Assembly: GCF_000016905.1 (NCBI RefSeq)
Contig: NC_009616.1
Coordinates: 620,001-684,000 of the forward strand
Direction of reading: 5' to 3'
Length of the DNA stretch: 64,000 nt
From: Thermosipho melanesiensis BI429
GTDB taxonomy: Bacteria > Thermotogota > Thermotogae > Thermotogales > Fervidobacteriaceae
The notes beneath the pieces were generated by a model. That model was not told where the DNA came from, did no database searches, and worked only from the letters and a program-made list of their open reading frames with translations. Below, piece by piece: positions 1 to 64,000 of this stretch. The translations under genes and the position numbers were made by a program. Positions within the stretch are counted from its first letter, which is position 1. Every line of letters starts with the position of its first letter.

Positions 1-1180
1 TTGCATATGTTAAAGATTCTTCTTTTATTGGCACACCTTCTTTTGCTTCTATTGCCTGATGGAGGCCTCCGCTGTACCTTCTACCAGGTAACAATCTCCC
101 AGTAAACTCGTCAACTATAATAACTTCTCCATTGTTGACAATGTAGTCAACATCCTTTTTAAATAAATGATGAGCTTTAAGTGCATTTAAAAGAAAATAC
201 ATTTTATTCACATGTTCTGGATCGTAAAGATTCTCTATGTTCAGCAATTTTTCAACATACTCTATCCCTTCATCTGTTAAAACAACTGTCTTTTTCTTCT
301 CATCCACTGTAAAATGGACATCTTTTTTCAATCTCTTTGCAACTTGGTTGAACCTTCTGTAATCTGATGCTTTAGTCTTAGAAGGCCCACTTATTACTAA
401 TGGTGTTCGAGCTTCATCAATAAGTATACTATCTACTTCATCGACAATCGCAAAAAAATGGCCTCTTTGAACACGAGAATCCAAATTAATCACTAGGTTA
501 TCTCTTAAATAATCGAATCCAAATTCTGTATTTGTCCCGTATGTAATATCGCATTCGTATGCTTCTTTTCTAGTAATTTCTTTTAATTCTACATCAAAAC
601 AATCTGTATTTACCTTTTTATCATCAGGCAAAAATTCTTCAGCAAAACCTTCTGGCCATACACTTAGATTTTCTCTAATTGCCTTCTCGAAAAGTTCTTT
701 ATTTTTCCAGACAACTTCATAAGATTTGTTTTGGGTATTTATAACAGCTACTCTAAGTCCCAAAGCAAGATAAATAGGCCCCATCCACATAGCATCTCTT
801 TTAGCAAGATAATCATTTACTGTAACAAGATGCACACCTTTTTTAAGCAACGCATTTAAAACAATTGGCATTGTAGCTACTAGTGTTTTTCCTTCACCAG
901 TTTTCATTTCTGCTACCTTTCCCTCATGTAACACCATACCACCAATAAGTTGCACATCAAATGGTCTTAATCCTATTGTTCTTTTTGCAATCTCTCTAAC
1001 AATTGCAAAAACATCTACAAGGTAATCATCTATGTTTTCCCCTGTTATATTGTTTTTAATCTTTTCCATATTTAATATAAGTTCACTAAATGGCACATTA
1101 GATAAGTTAATTTCATTTATCTTTTTTACCCTTTTCCAGTACCTTTTTAAAACTCTCTCATTCTTGTCGAATAATTTCAT
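1..1180 (-). CDS. secA: Protein translocase subunit SecA, N-terminal part (cut by window edge)
   Basis: SecA is the ATPase motor that pushes unfolded proteins through SecYEG. The reading frame is open from the window edge to an ATG at 1180, with an AGGAGG site about 7 bases upstream (1187-1192). The visible 393 codons start [18 protein letters not shown] and contain the Walker A region ([11 protein letters not shown]), the [18 protein letters not shown] segment, the [12 protein letters not shown] motif and the DEAD-like box ([17 protein letters not shown]), in the usual SecA order. The rest of the preprotein cross-linking domain and the C-terminal half lie outside the window. The HD-domain gene 1196-2245 lies just upstream on the same strand, 15 bases away, so the two may be cotranscribed. 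Confidence 0.96.
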
Positions 1181-1195
1181 AAAATTCCTCCTTTT

Positions 1196-2245
1196 TTAAA
1201 AAACAATATCTTCTATCTCATCAATCCATTCACCTAAGTCTATGTTTTCAAAGTTTTTTAACTTCTTTTTAAGATCAAAAAATACCTCTCTAAACAACCG
1301 TTCCTTATTTCCCGAAAATATTTCAAGCGAACATTCAAGTAATGCAGCAAAATAATCTGCAGTTCTTACTATTTGACCTGTATGATTTGAAAAAGGGTCT
1401 GAAACGATATTTTCAAACTTTTTTAGATAAGATATTTTTGGGTTTTCCTTTATCCATTCGTTGAACATTTCTTTTTCAACCTTTGACACTAAAGCATCAA
1501 GTTCAGGTGTCTTTTTCTTTGTTGGGGTTATAACATCACCTGTAAATGCCTCAGGCAAATCATGAAGAAGAGCCCGTTTTATTATCTCTTCAATTTCTTC
1601 TTTCCTCATTTTTAGCTGTAAAGAAATAATATATGCAATGGTTACAACAATAAAAGAGTGCCCTGCCACAGTAGTTTTAATATTTCTATACATTCTATTC
1701 CATCTTATCATGGAAACCATGTTTAATACGATAGAAAAGATTATCTTTGGAATATCTTTTACTTCATCAAAATCTTTTGAAAAATTATCCAATTTTTCCT
1801 TAAGCTCCTTTATTGGCTTTTCAAAATCAAAAACTTTTCCATTTACCTTTGCCTCGAAAAGACTTGTAATTACATCAGCATATTTATCAATATTATCAAA
1901 TTTATGCATAATTAAACCTTCTATAGAACTTCTTCCAGTTATTTTATATAATTCTTGAAAAGCTTTTTGTCTAACTTTTTCCCAAACATCTGGTGATAAC
2001 CTTTCAACTCTTTCTTTTAGCTCAAGAGAAATATCTGATAAAACTAATTTCGGTAAAACCCTGCTTAATCTCCATTTCAATGAAGATTCTATATCCATAT
2101 GATAATATTCCCTCAAAGCAAAAGATATTAACAAAGAAGAAAAAGCATTATCCGCTTCTGAAAACTTCACAATTGATGGCTTGTTATTCCATCTTTGAAT
2201 GGTAAACAAATTTCCAAGCATGAGTATTAATTTGCCATATCCCAA
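1196..2245 (-). CDS. HD-domain hydrolase, YfbR-like, with a second degenerate HD-like half
   Basis: The C-terminal half has the metal-binding HD pattern (AGHSFIVV near residue 195, then LLHDLPEAFTGD near residue 230, and a late D in the RTADYFAALLE helix), as in YfbR-type 5'-nucleotidases and related HD phosphohydrolases. The N-terminal half starts with a similar RWNNKPSIVKFSEADNAF segment that lines up with RWNRMYRNIKTTVAGHSF but lacks the histidine, so it looks like a decayed HD copy. The start is a TTG at 2245, chosen because GGAGGGG lies at normal spacing upstream; the first ATG is eight codons later with no good site. The substrate is unknown. The gene sits directly upstream of secA on the same strand, and only an AT-rich divergent intergenic region separates it from the ferritin-like gene. 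Confidence 0.75.
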   Translation of the reverse strand: MGYGKLILMLGNLFTIQRWNNKPSIVKFSEADNAFSSLLISFALREYYHMDIESSLKWRLSRVLPKLVLSDISLELKERVERLSPDVWEKVRQKAFQELYKITGRSSIEGLIMHKFDNIDKYADVITSLFEAKVNGKVFDFEKPIKELKEKLDNFSKDFDEVKDIPKIIFSIVLNMVSMIRWNRMYRNIKTTVAGHSFIVVTIAYIISLQLKMRKEEIEEIIKRALLHDLPEAFTGDVITPTKKKTPELDALVSKVEKEMFNEWIKENPKISYLKKFENIVSDPFSNHTGQIVRTADYFAALLECSLEIFSGNKERLFREVFFDLKKKLKNFENIDLGEWIDEIEDIVF

Positions 2246-2294
2246 AATTTCCCCTCCTTCATATGTATTTTAACATATATAAATTAATCTAAAC

Positions 2295-2315
2295 ATTTTG
2301 TTTTAAAAACAAAAT
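2295..2315. promoter_or_regulatory. Perfect 21-base palindrome between divergent genes (candidate operator)
   Basis: Two exact 10-base half-sites (ATTTTGTTTT and its reverse complement) flank a single central A. The palindrome ends 31 bases before the ferritin-like start. A possible -10 box (TAAAAT, 2320-2325) lies just downstream, so a bound protein would cover the -35 region. Being AT-rich, it could also form a weak hairpin. No known regulator family is assigned. Confidence 0.4.
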
Positions 2316-2346
2316 ATTGTAAAATACATATAGGGGAGGTGAAAAA

Positions 2347-2820
2347 ATGACAGTAAACGAATTATTAGGCGTTGCATTAAAAATCGAAGGAGCGGGTTAT
2401 TCATATTATACAAAACTTGCTAACATTTCTACTGGAAAACTTAAAGAGCTCTTCGTCGAGCTTGCAAATGAAGAAAGGGAACATGCAAAAATTTTTGAGG
2501 AAATACTCAAATCTTTCGAAGAAAACCAAACCTTATCTTTAAACGAAGAAGAGATCGGTTATTTAAAAGCCTTTGCGGATGACATTATATTCCCAAAACT
2601 AAGCATTAAAGTACCTCAAAGTGTAAAAGAGGCTTTAAAATTGGCAATAGAAGTGGAAAAAGATTCTATAATATTCTACACAGATATAAAAGCACTTATA
2701 CCAAATAAAGAAGCATTTGAAAAGATCATAGAAGAAGAAAAAAAACACATGAAAAAACTAACATTAAAATTGAACGAAAGCGATACATTTGATATGTTTA
2801 GCGAAGGAAGCAAAATTTAA
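2347..2820 (+). CDS. Ferritin-like (rubrerythrin-type) di-iron protein without rubredoxin domain
   Basis: This 157-residue protein is a four-helix ferritin-like domain. It carries two iron-ligand helix pairs: E near residue 15 with EEREHAKIF near residue 43, then EVEKDSIIFY near residue 101 with EEEKKHMKKL near residue 132. These match the E...ExxH, E...ExxH pattern of rubrerythrin and ferritin relatives. There is no CxxC rubredoxin module, unlike the full rubrerythrin at 52555-53064. The family commonly handles peroxide or iron in anaerobes; the exact reaction here is inferred. The ATG start has a strong GGGAGGTG site. A 21-base palindrome lies upstream and may control it. The stop shares its bases with the stop of the convergent phosphatase-like gene. 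Confidence 0.8.
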   Translation: MTVNELLGVALKIEGAGYSYYTKLANISTGKLKELFVELANEEREHAKIFEEILKSFEENQTLSLNEEEIGYLKAFADDIIFPKLSIKVPQSVKEALKLAIEVEKDSIIFYTDIKALIPNKEAFEKIIEEEKKHMKKLTLKLNESDTFDMFSEGSKI

Positions 2821-3954
2821 ATAATTACAAGCGGCACGAATAACTCTTCATAACTCAGTGAACCATGCATTCCTTCCAATTTTTGTTCTCCACCAGTATA
2901 CATGTAAGTAAAAGAGTAATTTTCTTTGCATAAAAGCACATAATCTCCTATTCTATGCTTCGTCTCATGATGCATCTTTCCTTTTCCAAAATATCCTTCT
3001 TCAAGAGCCTCTATAGAAGGAATTATCTCAAACCTTCCTCCATAATTTTCCTCCATATAATCTAAAAAATCTTTCTTTTTGTTTTTTTGAACGTAAAAAT
3101 ACATCATCCTCATTTCTCCAGTGGGAGGTATTCTCAAAAATTTCATAAGTTCATTTCCCAAAAAAACGTTTTTCTCTCTAGGAGTAGTTACCATTCCGTG
3201 GTCTGCTAGCAAAAATACTCTAGTTTTTTTGTCAACATTTAACTTTTTAAACCAATCTAGTAGATATCTTGCTTCATATTCATATGAATCACTATCCGGA
3301 CCTTTTTTGTGCCCTATTCCATCTAAAATTCCGTAATACACAAACAAAATACCTTTAAAATCCTTTTTTAAAAGTTTTTCTAAATTAGAAAACATATCAA
3401 GCATAGAATAATAACCAAAAACATTTGCATCTTTTTGGGTAAAATAAGAAAGACCCGAATTTGTAATATTCTGCGCAGTTAATATACCTGCAAATACTCC
3501 TTCTTTTTTCAAAAGTTGAAAAACATTCGGAAGATGCTTTAAAGACTTTTTTACAATTGTCGAAAAACTATTTTCTCCCATTCCCGGAAAAACTAAAATC
3601 TATCATGTTAACCAACGTTCCAATCTCTCTTAGAAATTGTATATACCCCAAAACCCCATGCTCTTGTGGGGTAAGACCCGTCATAATACTAGTAATAGCT
3701 GCAGCCGTTGTAGTAGGAAATATACTACTTAACTTTGTATAATCTTCAAAACCTACTTTAAGCTCTTCAAACTTTTTGTATCCCAAACTATCCAAAATAA
3801 ATACAACTATTTTTTCTTTACTATCAAGGTATGGTAAAAGAAACTCTTTCATTTCTATAAATTCATGGTTGGGTGACACACCAAAATGTTTCAACAATAC
3901 ATTAACAAACGAAACTATGCTTTTTTCATATTCTGGTTTTAATAAATTTCCCAT
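2817..3954 (-). pseudogene. Alkaline-phosphatase-superfamily phosphodiesterase, split into two frames
   Basis: The first part (3954 to 3568) has the metal-binding VFILDSLGY segment and the nucleophile region SIFPTTTAAAITSIMTG, followed by LTPQEHGVLGY. The second part (3581 to 2817) holds the remaining metal ligands: GILDGIGHKKGPDSD, LLADHGMVTTP and GMHGSLSYEE. These are the ordered motifs of one type I phosphodiesterase/nucleotide pyrophosphatase domain, so the two reading frames belong to one ancestral gene. The frames overlap by 14 bases (3568-3581); the second frame is +1 to the first and begins with an ATG, so translational coupling of two half-proteins is possible. No homopolymer marks the break. 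It may be a true frameshift, a sequence error, or a split enzyme. The ATG at 3954 lies just after the malG terminator hairpin. Confidence 0.7.
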
Positions 3955-3970
3955 TTTTTCCCTCCATATA

Positions 3971-4014
3971 AAATTAATCCCCGGTTATATTTTACAATAA
4001 CCGGGGATTAATTT
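3971..4014 (-). terminator. Strong hairpin after malG
   Basis: An 18-base perfect inverted repeat (arms 3971-3988 and 3997-4014) with an 8-base loop lies directly after the malG stop. The minus-strand 3' arm ends in ATTAATTT, so the T tract is weak, but the long stem supports termination or 3'-end protection. Confidence 0.75.
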
Positions 4015-6396
4015 CTATCCTTTTACTGAACCCTTTGTAAGTCCACCAACCAAGTATTTTTGCATCGAAAGGAATAAAATTACCATTGGAAGCATACCTA
4101 CAAGCGCTGCAGCAGAGAAAAGGCCCCACTCAGTTTCAAACGGACCCGTGGAAAACGTCCAAAGTCCTACTGCATATGTATATTTTTCCACATCCTGGAG
4201 TATTATCTTTGCAAGTACAAATTCATTAAATGTACCCATAAAGGTTAAGATAACCACAACTGCTAATATAGGTGATGCAAGCGGAAGAACAATTCTCCAA
4301 AACGTTTGCCACCTTGTTGCTCCATCGATCATAGCTGCTTCCTCAAGAGAACTTGGAATTGTATCGTAAAAACCCTTTATCAAATACATGTTAAAAGCAA
4401 TATTACCCAAGTAAACAAAAATTAAACCTCCCAATGTATTTAATCCAAGCCAAGGTATATACCTTCCCATGAAACTTAAAAAACCATAAAGTGCAATCAT
4501 ATACATAATCGCAGGAAACATCTGTATTAGTAATAAAGACATAATACCATATTTTCTTCCCCTAAACCTCATTCTACTAAATGGATATGCCGCAAGTGCA
4601 TTTACAAACGTTGTGATTACAGATACAAGGCCAGCAACTACTACACTGTTGAGTATCCATCTCCAAAGATAATGCCTTTGTTTTTGTTTCCAAATTTGAT
4701 CAAACCTAAACAATCTTTTATCTATTTCCTTAAAGTTCTTATCCAAATCATCAAACGGAAAAATATCCATCAAGTCAGCAGCCGCCTTTGAAGCTATACT
4801 CATGCTTGAAGCAATTTCTGCTGGATATTTTGACTGAACCTCTGTAAAGAGCTGTGATAACACCAAAATTCTAATTTTTACACCATTTTTTGCAGAATAA
4901 ATTGCATTTTTTCCTGTTAATTCTATACTTTCAACATATTTATCGAATTTTTCCAAAAATTCTTTTACATCTTTGCTATATTTTTCATATCTTTTAATTA
5001 AATCTCTATAATCATCTATCCACTCTAATTTTCTAAGATCTTTTCTCATACCACTTTTAACTTCTTCATTGGAAATATAGGTTAAAAAGCTATTTACACT
5101 CCTTCTTAAAGATTTAAGTGATATGTATAACCTATTTATATCCCTTGGAAGTTTATATTTTGAAACCTTTTCTATAAATTTATCAACATCTTTAAAGAAA
5201 TCTTCCGTTAAAATATATGCCTTTGCATCTAAAAGCTTTTGCTCCTTTAAATTAAGTTCATTTCTTTTAACTTCCAATTCTTTCTTTTCACTTTCTAATC
5301 TATTGGAAATTAGAAGTAAGCTGTTTGATGATTTCAGATATTTTTTCTCTACCTCCTGAAAATTCCTTAAAACATTTTCCGCCTCATTAAGTTGCTTAAA
5401 CGATTTTAAATTAAATTGATTAATTATCGAAATAAAATCACCATAACTTGCAAGGTTCTTTTTGTCATATTTTTCCCAAAGTTTTTTTACTTTAGACGCA
5501 TTAGTCATCAACTCATCAACTAAACTCTTTATTTCTTTATTTATCTGCAACTCAGAAATTTTCTCAATTATTTCATATATCTTCAAATATTGTTCAAATT
5601 CACCATTTTCCATAACAAGTGCATTTATTCCCACAGATGGTTTTTCCAAAATTTCATATGCCGCTTTTAACGTTTTGTTAAAACTTTTAACTTGAGGTAT
5701 AATTGAATTTTTGATTATTGTACTTAACCTTCTGTACTCAATCTGATATATATCCATATCCTTTTTTATACTCCTCAAACTTGTTTCTAACTCTTTTATC
5801 AACTTTTCCTTTATTTTTATTTCCATCTTTACATTTTGAAATTCTCTTTCCCACTCTTCCCTGTATTTTGAAACATCTATTCCCTCAAATTCCTTTTCTT
5901 TCCCAAGGGAAAGTATAGCAAACGAAAGGTCTTTTTCTGATGTTTTCTTTACTTTTACTTTTTCCTTTATACCTTTTGAAACATTCAAAATTGTTTCTAT
6001 AATCTCATTTGATTTTTCTTTAACATAAGATTGTATCATACTAAAATGTTCATCTGTAAGTTTTATTAAACTTTTAGATTCTTCTGAATAATTCTTCAAT
6101 TCCTGAATATCTCTTCTAAATTTTTCAACAAGGTATTCTACTGGTTTCTCATCATAAGGTCGAGAATTAGTAGTAATAGCCTCAATATCACTTAAAAGTC
6201 TTAAGACATTATCTTCTGGAAATAAAAGATCTTTATAATTTTGCAAACTCATTCTTGAAGAAAAAAGTTTCGAAGAAAATGCCGCGTTATCTCTTCTTAA
6301 AGAAGTTGATACAACCCAAACAACGGGAAATAATATGGCTACTATTAAAATTACCAAAATCAAATGTGTTAACCAATTGCTTTTTTTCACAACCAT
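4015..6396 (-). CDS. malG: Maltose-type ABC transporter permease MalG with a ~500-residue insertion
   Basis: MalG is one of the two membrane permeases of the maltose/maltodextrin importer. The N-terminal transmembrane helix (residues ~10-30) and the C-terminal permease core (from ~575) are typical. The core holds NSVVVAGLVSVITTF, the PFSRMRF loop and the EAA loop (EEAAMIDGATRWQTFWRIVLP) that docks on the ATPase. Between them lies a ~500-residue, Lys/Glu/Leu-rich region predicted to be largely coiled coil. It should sit outside the membrane, since it follows helix 1. The usual family length is about 280 residues; here it is 793. Oversized MalG proteins are known in Thermotogales, so this is probably a lineage trait, not a fusion artefact. 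malG starts one base inside the malF stop (TAATG). No malK ATPase is nearby. Confidence 0.92.
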   Translation of the reverse strand: MVVKKSNWLTHLILVILIVAILFPVVWVVSTSLRRDNAAFSSKLFSSRMSLQNYKDLLFPEDNVLRLLSDIEAITTNSRPYDEKPVEYLVEKFRRDIQELKNYSEESKSLIKLTDEHFSMIQSYVKEKSNEIIETILNVSKGIKEKVKVKKTSEKDLSFAILSLGKEKEFEGIDVSKYREEWEREFQNVKMEIKIKEKLIKELETSLRSIKKDMDIYQIEYRRLSTIIKNSIIPQVKSFNKTLKAAYEILEKPSVGINALVMENGEFEQYLKIYEIIEKISELQINKEIKSLVDELMTNASKVKKLWEKYDKKNLASYGDFISIINQFNLKSFKQLNEAENVLRNFQEVEKKYLKSSNSLLLISNRLESEKKELEVKRNELNLKEQKLLDAKAYILTEDFFKDVDKFIEKVSKYKLPRDINRLYISLKSLRRSVNSFLTYISNEEVKSGMRKDLRKLEWIDDYRDLIKRYEKYSKDVKEFLEKFDKYVESIELTGKNAIYSAKNGVKIRILVLSQLFTEVQSKYPAEIASSMSIASKAAADLMDIFPFDDLDKNFKEIDKRLFRFDQIWKQKQRHYLWRWILNSVVVAGLVSVITTFVNALAAYPFSRMRFRGRKYGIMSLLLIQMFPAIMYMIALYGFLSFMGRYIPWLGLNTLGGLIFVYLGNIAFNMYLIKGFYDTIPSSLEEAAMIDGATRWQTFWRIVLPLASPILAVVVILTFMGTFNEFVLAKIILQDVEKYTYAVGLWTFSTGPFETEWGLFSAAALVGMLPMVILFLSMQKYLVGGLTKGSVKG

Positions 6397-8102
6397 TATC
6401 TATTCACCTCTTCAAATGAACCTGAAATCTTGAAATTTACAAAACTAATTCCAGCAACTATAAAGAATATTAAAATGGATATAGCACTAGCAAATCCAAA
6501 ATCTTGTCCTCTTCCCGCTTCAAACGCCAACTTATACGTATACGAAATCAAAATATCAGTTGCACCTGCTGGTGTACTTGTATTTGGAATGGCAGGACCA
6601 CCAGAAGTTAAAAGATAAATATTAACAAAGTTGTTAAAATTAAACGCAAAACTACCTACAAGTAATGGAGCAACTGTCGTCATCAAAAGTGGGAATGTAA
6701 TCTTCCAAAATCTTTTTGACCTTGATGCTCCATCTATAGATGCAGCCTCATAAAGTTCATCTGGAATACTTTGTAAAGCACCTAAACTTACTGTCATCAT
6801 ATATGGAAACCCAAGCCAGGTATTAACAATTAAAACTGCAACCTTTGCCCAAAAAGGATTTGTCATCCACTTAATGGATTCTCTATTTAATAAACTATTT
6901 ACAACAAACCTATTTAACACACCATATGTTTCGTTAAAAAAACCGTTTTTCCATATGAGAACAGAAATAAAAGCAGGGATTGCCCAAGGAACAATAAGTA
7001 ATGTCCTATACAACGCTCTTCCCTTTAAAGTATTGTTGTTTAATACAAGAGCAAACGCAAGTCCAATTGCAAATGTAAATAGCACACTAAGTGCAGCATA
7101 AGTAAAATTCCAAAGAAATATTTTTGTAAATGGACCTGAAATAGTGGGATCGGTAAATATCTTCGTAAAGTTTTTTCCACCTACGTATGATATATAACCT
7201 AAAATTGGGACTTTTTCACCTTTTTCGTCAAAATCGTAAAAAGTACCATCCTCTTCCAAAAGTGGTTTGTTCGTTAAATCATTAACTAAAGTTGTTTTAA
7301 CAACCGTTTTTCCGTTTTCAATAACCTCAGAAAGCGCCATTCTGTAAAGATGTTTAATTTGAACCAATTTTAAAGTACCATCATTACTAAACCTTAAAGA
7401 TAACCTTTCTTTTCTACTATTAACAATTTCAACTTTACTTAGAATCGGGAAAGCAATTTTTGATTTAAAAAATACTTCGTTGATAGCTGTTTCTTTATCA
7501 AAAGGCGAATAAAAATAGTTATAAGTTTTATTTTCATCAACAATAGCTATTATCTTTCCGTTTTCTTCCATTACATCGAATTTTTCAAGTGGAATCAATT
7601 CAGCCTCACCCAAAATTATATTTCCCGCCTGCATCCTTATAGGCTTTATATTTCCAACAACATATTTTTCTTCACCTTCACCATAAACTAACACTTTAAA
7701 ATCATCAGTTGGCTCTATTCCTTCATATCTTACAAAAATTTCATACACGTAATTTTTGCTTTTATCGGGTACATAAGTATACACAGGATCTGTTAAAAGC
7801 CTATCGATAACTTCTTGACGTGTCATTATGTGACCAGTTCCGTAATTTGTAAAGGCAGTCTTAATGGTAAAAGCAATGGGATATAATACCAAAATAAAAA
7901 GTAGAACAACAGCAGGTATCATATACCTGTAAGGATATGCCCCTTTGTTAAAAATAAAATAGTCAATTAAAAATACTAAAACAAAAAATGTGATGGCTAA
8001 TTCATAAAATCCTCTAGAAAATAAAAATAATGCTCCCCATATAGAAAAAGCATTAAATAAAGCTAAAAAAACATAACCTACAAACTTCCAAAACTTTATC
8101 AT
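6396..8102 (-). CDS. malF: Maltose-type ABC transporter permease MalF
   Basis: The 568-residue protein has several N-terminal transmembrane helices, a large extracytoplasmic insert (residues ~90-310, comparable to the P2 loop of E. coli MalF) and a C-terminal permease core. The core carries the EAA loop (ELYEAASIDGASRSKRFWK near residue 455). The insert reads GEGEEKYVVGNIKPIRMQ and YNYFYSPFDKETAINEVFF, which fits the P2 domain that contacts the binding protein. The ATG at 8102 follows GGGAGGAG. It lies downstream of malE after a terminator-like hairpin, which would give more malE than malF transcript, and it overlaps malG by one base. Confidence 0.93.
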   Translation of the reverse strand: MIKFWKFVGYVFLALFNAFSIWGALFLFSRGFYELAITFFVLVFLIDYFIFNKGAYPYRYMIPAVVLLFILVLYPIAFTIKTAFTNYGTGHIMTRQEVIDRLLTDPVYTYVPDKSKNYVYEIFVRYEGIEPTDDFKVLVYGEGEEKYVVGNIKPIRMQAGNIILGEAELIPLEKFDVMEENGKIIAIVDENKTYNYFYSPFDKETAINEVFFKSKIAFPILSKVEIVNSRKERLSLRFSNDGTLKLVQIKHLYRMALSEVIENGKTVVKTTLVNDLTNKPLLEEDGTFYDFDEKGEKVPILGYISYVGGKNFTKIFTDPTISGPFTKIFLWNFTYAALSVLFTFAIGLAFALVLNNNTLKGRALYRTLLIVPWAIPAFISVLIWKNGFFNETYGVLNRFVVNSLLNRESIKWMTNPFWAKVAVLIVNTWLGFPYMMTVSLGALQSIPDELYEAASIDGASRSKRFWKITFPLLMTTVAPLLVGSFAFNFNNFVNIYLLTSGGPAIPNTSTPAGATDILISYTYKLAFEAGRGQDFGFASAISILIFFIVAGISFVNFKISGSFEEVNR

Positions 8103-8122
8103 TTCATCTCCTCCCGATAAAA

Positions 8123-8143
8123 ATAGGGGGGAATCCCCCCTTT
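8123..8143 (-). terminator. GC hairpin between malE and malF (partial terminator/attenuator)
   Basis: Six G and six C bases pair around a three-base loop (8126-8131 with 8135-8140). On the minus strand TATTTTTATC follows, then the malF ribosome binding site. The position suits partial termination or protection of malE mRNA, giving excess binding protein. Confidence 0.7.
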
Positions 8144-8160
8144 ATTCTTTATTTAATTTA

Positions 8161-9333
8161 TTACTTAATTCCTGCTAAAATTGTATTTACAGCTTCTTTT
8201 AAAGCTTGTTCGACTGGAACTCCTTGGTCAAGAACTTTAGAAAGTGCATCGCCCATTGCCCCCCATACACCGGCCATTTCTGGAACATTTGGCATTGGAA
8301 GTCCATAATTTCCAAGAAAATCTGCAAATGCAGCTGTTACCTCATCAACCATTGGTAATAAGTCTTTCCTAGATGGAACTCTTGGATCGGCAAGATATAT
8401 TCTGTACATTACATCCTTTGTAGCAATAAACTTGGTCAAAAATTCAATTGCATAAAGTTTGTTTGGAGATTTTGCATTTACCATAAATCCCTGTGCACCA
8501 AAGAATGGTTTTGGTTTTACGCCTGGTTCAAGTTCTGGAATTGGTGCAACCCCAAAATCGATACCTGCTTCTTTCCATCCAGGCACTGCCCATGGCCCAT
8601 TAATTATCATAGCAGCTTGACCATCTTTGAACATATTATCCATAACATTATAGTTATCTCCAGATTCAAGAAGACCTTCATCAACTAATTTTTTAATCAA
8701 AGTTAACCCTTTTACTGCTCCTTCATTTGCAAGTCCAATATCTCTTACATTAATCTTTCCATCTTTTTCACCAAAAACGTATCCTCCAAAACCAAAAATT
8801 GCATAGCTGCTGAAGTAGAAGTTTTTAAAGTCATAAACTAATCCTCTTACTTCTCCTTCATATTCATCTTGAATTTGTTTAGCAAGTCCAATTAATTCAT
8901 CAAATGTCTTTGGTGGTTCTTCAACATAATCTTTGTTGTAAATCAAAGCTGGTCCATCAAATGCATACGGTATACCGTATAACTTTCCGTTGTAAGTAAA
9001 TGCTTTAAGTGGAGTTGGTAAGTATTTGTCTTTTTCAGGAAGAACAGGAATTGGTTCTAAAAGACCATTTGCTGCTAATTCTCCTACCCAGTCGTGTGCA
9101 CCAACTATAATATCTGCACCTTCACCAGCTGGTGCCGCAGTTAAAAACTTGGATTTTATATCATTAAAATTAACTTGAACAACTTCTACATCAATACCGT
9201 AAATAGACTTGAATTCATCAGCAAGTTTTGTTAAAATAGGTGCTTGTGCCTCTGATGTCCAAATAGTAATCTTTGTAGCAAAAACACTAAAAACCATAAT
9301 AATCATTAAAAGAGATACCAATAGTTTTTTCAT
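8161..9333 (-). CDS. malE: Maltose/maltodextrin-binding protein MalE
   Basis: This is the extracytoplasmic solute-binding protein of the mal importer, 390 residues. A signal peptide (MKKLLVSLLMIIMVFSVFA) is followed by the mature start TKITIWTSEAQAPILTKLAD. Maltose-binding family features include EGADIIVGAHDWVGELA (near 75), GKLYGIPYAFDGPALIYNKD (near 117) and AAMIINGPWAVPGWKEAG (near 235). The start is ATG 9333 with GGAGGGG about eight bases upstream. It heads malE-malF-malG on the minus strand and has a candidate operator upstream at 9407-9422. The sugar specificity (maltose, maltotriose or longer) cannot be read from the sequence. Confidence 0.93.
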   Translation of the reverse strand: MKKLLVSLLMIIMVFSVFATKITIWTSEAQAPILTKLADEFKSIYGIDVEVVQVNFNDIKSKFLTAAPAGEGADIIVGAHDWVGELAANGLLEPIPVLPEKDKYLPTPLKAFTYNGKLYGIPYAFDGPALIYNKDYVEEPPKTFDELIGLAKQIQDEYEGEVRGLVYDFKNFYFSSYAIFGFGGYVFGEKDGKINVRDIGLANEGAVKGLTLIKKLVDEGLLESGDNYNVMDNMFKDGQAAMIINGPWAVPGWKEAGIDFGVAPIPELEPGVKPKPFFGAQGFMVNAKSPNKLYAIEFLTKFIATKDVMYRIYLADPRVPSRKDLLPMVDEVTAAFADFLGNYGLPMPNVPEMAGVWGAMGDALSKVLDQGVPVEQALKEAVNTILAGIK

Positions 9334-9406
9334 ACACTTTCCCCTCCTTTTTTAAAATACTCCATAAAATATTTTACTACAAATACTAAAGTATCCATAA
9401 ACCACA

Positions 9407-9432
9407 TTGGAAACTGTTCCAATATCATATTA
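9407..9432 (-). promoter_or_regulatory. malE promoter region with palindromic candidate operator
   Basis: TTGGAAACTGTTCCAA (9407-9422) is a 6+6 inverted repeat with a four-base centre. On the minus strand a TATAAT box (9427-9432) lies just upstream, with AGTGAC about 17 bases further upstream inside the 3' end of the Clp gene. The operator would overlap the transcription start. The regulator is unknown; the symmetry resembles sites bound by dimeric sugar repressors. Confidence 0.45.
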
Positions 9433-11626
9433 TATCATAAATTATTCCAGAGTCACTTCTTTTAAAGATTATTTTTTGACCTTCTTTTATCTTCTCGTCT
9501 ATAATTAAATTTGACAATGTAAATTCTATTGTATTTTCAAATAATCTTCTTAAAGGTCTTGCACCCATAGATGGCACATATCCTAAATCCGCCAAATAAT
9601 CTTTTACGTTCTCGTCTAGTTCAACTGTAATGTTTTCCAATCGCTCGTTCAATTCCTTTAAATATATGTCAACTATTTTCTTTACATATTCTTTCTTTAA
9701 AGGTTTAAATATAACAACAGCATCCAATCTGTTTAAAAACTCAGGATTCAGCTTTTCTTTTAAAACTTTTTCAACGTATTGTGAGATCTTATCTTCACTT
9801 TCTTCATCTATTGCTTTTAAAATTTCTGAACTTGCAAGATTACTAGTCATTATTATTATTGTATTCCTAAAATCAACTGTATTTCCTTTTCCACTTGTTA
9901 ACTTTCCATAGTCAAACACTTGCAACAATACGTTAAAAATTTCTGAGCTTGCCTTCTCAATCTCATCTAACAACACAACACTGTACGGTCTTCTTCTTAC
10001 CGCTTCTGTAAGTTGTCCACCTTCTTCATACCCTACATATCCAGGAGGTGCACCTATAAGCCTTGAAACAGAATGTTTTTCCATATATTCGCTCATATCA
10101 AGTCGTATTAAACTTTGCATAGAACCAAATAATATATCTGAAATTCTTTTAGCAAGTTCTGTCTTCCCAACTCCCGTAGGTCCTAAAAACAGAAAGATTC
10201 CTGATGGTTTTTCTACACTTTTTAAACCTGTTCTTGACATTCTAATAGCACTTGCAACAACTTTTACCGCTTCTTCTTGATCTACAAATCTTTCATGAAT
10301 CAACTTTTCAAGATTTTTCAGTTTTTCCTTTTCTCCCTCCATAATTCTACCGATTGGAATACCCGTCCATATTTCAACAGTTTTGGCTACATCTTCTTTT
10401 GTTACTTTATCAGCGCCCAATATTTTTATTCTCGAAGCAGATTCATCTATTAAATCTACTGCTTTGTCAGGAAGAAATCTATCTGGGATATACCTTGCGG
10501 AAAGTTTTGCAGAAGCTTCAATTGCTTCATCTTCTATCTTTACACCATGGTATTCTTCAAATTTTTCTTTTAATCCCTTTAATACTTCTATTGTTTCGTC
10601 TATTGATGGTTCATTCACATATATTGGTTGAAATCTGCGTTCCAATGCCTTATCTTTTTCAATATACTTTCTATATTCTTCCACTGTTGTTGCACCTATG
10701 CATCTTAATTCTCCACGTGCAAGTTCTGGCTTTAAAATATTGGCCGCATCCACAGAACCTTCAGATGCACCAGCACCTACAACCATATGTATCTCATCTA
10801 TAAACAGTACTATATTTGGTGTTCTCTTAACTATATCCACAATCTTTTTCAATCTCTCTTCAAACTCTCCTCTAAATTTTGTACCAGCAATAACTCGAGC
10901 TAAATCAAGTTTTAAAATTCTTTTATTTTTTAAAAATTCCGGTACTTTTCTTTCTACTATTCTCTGTGCAAGGCCTTCTACAATCGCAGTTTTTCCAACT
11001 CCCGGATCACCAATAACAACTGGGTTGTTTTTCAACCTTCTACCAAGAATCTCCATAATCCTTAAAATCTCTTTTTCTCTACCAACAACTGGAAGCAATC
11101 TATTTGTCCTTGCAAGTTCTGTCAAATCTTCCGTAAATTTTGTCAATACGTCTATATTTTCTTCTTCAGAAGTTGCTCCAGAAGTTCTTATCTCTTTTAT
11201 TGCCTGGTATATCCTATCTTGAGATACTCCATATCTTGACAGTATTCTATAAGTCATACTTTCCGGAATTATAGTCATTGCAAGAAGAATGTGATCTGTA
11301 CCTATCTTTTCATCCCCCATCCTTTTTGCTTCTTTTCTTGCTTCTTCAAGGATATGTCTTGCTTCAGGAGTAATAAATATTTGACCCGCAGGAGCGTTTG
11401 CTTTTACTCCATATCTTGAAATGAATGCTTCTATTTCCTTTTTTAATTCAAAAACTTCCACTTTTAAATGTTTTAAAATATCTTTTGCCGCATTTCTTTC
11501 ATCTTCTAAAATAGCAAGCAATATGTGTTCAGAAGACATCTGATTTTGCTTATACCTTGTCAAAACATCAGTAACTGCCATCAAAACCCTTTGCACATTT
11601 TCTGTATATTCATTCATATCAAACAT
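9425..11626 (-). CDS. Clp/Hsp100 AAA+ ATPase (ClpA/ClpB/ClpC class) lacking a middle domain
   Basis: A 733-residue double-AAA+ unfoldase. The N-terminal Clp repeat (residues 1-145) is followed by AAA-1 with Walker A (GDPGVGKTAIVEG, near 203) and AAA-2 with Walker A (GPTGVGKTELAKR, near 480), then APPGYVGYEEGG and LLDEIEKA. The two AAA modules join through ADKVTKEDVAKTVEIWTGIP with no coiled-coil M domain of ClpB or short M domain of ClpC. Between NTIIIMTSNLASSE and LNPEFLNRLD I see no IGF/VGF-like tripeptide of the ClpP-binding loop. It may therefore be a stand-alone unfoldase. The ATG at 11626 has GGAGGGG and lies one base after the iadA stop. Confidence 0.88.
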   Translation of the reverse strand: MFDMNEYTENVQRVLMAVTDVLTRYKQNQMSSEHILLAILEDERNAAKDILKHLKVEVFELKKEIEAFISRYGVKANAPAGQIFITPEARHILEEARKEAKRMGDEKIGTDHILLAMTIIPESMTYRILSRYGVSQDRIYQAIKEIRTSGATSEEENIDVLTKFTEDLTELARTNRLLPVVGREKEILRIMEILGRRLKNNPVVIGDPGVGKTAIVEGLAQRIVERKVPEFLKNKRILKLDLARVIAGTKFRGEFEERLKKIVDIVKRTPNIVLFIDEIHMVVGAGASEGSVDAANILKPELARGELRCIGATTVEEYRKYIEKDKALERRFQPIYVNEPSIDETIEVLKGLKEKFEEYHGVKIEDEAIEASAKLSARYIPDRFLPDKAVDLIDESASRIKILGADKVTKEDVAKTVEIWTGIPIGRIMEGEKEKLKNLEKLIHERFVDQEEAVKVVASAIRMSRTGLKSVEKPSGIFLFLGPTGVGKTELAKRISDILFGSMQSLIRLDMSEYMEKHSVSRLIGAPPGYVGYEEGGQLTEAVRRRPYSVVLLDEIEKASSEIFNVLLQVFDYGKLTSGKGNTVDFRNTIIIMTSNLASSEILKAIDEESEDKISQYVEKVLKEKLNPEFLNRLDAVVIFKPLKKEYVKKIVDIYLKELNERLENITVELDENVKDYLADLGYVPSMGARPLRRLFENTIEFTLSNLIIDEKIKEGQKIIFKRSDSGIIYDII

Positions 11627-11627
11627 T

Positions 11628-12719
11628 TTATCCCCTCCTTACAAATTTTCCTTTAGCTATTACTCCTTCTATTTCCATATCTTCATTTAAGATTACTATA
11701 TCCGCATCATTTCCGGATTTTATTCTTCCTTTATTTTTCAAACCTAAAACTTTTGCAGGATTTTCCGTAATCATTTTTAAAAGTTTTTCAAAATTCAAAC
11801 CTTTATTAGCAGCATATCTGACTGTTTCAAACAAAACTGAAACACTTCCAACATTTAACTCTATAAGATTTCCATCTTCACCAAACTTTGGTAAACTTCC
11901 CTGACCATCTGATGTCATAGTCATATTTGAGTATATATTCTCATAAATTCCTATCTCAAGATACTTTACCATATCTATAGAGGCAGTTAAATCTATAAAT
12001 CCACCTTTTTTAGCAAATAATATTCCTTGAGAGAATAGTTCATCTGACCTTCCCATATGTGTAGGATACATATGTTTTGCAGGGATTTCATTCTCTTTTA
12101 ATATGTTCAATAAATATTCTATCTTGCAACTACCAGAACCAACATGAAAATTTACAACTCCAGCTTTTCCTGAAATTAATCCTCCTACCCTCGCTTTTGC
12201 AACTATCTTTTTTATCTCTTCAAAAGATGGTTGTGAAGATCTATGATCTGATATTGCAATTTCACCAACGCCAATAACTTTATCTATTAAAACTAAATCT
12301 TTCTTTATACTCCCTGTAAAAGTTACAGGTGGCACCGAATATGAACCTGTATATATATAACTAGTAATTCCCCGCAATTCAAGTGCTTTTGCCTTAGCAT
12401 ATAACCCTTCTAAATTCCTTGTAATATCATCTGTCCCCAAACAACCTACTATCGTTGTTATTCCAGAATTAACTATTTCATCAAAAGTTATTTCAGGAGT
12501 CCTTGTAACAAATCCACCTTCACCTCCTCCACCAGCAATATGAACATGCGCATCAATAAACCCTGGAACAACTATTTTACCTGTTAAATCATAAATTTCA
12601 CCATAAGGGCAGATTATAGTATCATCAAGTAATTCAATCTTGTCATTTGCTATTAAAATGTCTTTCTCTCCTAAATAATCTGGAGAAAATACTTTTCCTC
12701 CTTTAAGCGTATATATCAA
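11628..12719 (-). CDS. iadA: Isoaspartyl dipeptidase (beta-aspartyl peptidase), amidohydrolase family
   Basis: The 363-residue protein belongs to the zinc-dependent amidohydrolase superfamily. It shows GFIDAHVHIAGGGGEGGF (first metal HxH and the glycine-rich substrate loop typical of IadA), GVGEIAISDHRSSQPS, a histidine in FHVGSG, the THMGR segment and MTMTSDGQGSLPKFGEDG (the catalytic aspartate). The C-terminus has NPAKVLGLKNKGRIKSGNDADIVIL, usual for this superfamily. It removes beta-aspartyl dipeptides made during protein ageing, a useful step in a thermophile. The Clp ATPase follows after one base, forming a likely two-gene protein-quality operon. A divergent protease gene starts 42 bases upstream. 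Confidence 0.9.
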   Translation of the reverse strand: MIYTLKGGKVFSPDYLGEKDILIANDKIELLDDTIICPYGEIYDLTGKIVVPGFIDAHVHIAGGGGEGGFVTRTPEITFDEIVNSGITTIVGCLGTDDITRNLEGLYAKAKALELRGITSYIYTGSYSVPPVTFTGSIKKDLVLIDKVIGVGEIAISDHRSSQPSFEEIKKIVAKARVGGLISGKAGVVNFHVGSGSCKIEYLLNILKENEIPAKHMYPTHMGRSDELFSQGILFAKKGGFIDLTASIDMVKYLEIGIYENIYSNMTMTSDGQGSLPKFGEDGNLIELNVGSVSVLFETVRYAANKGLNFEKLLKMITENPAKVLGLKNKGRIKSGNDADIVILNEDMEIEGVIAKGKFVRRG

Positions 12720-12761
12720 AATACCAGCTCCTTTGTGTATAATAAATTATGAGGTGATATC

Positions 12762-13415
12762 TTGGATTTAATAATTATAATCTTACTCTACATAATACTT
12801 ACAATAATTTTTTCGAAAATCACAAAATTTACAGACGTTTTCAAAGCACAATCAATATTTTCCCTTATATCTATATTATACTCCCTACTTTCAGGTAAAT
12901 TATTAAATTTAAATTTTATCCAAATGGGAATTACTTTCGGAAAACTCAAAAATGGAATACTATCTTTAATCTTTTTAGGAATACCGTTTATTACAATCGC
13001 ATTTTTTTCATCGAAAAATGCGAAAAAAAGTATAAAGTACGTTTTTTACAAAAGTAAGTGGCAAATTATTTATATTTGGATCTTAGTTGGTCCAATTGAA
13101 GAATTATTTTTTAGAGGTGTTATTCAATCTTACTTAGAACTTAAAATCCAAGGAACAATTTTTACAATTTCATATGCAACAATAATCTCAAGTTTTATAT
13201 TCTCTTTCTTTCATATATTAAATGTAAAAACTAAAAATGAATCCTTTAAAAGTTTTCTCAAACTCTTTCCTTCACGATTTATTGCCGGAATGACATTAGG
13301 ATACATGTTTCAGGTTTCTAAAAGCATATTGTATCCAGTAATAATTCATAATTTAGTAGACGGCATAACTTTTGAAAATTTAAGAAAAAAATTATTGATT
13401 TTATATCAATATTAG
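12762..13415 (+). CDS. CPBP-family intramembrane metalloprotease
   Basis: The 217-residue membrane protein has about six hydrophobic segments. It carries the three motifs of the CPBP (Abi/CAAX-protease-like) family: EExxxR in GPIEELFFRGV (near residue 109), FxxxH in FSFFHILN (near 147) and HNLVDG (near 198). The start is a TTG at 12762 behind GAGGTGA; no ATG lies at a suitable place. A -10-like TATAAT lies in the short divergent region upstream. Some members cleave prenylated or peptide substrates; others confer bacteriocin self-immunity. Its substrate here is unknown. Confidence 0.85.
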   Translation: MDLIIIILLYIILTIIFSKITKFTDVFKAQSIFSLISILYSLLSGKLLNLNFIQMGITFGKLKNGILSLIFLGIPFITIAFFSSKNAKKSIKYVFYKSKWQIIYIWILVGPIEELFFRGVIQSYLELKIQGTIFTISYATIISSFIFSFFHILNVKTKNESFKSFLKLFPSRFIAGMTLGYMFQVSKSILYPVIIHNLVDGITFENLRKKLLILYQY

Positions 13416-13456
13416 TATATAATTGTTTTTGAGAAATAAATACAGGAGGTGGAAAA

Positions 13457-13813
13457 GTGGTTATAGCTGTTCCCATTATTGAAAATAATGGGGAAAATTC
13501 AGTTATATCTGAACATTTTGGCCACGCCCCATATTTTGCGTTCTTTGATACAGAAAAACAACAATTAATTATTGAAGAAAATCCATTGGAAGAACATAAT
13601 CCCGGAGACATTCCAAATTATATTTACTCTAAAGGTGCAAATGTATTAATAGTAAGAGGAATTGGTCAAAGAGCAATTCAACATTTTCAACAGCTTGGCA
13701 TTGAAGTAATTAGAGGTGCAAGTGGAACTGTAAAAGAATTAATTCAGCTATACCTTGAAAATAATTTAAAAAATATCGATTATAAACCTAATGAAAAATT
13801 TCACAATTATTAA
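13457..13813 (+). CDS. NifX/NifB-C-terminal-like (dinitrogenase Fe-Mo cofactor) family protein
   Basis: A 118-residue, one-domain protein of the NifX/NafY/MTH1175-like fold. It has the family marks VAVP-like start (MVIAVPIIENN), SEHFGHAPYFAFFD near residue 19 and a C-terminal GIEVIRGASGTVKELIQLYL. A GTG start at 13457 follows AGGAGGTGG. Such proteins bind iron-sulfur or metal clusters in many non-diazotrophic anaerobes. No other nif gene is in the window, and the suf genes lie just downstream on the other strand, so a link to Fe-S handling is plausible but inferred. Confidence 0.85.
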   Translation: MVIAVPIIENNGENSVISEHFGHAPYFAFFDTEKQQLIIEENPLEEHNPGDIPNYIYSKGANVLIVRGIGQRAIQHFQQLGIEVIRGASGTVKELIQLYLENNLKNIDYKPNEKFHNY

Positions 13814-13814
13814 T

Positions 13815-13835
13815 GGCTCCTTAAGGAGCCTTTTT
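13815..13835. terminator. Hairpin terminator between the NifX-like gene and sufB
   Basis: GGCTCC-TTAA-GGAGCC (13815-13830) is followed by TTTTT on the plus strand. It ends the NifX-like transcript. The convergent sufB stop lies at its edge, so it may also serve sufB weakly. Confidence 0.8.
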
Positions 13836-14784
13836 ATCCTTGTAACAATCCTTTAATAATCAATTCTGTTGCTTCATCTTCCGTAAGACCTTTGGCCATT
13901 AACACCTCAAGTTGTTTTTGATTAACTCTTCCAATGGAAGCTTCATGTGTTAATTCTGATAAATCGTTATTTATTCTTAACACAGGTATAGTTGATACAT
14001 TTACGTACTCCCCTTTGGTTATTTCCTCACAGGAGATATGTCCCTTTGAATATGGTGCACTTCCATATGCTTCGTTTATGACTTTCGCTCTTGAATTATC
14101 GAGCGCAACTACTACCGTTTTGGCCAACCCCTTGGAATGTTCACCATTTAATTTTAAGATTTCATTTATATTTACTTCATCGTTTTTGCTTGCCTTAACC
14201 TTTGAAAATAATTCTCCAACTGCTTCTTTTTCTAAAGTTAATTTCATTTCAACAGTTAACCTGCCAACCCTTGTCTTAGTCAAAGAAAAACTATTTTTGT
14301 ACACTCCATTTTTCCTTACAACAGCTATAGTCTTTGTTAAAAGATTTATATTCCCATTATCGCTGTGATAATGTTCATCTTCATACTCCATATATGCATC
14401 TTCTTCAACAATTACATTTGAAATTGCCTCATGTGTAAACTCTTCAGCTTGTGGAAAAACACAATGTGATAAAAATTTTACTCTTGCATTTTTCTTCACC
14501 GTTATATTAAAAATAACTCTTTGTAAACCTTTTTTTTCTACATAACCAGTACACACATGCACTGGTAGAGGTACATGAACATTCTCATGAATTATCATAT
14601 CTACTTGTACTCCATTTTCAATTTGCTTTGGTACAAGTTCAATTCCTTCAATGTTATTCAATCCAAGAACTTTATCACCACTTATAATTATTGAAGCTAT
14701 TCTTTTGTCCAAAAATTTCGATGCATCTGTTCCCAACTTCTCAACTGTTTTTACAATAGTTTCATATTCACGTTTAACGTCCAT
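13834..14784 (-). CDS. SufB/SufD-family Fe-S cluster scaffold protein
   Basis: The 316-residue protein contains the beta-helix core of SufB/SufD: repeated strands such as NVHVPLPVHVCTGYVEKKG and the C-terminal EITKGEYVNVSTIPVLRINNDLSELTHEASIGRVNQ with the conserved HEASIG histidine and glutamate region. A final helical tail reads EVLMAKGLTEDEATELIIKG. It is shorter than a typical SufB (about 470 residues), with little N-terminal domain, as in the minimal SufC-SufB systems of archaea and deep-branching bacteria. The ATG at 14784 overlaps the sufC end by 11 bases. SufS, SufU or SufE are not in the window. Confidence 0.88.
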   Translation of the reverse strand: MDVKREYETIVKTVEKLGTDASKFLDKRIASIIISGDKVLGLNNIEGIELVPKQIENGVQVDMIIHENVHVPLPVHVCTGYVEKKGLQRVIFNITVKKNARVKFLSHCVFPQAEEFTHEAISNVIVEEDAYMEYEDEHYHSDNGNINLLTKTIAVVRKNGVYKNSFSLTKTRVGRLTVEMKLTLEKEAVGELFSKVKASKNDEVNINEILKLNGEHSKGLAKTVVVALDNSRAKVINEAYGSAPYSKGHISCEEITKGEYVNVSTIPVLRINNDLSELTHEASIGRVNQKQLEVLMAKGLTEDEATELIIKGLLQG

Positions 14785-15517
14785 CTATTTTCAACTCCTT
14801 ACTTACAGGAACATTTGGATGATCACAAGTATTACAAATATTTTTGAATATTTCTATTACTTTATTAGTTTCACCATTGACTAATACCTTACCAGCACAC
14901 AAAAGATATGCCTCTTCAGTGTTATACGCCATTTCTTCCCTATGGGTAATCACTATAGGTGTACCACCATAAGATGCAATGTAATTAATAATACTATTAA
15001 TCATATCAAGACTCATGATATCAATTCCAGAATCAGGTTCATCAAGTACTACGTATTTTGGCCTTAAAAGAATAATTGATGCAAGTTCAATACGTTTTCT
15101 TTCTCCTCCACTCAAACTTCTATCCACAAATCTATTCATATATAATTTTGGATCAAGACCTACTTTTTCCAAAGCATCTTCTATTTCACTTCTAGTAATA
15201 TCTAATTTGCCCCCTAAAGTTAAATAATTAGTCACAGTTAATCCTTCATACCTCGCAGGTTCTTGCCACATTAATGTAATTCCAAGTTTTGAACGTTCAT
15301 AGACAGTTTTTTCAGTAATATCTTCTCCATTAAAATATACTCTTCCATATGTAGGTTTATAATCCTCCAGACCCATTATTAAATAACCTACAGTACTTTT
15401 GCCTGCTCCATTTGTTCCCAAAATAGCATACTTTTTACCTACATTAAAACTCATCGAAACATTATCAAGAATTTTTTTCCCGGAAACATAATACGATAAA
15501 TCTTTTAACTCCAACAT
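14774..15517 (-). CDS. sufC: SufC-type ABC ATPase of Fe-S cluster assembly
   Basis: A SufC ATPase with Walker A (GTNGAGKSTVG, near residue 35), the signature (SLSGGERKRIELASI) and Walker B (YVVLDEPDSGIDIMS), ending with the H-loop (PIVITHREEMAY). There are no membrane segments, as expected for the soluble SufBCD-type ATPase. The start ATG at 15517 is chosen over an upstream in-frame TTG (15532) because GGGAG lies about eight bases before the ATG and nothing suitable precedes the TTG. The protein is then 247 residues. It partners with the SufB-like protein encoded next. Confidence 0.92.
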   Translation of the reverse strand: MLELKDLSYYVSGKKILDNVSMSFNVGKKYAILGTNGAGKSTVGYLIMGLEDYKPTYGRVYFNGEDITEKTVYERSKLGITLMWQEPARYEGLTVTNYLTLGGKLDITRSEIEDALEKVGLDPKLYMNRFVDRSLSGGERKRIELASIILLRPKYVVLDEPDSGIDIMSLDMINSIINYIASYGGTPIVITHREEMAYNTEEAYLLCAGKVLVNGETNKVIEIFKNICNTCDHPNVPVSKELKIDGR

Positions 15518-15626
15518 AAAAAACACTCCCAATATTCTTTTTCAATAACATTTTACCATAACTTATCTGTACAAAAATTAACAAAACTTAAAAAATTGAC
15601 AGATTTTAACTGAACTGATTAAAAAA

Positions 15627-15645
15627 GCAGGAGATGTCCTCCTGC
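15627..15645 (-). terminator. Rho-independent terminator after glutamate dehydrogenase
   Basis: GCAGGAG and CTCCTGC pair around a five-base loop. On the minus strand the stem is followed by six T residues, two bases after the gene's stop codon. Confidence 0.88.
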
Positions 15646-15647
15646 TT

Positions 15648-16886
15648 CTAAATCCATCCTCTTGCTTCCATAGCTTCCACAATTCTACTTACGGCTACTA
15701 TATATGAAGCAATTCTCGAATTAACTTCTCTTTCCTGCATTGTCTCATATACATTATGAAACGCTCTTGTTATAATTTCATCTAACTTTTGTTGAACTTC
15801 TCTTTCACTCCAATAATACCCCATTCTGTTTTGTACCCATTCAAAATAAGATACAGTAACTCCTCCAGCATTTGCGAGAACATCTGGCAAGATAAAAGTT
15901 CCTTTTTCGAACAAAATATCATCAGCTTCAGGGGTAATTGGTCCATTTGCCAATTCTAAAATATACCTTGCTTTAACCTTATCTGCATTTTCTTGTGTAA
16001 TAACATTTTCAACCGCAGCAGGTATTAAAATATCGACATCCAATTCTAATAACTCTTCATTAGTAATATTTTCTGCCCTATCAAAATCTTTAACACTCCC
16101 TGTTATTGATTTATGTTCTATCAATGAACTATAAGGTAAACCTTGAGAATTAAAAATTCCACCTTTTGAATCAGAAACAGCTACAATCTTTGCGCCGGCT
16201 TCACTTAAAAAACGGGCTGCAAAAGATCCGGCATTACCAAAACCTTGAACAGCAACTGTCAACCCTTTAAAACTTTCACCTTTAATCTTTAACGCTTCTC
16301 TTAAAACAAAAAAACCACCTCTAGCAGTTGCAGTACCTCTACCTTGGGAACCACCAACGATTTTTAATTTACCAGTTATTACTCCCGGAACATATTTACC
16401 CACTAATTTTGAATATTCATCCATCATCCAAGACATGATTTTTGAATTTGTATAAACATCAGGAGCAGGTATATCCTGATCAACTCCGATATATTTATAA
16501 ATTGCATCAATATATCCACGAGAAAGTTCTTCTAATTCAGATAATGATAAACTTTTGGGATCAACCTTTATACCACCCTTTCCTCCACCATAAGGAATAG
16601 CAACAAGCGCATTTTTAATAGACATCCAAGAAGATAAAGCCATAACTTCATCTTTAGTAACACTTGGATGATATCTAATCCCCCCCTTAGTAGGCCCAAG
16701 AGCATTATTATGTTGAGAGCGCCAACCTTTAAAAATTTTAATAGTACCATCATCCATCTTTACAGGAATGTTTACCTCAATAACTCTTAAAGGAGATTTC
16801 AAAATTTCAAACACATATTTAGGATAAGAAAGATATTTCGCAACATTATCAATCTGCTTCAAAAAATTTTCAAATGGATTCAACAT
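15648..16886 (-). CDS. gdhA: Glutamate dehydrogenase
   Basis: This 412-residue enzyme interconverts glutamate with 2-oxoglutarate and ammonia, linking nitrogen assimilation to central carbon metabolism. It shows RSQHNNALGPTKGGIRYHP (substrate region, near 55), ALVAIPYGGGKGGIKVDP (catalytic lysine region, near 88), PAPDVYTNSKIMSWMMDEY and a Rossmann motif VAVQGFGNAGSFAARFL near 213. The length fits the hexameric family. The ATG at 16886 has a GGGGAG site. A terminator follows the stop. Coenzyme choice (NAD or NADP) is not certain from sequence. It is monocistronic, between suf genes and the rRNA operons. Confidence 0.95.
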   Translation of the reverse strand: MLNPFENFLKQIDNVAKYLSYPKYVFEILKSPLRVIEVNIPVKMDDGTIKIFKGWRSQHNNALGPTKGGIRYHPSVTKDEVMALSSWMSIKNALVAIPYGGGKGGIKVDPKSLSLSELEELSRGYIDAIYKYIGVDQDIPAPDVYTNSKIMSWMMDEYSKLVGKYVPGVITGKLKIVGGSQGRGTATARGGFFVLREALKIKGESFKGLTVAVQGFGNAGSFAARFLSEAGAKIVAVSDSKGGIFNSQGLPYSSLIEHKSITGSVKDFDRAENITNEELLELDVDILIPAAVENVITQENADKVKARYILELANGPITPEADDILFEKGTFILPDVLANAGGVTVSYFEWVQNRMGYYWSEREVQQKLDEIITRAFHNVYETMQEREVNSRIASYIVAVSRIVEAMEARGWI

Positions 16887-17008
16887 AAAAATCTCCCCTT
16901 TTAATTAAATTAGTAAGTAAATTATATACTCAACAAAAAAATATAAAAAATATAAAAAAAGGAAGAATTATTACAATAATGATGTATATATGCATAAAAT
17001 AAAAAAAA

Positions 17009-17026
17009 GCCTCTCAAAAGAGAGGC
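17009..17026 (-). terminator. Second terminator of the promoter-distal rRNA operon
   Basis: GCCTCTC and GAGAGGC pair around an AAAA loop, with T-rich runs on both sides of the hairpin on the minus strand. It lies after the first terminator (17038-17055), giving a tandem stop for the rRNA transcript. Confidence 0.85.
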
Positions 17027-17037
17027 AAAAAAATAAA

Positions 17038-17055
17038 GCAGGCGAGAATGCCTGC
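17038..17055 (-). terminator. First terminator of the promoter-distal rRNA operon
   Basis: GCAGGC and GCCTGC pair around a six-base loop 12 bases beyond the 5S gene. On the minus strand it is followed by a T-rich run (TTTATTTTTTT). The other rRNA copy has no counterpart. Confidence 0.88.
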
Positions 17056-17066
17056 TTTAAAAAAAC

Positions 17067-17183
17067 CCCGGGCGATACCTACTCTTGCGAGGGGGAGCCC
17101 CTCACTACCATCGGCCCAAGGCGGCTTAACGGCCGGGTTCGGGATGGGACCGGGTGGTTCCCGCCTTGGTATCGTCACCCGGG
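17067..17183 (-). rRNA. rrf: 5S rRNA (operon A, promoter-distal copy)
   Basis: A 117-base 5S gene. The ends CCCGGGTGACGATACC and GGTATCGCCCGGG pair to form helix I, and the interior carries the conserved CCATCCCGAAC loop. It is identical to the copy at 22111-22227. It lies about 37 bases after the 23S gene. Confidence 0.95.
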
Positions 17184-17220
17184 ATAGGTCACTCAAAAAT
17201 GCATAGGGATTCTGTAGAGG

Positions 17221-20162
<2,942 letters not shown>

Positions 20163-20198
20163 TACTTCTCCCTATGCATTTTTCAATGACCCAATTAT

Positions 20199-20274
20199 TG
20201 GTGGAGACGAGGGGATTCGAACCCCTGACTTCCTGCTTGCAAAGCAGGCGCTCTCCCAGCTGAGCTACGTCCCC
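20199..20274 (-). tRNA. tRNA-Ala (TGC), rRNA spacer, operon A
   Basis: Minus-strand sequence starts GGGGACGTAGCTCAGCTGGG, has anticodon loop TTTGCAA (TGC), a TTCGAAT T-loop and an encoded CCA. It sits between 16S and 23S, next to tRNA-Ile. Confidence 0.95.
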
Positions 20275-20278
20275 ATGG

Positions 20279-20355
20279 TGGTGGGCTCGGGAGGAGTCGA
20301 ACCTCCGACCTCACGCTTATCAGGCGTGCGCTCTGACCAACTGAGCTACGAGCCC
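20279..20355 (-). tRNA. tRNA-Ile (GAT), rRNA spacer, operon A
   Basis: Minus-strand sequence starts GGGCTCGTAGCTCAGTTGG, has anticodon GAT (CTGATAA loop) and an encoded CCA. It is separated from tRNA-Ala by four bases. Order 16S-Ile-Ala-23S is the common bacterial arrangement. Confidence 0.95.
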
Positions 20356-20401
20356 ACTTCAGCCACTCAAAAATGGATAGCAGCGCTACTTCTTTCTCCT
20401 T

Positions 20402-21970
<1,569 letters not shown>

Positions 21971-22044
21971 TCTGAAAGGCTCTTCCTTCTCTTCCATTGC
22001 GCTGCTATCCATTTTTCAATGACCTCCCTAACCACGCATCTCCT

Positions 22045-22073
22045 AATTTACCACGTTTCTTACCCTTTGTCAA
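22045..22073 (-). promoter_or_regulatory. rRNA operon A promoter
   Basis: On the minus strand TTGACA (22068-22073) and TAAATT (22045-22050) are separated by exactly 17 bases, upstream of the 16S processing stem. The -10 lies inside the duplicated unit, the -35 in the unique joint. Confidence 0.85.
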
Positions 22074-22110
22074 CCCTCTATCTTTGTTAATTTTTATTTA
22101 CATTAAAAAC

Positions 22111-22227
22111 CCCGGGCGATACCTACTCTTGCGAGGGGGAGCCCCTCACTACCATCGGCCCAAGGCGGCTTAACGGCCGGGTTCGGGATGGGACCGGGTG
22201 GTTCCCGCCTTGGTATCGTCACCCGGG
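22111..22227 (-). rRNA. rrf: 5S rRNA (operon B, promoter-proximal copy)
   Basis: Same 117-base sequence as 17067-17183. It is followed on the minus strand by an AT-rich stretch and then the promoter of operon A, with no terminator hairpin visible. Confidence 0.95.
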
Positions 22228-22264
22228 ATAGGTCACTCAAAAATGCATAGGGATTCTGTAGAGG

Positions 22265-25206
<2,942 letters not shown>

Positions 25207-25242
25207 TACTTCTCCCTATGCATTTTTCAATGACCCAATTAT

Positions 25243-25318
25243 TGGTGGAGACGAGGGGATTCGAACCCCTGACTTCCTGCTTGCAAAGCAGGCGCTCTCC
25301 CAGCTGAGCTACGTCCCC
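25243..25318 (-). tRNA. tRNA-Ala (TGC), rRNA spacer, operon B
   Basis: Same as the copy at 20199-20274: anticodon TGC, encoded CCA, in the 16S-23S spacer. Confidence 0.95.
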
Positions 25319-25322
25319 ATGG

Positions 25323-25399
25323 TGGTGGGCTCGGGAGGAGTCGAACCTCCGACCTCACGCTTATCAGGCGTGCGCTCTGACCAACTGAGCTACGAGCCC
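25323..25399 (-). tRNA. tRNA-Ile (GAT), rRNA spacer, operon B
   Basis: Same as the copy at 20279-20355: anticodon GAT, encoded CCA. Confidence 0.95.
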
Positions 25400-25445
25400 A
25401 CTTCAGCCACTCAAAAATGGATAGCAGCGCTACTTCTTTCTCCTT

Positions 25446-27014
<1,569 letters not shown>

Positions 27015-27088
27015 TCTGAAAGGCTCTTCCTTCTCTTCCATTGCGCTGCTATCCATTTTTCAATGACCTCCCTAACCACGCATCTCCT

Positions 27089-27117
27089 AATTTACCACAT
27101 CACCCCCCCTTAGTCAA
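27089..27117 (-). promoter_or_regulatory. rRNA operon B promoter
   Basis: On the minus strand TTGACT (27112-27117) and TAAATT (27089-27094) lie 17 bases apart. The -10 and everything downstream match operon A, but the spacer differs (here it contains a run of seven G). Confidence 0.85.
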
Positions 27118-27258
27118 TTGCTCCTCTTTAACATTTTCTTTGACTCTTTGTTAATACTTTACACATCTCCAGGTGTTTTGATTTTTGTTTTTTTACATAA
27201 AAATCTTTTACATAGACATTTTTCGGTAAAACCTATTCCAATTTCTCAGAACGGTTAC

Positions 27259-27306
27259 ACACAATATATAGTATGCGTTACAGTTAAGATATACAATATA
27301 TTGTGG
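27259..27306 (+). promoter_or_regulatory. Two NrdR-type boxes upstream of nrdDGJ
   Basis: ACACAATATATAGTAT (27259-27274) and ATACAATATATTGTGG (27291-27306) both fit the NrdR consensus (ACACwATATaTwgwgt-like). They are 32 bases apart, start to start, so they face the same side of the helix, as expected of NrdR pairs. The rest of 27120-27360 shows no gene I can support. Confidence 0.8.
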
Positions 27307-27361
27307 TTTAGTGATATATTGGCTTTATTTTGATTTTAAATTACTTTTAGGGGGGATTTTA

Positions 27362-29314
27362 ATGTTAATTAACTTTGGATATTTGGAAGAATTCAATAAA
27401 GTTTTCTACAATATTGAAAAAAAATATGGTCATGAAATGTTAGAAATTGAAGGATTAGGTTCACACTTAGATATTGACAAGTTTAATAAAACATTTTTTC
27501 AATCTAAATTAGTAGGCGATGTTTCAATAGATTCAAATGCCAATGTCCGTTCCAAACATATAGGTACATATTTTACTGAAATCTATAAACCATTTACCAA
27601 ACTTAACTCACTATATGTAATTTGGAAGGAAATGAAGAAATACTTTGGAATTGATATAGCAAATAAATTTCTTGAATATCAAATAAATGGTGCTATTTAT
27701 TTACACGATGCTCATCATGCGGCATTTATGCCATATTGTTTTGCCTACACACTACAACCAATAGTAGAAAAAGGATTGCCATTTATAGATACAATTCAAT
27801 CCACACCTGCAAAACACCTATCAACATTTATTCAACATGTGATTCAATTTGTTATGTTTGCATCTAACCAGTCAAGTGGAGCAGTAGGATTACCAGACTT
27901 TTTTGTTTGGATGTGGTATTACATAAAAAAAGACTTAGAAGATGGTGTGATACCAAAAGATAAACTTAACTGGTATATTGAACAACACTTTCAAATCTTG
28001 ACTTATTCATTTAACCAGCCAATTAGAACTAATCAATCACCATATACTAACTTTACATATCTTGATAGAAACTACATCAAGGCTATCTTTGAAGGAGAAA
28101 AATATCCAGATGGAACACTAATTACTGATTATGTAGAAGATATAATCAACCTTCAAAAGCACTATTGGGAATGGGCCGCAAAAGAAAGAGAAAAACAAAT
28201 GTTCACATTTCCTGTCTTGACTGCGACATTACTATATAAAGACGGGAAATTTGTTGATGAAGATAGTGCAAGATTCATCAATAAAGTAAACATGAAGTGG
28301 CAAGACACAAACTGGTATATTTCTGATTCAGTCGATGCTGTTGCCTCTTGTTGTAGACTTACGAGTTCAACGAAAGATCTTAAAGTGTCACTTTCACTAA
28401 ATACCGAAGATGAACCTGTTAAATTATCAGGTATGGCAAACTCTATAGGAGGTTCAGATCTTAACATTGGTTCGTTTAAAGTTATAACTATAAACTTGCC
28501 AAGAATAGCACTTGAAGCAAATGGGGATAAAGATAGATTTATAGAAATCCTTAAAGAAAGAGTCGACGTAGTCCAAAAGACATTATTTGTAATTAGAAAA
28601 ATCATTGAAGAAAGAATTGTACAAGAAGTTTTACCGCTTTACAGCGTTGGTTTAATGAAGCTTGACAGACAATACGGCACTATTGGAATCACAGGTGTGT
28701 GGGAAGCAGCAGACTTTATGAGGTATACAGAACTTACTCCAGAAGGGCTTATGTACACAAAAGAAGGAGAAAAATTTGTAAGCGAAATACTTGATACAAT
28801 TCGTACAATGGCAGAAGAAGGTTTACAAAAGTACAAATTTACATTCAACATAGAACAGGTACCGGCAGAAAAAGCAGCAGTCACATTAGCAGAAAAAGAC
28901 AAACTCATGTTTGGCAAAGAAAAACAACCACACAGACTATATTCTAATCAATGGATACCATTAATTGCAGATACGGATATGATGAACAGAGTCATGTATT
29001 CCGGTATGTGGGATAAAAAGGTATCAGGCGGTGCTATATTACACATTAACCTTGGCTCTCCATTTAGAAACGAAGAAGAATCTTGGAAAATTGTAAATTC
29101 AATCGCAAAAATGGGAGTAATGTATTTTGCTTTTAATCAAAAAATAAGCACTTGTAAAGATGGACATTCCTTTATTGGAAAAAAATGCCCAATATGCGGT
29201 AAGGAAAAAGTAGAAGAATATATCAGAATAGTCGGATATCTTGTTCCTTCATCTTCTTTTAACAAAATAAGAAGAACATACGAATACAAAGAAAGAAAAT
29301 TTTACTACGTTTGA
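27362..29314 (+). CDS. nrdD: Anaerobic (class III) ribonucleoside-triphosphate reductase NrdD
   Basis: NrdD is the glycyl-radical enzyme that makes dNTPs without oxygen. The 650-residue product has active-site cysteines in VASCCRLTSS (C330-C331) and a C-terminal metal site (CKDGH then CPICG). The glycyl-radical loop is RIVGYLVPSS, with the radical Gly near residue 625. The ATG at 27362 follows a run of G residues; an in-frame GTG 17 codons earlier has no ribosome binding site and would cover regulatory DNA. It heads nrdD-nrdG-nrdJ and is preceded by two NrdR boxes. It lacks an obvious N-terminal ATP-cone, so overall-activity control may be absent. Confidence 0.93.
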   Translation: MLINFGYLEEFNKVFYNIEKKYGHEMLEIEGLGSHLDIDKFNKTFFQSKLVGDVSIDSNANVRSKHIGTYFTEIYKPFTKLNSLYVIWKEMKKYFGIDIANKFLEYQINGAIYLHDAHHAAFMPYCFAYTLQPIVEKGLPFIDTIQSTPAKHLSTFIQHVIQFVMFASNQSSGAVGLPDFFVWMWYYIKKDLEDGVIPKDKLNWYIEQHFQILTYSFNQPIRTNQSPYTNFTYLDRNYIKAIFEGEKYPDGTLITDYVEDIINLQKHYWEWAAKEREKQMFTFPVLTATLLYKDGKFVDEDSARFINKVNMKWQDTNWYISDSVDAVASCCRLTSSTKDLKVSLSLNTEDEPVKLSGMANSIGGSDLNIGSFKVITINLPRIALEANGDKDRFIEILKERVDVVQKTLFVIRKIIEERIVQEVLPLYSVGLMKLDRQYGTIGITGVWEAADFMRYTELTPEGLMYTKEGEKFVSEILDTIRTMAEEGLQKYKFTFNIEQVPAEKAAVTLAEKDKLMFGKEKQPHRLYSNQWIPLIADTDMMNRVMYSGMWDKKVSGGAILHINLGSPFRNEEESWKIVNSIAKMGVMYFAFNQKISTCKDGHSFIGKKCPICGKEKVEEYIRIVGYLVPSSSFNKIRRTYEYKERKFYYV

Positions 29315-29324
29315 AGGTGAAAGT

Positions 29325-29855
29325 ATGAAAGTACATATTTATAGAATCTTTTTCAACACTTTAGATCACCCAAAGCATTTCGCATTATCCATATATTTCC
29401 AAGGATGTGACAGAATTCCTAAGTGTCCTTTCTGTCACAACAAAGAGACATGGGAACCATTTAGAGGTTTTGAATATAACGTGGAAAAACTAATAATTAG
29501 AATAAAGGAAAAAATAAACGATATTATTGACCTTCACGAAAAAATAGCAATAGTTTATCTAGGTGGTGAACCACTTGCACCATACAACAGAAGAGCATTA
29601 TTAGAGATATCCAAATCACTAAAAGAAGAATTTTCTGAAAAAATAATAAACACACTATATACCTGGCGAACACTTGAAGATATTAAAAATCAAAAATTAA
29701 GCAGTTTTATTGAATATATAGATGAAGCCATTTTAGGACCATATGACCACGATCAAAGGAATACAGATAAAGATGGGAATCTGCTTTTTCCAGCTTCAAA
29801 AAATCAAAAATATATAATTTTAGGGAGGAATAAGGTATGTACGAAAATATATTAA
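29325..29855 (+). CDS. nrdG: NrdD-activating radical SAM protein (NrdG)
   Basis: The 176-residue protein generates the glycyl radical on NrdD. It has an HFALSIYFQGC segment and a radical SAM cysteine cluster C28, C34, C37. That is CX5CX2C, not the standard CX3CX2C. GGEPL-type SAM binding (YLGGEPLAPYNR) lies near residue 83. It starts 10 bases after nrdD with AGGTG and overlaps the start of nrdJ by 19 bases, so the three genes are one operon. A cluster variant with a longer first loop is known in a few radical SAM families, so it is probably functional, but activity is inferred. Confidence 0.88.
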   Translation: MKVHIYRIFFNTLDHPKHFALSIYFQGCDRIPKCPFCHNKETWEPFRGFEYNVEKLIIRIKEKINDIIDLHEKIAIVYLGGEPLAPYNRRALLEISKSLKEEFSEKIINTLYTWRTLEDIKNQKLSSFIEYIDEAILGPYDHDQRNTDKDGNLLFPASKNQKYIILGRNKVCTKIY

Positions 29856-32338
29856 ACAAATGGTTAAATGTAGAACCATCAAAAAACGCATATAAGATAC
29901 TTACAGAAAGATATTTCTTCAAGAATTTAAATGGTAAATTTTTAGAAACAAAATGGGATGATGTATGTAGAAGAGTAGCAAGGGTTGTTGCTACTGCAGA
30001 GCTTGTAAATAATCCAAAACTATCTAACAAAAAATTAGATGAAATAAAAGAATTAGAAGAAACGTTTTTTAAAATGTTAAAAGCAAGAATTTTTATTCCA
30101 AACAGTCCAACACTATTTAATGCCGGAATGGGGGTAAGACATGAACTACTATGGAAACCTATAGAAGAAATGACATTAGAAGACTATGAAGAAATTTACA
30201 AAACAAGGAACCACTTGCACATGTTGTCTGCATGTTTTGTAGTACCAATTGAAGATAGTATAGATGAAATATTTGAAGCCGTAAAAGAATATGCACTAAT
30301 AACAAAAGCAGGAGGTGGAATTGGTTCAAACTTCTCAAATCTTAGACCTAAAGGTAGTTTTGTTGCAGGTACTCACGGACAAGCTTCTGGGCCTGTATCA
30401 TTCATGCACGTTTATAATTCTGCTATTGCGGTAGTTGAACAGGGATACAAAAGAAGGGGAGCATTAATGGGGATCTTAAACATAAATCATCCGGATATTG
30501 AAGAATTCATAACAGCAAAAGAAAATAACGATGGTGAAAAGATTTTAAAATACTTTAACATATCAGTTGGTATACCATTTGATAAAAAAGAATTCTTAAA
30601 AATATACGAAAACGACGAAGAAATAACATTAACACATCCAAAGTTCAAAGAAACTAGAAAAATTAAAGCAAGACATATTCTAAAAAGAATAGCAAAAAAT
30701 GCGTGGAAGACAGGAGATCCTGGTCTTGCATTTTTACACGAAATGAATAAATATTATCCACTCTACCCTGAAAAAGAAATAATTTCTACAAATCCATGTG
30801 GCGAAATAGGTCTTGCCCCATACGAAGCATGTAATCTTGGCTCAATAGACGTTTCAAAATTTGTAGAAAATAATCAAATTGATTGGAAAGCATTAGAAAC
30901 AACAGTAAGACTTACTGTAAGATTTTTGGATAATGTTATAGATGTTAATGTATTTCCATTAGAAAAAATAACAAAAGCAGTAAAAGAAAGTAGAAGATTA
31001 GGCCTTGGAATTATGGGTTTTGCAGATCTACTATATAAATTAAACGTGCCATACAACTCCGAAAAAGGTAGAGAAATAGCTGCAAATCTAATGGGATTTA
31101 TAGCATTACACGGACATGATGAATCAAATAAATTAGGAAGGGAAAAAGGAAACTTCCCACTTTTTGAGAAAAGTAGATTCTTTAAAGAAGAGAATTTTGT
31201 ACCATTTGCAATGGGAATGAGTAAATATGATGATGAAATAAAAGAAGTTATGAAAGAAGCTAAAAAAGGAAAACGAAATGTAGCAGTTTTAACTATTGCC
31301 CCAACTGGATCTATTTCAAATATAGCAGATACAAGTAGCGGTCTTGAACCAAATTTTTTACTTGCATATGTAAGATATATGAATAAACACGATGGAGGAA
31401 AAGAAGCATTATTTTACATAAATAAAGTACTAGAACAAAAACTTGATCCTATAACACTTGAAAAAATAAAAGAAAAATTAATAGAAAAAGGTTCTTTACA
31501 AGAATTAGATGTTCCAGAAGAAATTAAAAAAGTCTTTGTAACAGCAATGGATATATCACCTATGGATCATCTTCTAATGCAAGATGCATTCCAAAGATAT
31601 GTGGATAACAACATATCAAAAACAATTAATATGCCTTCAAATGCAACAGAAGAAGATGTACTAAACATCTACCTTGAAGCATTTAAACTCAATGTGAGAG
31701 GGCTTACAATTTACAGAGATGGATCACTACAGACACAAGTGTTAACAGCTGCAAAACATGTGAAAACAAAAGATGCTCCAAAGGTTCAATTCTTCCTTTT
31801 AGATGAAAAACATAAATTACGTCCAAAACCAAGAAAAAACACATTAAGAAGCGTAACAAGAAAATACAAAACCAAAGATAATACTACTTATATAACTGTA
31901 TCATTCGATGACAGTGGAGAAGCTGTTGAAATCTTTCTTTCAAATGGAACAGAACTTGCCGAATCAATTGGAAGACTTTCGTCTATTGCACTAAGGGCAG
32001 GAGTTTCCATAGAAGAAATACTAGAACAACTGCAAAAAGTAAATGGGCGATACACAAAAGGTTTAGCAGAAGAAATCAAAAAAGCAATAGATGACTTTGT
32101 CGAACTTTGGGGAAACACAGAAGTAGAAGAAGATGAAATTTTTAAAATAGATGGAACAATAAAAACAGCAGAAGAAGTAGAAAAATTTGTTATGGCAAAT
32201 GATTTAGAATGGAGTGAAGGATACTACGTAGATGAAAACGGAAATGTATATTGTCCATCGTGCTTGTCTAAAAACAGTATAATTAAACAAGAAGGGTGTA
32301 TGAGTTGTAAAAAATGCGGTTGGAGTAAATGTAGTTAA
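29837..32338 (+). CDS. nrdJ: Adenosylcobalamin-dependent (class II) ribonucleotide reductase NrdJ
   Basis: An 833-residue class II reductase using vitamin B12 coenzyme. It shows FIPNSPTLFNAG (near 89), the first active-site cysteine in MLSACFVVPIEDS (near 132), the finger-loop ISTNPCGEIGLAPYEACNLGS (near 315) and a phosphate-binding APTGSISNIADTSSG (near 490). The C-terminal tail carries six cysteines (CPSCLS, CMSCKKCGW, KCS), the redox and zinc module of this class. The ATG at 29837 has GGGAGGAAT and overlaps nrdG. A terminator follows the stop. Co-transcription with the class III enzyme suggests both are controlled together by NrdR. Confidence 0.95.
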   Translation: MYENILNKWLNVEPSKNAYKILTERYFFKNLNGKFLETKWDDVCRRVARVVATAELVNNPKLSNKKLDEIKELEETFFKMLKARIFIPNSPTLFNAGMGVRHELLWKPIEEMTLEDYEEIYKTRNHLHMLSACFVVPIEDSIDEIFEAVKEYALITKAGGGIGSNFSNLRPKGSFVAGTHGQASGPVSFMHVYNSAIAVVEQGYKRRGALMGILNINHPDIEEFITAKENNDGEKILKYFNISVGIPFDKKEFLKIYENDEEITLTHPKFKETRKIKARHILKRIAKNAWKTGDPGLAFLHEMNKYYPLYPEKEIISTNPCGEIGLAPYEACNLGSIDVSKFVENNQIDWKALETTVRLTVRFLDNVIDVNVFPLEKITKAVKESRRLGLGIMGFADLLYKLNVPYNSEKGREIAANLMGFIALHGHDESNKLGREKGNFPLFEKSRFFKEENFVPFAMGMSKYDDEIKEVMKEAKKGKRNVAVLTIAPTGSISNIADTSSGLEPNFLLAYVRYMNKHDGGKEALFYINKVLEQKLDPITLEKIKEKLIEKGSLQELDVPEEIKKVFVTAMDISPMDHLLMQDAFQRYVDNNISKTINMPSNATEEDVLNIYLEAFKLNVRGLTIYRDGSLQTQVLTAAKHVKTKDAPKVQFFLLDEKHKLRPKPRKNTLRSVTRKYKTKDNTTYITVSFDDSGEAVEIFLSNGTELAESIGRLSSIALRAGVSIEEILEQLQKVNGRYTKGLAEEIKKAIDDFVELWGNTEVEEDEIFKIDGTIKTAEEVEKFVMANDLEWSEGYYVDENGNVYCPSCLSKNSIIKQEGCMSCKKCGWSKCS

Positions 32339-32359
32339 TATGATATAAACTATTTAAAA

Positions 32360-32389
32360 AAGGCGCATTTTTGCGCCTTTTATTTTTTT
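32360..32389 (+). terminator. Terminator after nrdJ
   Basis: AAGGCGCA and TGCGCCTT pair (32360-32379), followed by a T-rich run (TTTATTTTTTT). It stops the nrdDGJ transcript. Confidence 0.88.
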
Positions 32390-32850
32390 AAAATTTTTCA
32401 ACCTCGTTTTTTGTAACTGCTAACGCCGCCGCTTCCGTAGCAAACTTCAAAGAAAATTCAATATCAAACTTCTCATCTAGAGCAACAGAAAACACTCCAT
32501 TAAACACTCCACAAGCTGCATTAGTGTCAACTGCTCTAACCTTGAAAGCTGGTATTTTTATTTTGACATTTTCATCGAAATAAAAGCCAAACCATTGCTA
32601 TCATTAACTATCACATAGTCCTTAACACTCAACTTACCATACTGTTCTCTTAAAAATTGCCCGTAAGAATCATTTTCGATACACGTTGAATTATTATTTG
32701 AAAGTTTCACTACAGCTTGATTTGAACATTTTCAACCAGGAAAAAACTCTAATTTCAGTGCTTTTTGAGTTTCGCCAGGCAATGTGAATCTTTCAACTGT
32801 CGATACCGCATCCATATCTGAACTTCCAACTATAGCAATCACTTTACCAT
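32388..32850 (-). pseudogene. Ribokinase (PfkB-family) remnant
   Basis: Translation of the minus strand in pieces gives KVIAIVGSSDMDAV and ERFTLPGETQKAL, then EFFPG-stop-KCSNQAV where a ribokinase has FFPGGKGANQAV, then QFLREQYGKL and YVIVNDSNGLAF. After a gap it gives KVRAVDTNAACGVFNGVF, where the catalytic GAGD motif is lost, and EAAALAVTKNEVEKF before the stop. It has in-frame stops and a missing centre, about 460 bases compared with about 900 for an intact gene. This is inferred from motif similarity, not a search. It follows a LacI-family remnant. Confidence 0.75.
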
Positions 32851-33262
32851 CTCATTTGTGGAATTTCTAATAACTATTTCTGATTTAAATATTACGCCTT
32901 TATTTAAAAAGCTATTTCCCACTATTATTTTTAAAAGCAATTCTGCTGCTTCTCAACCATCTCATAAATTGGCTATCTAACTGTTGTTAAAGGTGGTTTA
33001 AAATGCTTACTAAAAGGTATATCATCAAATCCTGCTACACTAACATCATCTGGTATTTTATATCCCATTTCTTCAATTGCATCAATAACACCATAAGAAA
33101 TTAAATCATTTCTACAAAGCTATTGTATATGGCAACAATTTCACTTTTTTAACAAACTTATACCTAGATTCAGTAGTAAATGTCAAATGAGTTTTCTGGA
33201 GAATCTTTTAGAATTATTTTTTAATCAGCATTTTCTCCCAAAACTAATAAAAATTTTATTTT
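32839..33262 (-). pseudogene. LacI-family sugar regulator remnant (effector domain only)
   Basis: Minus-strand translation gives GENAD-stop-KIILKDSPENSF, then RNDLISYGVIDAIEEMGYKI and PDDVSVAGFDDIPFSKHF, then KPPLTTVR followed by a TAG where the family has Gln. It ends in frame with SEIVIRNSTNEMVK. These are the C-terminal effector-binding motifs of LacI/RbsR proteins. The helix-turn-helix part is absent, and there are several frameshifts and stops. It sits just upstream of the ribokinase remnant, as in ribose operons, and its end overlaps that start. Confidence 0.75.
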
Positions 33263-33345
33263 CTAAGACAGTTTTAAGGAAATTATAAGGACATTCTAAG
33301 TTTAAAAAGATATCATTAAGATACAAACTATCAGGAGGTGAAAGT

Positions 33346-33819
33346 ATGTTCAAAAAACTAGGTATTATTTTATTAAGTGTATTTGTTTTATCCGGCTTGT
33401 TTGCTTTTGGCTATAGGCAAATAAATACTACATATCCTATGTATCGTAACTTACCTGAAAATTCTACTATCTCTGAAATTTCTTTATCTGGAATTGTAAA
33501 AGAAATCAAAGCTGAAATAGGAGAAGGAGTTAGACTAATTATTGAAGTAGATGGTAAAGAATATACAGTACATGCAGGCCCCATATGGCTTTACAAAAAC
33601 TTAAAAACAAATGACGAAATACAACTAGAGGGTAGACTTGTTAGTACCGAAAACGAAGAATTCATTGTAGCAACAAAAATTATTTCAAATGGCACAGAAC
33701 TTGTGCTAAGGAAAGATCAGAAACCTGTATCTTCACAAACCAATAAAAGAAACAATAATAAAGGAAATAATAACAGAAGAAACAATAAATCTATGGGCAG
33801 AAGAAATAACAGACGGTAA
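33346..33819 (+). CDS. Secreted OB-fold protein with Asn/Arg-rich tail (unknown function)
   Basis: The 157-residue protein begins with a signal peptide (MFKKLGIILLSVFVLSGLFA), then about 95 residues of beta-rich sequence that reads like a small OB fold: SEISLSGIVKEIKAEIGEGV, RLIIEVDGKEYTVHAG, NDEIQLEGRLVSTENEEF. The last 35 residues are basic and Asn/Arg-rich (NKRNNNKGNNNRRNN), which could bind nucleic acid or cell-wall polymers. The ATG at 33346 follows AGGAGGTG. It is alone on the plus strand with its own terminator (33820-33856). I do not recognise a named family; the OB-fold call is a judgement from pattern. Confidence 0.65.
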   Translation: MFKKLGIILLSVFVLSGLFAFGYRQINTTYPMYRNLPENSTISEISLSGIVKEIKAEIGEGVRLIIEVDGKEYTVHAGPIWLYKNLKTNDEIQLEGRLVSTENEEFIVATKIISNGTELVLRKDQKPVSSQTNKRNNNKGNNNRRNNKSMGRRNNRR

Positions 33820-33856
33820 AAAACTAGGCTTCGGAACATTCCGAAGCCTAGTTTTA
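33820..33856. terminator. Long bidirectional terminator hairpin
   Basis: A stem of about 16 base pairs (AAACTAGGCTTCGGAA with its complement) directly follows the stop of the OB-fold gene. It serves that gene and the convergent barrel gene, whose stop lies in its last bases. Confidence 0.9.
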
Positions 33857-34749
33857 AAATAATACTTCTCCAAAAATATCAACGAATATAGAGGACAACT
33901 CATTTCTTATTTTCAAACCTAAATTATAGTCTTCCTCATATTGAGCAAATCCTAAAACCCACTTGCTCAGTATTCTGGTTTGTTCAAATTCTCCAAAAAC
34001 TTTATACGTCTCCCAAAAAGGCAATTGTACACCTAATTTATAATTACCATTTTCAAAGCTATACATTCCATTCATTTCATAATCAAAAATTGAAATATTC
34101 ACATCAATATTTCTCAAATAGTATATAATTTTCAGATTCCCATCTCCAAATACTGCATCAAAATAAATAATTGGATCAAAATCTTCCAAAAATATTCCTC
34201 CTATTAATCTCATATCAACAAAGCCACCGCTTAAATTGTAACCTGTTAAAATAGAATCACTTGCATTAAAATATCTATTTCCATACACCAATTCAAAATT
34301 GCCAATTTTTGCTCCTGCAAGAAAAGGTAGAGAATTACCAGCAACACCTAAGTCTAAAAACACTGTATCATTGTAACTTACCAATACACCTTCAGAAATA
34401 CCTTCTATTGGAAAATCAATATATGATTTGTAGCGTGCATTAAATTTAAATCTATACAAATTAAATTCCAGATTGGCATAATCTATATTTGCACCAGAAA
34501 ATCTCAAACCAAATTCTATTTCATCTGAGGGCGTGTATACAAATTTCAGAAAATTTGACAAACCTTGACCTATCAATAAACTAGAAGAATCGTATTTGTA
34601 AGTCATTACAAAAGAAAATTCTCCTGAAATTTCTACTCCTTCGCTAGTTTCTTCTTTGGGTTTCTTTATTATTAATTCCCTTCTTCTTCAATCAACTCAA
34701 AAACAGAATTTTTCCCACCATATCCATCAGGAACATTGGAACTCGTTCC
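33854..34749 (-). pseudogene. Outer-membrane beta-barrel-like protein, 5'-truncated and frameshifted
   Basis: The C-terminal 250 residues (from 34606) alternate hydrophobic and polar residues with many aromatic belts and end in FVDIFGEVLF, a C-terminal phenylalanine typical of outer-membrane barrels. Upstream, an in-frame part (NVPDGYGGKNSVFELIEEEG) is joined only after a frame change at 34678-34680, where a run of G seems one base short. It then continues ELIIKKPKEETSEGVEISGE. No start codon or signal peptide precedes it: the frame runs into the terminator of tRNA-Arg. The front of the gene is therefore missing. Family unknown. Confidence 0.6.
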
Positions 34750-34765
34750 ATAAAAAATAAAAAAT

Positions 34766-34787
34766 AAAGAGGCTGAAAAGCCTCTTT
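34766..34787 (-). terminator. Terminator after tRNA-Arg
   Basis: AAAGAGGCT and AGCCTCTTT pair around GAAA, followed on the minus strand by a long T-rich run. It ends the tRNA-Ser/tRNA-Arg transcript. Confidence 0.88.
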
Positions 34788-34790
34788 GTT

Positions 34791-34867
34791 TGGCGTGCCC
34801 GGGGAGATTCGAACTCCCAACCTTCAGATCCGCAGTCTGACGCTCTATCCAATTGAGCTACGGGCAC
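34791..34867 (-). tRNA. tRNA-Arg (GCG)
   Basis: Minus-strand cloverleaf starting GTGCCCGTAGCTCAATTGG, anticodon loop CTGCGGA (GCG), T-loop TTCGAAT and encoded CCA. Bacteria usually use ACG in this position, so GCG is a minority choice. Confidence 0.9.
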
Positions 34868-34880
34868 ATAATTCAAAAAT

Positions 34881-34897
34881 GGGGGAATAAATCCCCC
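34881..34897 (-). other. Short hairpin between the two tRNA genes
   Basis: GGGGG and CCCCC pair around a seven-base loop, with ATTTTTG after it on the minus strand. It may be a processing signal or weak terminator. Confidence 0.45.
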
Positions 34898-34903
34898 TAA
34901 ATC

Positions 34904-34993
<90 letters not shown>

Positions 34994-35010
34994 GAAATAT
35001 TACGTATAAA

Positions 35011-35039
35011 ATTTTAACGTAAAAACGAACAAATGTCAA
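35011..35039 (-). promoter_or_regulatory. tRNA-Ser/Arg promoter
   Basis: On the minus strand TTGACA (35034-35039) and TAAAAT (35011-35016) are 17 bases apart, about 18 bases before the tRNA-Ser gene. Confidence 0.82.
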
Positions 35040-35076
35040 GAAAATTGTGGGATTTTCAAAAATACTTTTTTGCATT

Positions 35077-35810
35077 CTAAGGTAAAACAATTTCGTTTGG
35101 ACTTCTTAACAAAATAATTGGCTTTTCATCATCCAACCAAAGCTCTCCATAAAACTTCACCGTTTTACCTTTTAATTTATTTAAATCATAATTTTTAAAA
35201 AAATAATAAAACTCTTCTTCTCTTATTTTTATAGTAAACCAATCAGAATTTATATACCACATACCACCACTTTTGTATACACTACTTACTGTTCCTTTCA
35301 AAAAGACAATCTTACCTACATATTCTCTCGAAAAACTAGTTAAAACAGGTGCGGTATTCCACTTTGAAAAAATCCCTTTTTTATGGCCAAAAGCATATTT
35401 ATACGCTTCAACTATTCGAAAAGTCAATTCTGAATCTACATTTTCAAAATATATTAATGGTCTTGCAAGTCCTTCTTTTAATACTTCTTCTTCATAAAAA
35501 ACTGTTCCACTAGCAGATTTTCCAAACACATACGCAAGTGTTCTACCATAACTATCTTTTCCTGCTTTTTTCAAATAAACTTCATATTTTCTCACGAAGT
35601 TTTCCAAAAAATTTTTGCCTCTTCCCCAAACTCACCAATTGGTTTACTCCCACTATGAATTTCCGGAGTATCTATACCAACAATTCTCACTTTTTCTTCG
35701 TTTGCCGTATAAAACGTATCACCATCTATTACAGTTGTTACAATTTCTAAATTTACACAGGATGTAAGTAATAAAACAAAAGCAAAGAATAATACAAAAA
35801 GTTTTTTCAC
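35077..35810 (-). pseudogene. Staphylococcal-nuclease-like lipoprotein with OB-fold tail, frameshifted
   Basis: The first frame (35810-35592) has a lipoprotein signal (FVLLLTSC) and the nuclease start VIDGDTFYTANEEKVRIVGI then DTPEIH, with the catalytic DGDT and the first arginine. The second frame (35607-35077) continues ENFVRKYEVYLKKAGKDSYG then RTLAYVF, the downstream SNase core. It ends with a probable OB fold (GKIVFLKGTVSSVYK through GKTVKFYGELWL). Joining needs one extra T in an A-then-T homopolymer (35606-35616). It may be a real lesion, a slippage-expressed gene or a sequence error. It would degrade extracytoplasmic nucleic acid. The barrel/OB gene lies just upstream on the same strand. 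Confidence 0.7.
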
Positions 35811-35827
35811 ACTATAGCCTCCTTATA

Positions 35828-35851
35828 AAAGCTCCGCAAAAGCGGTGCTTT
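35828..35851 (-). terminator. Hairpin between the barrel/OB gene and the nuclease gene
   Basis: AAAGC-CCGC pairs with GCGG-GCTTT around an AAAA loop with one internal mismatch, followed by TTTTAT on the minus strand and then the nuclease gene's binding site (AAGGAGG). It looks like a partial terminator inside an operon. Confidence 0.55.
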
Positions 35852-35854
35852 AAA

Positions 35855-37438
35855 TTATTGAATTATGATAATATCCTCTTGATATCTTGGTAAAATTTCA
35901 TATTCACCTTTATAAACTGTTAACATTCCTTGAACCTTAACTTTTTTCCCTACCTCAACTTCTGAAATATCTATATTTGTTCCCTTTTTCAAGTAAATCT
36001 TTATCAAAAATTCCCTTGTATCTACAATGAAATCAAATTTCCTTTTTTCCTTTACAACGCCTTCAACATAAACAAAACTAGATATAAAGGTTTTTGACAA
36101 ACTCGTCAAAACATCAGGTCTTGGCGTTTTTCTACCCACTTTTTCAACATTTTTTGCAACAATTTCAATTATACCATTCCACAATTTACTTCTTCCGTTT
36201 ACTACTACAACATCACCAACTTCTAAATTTTCCATTAAAGAAGGAGCATATATCATCAAACCTGCTGTTTCGTCTTGAATATAAAAGCTTCCTTTACTAA
36301 GTAAATCTTTTGGAGAAGCGATAATACCCTTTACAACATACGTTTTTCCTTCTTCTCCCAAAATTACATCCATAACAGTATTATATATTTCCGCGGATTC
36401 CTTGTTTTTCTCTACAACAATAGGAGAAATTTCTTTTTTCTTTGAGCCAAATAAAGATATCCTATCAAATTCAAGTGTATAAAAATAATTCAACTCAACT
36501 GCTATTTTTTGCTCTCCTGAAATATTTGCAATTAAATCTCCATTACCTATCTTAAATACAAAATCCTTAAACGATACTTTTAAACCATATAAAGGTAAAT
36601 AACTTGGATTAGATGCCCAAACACTGTTATATCTCAAAAATAATCCGAAATTGTAATCATTCAAAGTGTAATCTATATCCATATAATATGCCCACGCATC
36701 TGATGAAAATGCAACACTATTGGGATCACCATCTAAATAATCCGCATCGTATTTGTTAGCACCAAGTTTTAAATACTGAGTACTAAAAGCAAAATCACCA
36801 AAATTAACCCTTGCTCCTATTAAATATGAAAAATTGGCAATATCCGTCGTCTTTGCAGATAATGCTCCCCAAGCAAATATCGAAAATTTACCAAAATCAA
36901 TAGATTTAGTCAAATCAAATGATACTTGATTATATTTTGTTTCATAATACCCCCCAAAATTGAACCCAAACAATTCAATTTGTAAATACCCTGCAAAATT
37001 ATTATAGTCAATATCATATGCTACTCCTAAAGAAAATTTATCGCCTTTTATATCCATTCCTACTCCATAATAGTCAAATTTTAATCCACCTAATCTTAAT
37101 CCTTCAAATTTCTCTGTTTGAGTTTTTTTCAACCTTGCCTTTAAAATATCCATTTTAAAATTGACACCAAAAATATCAAATTTTGTTTCAAAATAATAAT
37201 ATCTTGGTTTAAAAATCGAATTCATTCCCAAATCAAAAGAATCATGTGTTAACTTCAAATAATCTGTCACTTTGAACGATAAAAAATCAAAAGGCTGATA
37301 AGTTACATAAAGTATTGGAAAATAATCAAGTGTACCATCATCTACTCCTATTGTTGTTAAATTTAATACCGACAAAGAAAAGTTTGAAAATGACAAAATG
37401 GAAAATAATAAAACAATGAAGATAACTATTTTTCTCAT
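35855..37438 (-). CDS. Beta-barrel-like envelope protein with C-terminal YhcR-type OB folds
   Basis: The 527-residue protein starts with a signal peptide (MRKIVIFIVLLFSILSFS). Residues ~20-335 are alternating, aromatic-rich strands typical of an outer-membrane barrel (DYYGVGMDIKGDKFSLGVAY, SYLIGARVNFGDFAFSTQYL). Residues ~355-527 contain two OB-like modules: KTYVVKGIIASPKDLL, SFYIQDETAGLMIYAP, GDVVVVNGRSKLWNG, then VYVEGVVKEKRKFDF and GKKVKVQGMLTVYKGEYEIL. The OB part resembles that of secreted YhcR-type nucleases. It is intact, between an upstream OB-fold lipoprotein gene and a downstream nuclease gene on the same strand. I infer a nucleic-acid handling role in the envelope; function is unproven. 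Confidence 0.7.
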   Translation of the reverse strand: MRKIVIFIVLLFSILSFSNFSLSVLNLTTIGVDDGTLDYFPILYVTYQPFDFLSFKVTDYLKLTHDSFDLGMNSIFKPRYYYFETKFDIFGVNFKMDILKARLKKTQTEKFEGLRLGGLKFDYYGVGMDIKGDKFSLGVAYDIDYNNFAGYLQIELFGFNFGGYYETKYNQVSFDLTKSIDFGKFSIFAWGALSAKTTDIANFSYLIGARVNFGDFAFSTQYLKLGANKYDADYLDGDPNSVAFSSDAWAYYMDIDYTLNDYNFGLFLRYNSVWASNPSYLPLYGLKVSFKDFVFKIGNGDLIANISGEQKIAVELNYFYTLEFDRISLFGSKKKEISPIVVEKNKESAEIYNTVMDVILGEEGKTYVVKGIIASPKDLLSKGSFYIQDETAGLMIYAPSLMENLEVGDVVVVNGRSKLWNGIIEIVAKNVEKVGRKTPRPDVLTSLSKTFISSFVYVEGVVKEKRKFDFIVDTREFLIKIYLKKGTNIDISEVEVGKKVKVQGMLTVYKGEYEILPRYQEDIIIIQ

Positions 37439-37459
37439 ATATTCACCTCCGATAAAAAT

Positions 37460-37475
37460 AGGGCCTTTCGGCCCT
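37460..37475 (-). terminator. Hairpin between the lipoprotein gene and the barrel/OB gene
   Basis: AGGGCC and GGCCCT pair around TTTC. On the minus strand ATTTTTATCGGAGGTG follows, including the next ribosome binding site. The arrangement repeats that of malE-malF. Confidence 0.65.
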
Positions 37476-37497
37476 TGTAGTATTTAATTTCTTTTAA

Positions 37498-38187
37498 CTA
37501 AAATTCAACATTCGAAGCATCAAAAATAAACAATTCCCATTTGTCGTAAAAACCTTTCAGAAAACCTGTTAAAGTAGCTGGCTTATCTATTATTGTTTCT
37601 GTTGCCAGTCCTGAAGGTATATAAACATGCAATGTTGCTTCTCCTGTTTCTATTGGATATTTTATCTCAAAATCTTTAATCGAATCTTCTTTCATATAAT
37701 TTAACGTTCCATTTACAGTAACAAAATTAAAGTTCCATTTTGCAAAAGCCTCAACATCAGTTGTCGTTCCACTTTTTAACAACCAATTATTATCCAACTT
37801 AACGTTTAAAAGAACTGGTGAAGGATTATCTCCCGTTGTTGTGGAAACAAGCGTTGGATTTTCTAATTGCAAGTTATCGTAATAATAATCCAGCGTTCCT
37901 GTAACAGTTATTTTATCGCCTACTTCCACAGTTGCTGGAAAATCTCTATTGTATATATCTAATCCCGTTACACCATCAAAAATAACTACTTCATCACTAT
38001 CTTTGTAAATAACTACCCCTGTGACTGATGCATCTGTAGTACCGCTAAAATAACCTAATTTTGCATTGTAAATACTTGATGTTTCACCACTTCCACCATT
38101 ATTATCAGGTGGTAAAAACTACATACATCCAGAAAAAACAAAAAATAAAAGTGCTATTCCTAAAAAAATTGCTAAATATTTTTTCAT
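37498..38187 (-). pseudogene. OB-fold lipoprotein with a premature UAG stop
   Basis: From ATG 38187 the frame gives a lipoprotein signal MKKYLAIFLGIALLFFVFSG then Cys-21 and Met-22, followed by TAG at 38119-38121. After the stop the same frame stays open for 206 codons: FLPPDNNGGSGETSSIYNAK, VTGVVIYKDSDEVVIFDGVT, EVGDKITVTGTLDYYYDNLQ. This is a YhcR-like OB fold followed by a further beta-rich part. A GTG at 37929 could restart translation but without a signal. The stop is the only visible lesion, so it may be recent, read through, or a base error. It heads a line of genes including the barrel/OB and nuclease genes. Confidence 0.75.
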
Positions 38188-38246
38188 AATATCTCTTTCT
38201 TTTTAAGATATTAGCAATAGTATTATATAACACCATACAAGATTTT

Positions 38247-38798
38247 TCAAAAAATATTCCATAAATTTTCCTTACTTGTTGAAACGGCAATTGCACCCGC
38301 TGCTAAAATTTTTTTCACTTGATTTTCAGTACTTACAAGTCCTCCGGAAATAATGGGTTGTTCTACACTCTGCTTTATAAACCTTATCATATCTGGTATA
38401 AGGCCAGGTAAAACTTCCACAAAATTAGCTTTATGCTTTTTTATCTGCTGAATACCCGTTTCAACAGCTTTTGAGTCTATTAAAAAAATCCTTTGAACTG
38501 TCATTAATCCTATTCTGTTTGCAAAAACAATAAGATTGGATCTTGTTGTGATTATTCCATCTGCGCATACAAATTCTTTTACAAGCTTTACACTTGCTTC
38601 ATCCCTTCCCAGACCATTAATAAGGTCAATATGTACAAAAACTTTTTTTCCATTTTCCTTTAACTTTTGCGTTGCATTTTGTGTATTGAATATATCTCCC
38701 TCTAGTAAAAAAACCGAAGACACGGGAATTTGTACAATTTTTTCAACAAATTTTAAATCTCTTATTGCAGGCACTATAGGATATACAAATGGATGCAC
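38247..38798 (-). CDS. glpP: Glycerol-3-phosphate-responsive antiterminator GlpP
   Basis: GlpP binds mRNA leaders when glycerol 3-phosphate is present and prevents termination of glp transcripts. The product has VHIDLINGLGRDEASVKLVK, CADGIITTRSNLI and SGGLVSTENQVKKILAAGA, as expected for the TIM-barrel GlpP family. The start is set at GTG 38798, about eight bases after GGAG; an upstream GTG at 38807 would have no spacing. The protein is then 183 residues. It is the last gene of the glp operon and probably controls that operon through a leader hairpin (43320-43352). Confidence 0.9.
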   Translation of the reverse strand: MHPFVYPIVPAIRDLKFVEKIVQIPVSSVFLLEGDIFNTQNATQKLKENGKKVFVHIDLINGLGRDEASVKLVKEFVCADGIITTRSNLIVFANRIGLMTVQRIFLIDSKAVETGIQQIKKHKANFVEVLPGLIPDMIRFIKQSVEQPIISGGLVSTENQVKKILAAGAIAVSTSKENLWNIF

Positions 38799-38799
38799 G

Positions 38800-40269
38800 T
38801 CATTCACTCCATTTCATCGACCTTTTCACTGCTTCTTTCCATTTTCCATATAACTTTTTCCTTTGCTCTTTGTTAATCTTAGGTTCAAATCTCTTATTAA
38901 GATTCCACTTTATTTCTTCCTTAGTTTTCCATACACCCGTTGCAAGCCCTGCAAGATATGCTGCCCCCAAAGCAGTTGTTTCAGTAATCTCTGGTCTTTC
39001 CACAGGTATTCCAAGAATATCTGCCTGAAACTGCATTAAAAAGTTATTATTGGAAGCCCCGCCATCAACTCTGAGCGTTCCCATTTCAATTCCAGATTCC
39101 TTTGCCATTACTTCTAAAACATCTCTTGTCTGATAAGCTATTGATTCCAAAACCGCCCTTACAATATGAGCTCTTGTTGTACCTCTCGTGATTCCGATTA
39201 AAAGCCCTCTTGCATACATATCCCAATATGGCGCACCTAATCCTACCATTGCAGGAACAAAGTAAAGCTCCCCTGAATCTGGAACAGAAAATGCTATTTC
39301 TTCCGTCTCATAAGCACTCTCAATAATTTTTAGATTATCTCTCAACCACTGTACGGCTGCACCGGCAATAAATATACTTCCCTCCAACGCATAGTCTACT
39401 TTATCATCTACTCCCCAAGCTATCGTCGCAAGCAATCCAGAATTTGAGTAATAAGGTTTTTCGCCTGTATTCATCAATATAAAACAACCTGTACCGTACG
39501 TATTTTTTATCATTCCCTTATCAAAGCACGTTTGTCCAAAAAGAGAGGCTTGTTGATCTCCCGCATCCCCTGCTATTGGTATTCTCCCACCAAAAACTTC
39601 AGTATATCCATACACCATGCTGGAAGGAACTGGTGTAGGTAATATACTTTTTGGTATATTCAATATCTCTAAAATTTCTTCATCCCATTTTAGAGTATTA
39701 ATATTAAATAGCATGGTCCTTGATGCATTTGAGTAATCTATAACGTGAACCTTACCACCTGTAAGGTTCCAGATAAGCCAAGAATCTACTGTTCCAAAAA
39801 GTATATTTCCCTTTTCTGCTTCTTCTCTTACCCCTGGAACATTATCAAGTATCCATTTGATTTTAGTACCTGAAAAATAAGCATCTATAACAAGCCCTGT
39901 TTTTTCTTTTATTAAATTCTCATATCCATCTTCTTTTAATCTTTCACAAATATCTGCTGTCCTTCTACATTGCCAAACTATTGCATTATATACAGGTTTC
40001 CCAGTTCTTTTATTCCACAAAATGGTTGTTTCTCTTTGATTAGTTATACCAATTGCAGCTATATTTTCATATCCAACAGTATCTACTGCTAACTTTGCCA
40101 CTTCAATTTGGGAGTTTAAAATATCAAATGGATCATGTTCTACCCAGCCAGGTTTTGGATATATCTGTTTGTATTCTTTATTCTTTACAAAAACACTTTG
40201 TCCGTTTTCATCAAATAATATAGCTCGTGAACTAGTTGTTCCTTGATCCAGCGCCAAAATGAACACCAT
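38800..40269 (-). CDS. glpK: Glycerol kinase
   Basis: This 489-residue FGGY-family kinase phosphorylates glycerol to glycerol 3-phosphate. Signatures are the N-terminal phosphate loop [46 protein letters not shown], the FGGY region [19 protein letters not shown], and the C-terminal [20 protein letters not shown]. The ATG at 40269 (or the GTG at 40266) lies close behind a run of six G. It follows DUF1667 by 18 bases and overlaps the glpP region, forming a five-gene glycerol operon. Confidence 0.96.
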
Positions 40270-40287
40270 ATCCCCCCTTGGTCTTTT

Positions 40288-40656
40288 TTAATTTTTTCTC
40301 AATACTGTTCTTGTTGCAACGAGATTAGCACCTGTTCCCAATATATCCTTAACTATTATATCACCTCTTTTCACAGGTGCACTAACTTTAAGTGTTTTTA
40401 CATAACCTATTATTTCATTCAACCTCTTTTTGGGAACTGGTTTATCAGTTTTAGTCGATGCAAGTTCCATGAACCCATTTTCAACTTTTACACTAATTGT
40501 TAAAATCCTCTTTGGATCAATCATTTCGTTTTTTGCATATTCAAATCCTCTAGGACATCTATTACCTTCAACTTTTATTTCTTCGCCTTCCATGTAAACC
40601 TTTAGCTCACAACCAATGGGACAGGATATACATGTTAACTTTTTAATCAATTTCAT
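40288..40656 (-). CDS. DUF1667 protein, glp operon partner
   Basis: A 122-residue protein with cysteines CISCPIGC (residues ~9-16) and NRCPRGFEYAKNE (near 33), then a PVPKKRLNEII and a conserved RGDIIVKDILGTGANLVATR. This is the DUF1667 family, found beside GlpA-like and FAD oxidoreductases in many anaerobes. It is probably a small Fe-S or metal protein serving electron transfer from the dehydrogenase. It overlaps the preceding gene by 14 bases and precedes glpK. Function is inferred from context. Confidence 0.85.
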   Translation of the reverse strand: MKLIKKLTCISCPIGCELKVYMEGEEIKVEGNRCPRGFEYAKNEMIDPKRILTISVKVENGFMELASTKTDKPVPKKRLNEIIGYVKTLKVSAPVKRGDIIVKDILGTGANLVATRTVLRKN

Positions 40657-41863
40657 TCACCTCCACGGTGATGTCTTTCTTGTCAAGATTTTTAACTACA
40701 AAATCTATCATCTCGCTTGGTCTAATCCTCCAATTAAATTTTCTAATTATTTTATCGTTAAATTTTAAAACAGACCTGTTAAAACTCCTCTTCGGTCTAA
40801 TATATATCTTAAAAGAATGTTCACCGGAAAATTTTTGGGGCAACAAAACACCAATATTTTTCCCTCTCAAAAATCTATTGTTAGATTCAGGAAATTTTTT
40901 ACCCCTTGCAACAAGCGAGGCATAATATCCTGCAATCTTTCCCTCATCATATACAAAATCTACAAGATCATGTATAGCTATGTTATTTCCAGCTGCAAAT
41001 ATCCAATCAACACTTGTTCTCATAAATTCATCAACAACTGGTCCTCTGTTTATTGGATCCATTTCAACGAAGTCTTCAATTAATTCATTTTGTGGTATCA
41101 ATCCGACTGATGTAACGAGTGTATCCACTTCTATTTTCTTTTCCGTTCCTGGTATAGGATTCCAATTTTCATCTACTTTTGATATAGTTACCGCCTTTAA
41201 TCTTTCATCACCGTGTAAATCAATTACTGTATGACTTAACAAAAGGGGAATATCAAAATCTTCCAAACATTGTACAACATTACGGATAAGCCCACCTGGT
41301 TCTGGCATTATTTCCACAACACCAACAACATCCATTCCTTCTATTTTTAACCTTCTTGCCATAATAAGTCCAATATCACCAGATCCCACAATTAAAACCC
41401 TTTTCCCAGGTAATCTATTGTAGATATTAACCATTCTCTGGGCAACACCTGCTGTGTATACTCCCGAAACTCTTACTCCAGGAATTCTTAGGGAACTTAA
41501 TGGCCTTTCTCTTGCCCCAGTTGCCATTATAAGTGTTTTTACCTCAAAAACCACTATTCCATCCTCAGATAATGTAACTACTTCTTTTGAATTTGGATCA
41601 ATTTTTAACACTGTAAAATTTGGTCTTATAACATCTTCTTCAAGTTCTTCCCACATTCTTTCCATAAATTCCGGTCCAGTAAGTTCTTCTTTGTATACGT
41701 GTAATCCAAACCCATTGTGAATACACTGGTTTAACACACCACCAGTGTTTCTATCCCTCTCAAGTAAAACTGTCTTAACACCTTGCTTTGTAGCAGAAAT
41801 AGCAGCCGCAAGCCCAGCAGCTCCCCCACCTACAATTAAAACATCTACTTTTTCCCTTCTCAT
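40643..41863 (-). CDS. FAD/NAD-dependent oxidoreductase of the glp operon
   Basis: A 406-residue flavoprotein. The N-terminal FAD fold (DVLIVGGGAAGLAAAISATK), TGARERPLSSLRIPGV, a second nucleotide-binding motif (KRVLIVGSGDIGLIMARRLK) and DWIFAAGNNIAIHDLVDFVY place it among the pyridine-nucleotide-disulfide-reductase-like oxidoreductases found beside GlpA-like proteins. It lacks a redox CxxC of thioredoxin reductases at the usual place. It probably passes electrons from glycerol 3-phosphate oxidation to NAD(P) or a carrier. It overlaps glpA by four bases. Confidence 0.9.
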   Translation of the reverse strand: MRREKVDVLIVGGGAAGLAAAISATKQGVKTVLLERDRNTGGVLNQCIHNGFGLHVYKEELTGPEFMERMWEELEEDVIRPNFTVLKIDPNSKEVVTLSEDGIVVFEVKTLIMATGARERPLSSLRIPGVRVSGVYTAGVAQRMVNIYNRLPGKRVLIVGSGDIGLIMARRLKIEGMDVVGVVEIMPEPGGLIRNVVQCLEDFDIPLLLSHTVIDLHGDERLKAVTISKVDENWNPIPGTEKKIEVDTLVTSVGLIPQNELIEDFVEMDPINRGPVVDEFMRTSVDWIFAAGNNIAIHDLVDFVYDEGKIAGYYASLVARGKKFPESNNRFLRGKNIGVLLPQKFSGEHSFKIYIRPKRSFNRSVLKFNDKIIRKFNWRIRPSEMIDFVVKNLDKKDITVEVNEID

Positions 41864-43296
41864 GCTCTCACCTTACCATCCATTATCCATGAATTTTCAT
41901 AATTTTGTTTTACTTGTTCAATGGGAATATTAAGTTCCCGAGATAGTATTTCCATTATCTTCAAACTACAAAACCCCCCTTGACATCTACCAAAAGAGGC
42001 CCTTGTTCTAAACTTTACTCCATCTAATGTTCTTGCCCCTCTCCTAATAGCCTCAACTATTTCTCCCTCTGACACATTGTTGCAAAAACACACTGTTCTT
42101 CCAAAACGTGAATCTTTTTTTATAAGTGCTTCCCATTCATCTAGCGAAACCGTCTTAATATTTGGTATTTTCTTTCTGTATGGGTTAAAGTCCTTCTTTT
42201 TCATAAGTTGTACCCTTAAATCTTCTGGTATTATCTTTTCAACAATGTATTTTGCAAAAGCAGGTGCCGCTGTAAGTCCTGGAGATCTAATTCCCGCAAC
42301 ATTTATAAATCCCCAAACCTTTGTAGGACCTATTATAAAATCTTTATCTTTTGTCTCAGGCCTCAAACCTGCAAATGTTTTAACCGTATATGCAATATCA
42401 ACTTTTGGTACTAATTTTTTTGATTTCATATATACTTCGTTTAATCCTTCCTTAGTTGTGGAGAGATCATCCTTTTTATCTTTTGATAAATCAATTGCAT
42501 TTGGACCTAAGAGTATTCCACCATCCACAGTCGGAACAACAAGGATTCCCTTTGATTTTTTTGTAGGAGTGGGAAAAATCACCATGTTTATAAGCCCATT
42601 TAATTTCTTATCTAATAATATATATTCTCCTTTTCTCGGAAAAATTTCAAAATCAGCTACTCCAGCCATCTTTGCTATTTCGTCTGCAAATAATCCTGCT
42701 GCGTTTATTATTATATCTGCATCATATTCTCCTTTATTTGTAATCAATTTTGAAACCTTTCCTTTACGCACCATAATATCAACTACTTTTTCACTCAAGT
42801 GTAAAAATGCACCATTTTCCATCGCATTTTCAACCGCAGCCATTGAAACATCCCAAGGTTCTGTAATACCCGCACTAGGACACCATAGTGCAGCAATAGC
42901 TTCATCGCTTATATTTGGTTCCTTTTCTTTTAACTCTTTTTTGTCCAATATTTCAAGTTCTTCTACCTTGTTTTTCTTACCTCTATCTTTCAGTTCTTTT
43001 AAATACTCTAGATCTTTTTCTTTAAAAGCAACAACAAGTGAGCCTGTTCTCATAAAACTAATATCTAGTTCTCTAGCAAGTTCATCGTAAAGTTTGTTAC
43101 CTTCTGCTGAAAACATTGCTCTTATCGAATTTGGTGGATCATCATATCCACCATGAACAATTGCGGAATTTGCTTTTGTAACTCCCCAACCAATATCTGG
43201 TGCTTTCTCTACCAAATGCACTTCAACATCATATTTTGAAAGCTCACGAGTGATAAGGCTTCCTGATATTCCCGCACCAATAACAAAGACTTTCAT
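41860..43296 (-). CDS. GlpA-like glycerol-3-phosphate dehydrogenase with BFD-type [2Fe-2S] domain
   Basis: The 478-residue protein oxidises glycerol 3-phosphate to dihydroxyacetone phosphate or an equivalent step. The FAD domain starts MKVFVIGAGISGSLITRELS and has KANSAIVHGGYDDPP, the ADIIINAAGLFADEIAK region and FAGLRPETKDKDFIIGP. The C-terminus (residues ~400-450) has four cysteines in CFCNN and CQGGFC, a bacterioferritin-associated-ferredoxin-like [2Fe-2S] domain. It is the first gene of the glp operon. Its leader carries a terminator-like hairpin. The start is ATG 43296 behind GGAGGTG. Confidence 0.9.
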   Translation of the reverse strand: MKVFVIGAGISGSLITRELSKYDVEVHLVEKAPDIGWGVTKANSAIVHGGYDDPPNSIRAMFSAEGNKLYDELARELDISFMRTGSLVVAFKEKDLEYLKELKDRGKKNKVEELEILDKKELKEKEPNISDEAIAALWCPSAGITEPWDVSMAAVENAMENGAFLHLSEKVVDIMVRKGKVSKLITNKGEYDADIIINAAGLFADEIAKMAGVADFEIFPRKGEYILLDKKLNGLINMVIFPTPTKKSKGILVVPTVDGGILLGPNAIDLSKDKKDDLSTTKEGLNEVYMKSKKLVPKVDIAYTVKTFAGLRPETKDKDFIIGPTKVWGFINVAGIRSPGLTAAPAFAKYIVEKIIPEDLRVQLMKKKDFNPYRKKIPNIKTVSLDEWEALIKKDSRFGRTVCFCNNVSEGEIVEAIRRGARTLDGVKFRTRASFGRCQGGFCSLKIMEILSRELNIPIEQVKQNYENSWIMDGKVRA

Positions 43297-43319
43297 GGTT
43301 ACACCTCCAATAAATAAAA

Positions 43320-43352
43320 GATGCCATGTACCACCACGTGGCCTATGGCATC
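43320..43352 (-). promoter_or_regulatory. glp leader hairpin, candidate GlpP-controlled terminator
   Basis: GATGCCAT (43345-43352 strand-complement) pairs with ATGGCATC (43320-43327), enclosing a second inner pair around CCACGTGG. On the minus strand it ends with TTTTATTTATT, then the ribosome binding site of the GlpA-like gene. The hairpin lies inside the leader, so antitermination by GlpP is the natural reading. Promoter candidates (TTGAAA and TATAAT, 18 bases apart) lie about 40 bases further upstream. Confidence 0.65.
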
Positions 43353-43416
43353 TCCTATTCTCCTGCCTAAAAATTATTAACTTTCTGTTAATTCATTATA
43401 ACAAATTATATCATAA

Positions 43417-44889
43417 TCACTTTTTATATTTCAAGGCTTTTTGCTGTTTCATTTTGTATAATTTCTCATCCGCTTTTTTGTACGTTTTTTCAAATTGTAC
43501 ATATCTAGAAATACCATATGAAAAATCCAAATTTATTTTCTCTTTTACTTTCTTTCTAATATTTTCTATTAATCCCTTAGGATCTTCTAAATGCGTTACT
43601 ATTGCAAATTCATCTCCACCTAACCTAATAAAATAATCGTTTGTAGAAAGATTTCCTTCTACTATTTCTGAAAAGCTCTTCAATATCTTGTCTCCGTAAC
43701 CATGACCATATTTATCATTCAACAACTTAAAATCATTCAAATCTATTAAAATAAAATACCCACCAGGTTTTAATCTATCAATTATGTTTCTATTAAACGC
43801 ATTAGTCAACGGGTCTTTCAAAATTTCATTTGATAAAAACCTATGTTCCAAAACCAATTTTTCAAAATCCTTTGAAAGCATAACAATTACCGAAATCGCA
43901 GAAACTGTAAATGCATAACTAGTAAGTAATTCTTTGGTATTTGGAACAAAAAGTGAAACAATAGATTCTATAACAACAATAGCGGAAAAAACCGATGAAA
44001 AATAAAGATATTCCACCTTTAAAGCAAAAACACGTATAACTGTATACACCAAAGCAAAAATCATAAATACATTCGTTATTTGAGTAACTTTAACATAAAT
44101 CGTGAAATCAAATGATATAGATACTAAAATAAGAAATGTTATGAAAACAATTACAATCCACCTTGAAGTAAACTTGTTATTTTTATACGTCTCCACAGCA
44201 TAAATGCAAAAAACTAAAGAACTATAAGAAGCCAAAGACAATAATTTCAAAAATGCAAAATATAAATTCAAACTAAATGTTGTCTCTCTCACACCAAAAT
44301 GTAAAAGAAAAAAAGCAGTTAACATGAAAAATATTCCAAAACTGATATAAGAATATCTCAACTGTATATCCCTGATCGCCGTACCAAAAATCCAAGAAAC
44401 GATGGCAGAAATTATACTTATTCCAATAGAAATATATATAAACTTTTCCTTAAAAAATTCTTTATAAAAAACATATTTTCTAGCATTTTCTTTAGTTGTA
44501 AGAAATGGTTTGCTCGATAAGCCAACATCATATATACCAAATATTTCAATAGTTAGATAATTTTCATCTTTTAACTTTTCAAGTTCTATTTTAAATGTTT
44601 TATTCCAAATATTTGCCGTTTCACTTCCAAATTTATAAATTAACTCATTATTCAAATAAACCTTTATAATATTCCCAGACACCCTTGAAAAAACTAATGT
44701 ATCATATCCAACGTTATTAAATTTTCCCTTTAGCAACCAAACACTTCTTTTCCCTGTCGCTTTGTAATAGGGAAGAAAAGGCTCAAAATCTATTTCTAAT
44801 CTTTCTTTTGGTGGTGGAAAATTTACTAGAAAACTAAATAAATAATATGAAAAAATTGCAAATAATATAGAAATAATTGCTTTTTTTAT
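43417..44889 (-). CDS. Membrane-anchored GGDEF protein (probable diguanylate cyclase), AUA start
   Basis: The C-terminal GGDEF domain shows DPLTNAFNRNII, FILIDLNDFKLLNDKYGHGY and RLGGDEFAIVTHL, so it should make cyclic di-GMP. The inhibitory RxxD site upstream of GGDEF is not conserved (STND). The N-terminal part reads as an extracytoplasmic beta domain and about seven membrane helices, as in 7TMR-type sensors. A signal-like start, KKAIISILFAIFSYYLFSFL, lies upstream of any ATG/GTG/TTG. The only plausible start is ATA at 44887-44889, behind GGGGGCGAT; a TTG at 44736 would remove this helix. The product is 490 residues with AUA. Confidence 0.75.
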   Translation of the reverse strand: MKKAIISILFAIFSYYLFSFLVNFPPPKERLEIDFEPFLPYYKATGKRSVWLLKGKFNNVGYDTLVFSRVSGNIIKVYLNNELIYKFGSETANIWNKTFKIELEKLKDENYLTIEIFGIYDVGLSSKPFLTTKENARKYVFYKEFFKEKFIYISIGISIISAIVSWIFGTAIRDIQLRYSYISFGIFFMLTAFFLLHFGVRETTFSLNLYFAFLKLLSLASYSSLVFCIYAVETYKNNKFTSRWIVIVFITFLILVSISFDFTIYVKVTQITNVFMIFALVYTVIRVFALKVEYLYFSSVFSAIVVIESIVSLFVPNTKELLTSYAFTVSAISVIVMLSKDFEKLVLEHRFLSNEILKDPLTNAFNRNIIDRLKPGGYFILIDLNDFKLLNDKYGHGYGDKILKSFSEIVEGNLSTNDYFIRLGGDEFAIVTHLEDPKGLIENIRKKVKEKINLDFSYGISRYVQFEKTYKKADEKLYKMKQQKALKYKK

Positions 44890-44974
44890 TTTATCGCCCC
44901 CAAAGGTATTCTAACATAAATTTTGAACTTTTGTAGAATTTTTTGGTCTAATTTTGAGGAGAGGGGGTGAAATG

Positions 44975-45775
44975 ATGAGGATTAACAATAGCGTTAATCT
45001 TTGGATAACGCATAGACTTCTTTCTTTTCAAGATCAAAATAAAGCCAACATGGCGGAAGTTGTTACTGCCCAGAAACTACTCACAAGTGATATTGCAGGT
45101 GCAGCTATTTATGAAAGAATGAGAAGTCAAATTGAGAGATATGGTAAAGTTATAGAAAATATTTATACAGGAGTAGATATGTTAAATACAGCAGACAGTG
45201 CTCTCTCTTCAATATATGATAACTTACAAAGAATGCGCGAACTTGCAGTACAGGCTTCAAATGGAACACTTACTGAAAATGAAAGGGCCGCTTTAAATGA
45301 AGAATATAACCAACTGCTTGAACAAATTAAAACTACAGTAAAAAATACAGAATTTAACAACAAGCAACTATTAACAGGTAATTTTGAGAATATAGAAATA
45401 CAAGTCAACCCAAATGGCAAATCACAAAACATAAGTATTCCAAATGTCCAAACAGATGCATTAAACATTGAAGATACTAATATATTAACCATTGAAAATG
45501 CACATACTGCCATTGAAAGACTTGATAATGCAATTAATACTATTTCAGAAACAAGAAGTAATATAGGCGCAAATGTAAATGCCTTAAAACAATACGGAGC
45601 TGTTGCTGCAAACGCTTTTGAAAATATTACTTCAAGTACAAGTAATATCCATGATACGGATATAGCAAAAACTCTATTGGAAATTACCAAAAACAATATA
45701 CTTTCACAAACACTTCTCTCTCTCTCCACCCAATCAAATATATCCGCATGGTCTGTATTGCGGCTCTTAGGATGA
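44975..45775 (+). CDS. Flagellin
   Basis: A 266-residue flagellin. The N-terminal helix (MRINNSVNLWITHRLL, then QDQNKANMAEVVTAQKLLTS, and TADSALSSIYDNLQRMRELA) and the C-terminal helix (SETRSNIGANVNALKQYGAV and DIAKTLLEITKNNILSQTL) are conserved. The variable middle is short (~50 residues), as in small flagellins. The start is set at ATG 44975, giving the flagellin-like MRINN; a neighbouring ATG at 44972 is also possible. It is isolated, with its own terminator. It may be a minor flagellin; other flagellar genes are not in the window. Confidence 0.9.
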   Translation: MRINNSVNLWITHRLLSFQDQNKANMAEVVTAQKLLTSDIAGAAIYERMRSQIERYGKVIENIYTGVDMLNTADSALSSIYDNLQRMRELAVQASNGTLTENERAALNEEYNQLLEQIKTTVKNTEFNNKQLLTGNFENIEIQVNPNGKSQNISIPNVQTDALNIEDTNILTIENAHTAIERLDNAINTISETRSNIGANVNALKQYGAVAANAFENITSSTSNIHDTDIAKTLLEITKNNILSQTLLSLSTQSNISAWSVLRLLG

Positions 45776-45787
45776 CTCGCAAAAAGT

Positions 45788-45812
45788 AAAGGGCCGGAAA
45801 ATCCGGCCCTTT
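45788..45812. terminator. Bidirectional terminator between flagellin and tRNA-Leu
   Basis: AAAGGGCCGG and CCGGCCCTTT pair, followed on the plus strand by a T-rich run and on the minus strand by TACTTTTT. It ends the flagellin transcript and the convergent tRNA-Leu transcript. Confidence 0.88.
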
Positions 45813-45818
45813 TATTTT

Positions 45819-45907
45819 TGGTGCCGAGGGCGGGACTCGAACCCGCATGGGGTGTCAACCCCAGTTGATTTTGAGTCAACCGCGTCTCCCAATTCCGCCA
45901 CCTCGGC
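45819..45907 (-). tRNA. tRNA-Leu (CAA)
   Basis: Minus-strand sequence starts GCCGAGGTGGCGGAATTGG, has anticodon CAA in CTCAAAA, a long variable arm and encoded CCA. Confidence 0.93.
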
Positions 45908-45917
45908 ATCATTAAAT

Positions 45918-45945
45918 ATTTTAACATATAAAAATAGGATGTCAA
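45918..45945 (-). promoter_or_regulatory. tRNA-Leu (CAA) promoter
   Basis: On the minus strand TTGACA (45940-45945) and TAAAAT (45918-45923) are 16 bases apart. The -35 overlaps the last codons of the Nudix gene. Confidence 0.78.
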
Positions 45946-46445
45946 TAAATTAAGTTGTATTCGGATAAGATTTTCCAATTCTTGTTTTTATTATATTCTA
46001 TTTCCACTACCTTCACAGGTTCATCTGAAAAAATATGTGGAATAAGATGTTTATCTATATCTGTTAAATTTTCATCATTTAACTTTTCTATTTCTATCCA
46101 CTTTAACTTTCCTTCATCACTCTCTACAAATTTATCCGTAGAAACTTTTCCCCTAAAAATAAATAAAATCCAATTGTAGTTTTCTGGCCCTATTTCTGTT
46201 GTTACCATACGCAAATTAATATCTTTCAGCTCTAAACCTGTTTCTTCAAAAAATTCCCTTCTTACGGCATCTTCAACATTTTCTCCAACTTCAACTTTGC
46301 CACCTGGTGGTACCAAGCAATTAGCAAACGGTTCCTTTTTTCTTAAAATAAACAATATCTTATTTTTAAACTCTGCATAACATATTACTGCCTCTTTTTG
46401 CCTATTATTTTTTCTTAATTTATTAATCATATCTAAATAATCCAC
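45942..46445 (-). CDS. Nudix hydrolase
   Basis: The Nudix box GGKVEVGENVEDAVRREFFE with EETGLEL lies near residues 50-75, so it hydrolyses a nucleoside diphosphate linked to another group. The substrate is not readable. The protein is short, with a beta-rich core (KNKILFILRKKEPFANCLVP). The start is set at GTG 46445, because AAAGGTGAT gives normal spacing to it; a GTG at 46454 would overlap the site. The HAD gene ends just before the start. It may act in nucleotide pool or house-cleaning with that HAD phosphatase. Confidence 0.85.
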   Translation of the reverse strand: MDYLDMINKLRKNNRQKEAVICYAEFKNKILFILRKKEPFANCLVPPGGKVEVGENVEDAVRREFFEETGLELKDINLRMVTTEIGPENYNWILFIFRGKVSTDKFVESDEGKLKWIEIEKLNDENLTDIDKHLIPHIFSDEPVKVVEIEYNKNKNWKILSEYNLIY

Positions 46446-46446
46446 A

Positions 46447-47073
46447 TTAATCACCTTTCACAAAGATATTGTATATTTCTTTTTCATTATCTACATGTAC
46501 AAACTTTATTCCTATTTTTTCACATGCTATATCATTTTCCGTATCACCTATCATAACACAATCAGCTGGATTAATTGATAACTTTTCTACAATTTCCTTA
46601 AAAAAACGGGGATCAGGTTTTACAAAATGTGAATTTTCCATATGTGCTATGTAACAAAACCGTTTAGGTGATAAATCTACAAACCTAATTCTCTCATTAA
46701 CCGCTATCTTTGGAAACAATGGATTTGAGGCAAAAATTACTTCTTTGTCGGTATTTTTAATCAACTCCACTAAAAAATCATTTTTGGTTATTATGTCTTT
46801 TAATTTAGAAAACTCTCTTTTGTAAAACTCCATAAACAAATTCTCCCAGTACTTTCTATCTCCATTATCGGAAATTTTTTCAAGAAACTTTTCAAAGAGA
46901 TTTTTTCCATTATCCGTATCCTTTGCCGTTTCTTCAACCGCTTTCATAACTTTCCGTGATATTTCACTAAGATCTATACCAGAAAATTTTGAAAGCAGAA
47001 AAAAATACCTTTCGAAAAACTCACTCTCGGGATTCTTAATTAACGTACCATCGTAATCCACAAAAATATACAA
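46447..47073 (-). CDS. HAD-superfamily hydrolase
   Basis: A 208-residue haloacid-dehalogenase-like phosphatase: nucleophile motif FVDYDGTLI (residues 4-12), motif II near FASNPLFPK, and motif III/IV CVMIGDTENDIACEKIG near 180. A helical cap lies between (residues ~15-85). The substrate is unknown. It is upstream of the Nudix gene, which starts at its stop. The divergent DUF123 gene starts about 45 bases away. Confidence 0.87.
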   Translation of the reverse strand: MYIFVDYDGTLIKNPESEFFERYFFLLSKFSGIDLSEISRKVMKAVEETAKDTDNGKNLFEKFLEKISDNGDRKYWENLFMEFYKREFSKLKDIITKNDFLVELIKNTDKEVIFASNPLFPKIAVNERIRFVDLSPKRFCYIAHMENSHFVKPDPRFFKEIVEKLSINPADCVMIGDTENDIACEKIGIKFVHVDNEKEIYNIFVKGD

Positions 47074-47117
47074 AATATCACCGCCTTAATATATAATAAT
47101 ATATCGAGGTGAAAAAT

Positions 47118-47477
47118 ATGAAAAAAGGTATTTATTTGTTATTTTTAATAGTAAAAGAAAAAATTTCAATAAAAGTCGGTTCACTAGGTACTATTACTTT
47201 TTCAAAAGGTCTCTATGTCTACATTGGTTCTGCACAAAACAATTTAGAAAAAAGAATAGATAGACACCTAAAAAAAGATAAAAAAATCTTCTGGCATATT
47301 GATTATATCACGACAAACCCACATACAGAAATTATCTCAGTAATGTATCTTGAAAACGCCTCAAAAAGGCTTGAATCAACAATAGCATGTAATCTCTCTA
47401 AAAAATTCTCCAAAATAAAAAATTTTGGAGCAACTGATGATAAAACATGCAATTCTCATTTTTTCAAGCTCATATAA
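47118..47477 (+). CDS. DUF123 (GIY-YIG-like) protein
   Basis: A 119-residue protein with SKGLYVYIGSAQNNLEKRID then RHLKKDKKIFWHIDYI and ESTIACNL, the marks of DUF123, a GIY-YIG nuclease-related domain. In some proteins it is fused to endonuclease III or other repair enzymes. Here it is stand-alone. The start is set at ATG 47118 because GAGGTG precedes it; an in-frame GTG at 47109 overlaps the site. Activity is unproven. Confidence 0.82.
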   Translation: MKKGIYLLFLIVKEKISIKVGSLGTITFSKGLYVYIGSAQNNLEKRIDRHLKKDKKIFWHIDYITTNPHTEIISVMYLENASKRLESTIACNLSKKFSKIKNFGATDDKTCNSHFFKLI

Positions 47478-47574
47478 ATGTTTATTATGATGAAAAAAAC
47501 AAGATACACCAAAGAAACACAATATCAATTTTTTATGATAGAATTATGATGAATCATTTTAAGGAGGAAAAAGT

Positions 47575-48801
47575 ATGGCGCAAAAATTTTGTTCATTTTG
47601 TGGAAGATCCTCAGACAAGGTAGAAAAACTTATAGCAGGACCCGGAAATGTATATATTTGTAATGACTGTGTTGAAATCTTCCACGATATACTGTACGAA
47701 GATAAAAGATCAAGTAATCAGAAAAAAAGAAAAAAAGAAGACCTTCCGAAACCTTCACAAATAAAAGCAGAACTTGACAAATACGTAATTGGTCAAGAAA
47801 GGGTTAAAAAAATCCTTTCTGTTGCTGTTTACAACCATTACAAACGGGTTTTTTCTAACGTGGATTTTGACGATGTTGAAATAGAAAAATCAAACGTAAT
47901 ACTAATAGGACCAACGGGAAGTGGAAAAACATTAATTGCGAGAACACTTGCAAAAATTCTCGATGTTCCATTTGCTATAGCTGATGCAACACCATTAACG
48001 GAAGCGGGATACGTAGGTGAAGACGTAGAAAATGTTATACTAAGACTTTTGGAAGTAACAAACTTTGATATAGAAAGAGCACAATATGGAATAATATACA
48101 TAGATGAAATTGACAAAATTGCAAAAAAATCCCCTAATCCATCAATAACAAGGGATGTTTCCGGTGAAGGTGTACAACAAGCATTATTAAAAATCGTCGA
48201 AGGAACCATTGCAAATGTTCCACCACAAGGTGGCAGGAAACACCCATATCAAGAATTCTTAAAGGTTGACACATCAAATATTTTATTCATAGTTGGTGGC
48301 GCTTTTGATGGTATTGAGGAAATAATAAAAAGAAGAATCCAAAGTAGCGCTATGGGATTTAACGCTCCTATAAAAAGTAAAAAAGAAATGAAACTTGGGG
48401 AAATACTCTCACATATAACACCAGAAGATCTTGTACAATACGGCCTTATACCAGAATTTGTTGGAAGATTTCCGGTAATTGGTGCACTAGAAGACCTCAC
48501 AGAAGATGACATGGTAAGAATACTTACAGAACCCAAAAATGCTATTTTAAAACAATACAAAAAATTATTCTTAATAGATAATATAGAGTTGGAAGTTACA
48601 AAAGATGCACTTTATGCCATTGCACGAAAAGCAGCAAAAAGGGGAACAGGTGCCCGTGCTTTAAAGAGTGTTTTTGAAGAAGTAATGATAGATGTTATGT
48701 TTGAAATTCCAGATTTAGACAACGTAGAAAAGGTAATTGTAACAGAAAAATGTGTAACCAAGAAGGAAAAACCAAAGTTAATTGTTAAGGAGACTGCATA
48801 A
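47575..48801 (+). CDS. clpX: ClpX, ATP-dependent protease ATPase subunit
   Basis: A 408-residue AAA+ unfoldase that delivers substrates to ClpP. It has the N-terminal zinc finger (CSFCGRS... CNDC, residues 6-33), Walker A ([16 protein letters not shown], near 120), the pore [10 protein letters not shown], Walker B ([15 protein letters not shown]), and the ClpP loop-like region near [13 protein letters not shown]-terminal domain reads [16 protein letters not shown]. It precedes tsaD with no gap (stop at 48801, ATG at 48802). No clpP lies in the window. Confidence 0.96.
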
Positions 48802-49779
48802 ATGATAGTTTTAGGAATTGAAACGTCTTGCGATGAAACTGCAGTTGCAGTACTAGAAAATGAAAAGATATTAAGTAGTGTTGTCTCTTCACAGATAGAT
48901 GTACACAAAAAATTCGGTGGTGTAGTGCCTGAAATTGCGGCACGCCACCACCTTTCAAATTTACCTGTTGTTTTTAAAAATGCACTATCGCAGGCCAAAA
49001 TCTCACTAAATGATATAGACCTTATTTCTGTGACATACGGACCTGGATTAATTGGTGCTTTACTCGTAGGAATTTCATTTGCAAAAGGCCTTTCATTAAA
49101 ATTAAATAAACCTTTAATTGGAATTAACCACATTGTTGGTCATGTCTATGCAAATTATCTAACCTATCCAAATCTTAAGCCTCCATTTATAGTCTTAATG
49201 GTATCCGGCGGACACACTGAAATCCTACACATACAAAACGAAAAAATAGAAGTTTTGGGAAAAACTTTAGATGATGCAGCAGGAGAGGCCTTTGACAAAG
49301 TAGCAAGAATATTGGGGTTGGGTTATCCAGGCGGTCCTGAAATAGAAAAAATCGCACAATATGGAAATGATAAAGCATTTAATTTCCCTAAACCTCTTTA
49401 TGATTCAAAAGACTACAATTTTAGCTTTTCAGGACTTAAAACAGCTGTGCTATACACAATTAAGAAATTAGACAAAATTCCAAAAGAAGATGTTGCCGCG
49501 TCATTTCAAAGAGCAGTTACCGACATACTCCTACATAAAACGTTTAAAGCAGCAAAAGACAAGAAGATAAATACAGTCGTACTTGCAGGTGGAGTTGCAG
49601 CAAACAAATATTTAAGGACAAAAGCACTTGAAATTTCAAAAAAAGAAGGAATAATCTTATTAATACCTCCAATAGAATTTTGTACCGATAATGCCGCGAT
49701 GATTGCAATAGCAGGTTACAAATTATTTGACGGAACATCAGATTTAAATATAGACGCTATGCCTAATCTTAATTTATAA
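48802..49779 (+). CDS. tsaD: tRNA N6-threonylcarbamoyladenosine transferase subunit TsaD
   Basis: TsaD makes t6A37 in tRNAs reading ANN codons. The 325-residue protein has the start MIVLGIETSCDETAVAVLE, the metal ligands in ARHHLSNLP (near 55), the ATP region GPGLIGALLVG, SGGHTEILHIQ (near 137), and FPKPLYDSKDYNFSFSGLKT. Near the end is FCTDNAAMIAIAG. It directly follows clpX and overlaps the convergent CBS-ATPase gene at the 3' end by 11 bases. TsaB, TsaC and TsaE are not in the window. Confidence 0.96.
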   Translation: MIVLGIETSCDETAVAVLENEKILSSVVSSQIDVHKKFGGVVPEIAARHHLSNLPVVFKNALSQAKISLNDIDLISVTYGPGLIGALLVGISFAKGLSLKLNKPLIGINHIVGHVYANYLTYPNLKPPFIVLMVSGGHTEILHIQNEKIEVLGKTLDDAAGEAFDKVARILGLGYPGGPEIEKIAQYGNDKAFNFPKPLYDSKDYNFSFSGLKTAVLYTIKKLDKIPKEDVAASFQRAVTDILLHKTFKAAKDKKINTVVLAGGVAANKYLRTKALEISKKEGIILLIPPIEFCTDNAAMIAIAGYKLFDGTSDLNIDAMPNLNL

Positions 49780-50692
49780 AGAAAATCATTTCCACTATAA
49801 CTCCCTTGTCTTTTTCCGAAAGAACAACCATTTTATCAGAATATCTTTTTATATTTGGAAGTCCCATACCTGCGCCAAATCCCAATTCCCTTACGTGATC
49901 AGGTGCAGTAGAAAAACCTTCTTTCATGGCAAGTTCCAAATTTTCAATACCTTTACCTTTATCTTCTACCCTTACAACAATACTATCTTCTTTGATAAAG
50001 CAATAGATTTCACCTGTACTTCCACTGTGGATAACAACATTTGCCTCCGCCTCATAAACACTTATTGCTATCCTTCTTACCAACTTTTCATCTATCCCTT
50101 TTGTAAGCAAGAACTTCTTTAATTGTGCTGCGCCTATGCCTATTGAATTTATGTCATAGTAATCTATCTTAAAGTAAAAATCACTATCACTTTTATTAAT
50201 ACTCGTACCTGTAATCAAAGATTTCTCAATATCTTCATCTAATGCCTTTTTCCTTCTTTCGTCATGTAAATATAAAATACCTAATTTCATAGCAACCGCT
50301 TTTAAAATGTCATTTTTTGTTACAATACCAACCAACCTTTTCTTTTCATCAACAACGGGAAACCGTCCATATCCATACTTTTCAAATAGTTCCATAACAT
50401 CACGTAACGTAGCGTCTAGCTCTACTGTAATTACTCTACGTGTCATTTGTTCTTCAACAAGACTGTCAAGCTGATTTTTTTCTATACTCCTTATTATATC
50501 TTCAATACTTATAATCCCAATAACCTTTTTTTGAGAATCTACAACGGGTACACCAGATATTCTCTTTAATCTTAAAATTTCCTTTACTTGCATTATTGTT
50601 CTATTTGGCAAAACGTAAATAACATCACTATTCATAAATTCAGATACCTTCATGTGTGAAAATATAGATTGTACTTTTTCAAGTATATCCAA
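49769..50692 (-). CDS. CBS-pair protein fused to an anti-sigma-like ATPase domain
   Basis: Residues ~10-140 hold two CBS domains (KVSEFMNSDVIYVLPNRTIM, ISGVPVVDSQKKVIGIISIE, then RRVITVELDATLRDVMELFE and RFPVVDEKKRLVGIVTKNDI), which often bind adenine nucleotides. Residues ~190-307 form a histidine-kinase-like ATPase of the RsbW/SpoIIAB class (AVYEAEANVVIHSG, DKGKGI, GFGAGMGLPNIKRYSD). The pair suggests a nucleotide-sensing anti-sigma or partner kinase. The start is set at TTG 50692, after AGAGGTGG; the in-frame TTG at 50710 overlaps that site. Its target is unknown. Confidence 0.85.
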   Translation of the reverse strand: MDILEKVQSIFSHMKVSEFMNSDVIYVLPNRTIMQVKEILRLKRISGVPVVDSQKKVIGIISIEDIIRSIEKNQLDSLVEEQMTRRVITVELDATLRDVMELFEKYGYGRFPVVDEKKRLVGIVTKNDILKAVAMKLGILYLHDERRKKALDEDIEKSLITGTSINKSDSDFYFKIDYYDINSIGIGAAQLKKFLLTKGIDEKLVRRIAISVYEAEANVVIHSGSTGEIYCFIKEDSIVVRVEDKGKGIENLELAMKEGFSTAPDHVRELGFGAGMGLPNIKRYSDKMVVLSEKDKGVIVEMIFFIN

Positions 50693-50713
50693 TGAATCCA
50701 CCTCTTTCAAAAA

Positions 50714-50742
50714 AATAATAGGGGAGTAACTCCCCTATTATT
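50714..50742 (-). terminator. Terminator after hflC
   Basis: A stem of about 14 base pairs with a one-base centre (AATAATAGGGGAGT with its complement) is followed on the minus strand by T residues. Its 3' arm covers the hflC stop, and the CBS-ATPase gene starts 22 bases beyond. Confidence 0.8.
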
Positions 50743-51589
50743 TTACACCAAAAATGTACTTAAATATCTCCAAATCTTTTCCAAAAATTATAGTTCCATT
50801 TTTAAATATCTCATCATATGCACTAAGACTTCTCCATAGATCAAAAAATTCCGGGTCTGTTTTAAATGCTTCTGCGTAAATTTTAGTTGCACTTGCTTCG
50901 CCAGTACCTTTTATAGCCTCCGCCTCACTTTTGGCTTGAGCAAGTATAACAGCCACTTGTTTATCCGCTTCAGCACGTATTTTTTGGGCTTCTTTCTGAC
51001 CTTCTGCTCTAATCTGGGCAGCTATACTATATCTTTCTGCCCTCATTCTTTCGTAAACTGCTTGTACATTTTCTGCTGGAAGATCTGCATGCTTTACCCT
51101 TACATCAATAACTTCTATACCAAAATCATCTAAATCGTTTTTTGAAAGTAACGTTACTTCTTTTAAAAATCCTTCCCTTTTGTCTGATATAATCTCATCA
51201 AAAGTATGTTTTGCAAAAACATTCCTTATATGGGAATATACAATATCGTCTATTCTGGATTCTGCAAGTGATATTGTTTTCATTGTCTCAATAAATTTTC
51301 GGGCATCCTTTATTTTCCAAAGTGCATATGTATCCACAATTAACGTCTTTTTATCTAAAGTAATTATTTTCTCTGGCTCTATATCATACAACAATATCCT
51401 CTTTTCAAACTTCACTACGTTATCCACAAACGGTGTCTTAAAATGAATACCGGCTTCTGGATAAACTTCTACTATTTGACCAAATCTCAAAACAACCGCC
51501 TGCTGAGTTTGATCAACTATAAACATAGAAAGGGAAAGTATTATAATAACAATCACCAGAATTGTTAAAAATGTTATTAACTTTTTCAT
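50738..51589 (-). CDS. hflC: HflC, SPFH/band-7 membrane protein
   Basis: A 283-residue protein: one N-terminal transmembrane segment (residues ~4-25), then the SPFH domain (QTQQAVVLRFGQIVEVYPEA near 30, HFKTPFVDNVVKFEKRILLY) and a long coiled coil (AAQIRAEGQKEAQKIRAEAD near 190). HflC and HflK form a large ring that regulates FtsH protease. It overlaps hflK by four bases. A terminator covers its stop codon. Confidence 0.93.
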   Translation of the reverse strand: MKKLITFLTILVIVIIILSLSMFIVDQTQQAVVLRFGQIVEVYPEAGIHFKTPFVDNVVKFEKRILLYDIEPEKIITLDKKTLIVDTYALWKIKDARKFIETMKTISLAESRIDDIVYSHIRNVFAKHTFDEIISDKREGFLKEVTLLSKNDLDDFGIEVIDVRVKHADLPAENVQAVYERMRAERYSIAAQIRAEGQKEAQKIRAEADKQVAVILAQAKSEAEAIKGTGEASATKIYAEAFKTDPEFFDLWRSLSAYDEIFKNGTIIFGKDLEIFKYIFGVK

Positions 51590-52515
51590 TTTGTACCACC
51601 ACCAATCAGTTCATTCACATCTAAAAGCTTTAACGTGCCACTATCATCAAGTACAAAAACGTTCTTTGTATTTGAAAATACCTCCTCTAATCTTTCTATA
51701 AGAAGTCTCTTTTTTGTTATATCCGGAGCTATTTCATACTCTTTTAATACACTTAAAAATCTCTGTGTTTCACCTTTTGCTTCTAAAATTTTTTCTTTTG
51801 CATATGCCTCTGCTTCTCTTAAAATTTTTTGTGCTTCACCTTCTGCTTTTGGAACAATATCGTTTGCATATCTATTTGCTTCATTTATAAACCTCTCTTT
51901 ATCCTGCTTTGCGTTATTAACATCATCAAATGCTTCTACTACTTGATCAGGAGGTGCAACTTCTTGCAAATAGACTTTGTTAATTAGAATACCCGCATCG
52001 TATTCATCTAATATTTTTTGTACTTGCTCCGCTGTTTCAATGGCAATTTCATCCCTTGCAACAGTTAATACATCATCTATATTTCTAACAGCTACTCTTT
52101 CTCTTAAAACAGACTCTGTTGTAAATCTTACTATATCCCTTCCATTTATAACGTTAAACGCAAACTTTACAGGATCTTTTATCTTATATTGCACCGCCAC
52201 TTCTACACTTATTATATTCCCATCTCCTGTAAGCATTAAAGCTTCTTCATTAATAGTCCTATAACTTATCTTTCCATAGCTTTCAATCGTTCTAAACCCT
52301 ATTTCTTCTTTTCTTATGGTTTCTACATCAACAATAACATGCGATTGTATAGGGTATGGAAGATGAAAGTGTATACCAGGACCCGTCGAATGTGTGTACT
52401 TTCCAAATGTTTTTATCAATGCAACCTCTGATGGACCAACCTGGTACACCCCTGTCCCCAGAAAAATTAGAACAATTACAATTATAATTATCCAAAACAC
52501 AAGTTTCTTTAACAT
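51586..52515 (-). CDS. hflK: HflK, SPFH/band-7 membrane protein
   Basis: A 309-residue protein with an N-terminal transmembrane segment (FWIIIIVIVLIFLGTGVYQV), the SPFH domain (GPSEVALIKTFGKYTHSTGP, TGDGNIISVEVAVQYKIKDP) and a C-terminal coiled coil. Residues EVAPPDQVVEAFDDVNNAKQ are typical of HflK. It lacks the long Gly/Pro-rich N-terminus of enterobacterial HflK. It is transcribed before hflC. Confidence 0.93.
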   Translation of the reverse strand: MLKKLVFWIIIIVIVLIFLGTGVYQVGPSEVALIKTFGKYTHSTGPGIHFHLPYPIQSHVIVDVETIRKEEIGFRTIESYGKISYRTINEEALMLTGDGNIISVEVAVQYKIKDPVKFAFNVINGRDIVRFTTESVLRERVAVRNIDDVLTVARDEIAIETAEQVQKILDEYDAGILINKVYLQEVAPPDQVVEAFDDVNNAKQDKERFINEANRYANDIVPKAEGEAQKILREAEAYAKEKILEAKGETQRFLSVLKEYEIAPDITKKRLLIERLEEVFSNTKNVFVLDDSGTLKLLDVNELIGGGTK

Positions 52516-52536
52516 TAAACCACCTCCAAAATAAAA

Positions 52537-52556
52537 AGTGGGGACTGCTCCCCACT
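52537..52556 (-). terminator. Terminator-like hairpin between rubrerythrin and hflK
   Basis: AGTGGGGA and TCCCCACT pair around a four-base loop, followed on the minus strand by TTTTTATTTT and then the hflK binding site (GGAGGTGG). The rubrerythrin stop lies at its edge. Confidence 0.75.
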
Positions 52557-53064
52557 ATTTAAACTCTACAAATTTTTCTTTCGGAGCTCCACATACAGGA
52601 CATCTTTCAGGAGCTTCTTCTTCAACTGTATATCCACATATAGGACAGATATAAATTTTCTCTGCTGTGTAATCTTCTCCCTTTTCTACCAAATCTTTTG
52701 CCTTTTTGTACATTTCAGCGTGTATTTTTTCTGCTTCAAGTGCAAAATGTGTACTTCTTACTGCTTCTTTTTCATCTTGAAATTCCGCAGAATTTTTATA
52801 CACAGGGTACATTTCTTCAATTTCAAACGTTTCACCATCAATACAGGTTTGTACATTTTCTTTCATCTCATCAGAAAGCTTTTTCAACACCTTAAAGTGA
52901 TTTTTGGCATGCACATATTCCGCATATGCAATAGCTTTAAATAAATTCGAAAGTCTTACCAACCCCTTCTTTTCAGCTTCTTCAGCAAAAATTAAATATT
53001 TCATATGTGCCATAGATTCTCCGGCAAATGCTGCTTCTAAAAATTGTCTCGTCATCTCTCTCAC
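52555..53064 (-). CDS. Rubrerythrin (ferritin-like plus rubredoxin domain)
   Basis: A peroxidase of anaerobes that reduces hydrogen peroxide. The ferritin-like part has EAAFAGESMAHMKYLIFAEE (near 10), then AEYVHAKNHF and FALEAEKIHAEMY, giving the di-iron ligands. The C-terminal rubredoxin module has CPICGYTVEEE and CPVCGAPKEKF. The start is set at GTG 53064 because GGGGAGGTGAAA precedes it at good spacing; ATG 53085 lies upstream of that site. The product is 169 residues. It follows glyS by 25 bases and lies before hflKC after a hairpin. Confidence 0.93.
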   Translation of the reverse strand: MREMTRQFLEAAFAGESMAHMKYLIFAEEAEKKGLVRLSNLFKAIAYAEYVHAKNHFKVLKKLSDEMKENVQTCIDGETFEIEEMYPVYKNSAEFQDEKEAVRSTHFALEAEKIHAEMYKKAKDLVEKGEDYTAEKIYICPICGYTVEEEAPERCPVCGAPKEKFVEFK

Positions 53065-53089
53065 TGTTTCACCTCCCCTTACCATTATA

Positions 53090-55075
53090 TCATTTTTTCT
53101 TAAGTAAATTCAAATCTCCTAATTTTAAAAAGAGTCTATCTAGGCTTTTTAAAAAGCCTAATCTATTCATTCTAATATCATCTTGCTTTGTCATAACAAA
53201 AACATTATCAAAATAACTGTCTATATATTTTCTAAATTCCACTAAATACAAAAGTGCGGCATCAAAGCTTAAATTGTCCAATGCTTCCAAAATTCTTGGT
53301 TTTAGCTCAATGTATTTATTAAACAACTCCTTTTCTGCATTATCAAGAAACTTTGTACTATCAAACTCACATGAATCAAACTTACTTGATATATTATGTA
53401 CCCTTTCAAAACCTATTAAAAGACTTTGAAATTCTTCTTTATCAACTATATTCATTAGTGCTTGGGCTATCAATCTTCCTCTAAGTGGTCTTTTCCAAAA
53501 TCTCTTAACCGCTCTTGCTATATCATACCTTGTATTTGAGTTAAACACTTCATATCTTGCTTCAAAAAATTCAAATAACTCATTTGGTATACCTTTTCCA
53601 AAAAGCTCAGCAGAAAATTTTACCACCTCTAAAAGATCTATATCCCAGGAAAAAACATTCGGAATTTCAAATAATGTATCTACCTTTTTTCTAATTCCAA
53701 ATGGATCTTTAGAACCAGAAGGAATATTACCTACGATAAAATTCCCTACAACAGTATCTACTCTATCTGCAATTGCAACTATTGCACCAGTTATATTTTT
53801 AGGTACATCGCTGTAATGTTCTTCTATACCCAAGGCAACGTTGTAATCTTCTCCATCCTTTAAAGCATAAATTCTTCCCATTACACCTTGCAATTCTGGA
53901 AATTCATAAACTACACTAGATGCAATGTCTGCTTTGCATAAATGTGCCGTTCTTAACACTCGCTTTTTATCAGAATAATCTATTTTTAATTCTTCACATA
54001 TCTTTTCAGAAATTTTTTCAATCCTTTCTACTTTATCCATAAGGGTACCAAGGGATTTTTGAAACACTATCTCCTTAAGACTTTCATTGAAACTTTCTAA
54101 AGGAACCTTTAAATCTTTTTCATAATAGTATTTTGCATCTTCTAATCTTGCGTTTACCACTTTTTCATATCCTTTTTTAATCAAATCCACATTCCCATTT
54201 GGAGAATCAATAAAAGATAAAAATTTATTTGTAATTTTCTCGCCTTTGTAAACTGTAAATGATCTTTGGTGATGTTTTATCGTAGTTGTTATAAGTTCTT
54301 CGGGAAGTGAAAGGTATTTTTCCAGAAATCTCCCTTCAAGTAAAATAGGATATTCTGTTAACGTCACAACTTCATCTATTAACCCTTCATCAAAGCTTGT
54401 CTCATAATTTTTTAGCAATGATAAAACTTTTTCTTTTCTTTCACCATGCAAGGCTATCACTTTTAATCTTCTTAAGTTTTCCAAATAATCCTCTATGCTT
54501 TTTACCTCTACTATGTTATCATCAACAAATCTATGACCATACGTCTTGTTTGAGGCTTTAATACCAAATAACTCTATTTCCAGTATTTCTCCTTTATATA
54601 CCGATAAAATCCAATGGGGTATTCTCACAAATGAAAATTCACCATTCCCCCATTTCATAGATTTTCTAAAATTCAAACTGTAAATAATTTGTGGGATTTT
54701 CTCTTTTAAAAGTTCTTCTGTTTTTTTACCTTCTACCTTTTTACTTAAAAATACGTAATTATTTCTTATTTCAATGTCTTTAATACTTGCGTTGTTTGAC
54801 TTTAAAAAACCATTTAATGCCTTTGTTGGATTTCCATTTTCATCAAATGCCACAGTTTTTGAGGGACCTCTTTTCTCAATTGTTTTATCTTTTTGCTTTT
54901 CATCTATTTTCTTTATGAAAAAACCAAATCTTCTTGGAGCGTAAAAAACTGTTAAACCGCTATATCTCAACTCTTCTTCCTTAAAAAATTTTTCTAGCTT
55001 TTCTTCAAGCTGTAAAAGAATATTATTTACTTCTGTTGTGGGAAGTTCTTCAACCCCAATCTCAAATATATACAT
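53090..55075 (-). CDS. glyS: Glycyl-tRNA synthetase beta subunit
   Basis: The 661-residue beta subunit of the alpha2-beta2 enzyme. It begins [20 protein letters not shown] and contains the family marks EKRGPSKTVAFDENGNPTKA, ALHGERKEKVL, TEYPILLEGRF, HHQRSFTVYKG, the HD-like LRTAHLCKADIASSVVYEFP region with QGVMGRIYA, and a DPFGIRKKVDTLF segment. The C-terminal part carries a DALR-like domain. It starts one base inside the glyQ stop (TAATG). It is the partner of the gene directly upstream. Confidence 0.95.
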   Translation of the reverse strand: MYIFEIGVEELPTTEVNNILLQLEEKLEKFFKEEELRYSGLTVFYAPRRFGFFIKKIDEKQKDKTIEKRGPSKTVAFDENGNPTKALNGFLKSNNASIKDIEIRNNYVFLSKKVEGKKTEELLKEKIPQIIYSLNFRKSMKWGNGEFSFVRIPHWILSVYKGEILEIELFGIKASNKTYGHRFVDDNIVEVKSIEDYLENLRRLKVIALHGERKEKVLSLLKNYETSFDEGLIDEVVTLTEYPILLEGRFLEKYLSLPEELITTTIKHHQRSFTVYKGEKITNKFLSFIDSPNGNVDLIKKGYEKVVNARLEDAKYYYEKDLKVPLESFNESLKEIVFQKSLGTLMDKVERIEKISEKICEELKIDYSDKKRVLRTAHLCKADIASSVVYEFPELQGVMGRIYALKDGEDYNVALGIEEHYSDVPKNITGAIVAIADRVDTVVGNFIVGNIPSGSKDPFGIRKKVDTLFEIPNVFSWDIDLLEVVKFSAELFGKGIPNELFEFFEARYEVFNSNTRYDIARAVKRFWKRPLRGRLIAQALMNIVDKEEFQSLLIGFERVHNISSKFDSCEFDSTKFLDNAEKELFNKYIELKPRILEALDNLSFDAALLYLVEFRKYIDSYFDNVFVMTKQDDIRMNRLGFLKSLDRLFLKLGDLNLLKKK

Positions 55076-55926
55076 TATCTTTCACCTTCCTCGTATTCTA
55101 TAAATCTCTTTGCACACAAAGTTGCCATACTCCTAATATCTCTTATATAACTTTGTCTTTGTGCAACACTAATTGCATTCCTGGCATCCAATAGATTAAA
55201 TGTATGGGAACATTTTATTAATTGCTCATATGCAGGTAAAAATAAGTTGTTTTCTATCAAATTGTTAAATTCACTTCTGTAAATGTCATACAACTTAAAT
55301 AATTTATCCACATCTGCTTTCTCAAAGTTATAAACGGAAAACTGTCTTTCATTTTCCAAAAATAATTCACCATATTTTACATATTTGCTCCACATAACAT
55401 CAAACACGTTATCCACTCCCTGCAAATACATGGCTATCCTTTCAAGACCATAAGTTATTTCCAAAGGTATCTTTTTCAAAGGAATACCTCCAACTTGTTG
55501 AAAATAAGTAAATTGTGTGATTTCCATACCATCAAGCCAAACTTCCCAACCAATTCCCCATGCACCAAGGGTTGGAGATTCCCAATTATCCTCAACAAAC
55601 CTAATATCATGTTCCCGAGGATTTATCCCCAAGCTTTTCAAAGATTTTAAATACAGGTCCTGCGAACCCTTTGGATTAGGTTTTATTATAACCTGATACT
55701 GCAGAAATCTTTGCATCCTATTTGGATTTTCGCCATATCTTCCATCAGTTGGTCTTCTACTTGGTTGGACAAAGGCAACTTTCCAATCTCTTTGCCTTAA
55801 AACTCCAAAAAACGTTGAGGTATGAAATGTTCCTGCTCCCATTTCCATATCATATGGAAGATCAATAAAACAACCTTCGTTTGCCCAAAACTCATCTAAT
55901 TTTTTTATTATATCCTGCAAATACAC
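55075..55926 (-). CDS. glyQ: Glycyl-tRNA synthetase alpha subunit
   Basis: The catalytic alpha subunit of the heterotetrameric glycyl-tRNA synthetase. It has [55 protein letters not shown]-like, [20 protein letters not shown] and [21 protein letters not shown] motifs. The start is set at GTG 55926, which matches the normal MYLQDII start of the family and has GGAGGATG at good spacing. An ATG at 55956 is an upstream artefact. The product is 283 residues. glyS follows with one-base overlap. Confidence 0.95.
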
Positions 55927-55939
55927 TTTTTCATCCTCC

Positions 55940-56578
55940 TTACCTACCTGGAACATATAAGTTATACGTCTTTTTTAAATTATCAACTGTCATTTTTGTT
56001 ACATGAACAACCTTAGTTGGATGAAAAGATACACCTACTCCATAAAATAAAAGGTATACTTTTCCTGCTTTACCGACTACAATATCTGCATCAGGAGAAA
56101 TAACAATATCATAATCTGTTTTTATCCTAGGCTCTTTGAAATAATAAAATCTATACTTTGAAAGGCCGGGATAAAGTTCCCTTGAAAAATAGGTTTTCTC
56201 TCCCTTTTTTACAGTAAACCAACTAGACTCTTGCCCAACTACAAAAACCATAAAATATCCTGTTCCAGGTTCGTCTTCTATATTACTTAAAACCTGTTCC
56301 AAATCCGCACCAAAGTTTTTCAGATAATTTACAGAAAGGATATACTTATCTATCAAAGAATTAGGACCTAATTTTGAGTCTAAATCCTTCAACTTCGTCT
56401 CATAATTTTGGAGTTTACTACTCATATAACTTTTTAATGCATTGTAATCATTTAAAAGTTTTCTATACCGAAAAAAATTTCCAAATGAGAAAAATATGGT
56501 CATAACAAAAATTACGACAATAGATATGAAAAGCACAAAAGGCCATATGGATATTCTCTTTTTTCTTACCCTCATCAA
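55940..56578 (-). CDS. Unknown membrane-anchored coiled-coil protein, next to rodA
   Basis: A 212-residue protein with a basic N-terminus, a single transmembrane helix ([20 protein letters not shown], residues ~13-32), a helical stretch ([20 protein letters not shown] and [15 protein letters not shown]) and a beta-rich C-terminal domain ([40 protein letters not shown]). The order resembles MreC-like topology, but I see no clear family. It overlaps the upstream RodA/FtsW gene by four bases, so a cell-wall role is a reasonable guess. Confidence 0.6.
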
Positions 56579-57639
56579 ATCACCTTCCTACTTTTGTCAG
56601 CAAGCGCCATAGATTTAAGAAAAAAACCTGCCATCAAACCAAAAACAAATGTAGAAGTTCCTCCATAACTTACAAATGGCAAAGGAATCCCTGTTACCGG
56701 CATAATACCTATGTTCATACCTATATTTTCAAATACGTGAAAAACGAAAACAGCCAAAAAGCCTATAGATACCATTCTCCAAAAATCATCTTTGTAATAC
56801 CTTATTTTTGAAAAGATTCTAATTGTTATTAAAATATACAAACCTAACAATATTAAACTTCCAATAAATCCAAATTGTTCTCCAATAGCTGAAAAGATAA
56901 AATCAGTTTCCATCTTTGGCACGTAATTTCCCCTAACAGCCGGTGAGATAAGAAAACCTCTTCCAAATATTCCACCAGCTCCAACTGTATTTTTTGCCAT
57001 TATAACATTGTATGCTGCACCTTTTGCATATTTTTCTGGATTTAGAAATGATAATATCCTAGCCCTTTGATAATCTTTTAAAACGAAAAAATAAAAAATT
57101 GGCAACATGGAAATCCCGGTTCCAATTAAAGGTAGTATAATTTTTAAGGTTATACCTGAAAATACCAATAAAATAAACCAAATGAAAATATGCAACACCG
57201 TCATACCCAAATCCGGTTCTTTCAATATTAAAAGAACCGGTATTATAGTTAACACCATAGAAAAAAGAACAGATTTAATATCTTTTTTCAAAAACAAAAC
57301 ACTCAAAACCAAAACCAAACTAAGTTTAGACAACTCTGATGGTTGAAATGAAACATTTAAAAACCTAAACCATCTTACTGAACCGTATATTCTTACTCCA
57401 AAAAACAACACACTAACAAGCAGTAAAATTGATAATGTATATAGAGGAAAAATCATTTTTTTTATAAGATTTTCCTTTGTAAAATAAACAAAAAATGTTC
57501 CAAAAACTGCAATTCCATCCCAAATAACTTGTTTTAAAAAAAGCTCTTTTGAAACACTGTACAAATTAAGAAGACCAAAAATCATCAAGAAAATCGTGGA
57601 AAAAAATATCATATAATCAAAATTTTTATTCTCTCTCAC
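56575..57639 (-). CDS. RodA/FtsW-family peptidoglycan polymerase
   Basis: A 354-residue polytopic membrane protein of the SEDS family that polymerises lipid II. It has about nine to ten transmembrane segments, the conserved GSVRWFRFLNVSFQPSELSK region (near 84), GIFGRGFLISPAVRGNYVPK and the ETDFIFSAIGEQFGFIG motif (near 240), and PVTGIPLPFVSYGGTSTFVF near 315. RodA is more likely than FtsW from the surrounding genes, but I cannot separate them. The start is GTG 57639. It heads a line of four genes ending at glyS. Confidence 0.92.
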   Translation of the reverse strand: MRENKNFDYMIFFSTIFLMIFGLLNLYSVSKELFLKQVIWDGIAVFGTFFVYFTKENLIKKMIFPLYTLSILLLVSVLFFGVRIYGSVRWFRFLNVSFQPSELSKLSLVLVLSVLFLKKDIKSVLFSMVLTIIPVLLILKEPDLGMTVLHIFIWFILLVFSGITLKIILPLIGTGISMLPIFYFFVLKDYQRARILSFLNPEKYAKGAAYNVIMAKNTVGAGGIFGRGFLISPAVRGNYVPKMETDFIFSAIGEQFGFIGSLILLGLYILITIRIFSKIRYYKDDFWRMVSIGFLAVFVFHVFENIGMNIGIMPVTGIPLPFVSYGGTSTFVFGLMAGFFLKSMALADKSRKVI

Positions 57640-57697
57640 TGCTTATCACCCAAAAAATTATATCATAAAAATTAAAAGTATAAATTAAAAAAACTTA

Positions 57698-57727
57698 TTG
57701 ACATAAGAAATATAATATGTTAAAATG
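57698..57727 (+). promoter_or_regulatory. tRNA-Cys promoter
   Basis: TTGACA (57698-57703) and TAAAAT (57722-57727) are 18 bases apart, ending about 11 bases before the tRNA-Cys gene. Confidence 0.8.
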
Positions 57728-57738
57728 TGACTTGCGAG

Positions 57739-57814
57739 GCGACGTGGCCAAGCGGTCTAAGGCGGGGGTCTGCAAAATCCCTATTCGTGGGTTCAAATCC
57801 CACCGTCGCCTCCA
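57739..57814 (+). tRNA. tRNA-Cys (GCA)
   Basis: Starts GGCGACGTGGCCAAGCGG, anticodon loop CTGCAAA (GCA), T-loop TTCAAAT and encoded CCA. Confidence 0.92.
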
Positions 57815-57822
57815 AAGAAAGT

Positions 57823-57898
57823 GGGCTCGTAGCTCAGTTGGCAGAGCGTCCGGCTCATAACCGGATGGTCGGGGGTTCGATTCCTCCCGAGCCCACCA
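57823..57898 (+). tRNA. tRNA with CAT anticodon (Met elongator or Ile2)
   Basis: Starts GGGCTCGTAGCTCAGTTGG, anticodon loop CTCATAA (CAT), T-loop TTCGATT and encoded CCA. The acceptor stem equals that of tRNA-Ile (GAT). It is not an initiator (acceptor begins with a normal G-C pair). Whether it is Met or lysidine-modified Ile2 cannot be fixed from sequence alone. Confidence 0.85.
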
Positions 57899-57900
57899 GG

Positions 57901-57925
57901 AGGGAGCAAATGCTCCCTTTATTTC
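57901..57925 (+). terminator. Hairpin after the CAT tRNA
   Basis: AGGGAGCA and TGCTCCCT pair around AA, followed by TTATTTC. It separates the tRNAs from the rpsF operon, possibly partially. Confidence 0.75.
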
Positions 57926-57933
57926 TGAAATCC

Positions 57934-57980
57934 CGTTCCGCAAAATTGTTGCGGGACCAAATTTAGGCCGAGGGAGGAGG
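57934..57980 (+). promoter_or_regulatory. rpsF leader hairpin, possible S6:S18-type control element
   Basis: CCGCAA pairs with TTGCGG, followed by an AGGCCGAGGGAGGAGG region holding a CCG and the ribosome binding site. S6:S18 leader elements upstream of rpsF use a hairpin with a CCG bulge. The fit is partial, so this is a tentative call. Confidence 0.35.
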
Positions 57981-57987
57981 TGCAAAG

Positions 57988-58347
57988 ATGAGAATTTACG
58001 AAACCATGTTCATCATCAAACCAGATATTGCAGAAGAAGAAAGAGAGAAAATAGCACAAGGTGTTGTAGACTACCTAAAAGAGAAATTAGGAGCACATGT
58101 AGATAACGTAGACAGATGGGGAATTAGGAAAACGGCATATCCACTAAAAAAATACAACGAAGCAGATTACACTATTGTTTATTTCAGAGGAGAAGGATTA
58201 GACATAACAGTTTTGGAATCATACTTTAGAGTTAGACCCGAATTTTTAAGATGGCAAACGTTTAGAAGAATTGATCTTGAAAAGAAAGAAAAAAAACAAT
58301 CAAGAAAAGAAGAGGGTTCCGAAAATTCCGAGAAGGTGGAAGAGTGA
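57988..58347 (+). CDS. rpsF: Ribosomal protein S6
   Basis: A 119-residue S6. The ferredoxin-like core has MRIYETMFIIKPDIAEEERE, VDNVDRWGIRKTAYPLKKYN, ADYTIVYFRG and SYFRVRPEFLRWQTFRRID. The tail is Lys/Glu-rich. It starts ATG 57988 behind GGAGGAGGTG and is followed by ssb with a four-base overlap, then rpsR, the standard order rpsF-ssb-rpsR. Confidence 0.97.
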   Translation: MRIYETMFIIKPDIAEEEREKIAQGVVDYLKEKLGAHVDNVDRWGIRKTAYPLKKYNEADYTIVYFRGEGLDITVLESYFRVRPEFLRWQTFRRIDLEKKEKKQSRKEEGSENSEKVEE

Positions 58348-58745
58348 ATTATAACAAAGTCGTTCTTGTAGGACGACTTACAAGGGATCCGGAATCAAGA
58401 CAAACGGTAAATGGAACGCTAATTTCTACATTTACACTGGCTGTAAATAGGAGTAATAGAAATGACGATGTGGATTTTATAAGAATAGTCACGTTTAATA
58501 GATTAGCAGAGTTTGTGCAGAATTACTTAACTAAAGGTCGGTTGGTTTTGGTAGAGGGGAAGTTAAGAATTAATAGATGGCAAACAAACGACGGGCAAAA
58601 TAGAAGCACACCAGAGATATGGGCAGATCAAGTTACTTTCATGGATAGAAAGAGCGATAACTCTTTAACTGATAGTTCAAATGAAACAGTGGTAAGTTAC
58701 GATGAATTGTTTGACGACAATGAAAGTGATGAACCCCCATTTTGA
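58344..58745 (+). CDS. ssb: Single-stranded DNA-binding protein
   Basis: A 133-residue SSB with an OB fold (MNYNKVVLVGRLTRDPESRQ, LISTFTLAVNR, FIRIVTFNRLAEFVQNYLTK, GRLVLVEGKLRINRWQTNDG) and the acidic C-terminal tip DDNESDEPPF that binds partner proteins. The GTG start overlaps the rpsF stop (GTGA). The linker is short. Confidence 0.96.
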   Translation: MNYNKVVLVGRLTRDPESRQTVNGTLISTFTLAVNRSNRNDDVDFIRIVTFNRLAEFVQNYLTKGRLVLVEGKLRINRWQTNDGQNRSTPEIWADQVTFMDRKSDNSLTDSSNETVVSYDELFDDNESDEPPF

Positions 58746-58767
58746 TCTTTGAAAAAAGGAGGTAGTA

Positions 58768-58995
58768 ATGATGAAATATAGAAGAAAAAAGAAACCAAAG
58801 GTTTGTAAGCTTTGTCAATCAAAAATTGATTACGTTGACTATAAAGATGTAAAGCTATTAAGGGAATTTTTAACCGAAAAGGAAAAGATTATTCCAAGAA
58901 GGGTCACAGGGAATTGTGCAAAACATCAAAGAATGGTTAAAATAGCGATTAAAAGAGCTAGACAGATGGCGCTTTTACCTTACGTGAAGTATTGA
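58768..58995 (+). CDS. rpsR: Ribosomal protein S18
   Basis: A 75-residue S18, with [37 protein letters not shown] and [20 protein letters not shown]. It keeps the cysteine-type zinc site (C-C-C-H). The start ATG pair has AAAGGAGG. Its stop overlaps the tRNA-Thr promoter -35. Confidence 0.97.
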
Positions 58996-59020
58996 CAGGT
59001 TCTTTGAAATAAGATATAAT
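58992..59020 (+). promoter_or_regulatory. tRNA-Thr promoter (perfect consensus)
   Basis: TTGACA (58992-58997) and TATAAT (59015-59020) are 17 bases apart. The -35 contains the rpsR stop codon (TGA 58993-58995). It probably drives tRNA-Thr, tRNA-Tyr, rpmG, tRNA-Trp and perhaps secE and the genes after. Confidence 0.88.
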
Positions 59021-59034
59021 AGAAATCGCGGCGA

Positions 59035-59110
59035 GCCAGCGTAGCTCAACCGGTAGAGCGATTGATTTGTAATCAATAGGTTGAGGGTTCGAGTCCCTCC
59101 GCTGGCTCCA
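59035..59110 (+). tRNA. tRNA-Thr (TGT)
   Basis: Starts GCCAGCGTAGCTCAACCGG, anticodon loop TTTGTAA (TGT), T-loop TTCGAGT and encoded CCA. Confidence 0.94.
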
Positions 59111-59119
59111 AGTATAGGT

Positions 59120-59206
59120 GGTGAGGTGCCCGAGTGGCCAAAGGGGGCGGACTGTAAATCCGCTGGCAGAATGCCTTCGAAGGTTCGAATCCTTCCCTCA
59201 CCACCA
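59120..59206 (+). tRNA. tRNA-Tyr (GTA)
   Basis: Starts GGTGAGGTGCCCGAGTGG, anticodon loop CTGTAAA (GTA), a long variable arm, T-loop TTCGAAT and encoded CCA. Confidence 0.93.
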
Positions 59207-59232
59207 GATTTTTTTAGTAGGAGGGAAAAGAA

Positions 59233-59382
59233 ATGAGAATACAAGTTGCCTTGAAATGTTCTGAATGTGGTAACAAAAACTATTATACGACTCGTGAAAA
59301 AAACAAAAAAGAAAAACTATCGCTCAGAAAATATTGTCCGAAATGTAATAAACATACTGTTCACAACGAAACAAAAGCTTAA
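59233..59382 (+). CDS. rpmG: Ribosomal protein L33
   Basis: A 49-residue L33: [20 protein letters not shown] then [20 protein letters not shown] and HTVHNETKA. Two CxxC pairs form the zinc ribbon (C+ form). The ATG at 59233 has GGAGGGA. It lies between tRNA-Tyr and tRNA-Trp, as in many Thermotogales and Firmicutes before secE-nusG. Confidence 0.95.
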
Positions 59383-59391
59383 TCCACACGC

Positions 59392-59467
59392 AGGGGCGTA
59401 GCTCAACTGGCAGAGCACCGGTCTCCAAAATCGGGTGTTGCGGGTTCAAGTCCTGCCGCCCCTGCCA
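59392..59467 (+). tRNA. tRNA-Trp (CCA)
   Basis: Starts AGGGGCGTAGCTCAACTGG, anticodon loop CTCCAAA (CCA), T-loop TTCAAGT and encoded CCA. Confidence 0.93.
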
Positions 59468-59489
59468 ATTTTTTTATGGGGGAGATAGC

Positions 59490-59678
59490 ATGGAAAAACT
59501 AAGAAAATTTTTTAGAGAAGTTAAAACGGAAATAAAGAAGACTCATTGGCCCAATAAAAAAGAGCTATGGGGAGCAACGGGTGTGGTTCTTTTCATACTT
59601 TTGGTGACTGGTGTTTACTTTTTCGTGTTAGATTTGGTATTCTCTGGTGCATTAAGTGCCCTTTTCAAGCTCTTTTAA
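59490..59678 (+). CDS. secE: Preprotein translocase subunit SecE
   Basis: A 62-residue SecE with an amphipathic helix (KFFREVKTEIKKTHWPNKKE) and one transmembrane helix (GVVLFILLVTGVYFFVLDLV). The family's conserved FFREVKxExKKxxWP motif is clear. Start ATG 59490 behind GGGGGAG. It is followed by nusG after 18 bases. Confidence 0.95.
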   Translation: MEKLRKFFREVKTEIKKTHWPNKKELWGATGVVLFILLVTGVYFFVLDLVFSGALSALFKLF

Positions 59679-59696
59679 TTTTTTGAGGTGGTATAA

Positions 59697-60767
59697 ATGA
59701 AAAAAAGATGGTATATTCTACAAGCTTTGGCAGGATACGAAACAGCTGCCAAGGGTAATTTGGAGGCAAAGATAAAAGCTCAAGGTCTTGAGCATGTTAT
59801 TTCTCGTGTTTTACTTCCTGAAGAGATTGTTATTGATGCATCGGCAAAGTCTGTTGAAAGGCATGTTGTGTCTTTAAATGCAAAAATTTATGTTTCCAAT
59901 GGAGATATAGTTAAAAAGGGAGACTCACTAGCTGAAGAACCTTCCATTAGAGCAAGAAGAGATGGAATAGTAACAGATGTAAGAAATGCTAAAAAGGTTG
60001 TTATTGAAACTGTAGACAAAAAATTTACAAAAACATATGTTATTCCTCAAAAAAATAAACCCGTCACAGGGTTAAAAGTTGGTGGTATGGTTAGACAAGG
60101 TATGCCACTTTCTTCTGATGGAGAAATCATATGCGAAATTGACGGTAAAATAATTCAAACTGAAAACATGAAAAGAATAGTAGTAAAAAATTCTTCAAAT
60201 GACCTTGATGTCTATGTTGCTCCCATCAGTACTTTTAATTCCAATGCTATTAAAAAAGGTGTCAAAATAAAAGCTGGACAGATTATTGCTGAACCGAAAA
60301 AGATTCTTGCAAAAAGTTCTGGTAGAGTGGAGATAACAGATTTTCCAACAAAAAAGGAAATTAGAATTCAAAAGGTAAAGGTTAGGAAACTATTCCCTGG
60401 TTATTTATTTGTTGAAATGATAATGAACGATGAATTCTGGCATTTTGTCAGAACTGTACCTGGTATTATTGATTTTGTATCATCTGGTGGGAGACCTTTA
60501 CCATTAAACGATAAAGAAGCAAAAGTATTGTTGAGGTTATCCGGTGAAGAAGAAATACCAAAAGAAGAAAAATCAAAAGAAGTTAAGATTGAATTTGACT
60601 TTGAAATAGGCGATTCCGTTAAAATTATCTCTGGACCATTTGAAGGTTTTGTTGGAACTGTAAAAGAAATTAATCCAGAACATAACGAATTAAAAGTAAC
60701 AGTTACAATATTTGGTAGAGAAACCCCGGTAACTGTACATACTAGTGAAGTTGAAAAGGTTGTTTAA
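59697..60767 (+). CDS. nusG: NusG transcription factor with inserted extra domain
   Basis: NusG couples RNA polymerase with Rho and the ribosome. This copy is 356 residues, compared with about 180 for E. coli. The N-terminal domain has RWYILQALAGYETAAKGNLE (residues 3-22), interrupted after about residue 50 by a long beta-rich insert (SVERHVVSLNAKIYV through about residue 225). It then resumes with KVRKLFPGYLFVEMIMNDEF and VRTVPGIIDFVSSGGRPLPL. The KOW domain is at the end: FEIGDSVKIISGPFEGFVGT. The insert is a known Thermotoga feature. Start ATG 59697. Confidence 0.95.
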   Translation: MKKRWYILQALAGYETAAKGNLEAKIKAQGLEHVISRVLLPEEIVIDASAKSVERHVVSLNAKIYVSNGDIVKKGDSLAEEPSIRARRDGIVTDVRNAKKVVIETVDKKFTKTYVIPQKNKPVTGLKVGGMVRQGMPLSSDGEIICEIDGKIIQTENMKRIVVKNSSNDLDVYVAPISTFNSNAIKKGVKIKAGQIIAEPKKILAKSSGRVEITDFPTKKEIRIQKVKVRKLFPGYLFVEMIMNDEFWHFVRTVPGIIDFVSSGGRPLPLNDKEAKVLLRLSGEEEIPKEEKSKEVKIEFDFEIGDSVKIISGPFEGFVGTVKEINPEHNELKVTVTIFGRETPVTVHTSEVEKVV

Positions 60768-60771
60768 CTTA

Positions 60772-60796
60772 GTGGGAGGGTTTACCCTATAACCAC
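60772..60796 (+). promoter_or_regulatory. rplK leader stem, candidate L1-binding operator
   Basis: GTGG and CCAC close a small structure with an inner GGGTTTACCC pairing and a purine-rich side (GTGGGAGGGTTTACCC then TATAACCAC). It lies just upstream of the rplK binding site, where L1 binds its own mRNA in other bacteria. No structure was computed. Confidence 0.55.
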
Positions 60797-60813
60797 AAAA
60801 AGGAGGTTGTATT

Positions 60814-61239
60814 ATGGCAAAAAAGGTAGTTGCACAAGTTAGGTTGCAACTTGAAGCTGGAAAAGCAACTCCAGCACCACCGGTTGGTCCTGCTTTAGGT
60901 CAACGTGGTGTAAACCTTATGGAATTTTGTAAGAAGTTTAACGCTGCAACGGCTGATAAAGCTGGTATGATTATCCCTGTAATAATCACTGTTTACGAAG
61001 ATAGGTCATTTACATTCATAACAAAAACTCCACCCGCTTCTTTCTTGTTGAAAAAAGCTGCTAAATTGAACTCTGGTTCTCAAGAACCTAAGAGAAAGAT
61101 AGTTGGAAAAGTCACGAGAGAACAAATTAAGGAAATAGCTGAAATCAAAAAAGAAGACCTAAACGCGAACGACATTGAAGCAGCTATGAAAATCATTGAA
61201 GGAACAGCAAAAAGTATGGGAATTGAGGTAGTAGACTAA
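60814..61239 (+). CDS. rplK: Ribosomal protein L11
   Basis: A 141-residue L11: [60 protein letters not shown] and [20 protein letters not shown]. The protein binds the GTPase centre of 23S rRNA. Start ATG 60814 behind AAGGAGG. It is followed by rplA after 26 bases. The start is preceded by a possible L1 operator. Confidence 0.97.
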
Positions 61240-61265
61240 TAAATTCTTAGGAAGGAGGAGGCAAA

Positions 61266-61964
61266 ATGCCGAAGCACTCCAAGAGGTATAACGAAGTTAG
61301 AAAATTGGTTGATAGAACAAAAGAGTACGATTTGAATGAAGCAGTTGATCTTGCTAAGAAAGTTGCAACTGCAAAATTTGATGAAACCGTAGAATTACAC
61401 ATAAAAACAAACATCGATTACAGAAAATCTGACCAACAAATAAGAAGTACTATTTCTTTACCACATGGTACAGGTAAAGAAGTTAGAGTTCTTGTTTTTG
61501 CAAAAGGTGAAAAAGCCGAAGAAGCTAAAAAAGCTGGCGCAGATTACGTAGGTGCGGAAGATTTAGCGGAAAAAATTCAAAAAGAAGGTTTTCTCGATTT
61601 TGACGTTGCAATCGCAACACCAGATATGATGAAAATAATAGGAAGACTTGGTAAAATTCTTGGGCCTAGAGGATTAATGCCAAATCCAAAAGCTGGAACA
61701 GTAACAAATGACGTTGCAGCTGCTGTAAAAGACTTTAAAAAAGGTAGAATGGAAATTAGAACCGATAAAACAGGCAATTTGCATATTCCAGTAGGAAAGG
61801 CATCCTTTGAAAAAGAAAAACTTACAGAAAATATTAAATCTGCCTATGAGCAAGTATTGAACTTAAAGCCTACGGGTGTTAAGGGAACATTCATAAAAAA
61901 GGTCGTTCTTTCAACAACAATGGGACCTGGAATAAAAGTAAATCCTGCAACACTTACTCAATAA
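61266..61964 (+). CDS. rplA: Ribosomal protein L1
   Basis: A 232-residue L1: [29 protein letters not shown]-like region, [40 protein letters not shown] and [14 protein letters not shown]. Besides building the L1 stalk, L1 commonly represses its own mRNA. A terminator follows directly, so the operon ends here. rplJ, rplL and rpoBC do not follow, unlike the usual order. Confidence 0.97.
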
Positions 61965-61972
61965 AAAAATTA

Positions 61973-61999
61973 AAACCCCTTTCATTGCGAAAGGGGTTT
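61973..61999 (+). terminator. Terminator after rplA
   Basis: AACCCCTTTC and GAAAGGGGTT pair around a short loop, followed by a T run. The convergent DUF368 gene ends next to it. Confidence 0.9.
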
Positions 62000-62000
62000 T

Positions 62001-62777
62001 TCATTCGTTTAATATTTTTTCAAGATACCTCGATAAAAAAGCACCAATAAGAAAATAAATATATGTTAACCATTTCTGAGTAATGGGAAATATAATTATT
62101 GTTCCAGATATTGTTAAACCAATCAAAAAAGCTAATACTTTCTCCCTATATTTTTTTATCAATCTTTCCAGCAATTTAATTATAAGTACAAGCCCTATAA
62201 TCACACCAATTCCTAATGGAATCAAAATTTTTAAATTCATAACAGATATAGCATCAATAACAGGTTTATATATTCCCATAATTAAAAGCATTGATGAACC
62301 ACTTATACCAGGTAAAACCATAGTAGCCGCACTAATTATTCCTCCAAAAACTAAATACCATGTGGAAACATTTAAATTACTTATCTCAAAATTTTGAGCA
62401 AATTTTAAAAGCATATAGGTAATTAAAAACGAAATGGTTATTATCGAAACATTTCCAATATTTTTTAAATTAACTCTTTTCACTAAATATATTAAACCAC
62501 CAACGATTAAACCGGTAAACACACCATAAGAATACTCTGGATATTTTGAAAAGATCAAAGATAAAACCTTTGAAAGTAATACAATAGAAAAACCCATACC
62601 CAATATTAACAATAAAATAGTTTTAACAGAATCTTTCTTCCAATTAAATGAAACAATATCAGAAGCAGATTTTAATATAACTTCATACCTTCCAGAAATA
62701 ACCGCAATTGTTCCTCCACTTATTCCAGGTAAAAGATTAGCTATTCCCATAATAATCCCAAGTAGAAAATTATTCAC
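62001..62777 (-). CDS. DUF368-family polytopic membrane protein (putative undecaprenyl-phosphate translocase)
   Basis: A ~258-residue protein with about eight hydrophobic segments. It has the DUF368 duplicated signature (IANLLPGISGGTIAVISGRY near residue 15 and SAATMVLPGISGSSMLLIMG near 150). DUF368 proteins have been implicated in recycling undecaprenyl phosphate across the membrane; the role here is inferred. The start is set at GTG 62777 because GGAGGA is at the right distance; the GTG at 62783 overlaps the site. Confidence 0.87.
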   Translation of the reverse strand: MNNFLLGIIMGIANLLPGISGGTIAVISGRYEVILKSASDIVSFNWKKDSVKTILLLILGMGFSIVLLSKVLSLIFSKYPEYSYGVFTGLIVGGLIYLVKRVNLKNIGNVSIITISFLITYMLLKFAQNFEISNLNVSTWYLVFGGIISAATMVLPGISGSSMLLIMGIYKPVIDAISVMNLKILIPLGIGVIIGLVLIIKLLERLIKKYREKVLAFLIGLTISGTIIIFPITQKWLTYIYFLIGAFLSRYLEKILNE

Positions 62778-62826
62778 GTTCACTCCTCCTTTATCTTCAC
62801 AAACTATTATAATATAAATAAAAAAC

Positions 62827-62841
62827 GCTCCGTAAAGGAGC
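62827..62841 (-). terminator. Terminator after the Lys-Leu-Gly tRNA cluster
   Basis: GCTCC and GGAGC pair around a five-base loop. On the minus strand it is followed by GTTTTTTA and preceded by A residues. It can also end a plus-strand transcript, where nine T follow. Confidence 0.8.
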
Positions 62842-62871
62842 TTTTTTTTTAATCGGTTCTATTAATCATTT

Positions 62872-62946
62872 TGGAGCGGGCGACGGGATTTGAACCCGCG
62901 ACCTCCTGCTTGGCAAGCAGGCGCTCTACCACTGAGCTACACCCGC
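62872..62946 (-). tRNA. tRNA-Gly (GCC)
   Basis: Minus-strand sequence starts GCGGGTGTAGCTCAGTGG, anticodon loop TTGCCAA (GCC), T-loop TTCAAAT and encoded CCA. Confidence 0.94.
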
Positions 62947-62956
62947 ATTTCCATTT

Positions 62957-63043
<87 letters not shown>

Positions 63044-63048
63044 CCCTC

Positions 63049-63124
63049 TGGTGACCCGGGCGGGATTCGAACCCGCGGCCCCCTGATTAAAAGTCAGGTG
63101 CTCTACCGGCTGAGCTACCAGGTC
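63049..63124 (-). tRNA. tRNA-Lys (TTT)
   Basis: Minus-strand sequence starts GACCTGGTAGCTCAGCCGG, anticodon loop CTTTTAA (TTT), T-loop TTCGAAT and encoded CCA. The acceptor stem has one T-G pair. Confidence 0.92.
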
Positions 63125-63145
63125 AACCAACACAAACCGATTAAA

Positions 63146-63174
63146 ATAATATCATATCATTCAAGCTCTGTCAA
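63146..63174 (-). promoter_or_regulatory. Promoter of the Lys-Leu-Gly tRNA cluster
   Basis: On the minus strand TTGACA (63169-63174) and TATTAT (63146-63151) are 17 bases apart, about 20 bases before tRNA-Lys. Confidence 0.8.
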
Positions 63175-63201
63175 GTTTCTTTGAGAAAATAAAAGTAAAA
63201 T

Positions 63202-64000
63202 CTACTTTAATTTTTTGTTTTTATCTTCATACATTTTCCTATCAGCTAAACTAATTATTTTCTCCAAACCTAATTCTTTTTCTATTTTTTGTATTCCAAC
63301 AGAGCAACCTATTTCAATATTCCTACCGTCAATATTTATCTTTCTTGACAAAACTTTCTTTAATCTCTCAGATATTTTTTCTATCCCTTCATCTGTAGAT
63401 TTAACAAACAATAAAAATTCATCCCCTCCAAATCTAATTAGCAAATCATCCTTTTTTGTAATCCTTTGCATTCTCTCAGTAACTATTTTCAAAACCTCAT
63501 CGCCAATAAGGTGGCCAAAATTATCGTTAACAGATTTGAAATTATCCAAATCAATAAATAACACATGGCTAAATCTTTCCCAAGACACCTCTTCTAAATA
63601 CTGCCTGTTATATAGGCCTGTTAAAATATCTTTATATACATTACCAAGTCTCTCGTATAACTTTAAATAATCGTACAAAATTTTCGATAATACATCTTTT
63701 GTCGTATCAAAAACAGCATCGTCTGTTTTTCTCTTTTTCCTCTTTCTATACCAATCAATATTCAAAATAGCATATACCTGTTCTTCATACACAAGTGGTA
63801 TACCAACCCAAGATTTTACAGGAATATCTTTTAGTTCAATCCAACAATCTGCTTTTGTTACATCTTCTATATAAAAACTAGAAGCTGTATATATTATCTT
63901 CCTTAAATTCTTTGGTGTTTGACTTTGAAAAAATTCTCCCAAATTCTCCAAAGGATTTTCATCCAGCGCATGAGACCAAATTAAAAATCTCCACATTTTA
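63202..64000 (-). CDS. GAF-GGDEF protein, probable diguanylate cyclase (cut by window edge)
   Basis: The visible part has a GAF-like segment (WIELKDIPVKSWVGIPLVYE, EQVYAILNIDWYRKRKKRK) and a GGDEF domain (DILTGLYNRQYLEE, HVLFIDLDNFKSVNDNFGHL, RFGGDEFLLFVKSTD, GCSVGIQKIEKEL). The inhibitory RxxD site is not conserved (KKDD). It should make cyclic di-GMP in response to a signal sensed upstream. The reading frame is still open at the window end, so the true start is outside. It is the second GGDEF protein in the window. Confidence 0.88.
   Translation of the reverse strand, partial: KMWRFLIWSHALDENPLENLGEFFQSQTPKNLRKIIYTASSFYIEDVTKADCWIELKDIPVKSWVGIPLVYEEQVYAILNIDWYRKRKKRKTDDAVFDTTKDVLSKILYDYLKLYERLGNVYKDILTGLYNRQYLEEVSWERFSHVLFIDLDNFKSVNDNFGHLIGDEVLKIVTERMQRITKKDDLLIRFGGDEFLLFVKSTDEGIEKISERLKKVLSRKINIDGRNIEIGCSVGIQKIEKELGLEKIISLADRKMYEDKNKKLK

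Follow-up and report, generated by a model that had tools for sequence, protein, structure and literature searches.

Conserved base and variable arm of a predicted folded, all-helical domain in the first periplasmic loop of Thermosipho MalG

Overview

The MalG permease of Thermosipho melanesiensis BI429 carries a 509-residue insert between its first two membrane helices, which is well supported by structure modelling as a folded, rigid, all-helical periplasmic module. The gene lies in the stretch of 64,000 nucleotides analysed here (positions 620,001 to 684,000 of contig NC_009616.1, hereafter the window). The insert itself is already known. As far as the consulted text of Noll et al. 2008 (PMC2246101) goes, about 500 hydrophilic residues were located by TMpred between TM1 and TM2 of the Thermotogales MalG1 and MalG2 but not of MalG3, in a species set that includes T. 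melanesiensis, and the region was described as lacking similarity to known proteins, of unknown function and a 'relatively recent' acquisition. What we add to that paper is a structure prediction, a division into base and arm, a spread through the phylum, a single origin among the sampled MalGs and a parallel in an OppC-type permease. A later account of the insert was not found in the literature, searched largely in open-access papers, and the portion seen of a 2025 paper on maltodextrin transport (PMC12096829) does not mention it. Now that the predicted fold is confident and its base can be told from its arm by conservation, a region described since 2008 as having no known function becomes cleanly testable.

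The malG locus and its first periplasmic loop

The malE, malF and malG genes are present as an operon on the minus strand spanning 9333-4015, where malF ends and malG starts, with ATG, within a shared TAATG (see Table 1 for all features). We assign the product to the CUT1 maltose permeases by its core domain, closest match, EAA loop and operon. The Pfam match is BPD_transp_1 at residues 612-783 (61.7 bits vs 26.4), and the top NCBIfam model is MalG PRK10998 at 257.0 bits, 4 bits below its naming cut-off of 261, which is a score threshold and no biological feature. The closest PDB sequence is E. coli MalG (2r6g_G, E 3.4e-63); with this protein (2r6g, 3puv) the permease core (48% identity in the Foldseek alignment), the operon partners and the placement of TM1 are held in common. 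The EAA loop is seen as EEAAMIDGATRWQTF at residues 685-699, and E685, E686, A688, D691 and G692 are unchanged across 48 alignment rows. MalK docking is the role named for this motif in a figure legend of Noll et al. 2008 (PMC2246101).

Table 1. Features of the malEFG region, in window coordinates
Feature	Residues	Position	Strand	Basis or remark
malG, giant first periplasmic loop	793 aa	4015..6396	-	intact single ORF
TM1	8-33	6298..6375	-	AlphaFold2 helix; aligned with E. coli MalG 13-60
Insert, predicted all-helical periplasmic domain	60-568	4693..6219	-	alignment, composition, hydropathy, AlphaFold2
Base, first half	60-145 (26 + 60 residues)	5962..6219	-	near-fixed length; N63, P65, L67, P80, Y103 conserved
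Arm, length-variable	146-458	5023..5961	-	alignment of relatives
Predicted long helix	175-251 (77 residues)	5644..5874	-	AlphaFold2
Predicted long helix	316-386 (71 residues)	5239..5451	-	AlphaFold2
Base, second half	459-568	4693..5022	-	near-fixed length; conserved residues
Permease core, TM2-TM6	577-793	4018..4668	-	E. coli MalG alignment, AlphaFold2, Foldseek, superposition
EAA loop region EEAAMIDGATRWQTFWRIVLP	685-705	4282..4344	-	MalK docking site, hence cytoplasmic; from sequence
malF, partner permease	568 aa	6396..8102	-	ORF, Pfam, NCBIfam
Large P2 loop of MalF, periplasmic	243 residues between anchors	7131..7859	-	anchor measurement
malE, binding protein	390 aa	8161..9333	-	ORF, Pfam

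E. coli MalG aligns only with residues 7-55 and 579-793, and 523 residues here stand in place of 22 in its P1 loop (its residues 61-82). The insert, whose bounds we set at residues 60-568, comes to 509 residues between TM1 and TM2 against 284 for the remainder of the protein. An earlier sequence-only reading had described an insertion of about 500 residues after the first membrane helix, larger than the permease itself and rich in Lys, Glu and Leu, and it was right on each of these points: the composition is K 14.3, E 11.8, L 10.6 and I 9.6%, with G 1.8%, P 1.6% and zero Cys. A search for a membrane-like span within residues 35-575 (Kyte-Doolittle, 19-residue mean) returned none, the maximum being 0.99 vs 3.14 for TM1; this hydrophilic character is shared with the large MalG of Noll et al. 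2008. The TM2-TM3 loop, SRMRFRGRKYG, is Arg/Lys-rich and on the cytoplasmic side, and counting back from it and from the cytoplasmic EAA loop places the TM1-TM2 loop outside. A location of the insert outside the membrane, as proposed earlier, is thus well supported by homology, by topology and by the AlphaFold2 model, whose core superposes on E. coli MalG, and a cytoplasmic location is ruled out by the topology. Values of dN/dS are 0.10-0.22 for the insert vs 0.014-0.025 for the core (4 pairs, with dS >1 and saturated in two or three), from which the insert is judged to be maintained as protein under purifying selection. A pseudo-ORF or frame artefact is ruled out by these values together with 57 long relatives.

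Predicted fold

AlphaFold2 modelling of the whole MalG, for which 48 relatives were used, gave a mean pLDDT of 83.8 and a pTM of 0.64. Ten-residue blocks within the insert were mostly at pLDDT 82-95 with a few at 70-77, and from residue 577 onward the membrane core scored lower, at about 56-89 with a drop to 40 at the C-terminal end. Modelled alone, the insert reached a pLDDT of 93.8 and a pTM of 0.70, and this model contains no strand of at least 3 residues. With the insert in place, the membrane part of the model superposes on E. coli MalG at a Z of 22.4 and an rmsd of 3.1, the alignment taking in 285 of 288 residues. Disorder is ruled out by the pLDDT values. It may be noted that the sequence-only reading had named cytoplasmic placement or disorder as the outcomes that would speak against it; the topology found is extracytoplasmic and the predicted fold is confident.

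The arm is well supported in the models as consisting largely of two antiparallel helices, each of more than 70 residues. The generic coiled-coil structural matches fit an antiparallel pairing of helices 175-251 and 316-386; the label 'coiled coil' rests on these long AlphaFold2 helices and on the generic matches to antiparallel coiled coils. A hydrophobic period of 3.55-3.6 residues was also found, with a value of 0.665 for the insert vs a highest value of 0.609 among 200 shuffles. Helix by helix, the periodicity is notable for 3 of the 7 segments (the real value was reached by 2 of 200 shuffles for 86-145 and by 0 of 200 for both 175-251 and 459-503). In the remaining segments it is not notable (39 of 200 shuffles for 316-386, 186 for 389-412, 33 for 420-455 and 72 for 511-569). 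The periodicity therefore supports amphipathic helices for the insert overall and in those three segments.

Kinship to a solved fold was looked for with Pfam, PDB sequence, Foldseek and VIA-align searches, and among the families listed these gave only generic coiled-coil matches. Pfam and PDB sequence searches with the insert gave weak and scattered matches of coiled-coil type, and Foldseek gave nothing at E <= 1e-3 (best 1.4e-3). For VIA-align, where the guide value for helical models is about 13, the top Z was 12.0 with an rmsd of 41, and the tightest match, the dynein stalk 3wuq, had a Z of 9.9 with an rmsd of 2.8 over 143 residues. Further generic matches were to coiled coils of Smc, V-ATPase and wall hydrolases (8auc, 6ewy, 4cgk).

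Base and arm

Alignment of the relatives gives good support for a conserved base of fixed length that would bear an arm which is weakly conserved and differs in length. Among the 28 rows listed, the segments of the first base half are 25-26 and 60-65 residues long and those of the second are 44-45 (459-503) and 64-70, as opposed to an arm of 152-449 residues, an about threefold spread (313 here, 152 in L042, 301 in L021 and 449 in L043). Conserved residues of the second half are W459, G505, L513, R537, L542, I558, D559 and Q567, and W569 and K572, just after the insert, also reach 75% identity in the 48-row alignment. No column of that alignment between residues 104 and 458 has an identity of 75% or more. 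Both base halves connect directly to membrane helices, and from the conservation it is reasonable to infer that the base may be the working interface. The shortest insert, of 352 residues, belongs to a MalG of 638 aa (L042, also L198:761-2674, plus strand) that retains the base and has an arm of about 152 residues.

Distribution and origin

At a threshold of 1e-3, 101 of 103 Thermotogota genomes match the profile of the insert, G040 and G053 being without a match. At E <= 1e-15 the count is 98 of 103; the weak matches in G047, G054 and G102 resemble generic coiled-coil matches. These are counts of profile matches and not necessarily of whole MalGs, as some are contig-end fragments and G089 has internal stops. 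The statement of the sequence-only reading that oversized MalG occurs in Thermotogales agrees with this count, as it does with Noll et al. 2008. All of 61 relatives have some related permease, though at the level of the wider CUT1 family. MalGs without an insert (285-303 aa) also exist in Thermotogota (G048, G049, G054 and G059), and in G048, G049 and G059 they are accompanied by an insert-bearing copy.

In a tree of 88 MalG cores, the 59 insert-bearing rows are separated from all others by a branch with 100/98 support, which points to a single origin of the insert within the sampled MalGs. The insert-less L118 adjoins the insert clade (support 96/77), and L042 leaves at an open fork at its base. 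The short insert and basal position of L042 suggest growth of the insert, later loss being equally possible. As the insert is present across Thermotogota, it must be old in this phylum, contrary to the 'relatively recent' acquisition in the text seen of Noll et al. 2008.

A wide scan covered those 80 MalG loci that, among the matches listed, come closest to the insert-less type. In 77 of these the P1 stretch is 28-42 residues long (Thermotogota L111 and L116 included), and the only insert carriers among the 80 are L144 and L164, both of Thermotogota. The P1 stretch of 74 residues in the MalG of a Chloroflexi MAG (L186:3501-4544) is apparently an independent, smaller expansion. In the phylum of L114 (Bipolaricaulota) none of 100 genomes matched the insert profile at 1e-10, and in Bacillota, where at most three candidates were scored per genome, 1 of 398 genomes did (E 4.2e-11, a frame of 568 aa). 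Among 30 genomes of named loci, 4 match at 1e-3, with one strong case, the MAG G108 (4.6e-45), which also carries L118, the sister to the insert clade. Pseudomonadota are represented in the insert comparison by the E. coli structure alone.

MalF and MalE

In E. coli, the P2 loop of MalF binds MalE. Like the MalG insert, it is a large periplasmic loop, in a different subunit and at a different loop position. It has about 180 residues according to the text seen of Noll et al. 2008 (PMC2246101). We measured P2 in 34 insert-bearing loci, which stand for 32 distinct operons as L202 duplicates L028 and L206 duplicates L008, and obtained 243-269 residues. L198 is truncated by a contig end, and L021, L024, L030, L114, L156 and L157 yielded no value. 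The wide scan gave P2 lengths for 75 insert-less loci, and 66 of these lie at 180-200 residues, the other 9 having 80, 141, 150, 152, 160, 208, 214, 251 and 573 (faulty alignment being probable for the 573). L144 and L164 have long MalG inserts, yet their P2 is only 209 and 212 residues. This is suggestive of the MalG insert and an enlarged P2 going together, not strictly, and with one lineage set against the rest it amounts to a single contrast.

The N-terminus of MalE is hydrophobic and signal-like and has no Cys there, so that MalE looks soluble and not a lipoprotein. Also in Thermotogota, the operons L194-L197 combine an insert-less MalG, a MalF whose P2 is full and a MalE that has no lipobox. 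The insert is therefore demanded neither by the envelope nor by a soluble MalE.

Possible function

Daus et al. in 2007 reportedly found E. coli MalE in contact with both MalF P2 and MalG P1, and the insert occupies this P1 loop. Our leading explanation, held tentatively and with somewhat less than even confidence, is that the helical P1 module guides or retains MalE. The base would pack onto the outer face of the permease next to the MalE docking site, perhaps resting against the enlarged MalF P2, and the arm would stand upright beside the docked MalE. Together they could guide, retain or cage MalE, and so deliver loaded MalE efficiently in a wide periplasm. Such retention is plausible because the insert lies in P1, the conserved base would be at the docking site and the arm would project. 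The confident fold, the longer MalF P2 of insert-bearing loci, purifying selection on the insert and its retention across the phylum also count in its favour. Speaking against a role with MalE are the variable arm, which does not favour a precise fit, and E. coli, which manages without an insert. As to the sequence-only suggestion that the insert could hold the binding protein, its position is suggestive and this is the leading guess, with the insert not required, since insert-less MalG occurs with soluble-type MalE in Thermotogota. Any function of the arm in particular is a guess.

The sequence-only reading had also suggested that the insert could span the periplasm under the toga. The model does not support this: at 0.15 nm per residue, its longest single helices measure about 11.5 nm (77 residues) and 10.7 nm (71 residues) vs a distance of about 50 nm between toga and cytoplasmic membrane in the text seen of PMC3387000 and PMC5082667. 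The same shortfall weighs on a stand-off or anchor, whereby the arm would bind peptidoglycan or a toga-associated protein and fix the transporter at a distance from the wall or at wall sites, and which we consider unlikely. The long helices are rod-like, and a variable arm length would match envelopes of differing spacing. Also, the seen parts of PMC5082667 and PMC3387000 describe a coiled-coil rod, Omp-alpha (OmpA1), employed by Thermotoga maritima as a spacer in the same periplasm; it is a 50 nm rod with an SLH domain. In our case no SLH domain was matched in MalG at E <= 1, and Pfam found neither this nor another wall-binding domain in MalG or in 48 inserts, among 25 of 27 families listed. 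Conservation sits in the base and not at the tip, and the wall-hydrolase coiled coils among the structural matches represent a common arrangement.

A conserved base would also suit a clamp that stabilises MalF-MalG (e.g. at high temperature) via MalF P2, the arm being a by-product. The enlarged P2 accompanies the insert in most measured operons, and most insert carriers belong to Thermotogota, a phylum known for heat-loving species. The MalG insert, however, is phylum-wide, and other importers in the same cells lack one; an arm of 300-450 residues would be costly; and other thermophiles in the 80-locus scan have none (e.g. L145 of Geobacillus and L117 of Caldilineales). We give the clamp, too, only a small chance. 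Drift, in which P1 tolerates insertions and a domain gained once grew and persists with little function of the arm, would account for an arm variable in length and sequence, for the unrelated domains that other permeases of this genome carry in this loop, and for an OppC orthologue without its own insertion. The dN/dS of 0.10-0.22, the high-confidence fold with its conserved base and the retention of the insert in 98 of 103 genomes make it improbable, more so than the anchor or the clamp. Guidance or retention of MalE is the reading we prefer.

Other permeases with enlarged first loops

A scan of the same genome for PF00528 gave 36 matches, of which 30 loci were examined. First-loop gaps of at least 110 residues were found in six permeases, namely MalG, an OppC-type permease (584 residues), L075 (277), L083 (166), L094 (189) and L095 (194); the MalG and OppC-type loops were clipped in the 30-locus scan and their values are taken from longer stretches. 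In a single control, a Geobacillus genome with 34 PF00528 matches, 1 of 30 loci had such a gap (L225, 435 aa, gap 178), and in a second Thermotogota genome (G029) 4 of 30 loci had an enlarged gap, its two MalGs being outside those 30. Also L061-L063, from other genomes, have enlarged first loops (187 residues in the 431-aa type). Beside the OppC-type permease, first loops enlarged to 277, 166, about 190 and 194 residues are located in the permeases at L102:1995-3623 (+), L103:2176-3345 (+), L104:1752-3029 (-) and L105:1979-3256 (+). By eye, two of these enlarged loops look strand-rich and the rest helical.

The OppC-type oligopeptide permease (G000:C1:594067-596589, L101:4068-6590, minus strand) has 841 aa, and its first periplasmic loop of 584 residues is K/E/L/I-rich. 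It was matched in 28 of 41 genomes at 1e-40. Its open frames measure 826-875 aa across 15 genomes belonging to its own family, 954 in G039 and 977 in G023, and only 328-369 aa in 11 genomes of family f2, where the core identity is 67-70%. Such pairs, one member bearing the insertion and the other lacking it, offer a comparison that needs no construction. On comparing five such operons, OppD was 77-88% identical and OppC was in the same order, and, as far as the compared stretches reach, only L283 and L282 showed a binding protein. In L283 the OppC-type loop has a span (375-393) just above the hydropathy threshold, which makes a wholly soluble loop uncertain there. The OppB partner (L101:6604-8040, minus strand, 479 aa) has additional N-terminal membrane spans compared with ordinary OppB. 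The MalG insert was compared by hhalign with the corresponding loops in the OppC-type, 426-aa and 431-aa permeases, each as a single sequence, and a relationship was rejected at probabilities of 0.5, 2.6 and 0.3%.

It is possible, although doubtful, that Thermotogota repeatedly built large, sequence-unrelated P1 domains into the second permease of unrelated importers, as a lineage-specific class of accessory module by which the binding protein would be docked, retained or shielded under the toga; the examples behind this reading are MalG, the OppC-type permease and the smaller domains in other sugar and peptide permeases of this genome. If P1 is such a site of repeated giant insertion, toga bacteria would have in it a general solution to the delivery of binding proteins to importers.

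Downstream of malG, a phosphodiesterase- or phosphatase-like gene (window 2817-3954, minus strand) is present as two overlapping ORFs of 254 and 128 aa. In the nine relatives checked (L002-L010) it is a single ORF of 380-434 aa.

What the first reader, a model, noticed from the sequence alone, without database searches (positions are those of the whole stretch)
33346..38187. Cluster of envelope OB-fold proteins, beta-barrels and a secreted nuclease
Five neighbouring genes look exported or envelope-bound. They are a secreted OB-fold protein with an Asn/Arg-rich tail, a beta-barrel-like fragment, an SNase-like lipoprotein with an OB tail, a barrel joined to two YhcR-type OB modules, and an OB-fold lipoprotein. 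Four are on the minus strand. OB folds recur in four of them, an unusual density outside DNA replication. I infer a system that captures and cuts extracytoplasmic nucleic acid. Three members carry lesions, so it may be decaying here and intact in relatives.
Basis: partly seen in the sequence, partly recalled or inferred. Interest (0 to 1): 0.75.

Follow-up and report, generated by a model that had tools for sequence, protein, structure and literature searches.

The report
Thermotogota envelope nucleic-acid capture operon
A three-gene operon found across heat-loving Thermotogota bacteria pairs an outer-membrane channel and a lipoprotein, both carrying nucleic-acid-type binding domains, with a lipid-anchored nuclease, so it probably lets cells catch and digest DNA or RNA from outside; the copy in this genome looks damaged.

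Summary
The core of the finding is real. On the minus strand, three adjacent genes form a conserved unit: E (tandem-OB lipoprotein, 37498-38187), D (OprD-like outer-membrane barrel plus two OB domains, 35855-37438) and C (staphylococcal-nuclease lipoprotein with an OB tail, 35077-35810). Profile comparison shows their OB modules are homologous. In 24 of 33 Thermotogota genomes with the barrel, an SNase gene lies within 4 kb, across four families and in changing gene orders; 26 have a neighbouring OB protein. In four Fervidobacterium-type genomes an alkaline phosphatase follows. I read the unit as a nucleic-acid scavenging locus (capture, import, cut). That function is inferred, not shown. Two of the five listed genes do not belong: A (33346-33819) is unlinked in relatives, and B (33854-34606) is the barrel end of a CBM48-barrel fusion from a second, glycan-type module otherwise deleted here. 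The lesions are in the sequence: a stop in E, a frameshift in C, a truncated B. The frameshift lies in a homopolymer run of a 454/Sanger genome (T. melanesiensis BI429), so it may be a sequencing error.

The parts
37498..38187 (-). E: lipoprotein (MKKYLAIFLGIALLFFVFSGC lipobox) with two OB domains; in-frame TAG at about 38119-38121 directly after the lipobox
   Evidence: hhalign 98.2% to D's OB pair; AF2 model of an intact relative nearest tandem-OB DNA binders
35855..37438 (-). D: exported outer-membrane barrel fused to two C-terminal OB domains, 527 aa, intact
   Evidence: pN/pS 0.27 against the sister species
36461..37384 (-). Barrel part of D (residues ~19-326), ending in an aromatic beta-signal-like strand ELNYFYTLEF
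   Evidence: AF2 strands and confidence; Foldseek OccD2/OprD E 3.2e-9, TM 0.53 by target; C-terminal residues
35858..36391 (-). Tandem OB part of D (residues ~350-527), inferred to hang on the periplasmic side of the barrel
   Evidence: PF01336 E 4.9e-7 and PF18942 (DUF5689) E 1.1e-4, the latter below its cut-off; AF2 strands; side of membrane inferred from general barrel topology
35077..35810 (-). C: staphylococcal-nuclease-type lipoprotein with OB tail; one-base frameshift in a homopolymer run where the two frames overlap (35592-35607)
   Evidence: PF00565 in both halves; intact homologues align across the break; active-site motifs DGDT, R..ID(T)PE and YGR present; tail homologous to D's second OB
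33854..34734 (-). B remnant: C-terminal barrel (33854-34606) and a scrap of the third CBM48 domain of a protein that is 631-639 aa in relatives; not part of the E-D-C unit
34791..34993 (-). tRNA-Arg and tRNA-Ser next to the deletion junction that removed F, G, H and most of B
   Evidence: ARAGORN; synteny with relatives
33346..33819 (+). A: secreted protein, possible OB core, basic Asn/Arg tail; independent of E-D-C
32409..32842 (-). Ribokinase remnant: two fragments (residues 1-97 and 226-283) of a gene intact in a sister species
   Evidence: tblastn; PfkB family in G001
38222..38250 (-). Promoter-like site TTGAAA-17-TATAAT (11 of 12) about 35 bases before the start of E
   Evidence: Consensus scan only

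Best explanation
E-D-C is an envelope nucleic-acid scavenging locus of Thermotogota. D forms an OprD-like channel in the outer membrane; because a barrel's ends normally face the periplasm, its OB pair probably sits at the inner mouth. E, a lipid-anchored OB pair of the same type, binds nucleic acid and hands it over or retains it. C, a lipid-anchored SNase with an OB tail, cuts it to short oligonucleotides and nucleotides. Phosphatases and nucleotidases (encoded beside it in some relatives) then release phosphate and nucleosides for import. Shown: domain make-up, homology of the OB modules, and conserved gene neighbourhood. Inferred: substrate, side of the membrane, order of steps, and purpose. 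In this genome E and possibly C are damaged, so the unit may be non-functional here while D is kept.
For: OB modules of E, D and C are homologous. SNase domain and active-site motifs. SNase within 4 kb of the barrel in 24 of 33 genomes in families f1, f5, f9 and f11, with orders E-D-C, D-C-E, E-C-D and divergent C/D-E; with up to 4 SNase-like genes per ~2 Mb genome, chance adjacency would be about 1-2% by my estimate. Barrel like substrate-specific OprD/Occ channels. E model nearest nucleic-acid-binding OB proteins. Alkaline phosphatase downstream of the unit in four Fervidobacterium-type genomes (Pfam on three of them); 5'-nucleotidase nearby in G100. SNase and the same OB fused in one protein in G049. 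Ribose genes (RbsD, ribokinase) near the locus in several Thermosipho. [quoted passage not shown] deleting the two-OB region of ExeM nearly abolishes its nuclease activity (PMC6085458).
Against: No binding, nuclease or transport data. E is acidic in four of five relatives tested (pI 4.3-4.5) and D's OB1 is slightly acidic; D's OB2 is basic. The D model is moderate (pLDDT 73, pTM 0.49). SNase is missing next to the barrel in 9 genomes, including G058, G061, G062 and G063, where the barrel stands alone. G041 and G044 keep a strong C homologue without D. The same OB type also occurs in F, beside carbohydrate-like modules, so it need not bind nucleic acid. In the Guaymas study Thermosipho genomes came from lipid cultures and were not listed among the DNA cultures (PMC8630151).
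Confidence: 0.58

Rival explanations
1. It is the outer-membrane DNA entry step of natural transformation: D passes DNA, E captures it, C trims it.
For: Riemerella needs a DUF5689 protein and an adjacent predicted barrel for transformation (PMC8459023). Natural transformation is reported in Thermotoga (PMC4029938), and ComEC is present in G000.
Against: ComEC is in 40 of 41 genomes of the order, but no full barrel protein was found in any f2 genome or in most f3 genomes. No competence gene was recognised beside the unit in the loci read. A non-specific nuclease plus phosphatases suits digestion better than intact uptake.
Confidence: 0.13
2. It is a glycan or mixed-polymer uptake locus: the OB domains bind carbohydrate, and the nuclease is incidental.
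For: The neighbouring second module in Thermosipho relatives carries CBM48 domains and a barrel, and its F protein combines OB with carbohydrate-like modules. An alpha-amylase gene lies near the unit in G050.
Against: The second module is not seen beside E-D-C in Fervidobacterium, f5 or f11, whereas the SNase stays. D's OB matches the nucleic-acid OB family and E's fold matches DNA binders.
Confidence: 0.12
3. It is a general porin-plus-lipoprotein envelope unit for small solutes or phosphate; the OB domains tether the barrel to other envelope parts.
For: The barrel resembles general and specific porins. It stands alone in G058, G061, G062 and G063, and lacks OB in f5 and f9. E is acidic.
Against: It does not explain the repeated neighbourhood with an SNase that carries the same OB type.
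Confidence: 0.12
4. The grouping is accidental: unrelated envelope genes that happen to be neighbours.
For: A and B are indeed unrelated to E-D-C.
Against: E-D-C adjacency recurs in four or more families with shuffled order.
Confidence: 0.03

Closest known systems
Riemerella anatipestifer natural-transformation pair RA0C_RS04920 (DUF5689) and RA0C_RS04915 (predicted barrel), PMC8459023
   Same: DUF5689/OB-type envelope protein encoded next to a predicted outer-membrane barrel, linked to DNA uptake
   Different: No SNase partner reported; RS04915 carries a carboxypeptidase-like domain rather than a fused OB pair; Bacteroidota; role is transformation
ExeM/NucH extracellular nucleases (Shewanella ExeM) and the Bacillus YhcR-type OB region
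   Same: Envelope nuclease that depends on a two-OB region
   Different: Here the OB pairs sit on a barrel and a lipoprotein, and the nuclease is SNase-type, not EEP; only a weak NCBIfam match (0.019)
Staphylococcal thermonuclease family (NucI, EcnA)
   Same: Catalytic domain and motifs
   Different: Lipid anchor plus OB tail, encoded with a channel
OprD/Occ substrate-specific porins
   Same: Predicted barrel fold (Foldseek E 3e-9)
   Different: No Pfam OprD match, 9-14% identity, OB pair fused at the C terminus
Bacteroidota polysaccharide utilisation loci (SusC/D)
   Same: Logic: binding lipoprotein, outer-membrane channel and degrading enzyme in one operon
   Different: No TonB-dependent barrel, no SusD, different substrate

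Membership tests
SNase (PF00565) / thermonuclease | Pfam SNase domain over the curated cut-off | tested here: met
   Both halves of C over 21 bits (26.2 and 22.2); intact relatives to 66.9 bits
SNase (PF00565) / thermonuclease | Catalytic motifs DGDT, R and D-(T)-P-E, YGR | tested here: met
   Nearly invariant in the homologues and aligned with staphylococcal nuclease; in the window they lie on two frames
SNase (PF00565) / thermonuclease | Ca-dependent nuclease activity | not testable with these tools
   No biochemistry possible
OB-fold nucleic-acid binding domain (PF01336) | Score over the curated cut-off | tested here: met
   D 30.0 vs 27
DUF5689 (PF18942) | Score over the curated cut-off of 28.6 | tested here: inconclusive
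   Window D 22.7 (below); related OB proteins L092 34.2 and L102 73.4 (above)
OprD/Occ porin | Sequence family match | tested here: not met
   No Pfam match for the barrel; resemblance is in fold only
ExeM/NucH nuclease | EEP nuclease domain | tested here: not met
   No EEP domain match in E, D or C
SusC/D utilisation locus | TonB-dependent barrel and SusD lipoprotein | tested here: not met
   No Pfam match to either; modelled barrel of about 18 strands
Natural-transformation machinery | Co-distribution with ComEC | tested here: not met
   ComEC in 40/41 genomes; barrel absent from f2 and most f3 genomes

The most novel reading that the evidence does not exclude
A previously undescribed class of nucleic-acid utilisation locus, independent of TonB: an OprD-like channel with its own periplasmic OB pair draws single-stranded fragments inward while an OB lipoprotein and an OB-tailed SNase, all using the same binding module, capture and cut them. 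A parallel CBM48 module uses the same design (binding module fused to a barrel plus lipoproteins) for glycans.
Probability: 0.33. Interest if true: 0.75.

Novelty: new variant of a known kind. Interest (0 to 1): 0.55.

Why it matters
Little is known of how molecules cross the outer envelope of Thermotogota. A conserved operon joining a channel, a capture lipoprotein and a nuclease through one shared binding module would give these bacteria a defined route to feed on DNA or RNA in hot sediments. It would extend the utilisation-locus idea beyond polysaccharides and TonB. The recurrent damage in several Thermosipho genomes would make loss of such a trait traceable.

Tried and rejected
Search for the barrel-OB protein in viral contigs: none. 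The global genome scan returned only Thermotogota, but its patterns reach close relatives only. A as a member of the unit: rejected, unlinked in relatives and OB homology to D not supported. B as an OB or nucleic-acid protein: rejected, it is the end of a CBM48 fusion. Reading the C frameshift as proof of decay: not accepted, since both halves keep normal constraint (pN/pS about 0.3-0.4) and the genome is 454/Sanger. E in the window is less constrained than E between relatives (pN 0.34-0.38 against 0.14-0.31), which favours true decay. In one search the C comparisons with L026 were out of frame and are ignored. Faster change in the B remnant is no evidence of decay: the barrel part of B changes as fast between intact copies. 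PDB sequence search with E gave only chance-level matches.

Full report
Setting. The window is G000:C1:620001-684000. The assembly has 1,915,238 bases in one contig, exactly the size given for Thermosipho melanesiensis BI429 (454/Sanger) in PMC6211235.

The genes. On the minus strand E (37498-38187), D (35855-37438) and C (35077-35810) follow each other with gaps of about 60 and 45 bases. E begins with a signal peptide and lipobox ending SGC, then has an in-frame TAG. D is a 527-residue open gene. C is a nuclease split by a one-base frameshift in a homopolymer run; both halves match Pfam SNase.

Folds. D scores over the Pfam cut-off for OB. Its AlphaFold2 model (pLDDT 73, eight sequences) shows about 18 strands and then two OB-like units. 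The whole model is nearest to OccD2/OprD porins, Campylobacter MOMP and Veillonella OmpM1. E from an intact relative models as two OB-like units and is nearest to HIN-200 domains on DNA, Teb1 and RPA; the TM-scores over the whole of E are low (0.25-0.3), so the match is to the OB units rather than to their arrangement. Profile comparison ties E to D's OB pair (98.2%, E 3e-14) and C's tail to D's second OB (92%, E 6.5e-7). One binding module is therefore shared by all three proteins.

Conservation. E-D-C is intact and adjacent in Thermosipho relatives and in Fervidobacterium sp. UBA5837 (G009 = L027; named), where the flanks differ and glpK is absent. In other genomes of the same genus (L029-L032) E is longer, a second OB-only protein follows C, and then an alkaline phosphatase. 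In f11 the order is D-C-E (L097), in f5 E-C-D with a barrel that lacks OB (L098, L099, L109), and in f9 the SNase is divergent from barrel and OB lipoprotein (L092, L103, L105-L108, L110). The tally is SNase within 4 kb in 24 of 33 barrel genomes, and an OB protein beside it in 26. In G043 the pieces sit at two contig ends (C and the start of E; the end of an OB protein and D), which fits C-E-D. A 708-residue protein in G049 joins SNase, OB and a DUF4350/GIFT-type domain. Exceptions are listed under evidence against.

What does not belong. A has homologues in most of the family but never beside E-D-C; its OB fold is plausible but unproven. B is the last part of a protein that in relatives has three CBM48 domains and a barrel, in a second module F-G-H-B downstream of C. 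In the window F, G, H and most of B are gone, with two tRNA genes at the junction.

Decay. E carries different in-frame stops here and in G003; in G001 a deletion joins the start of an E-like lipoprotein to the OB part of D, with stops. E evolves faster here than between relatives, C does not. The next-door ribokinase is also reduced to fragments. The unit thus appears to be damaged repeatedly in this genus, but the C lesion needs a second strain.

How it may work. A shared OB module on a lipoprotein, a channel and a nuclease suggests capture, passage and cutting of one polymer, and the SNase points to nucleic acid. Because barrel termini normally face the periplasm (general knowledge), D's OB pair is probably on the inside. 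It could hold entering strands while C degrades them. Phosphatase and nucleotidase neighbours suggest scavenging for phosphate and nucleosides. A role in transformation is possible, since a DUF5689 protein next to a predicted barrel is needed for it in Riemerella (PMC8459023). The distribution argues against it: ComEC is nearly universal, the barrel is not. The acidic pI of E is a real weakness of the nucleic-acid reading.

Literature. Ten searches of the open-access library found no description of this unit. That library lacks most subscription journals.

Noticed in passing
L024:762-6527, L026:663-6469, L022:11613-16142: Second envelope module F-G-H-B beside C: lipoproteins with carbohydrate-like modules, a 391-aa barrel-like protein and a barrel with three CBM48 domains. 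Same design as E-D-C but probably for glycans.
   Followed up: partly
window:32409-32842: Ribokinase reduced to two fragments; a copy is intact in G001 near the same locus. RbsD and an ABC transporter gene lie next to the second module in other Thermosipho.
   Followed up: partly
L021:9037-9039: In the sister species G003 the E gene has an in-frame TGA at another position, with the rest of the frame under normal constraint; recent loss, error or readthrough is open.
   Followed up: partly
L034:7620-8420: In G001 the signal peptide of an E-like lipoprotein is joined to the OB part of D by a deletion, with stops.
   Followed up: partly
L040:6489-8048 (G000:C1, outside the window): 519-aa exported protein with an OB pair and a GIFT/DUF4350-type domain in the same genome; lipoproteins with a related domain also sit beside the unit in f9.
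   Followed up: partly
L102:3699-7970: 1423-aa protein with three DUF5689 stretches, a weak PHP-domain match (below the cut-off) and a GIFT-type domain.
   Followed up: no
L042 (G006:C4, C5, C6, C8): Equally scoring copies of the A gene on four contigs of one genome, two of them at contig starts, as if carried on a repeated element.
   Followed up: no
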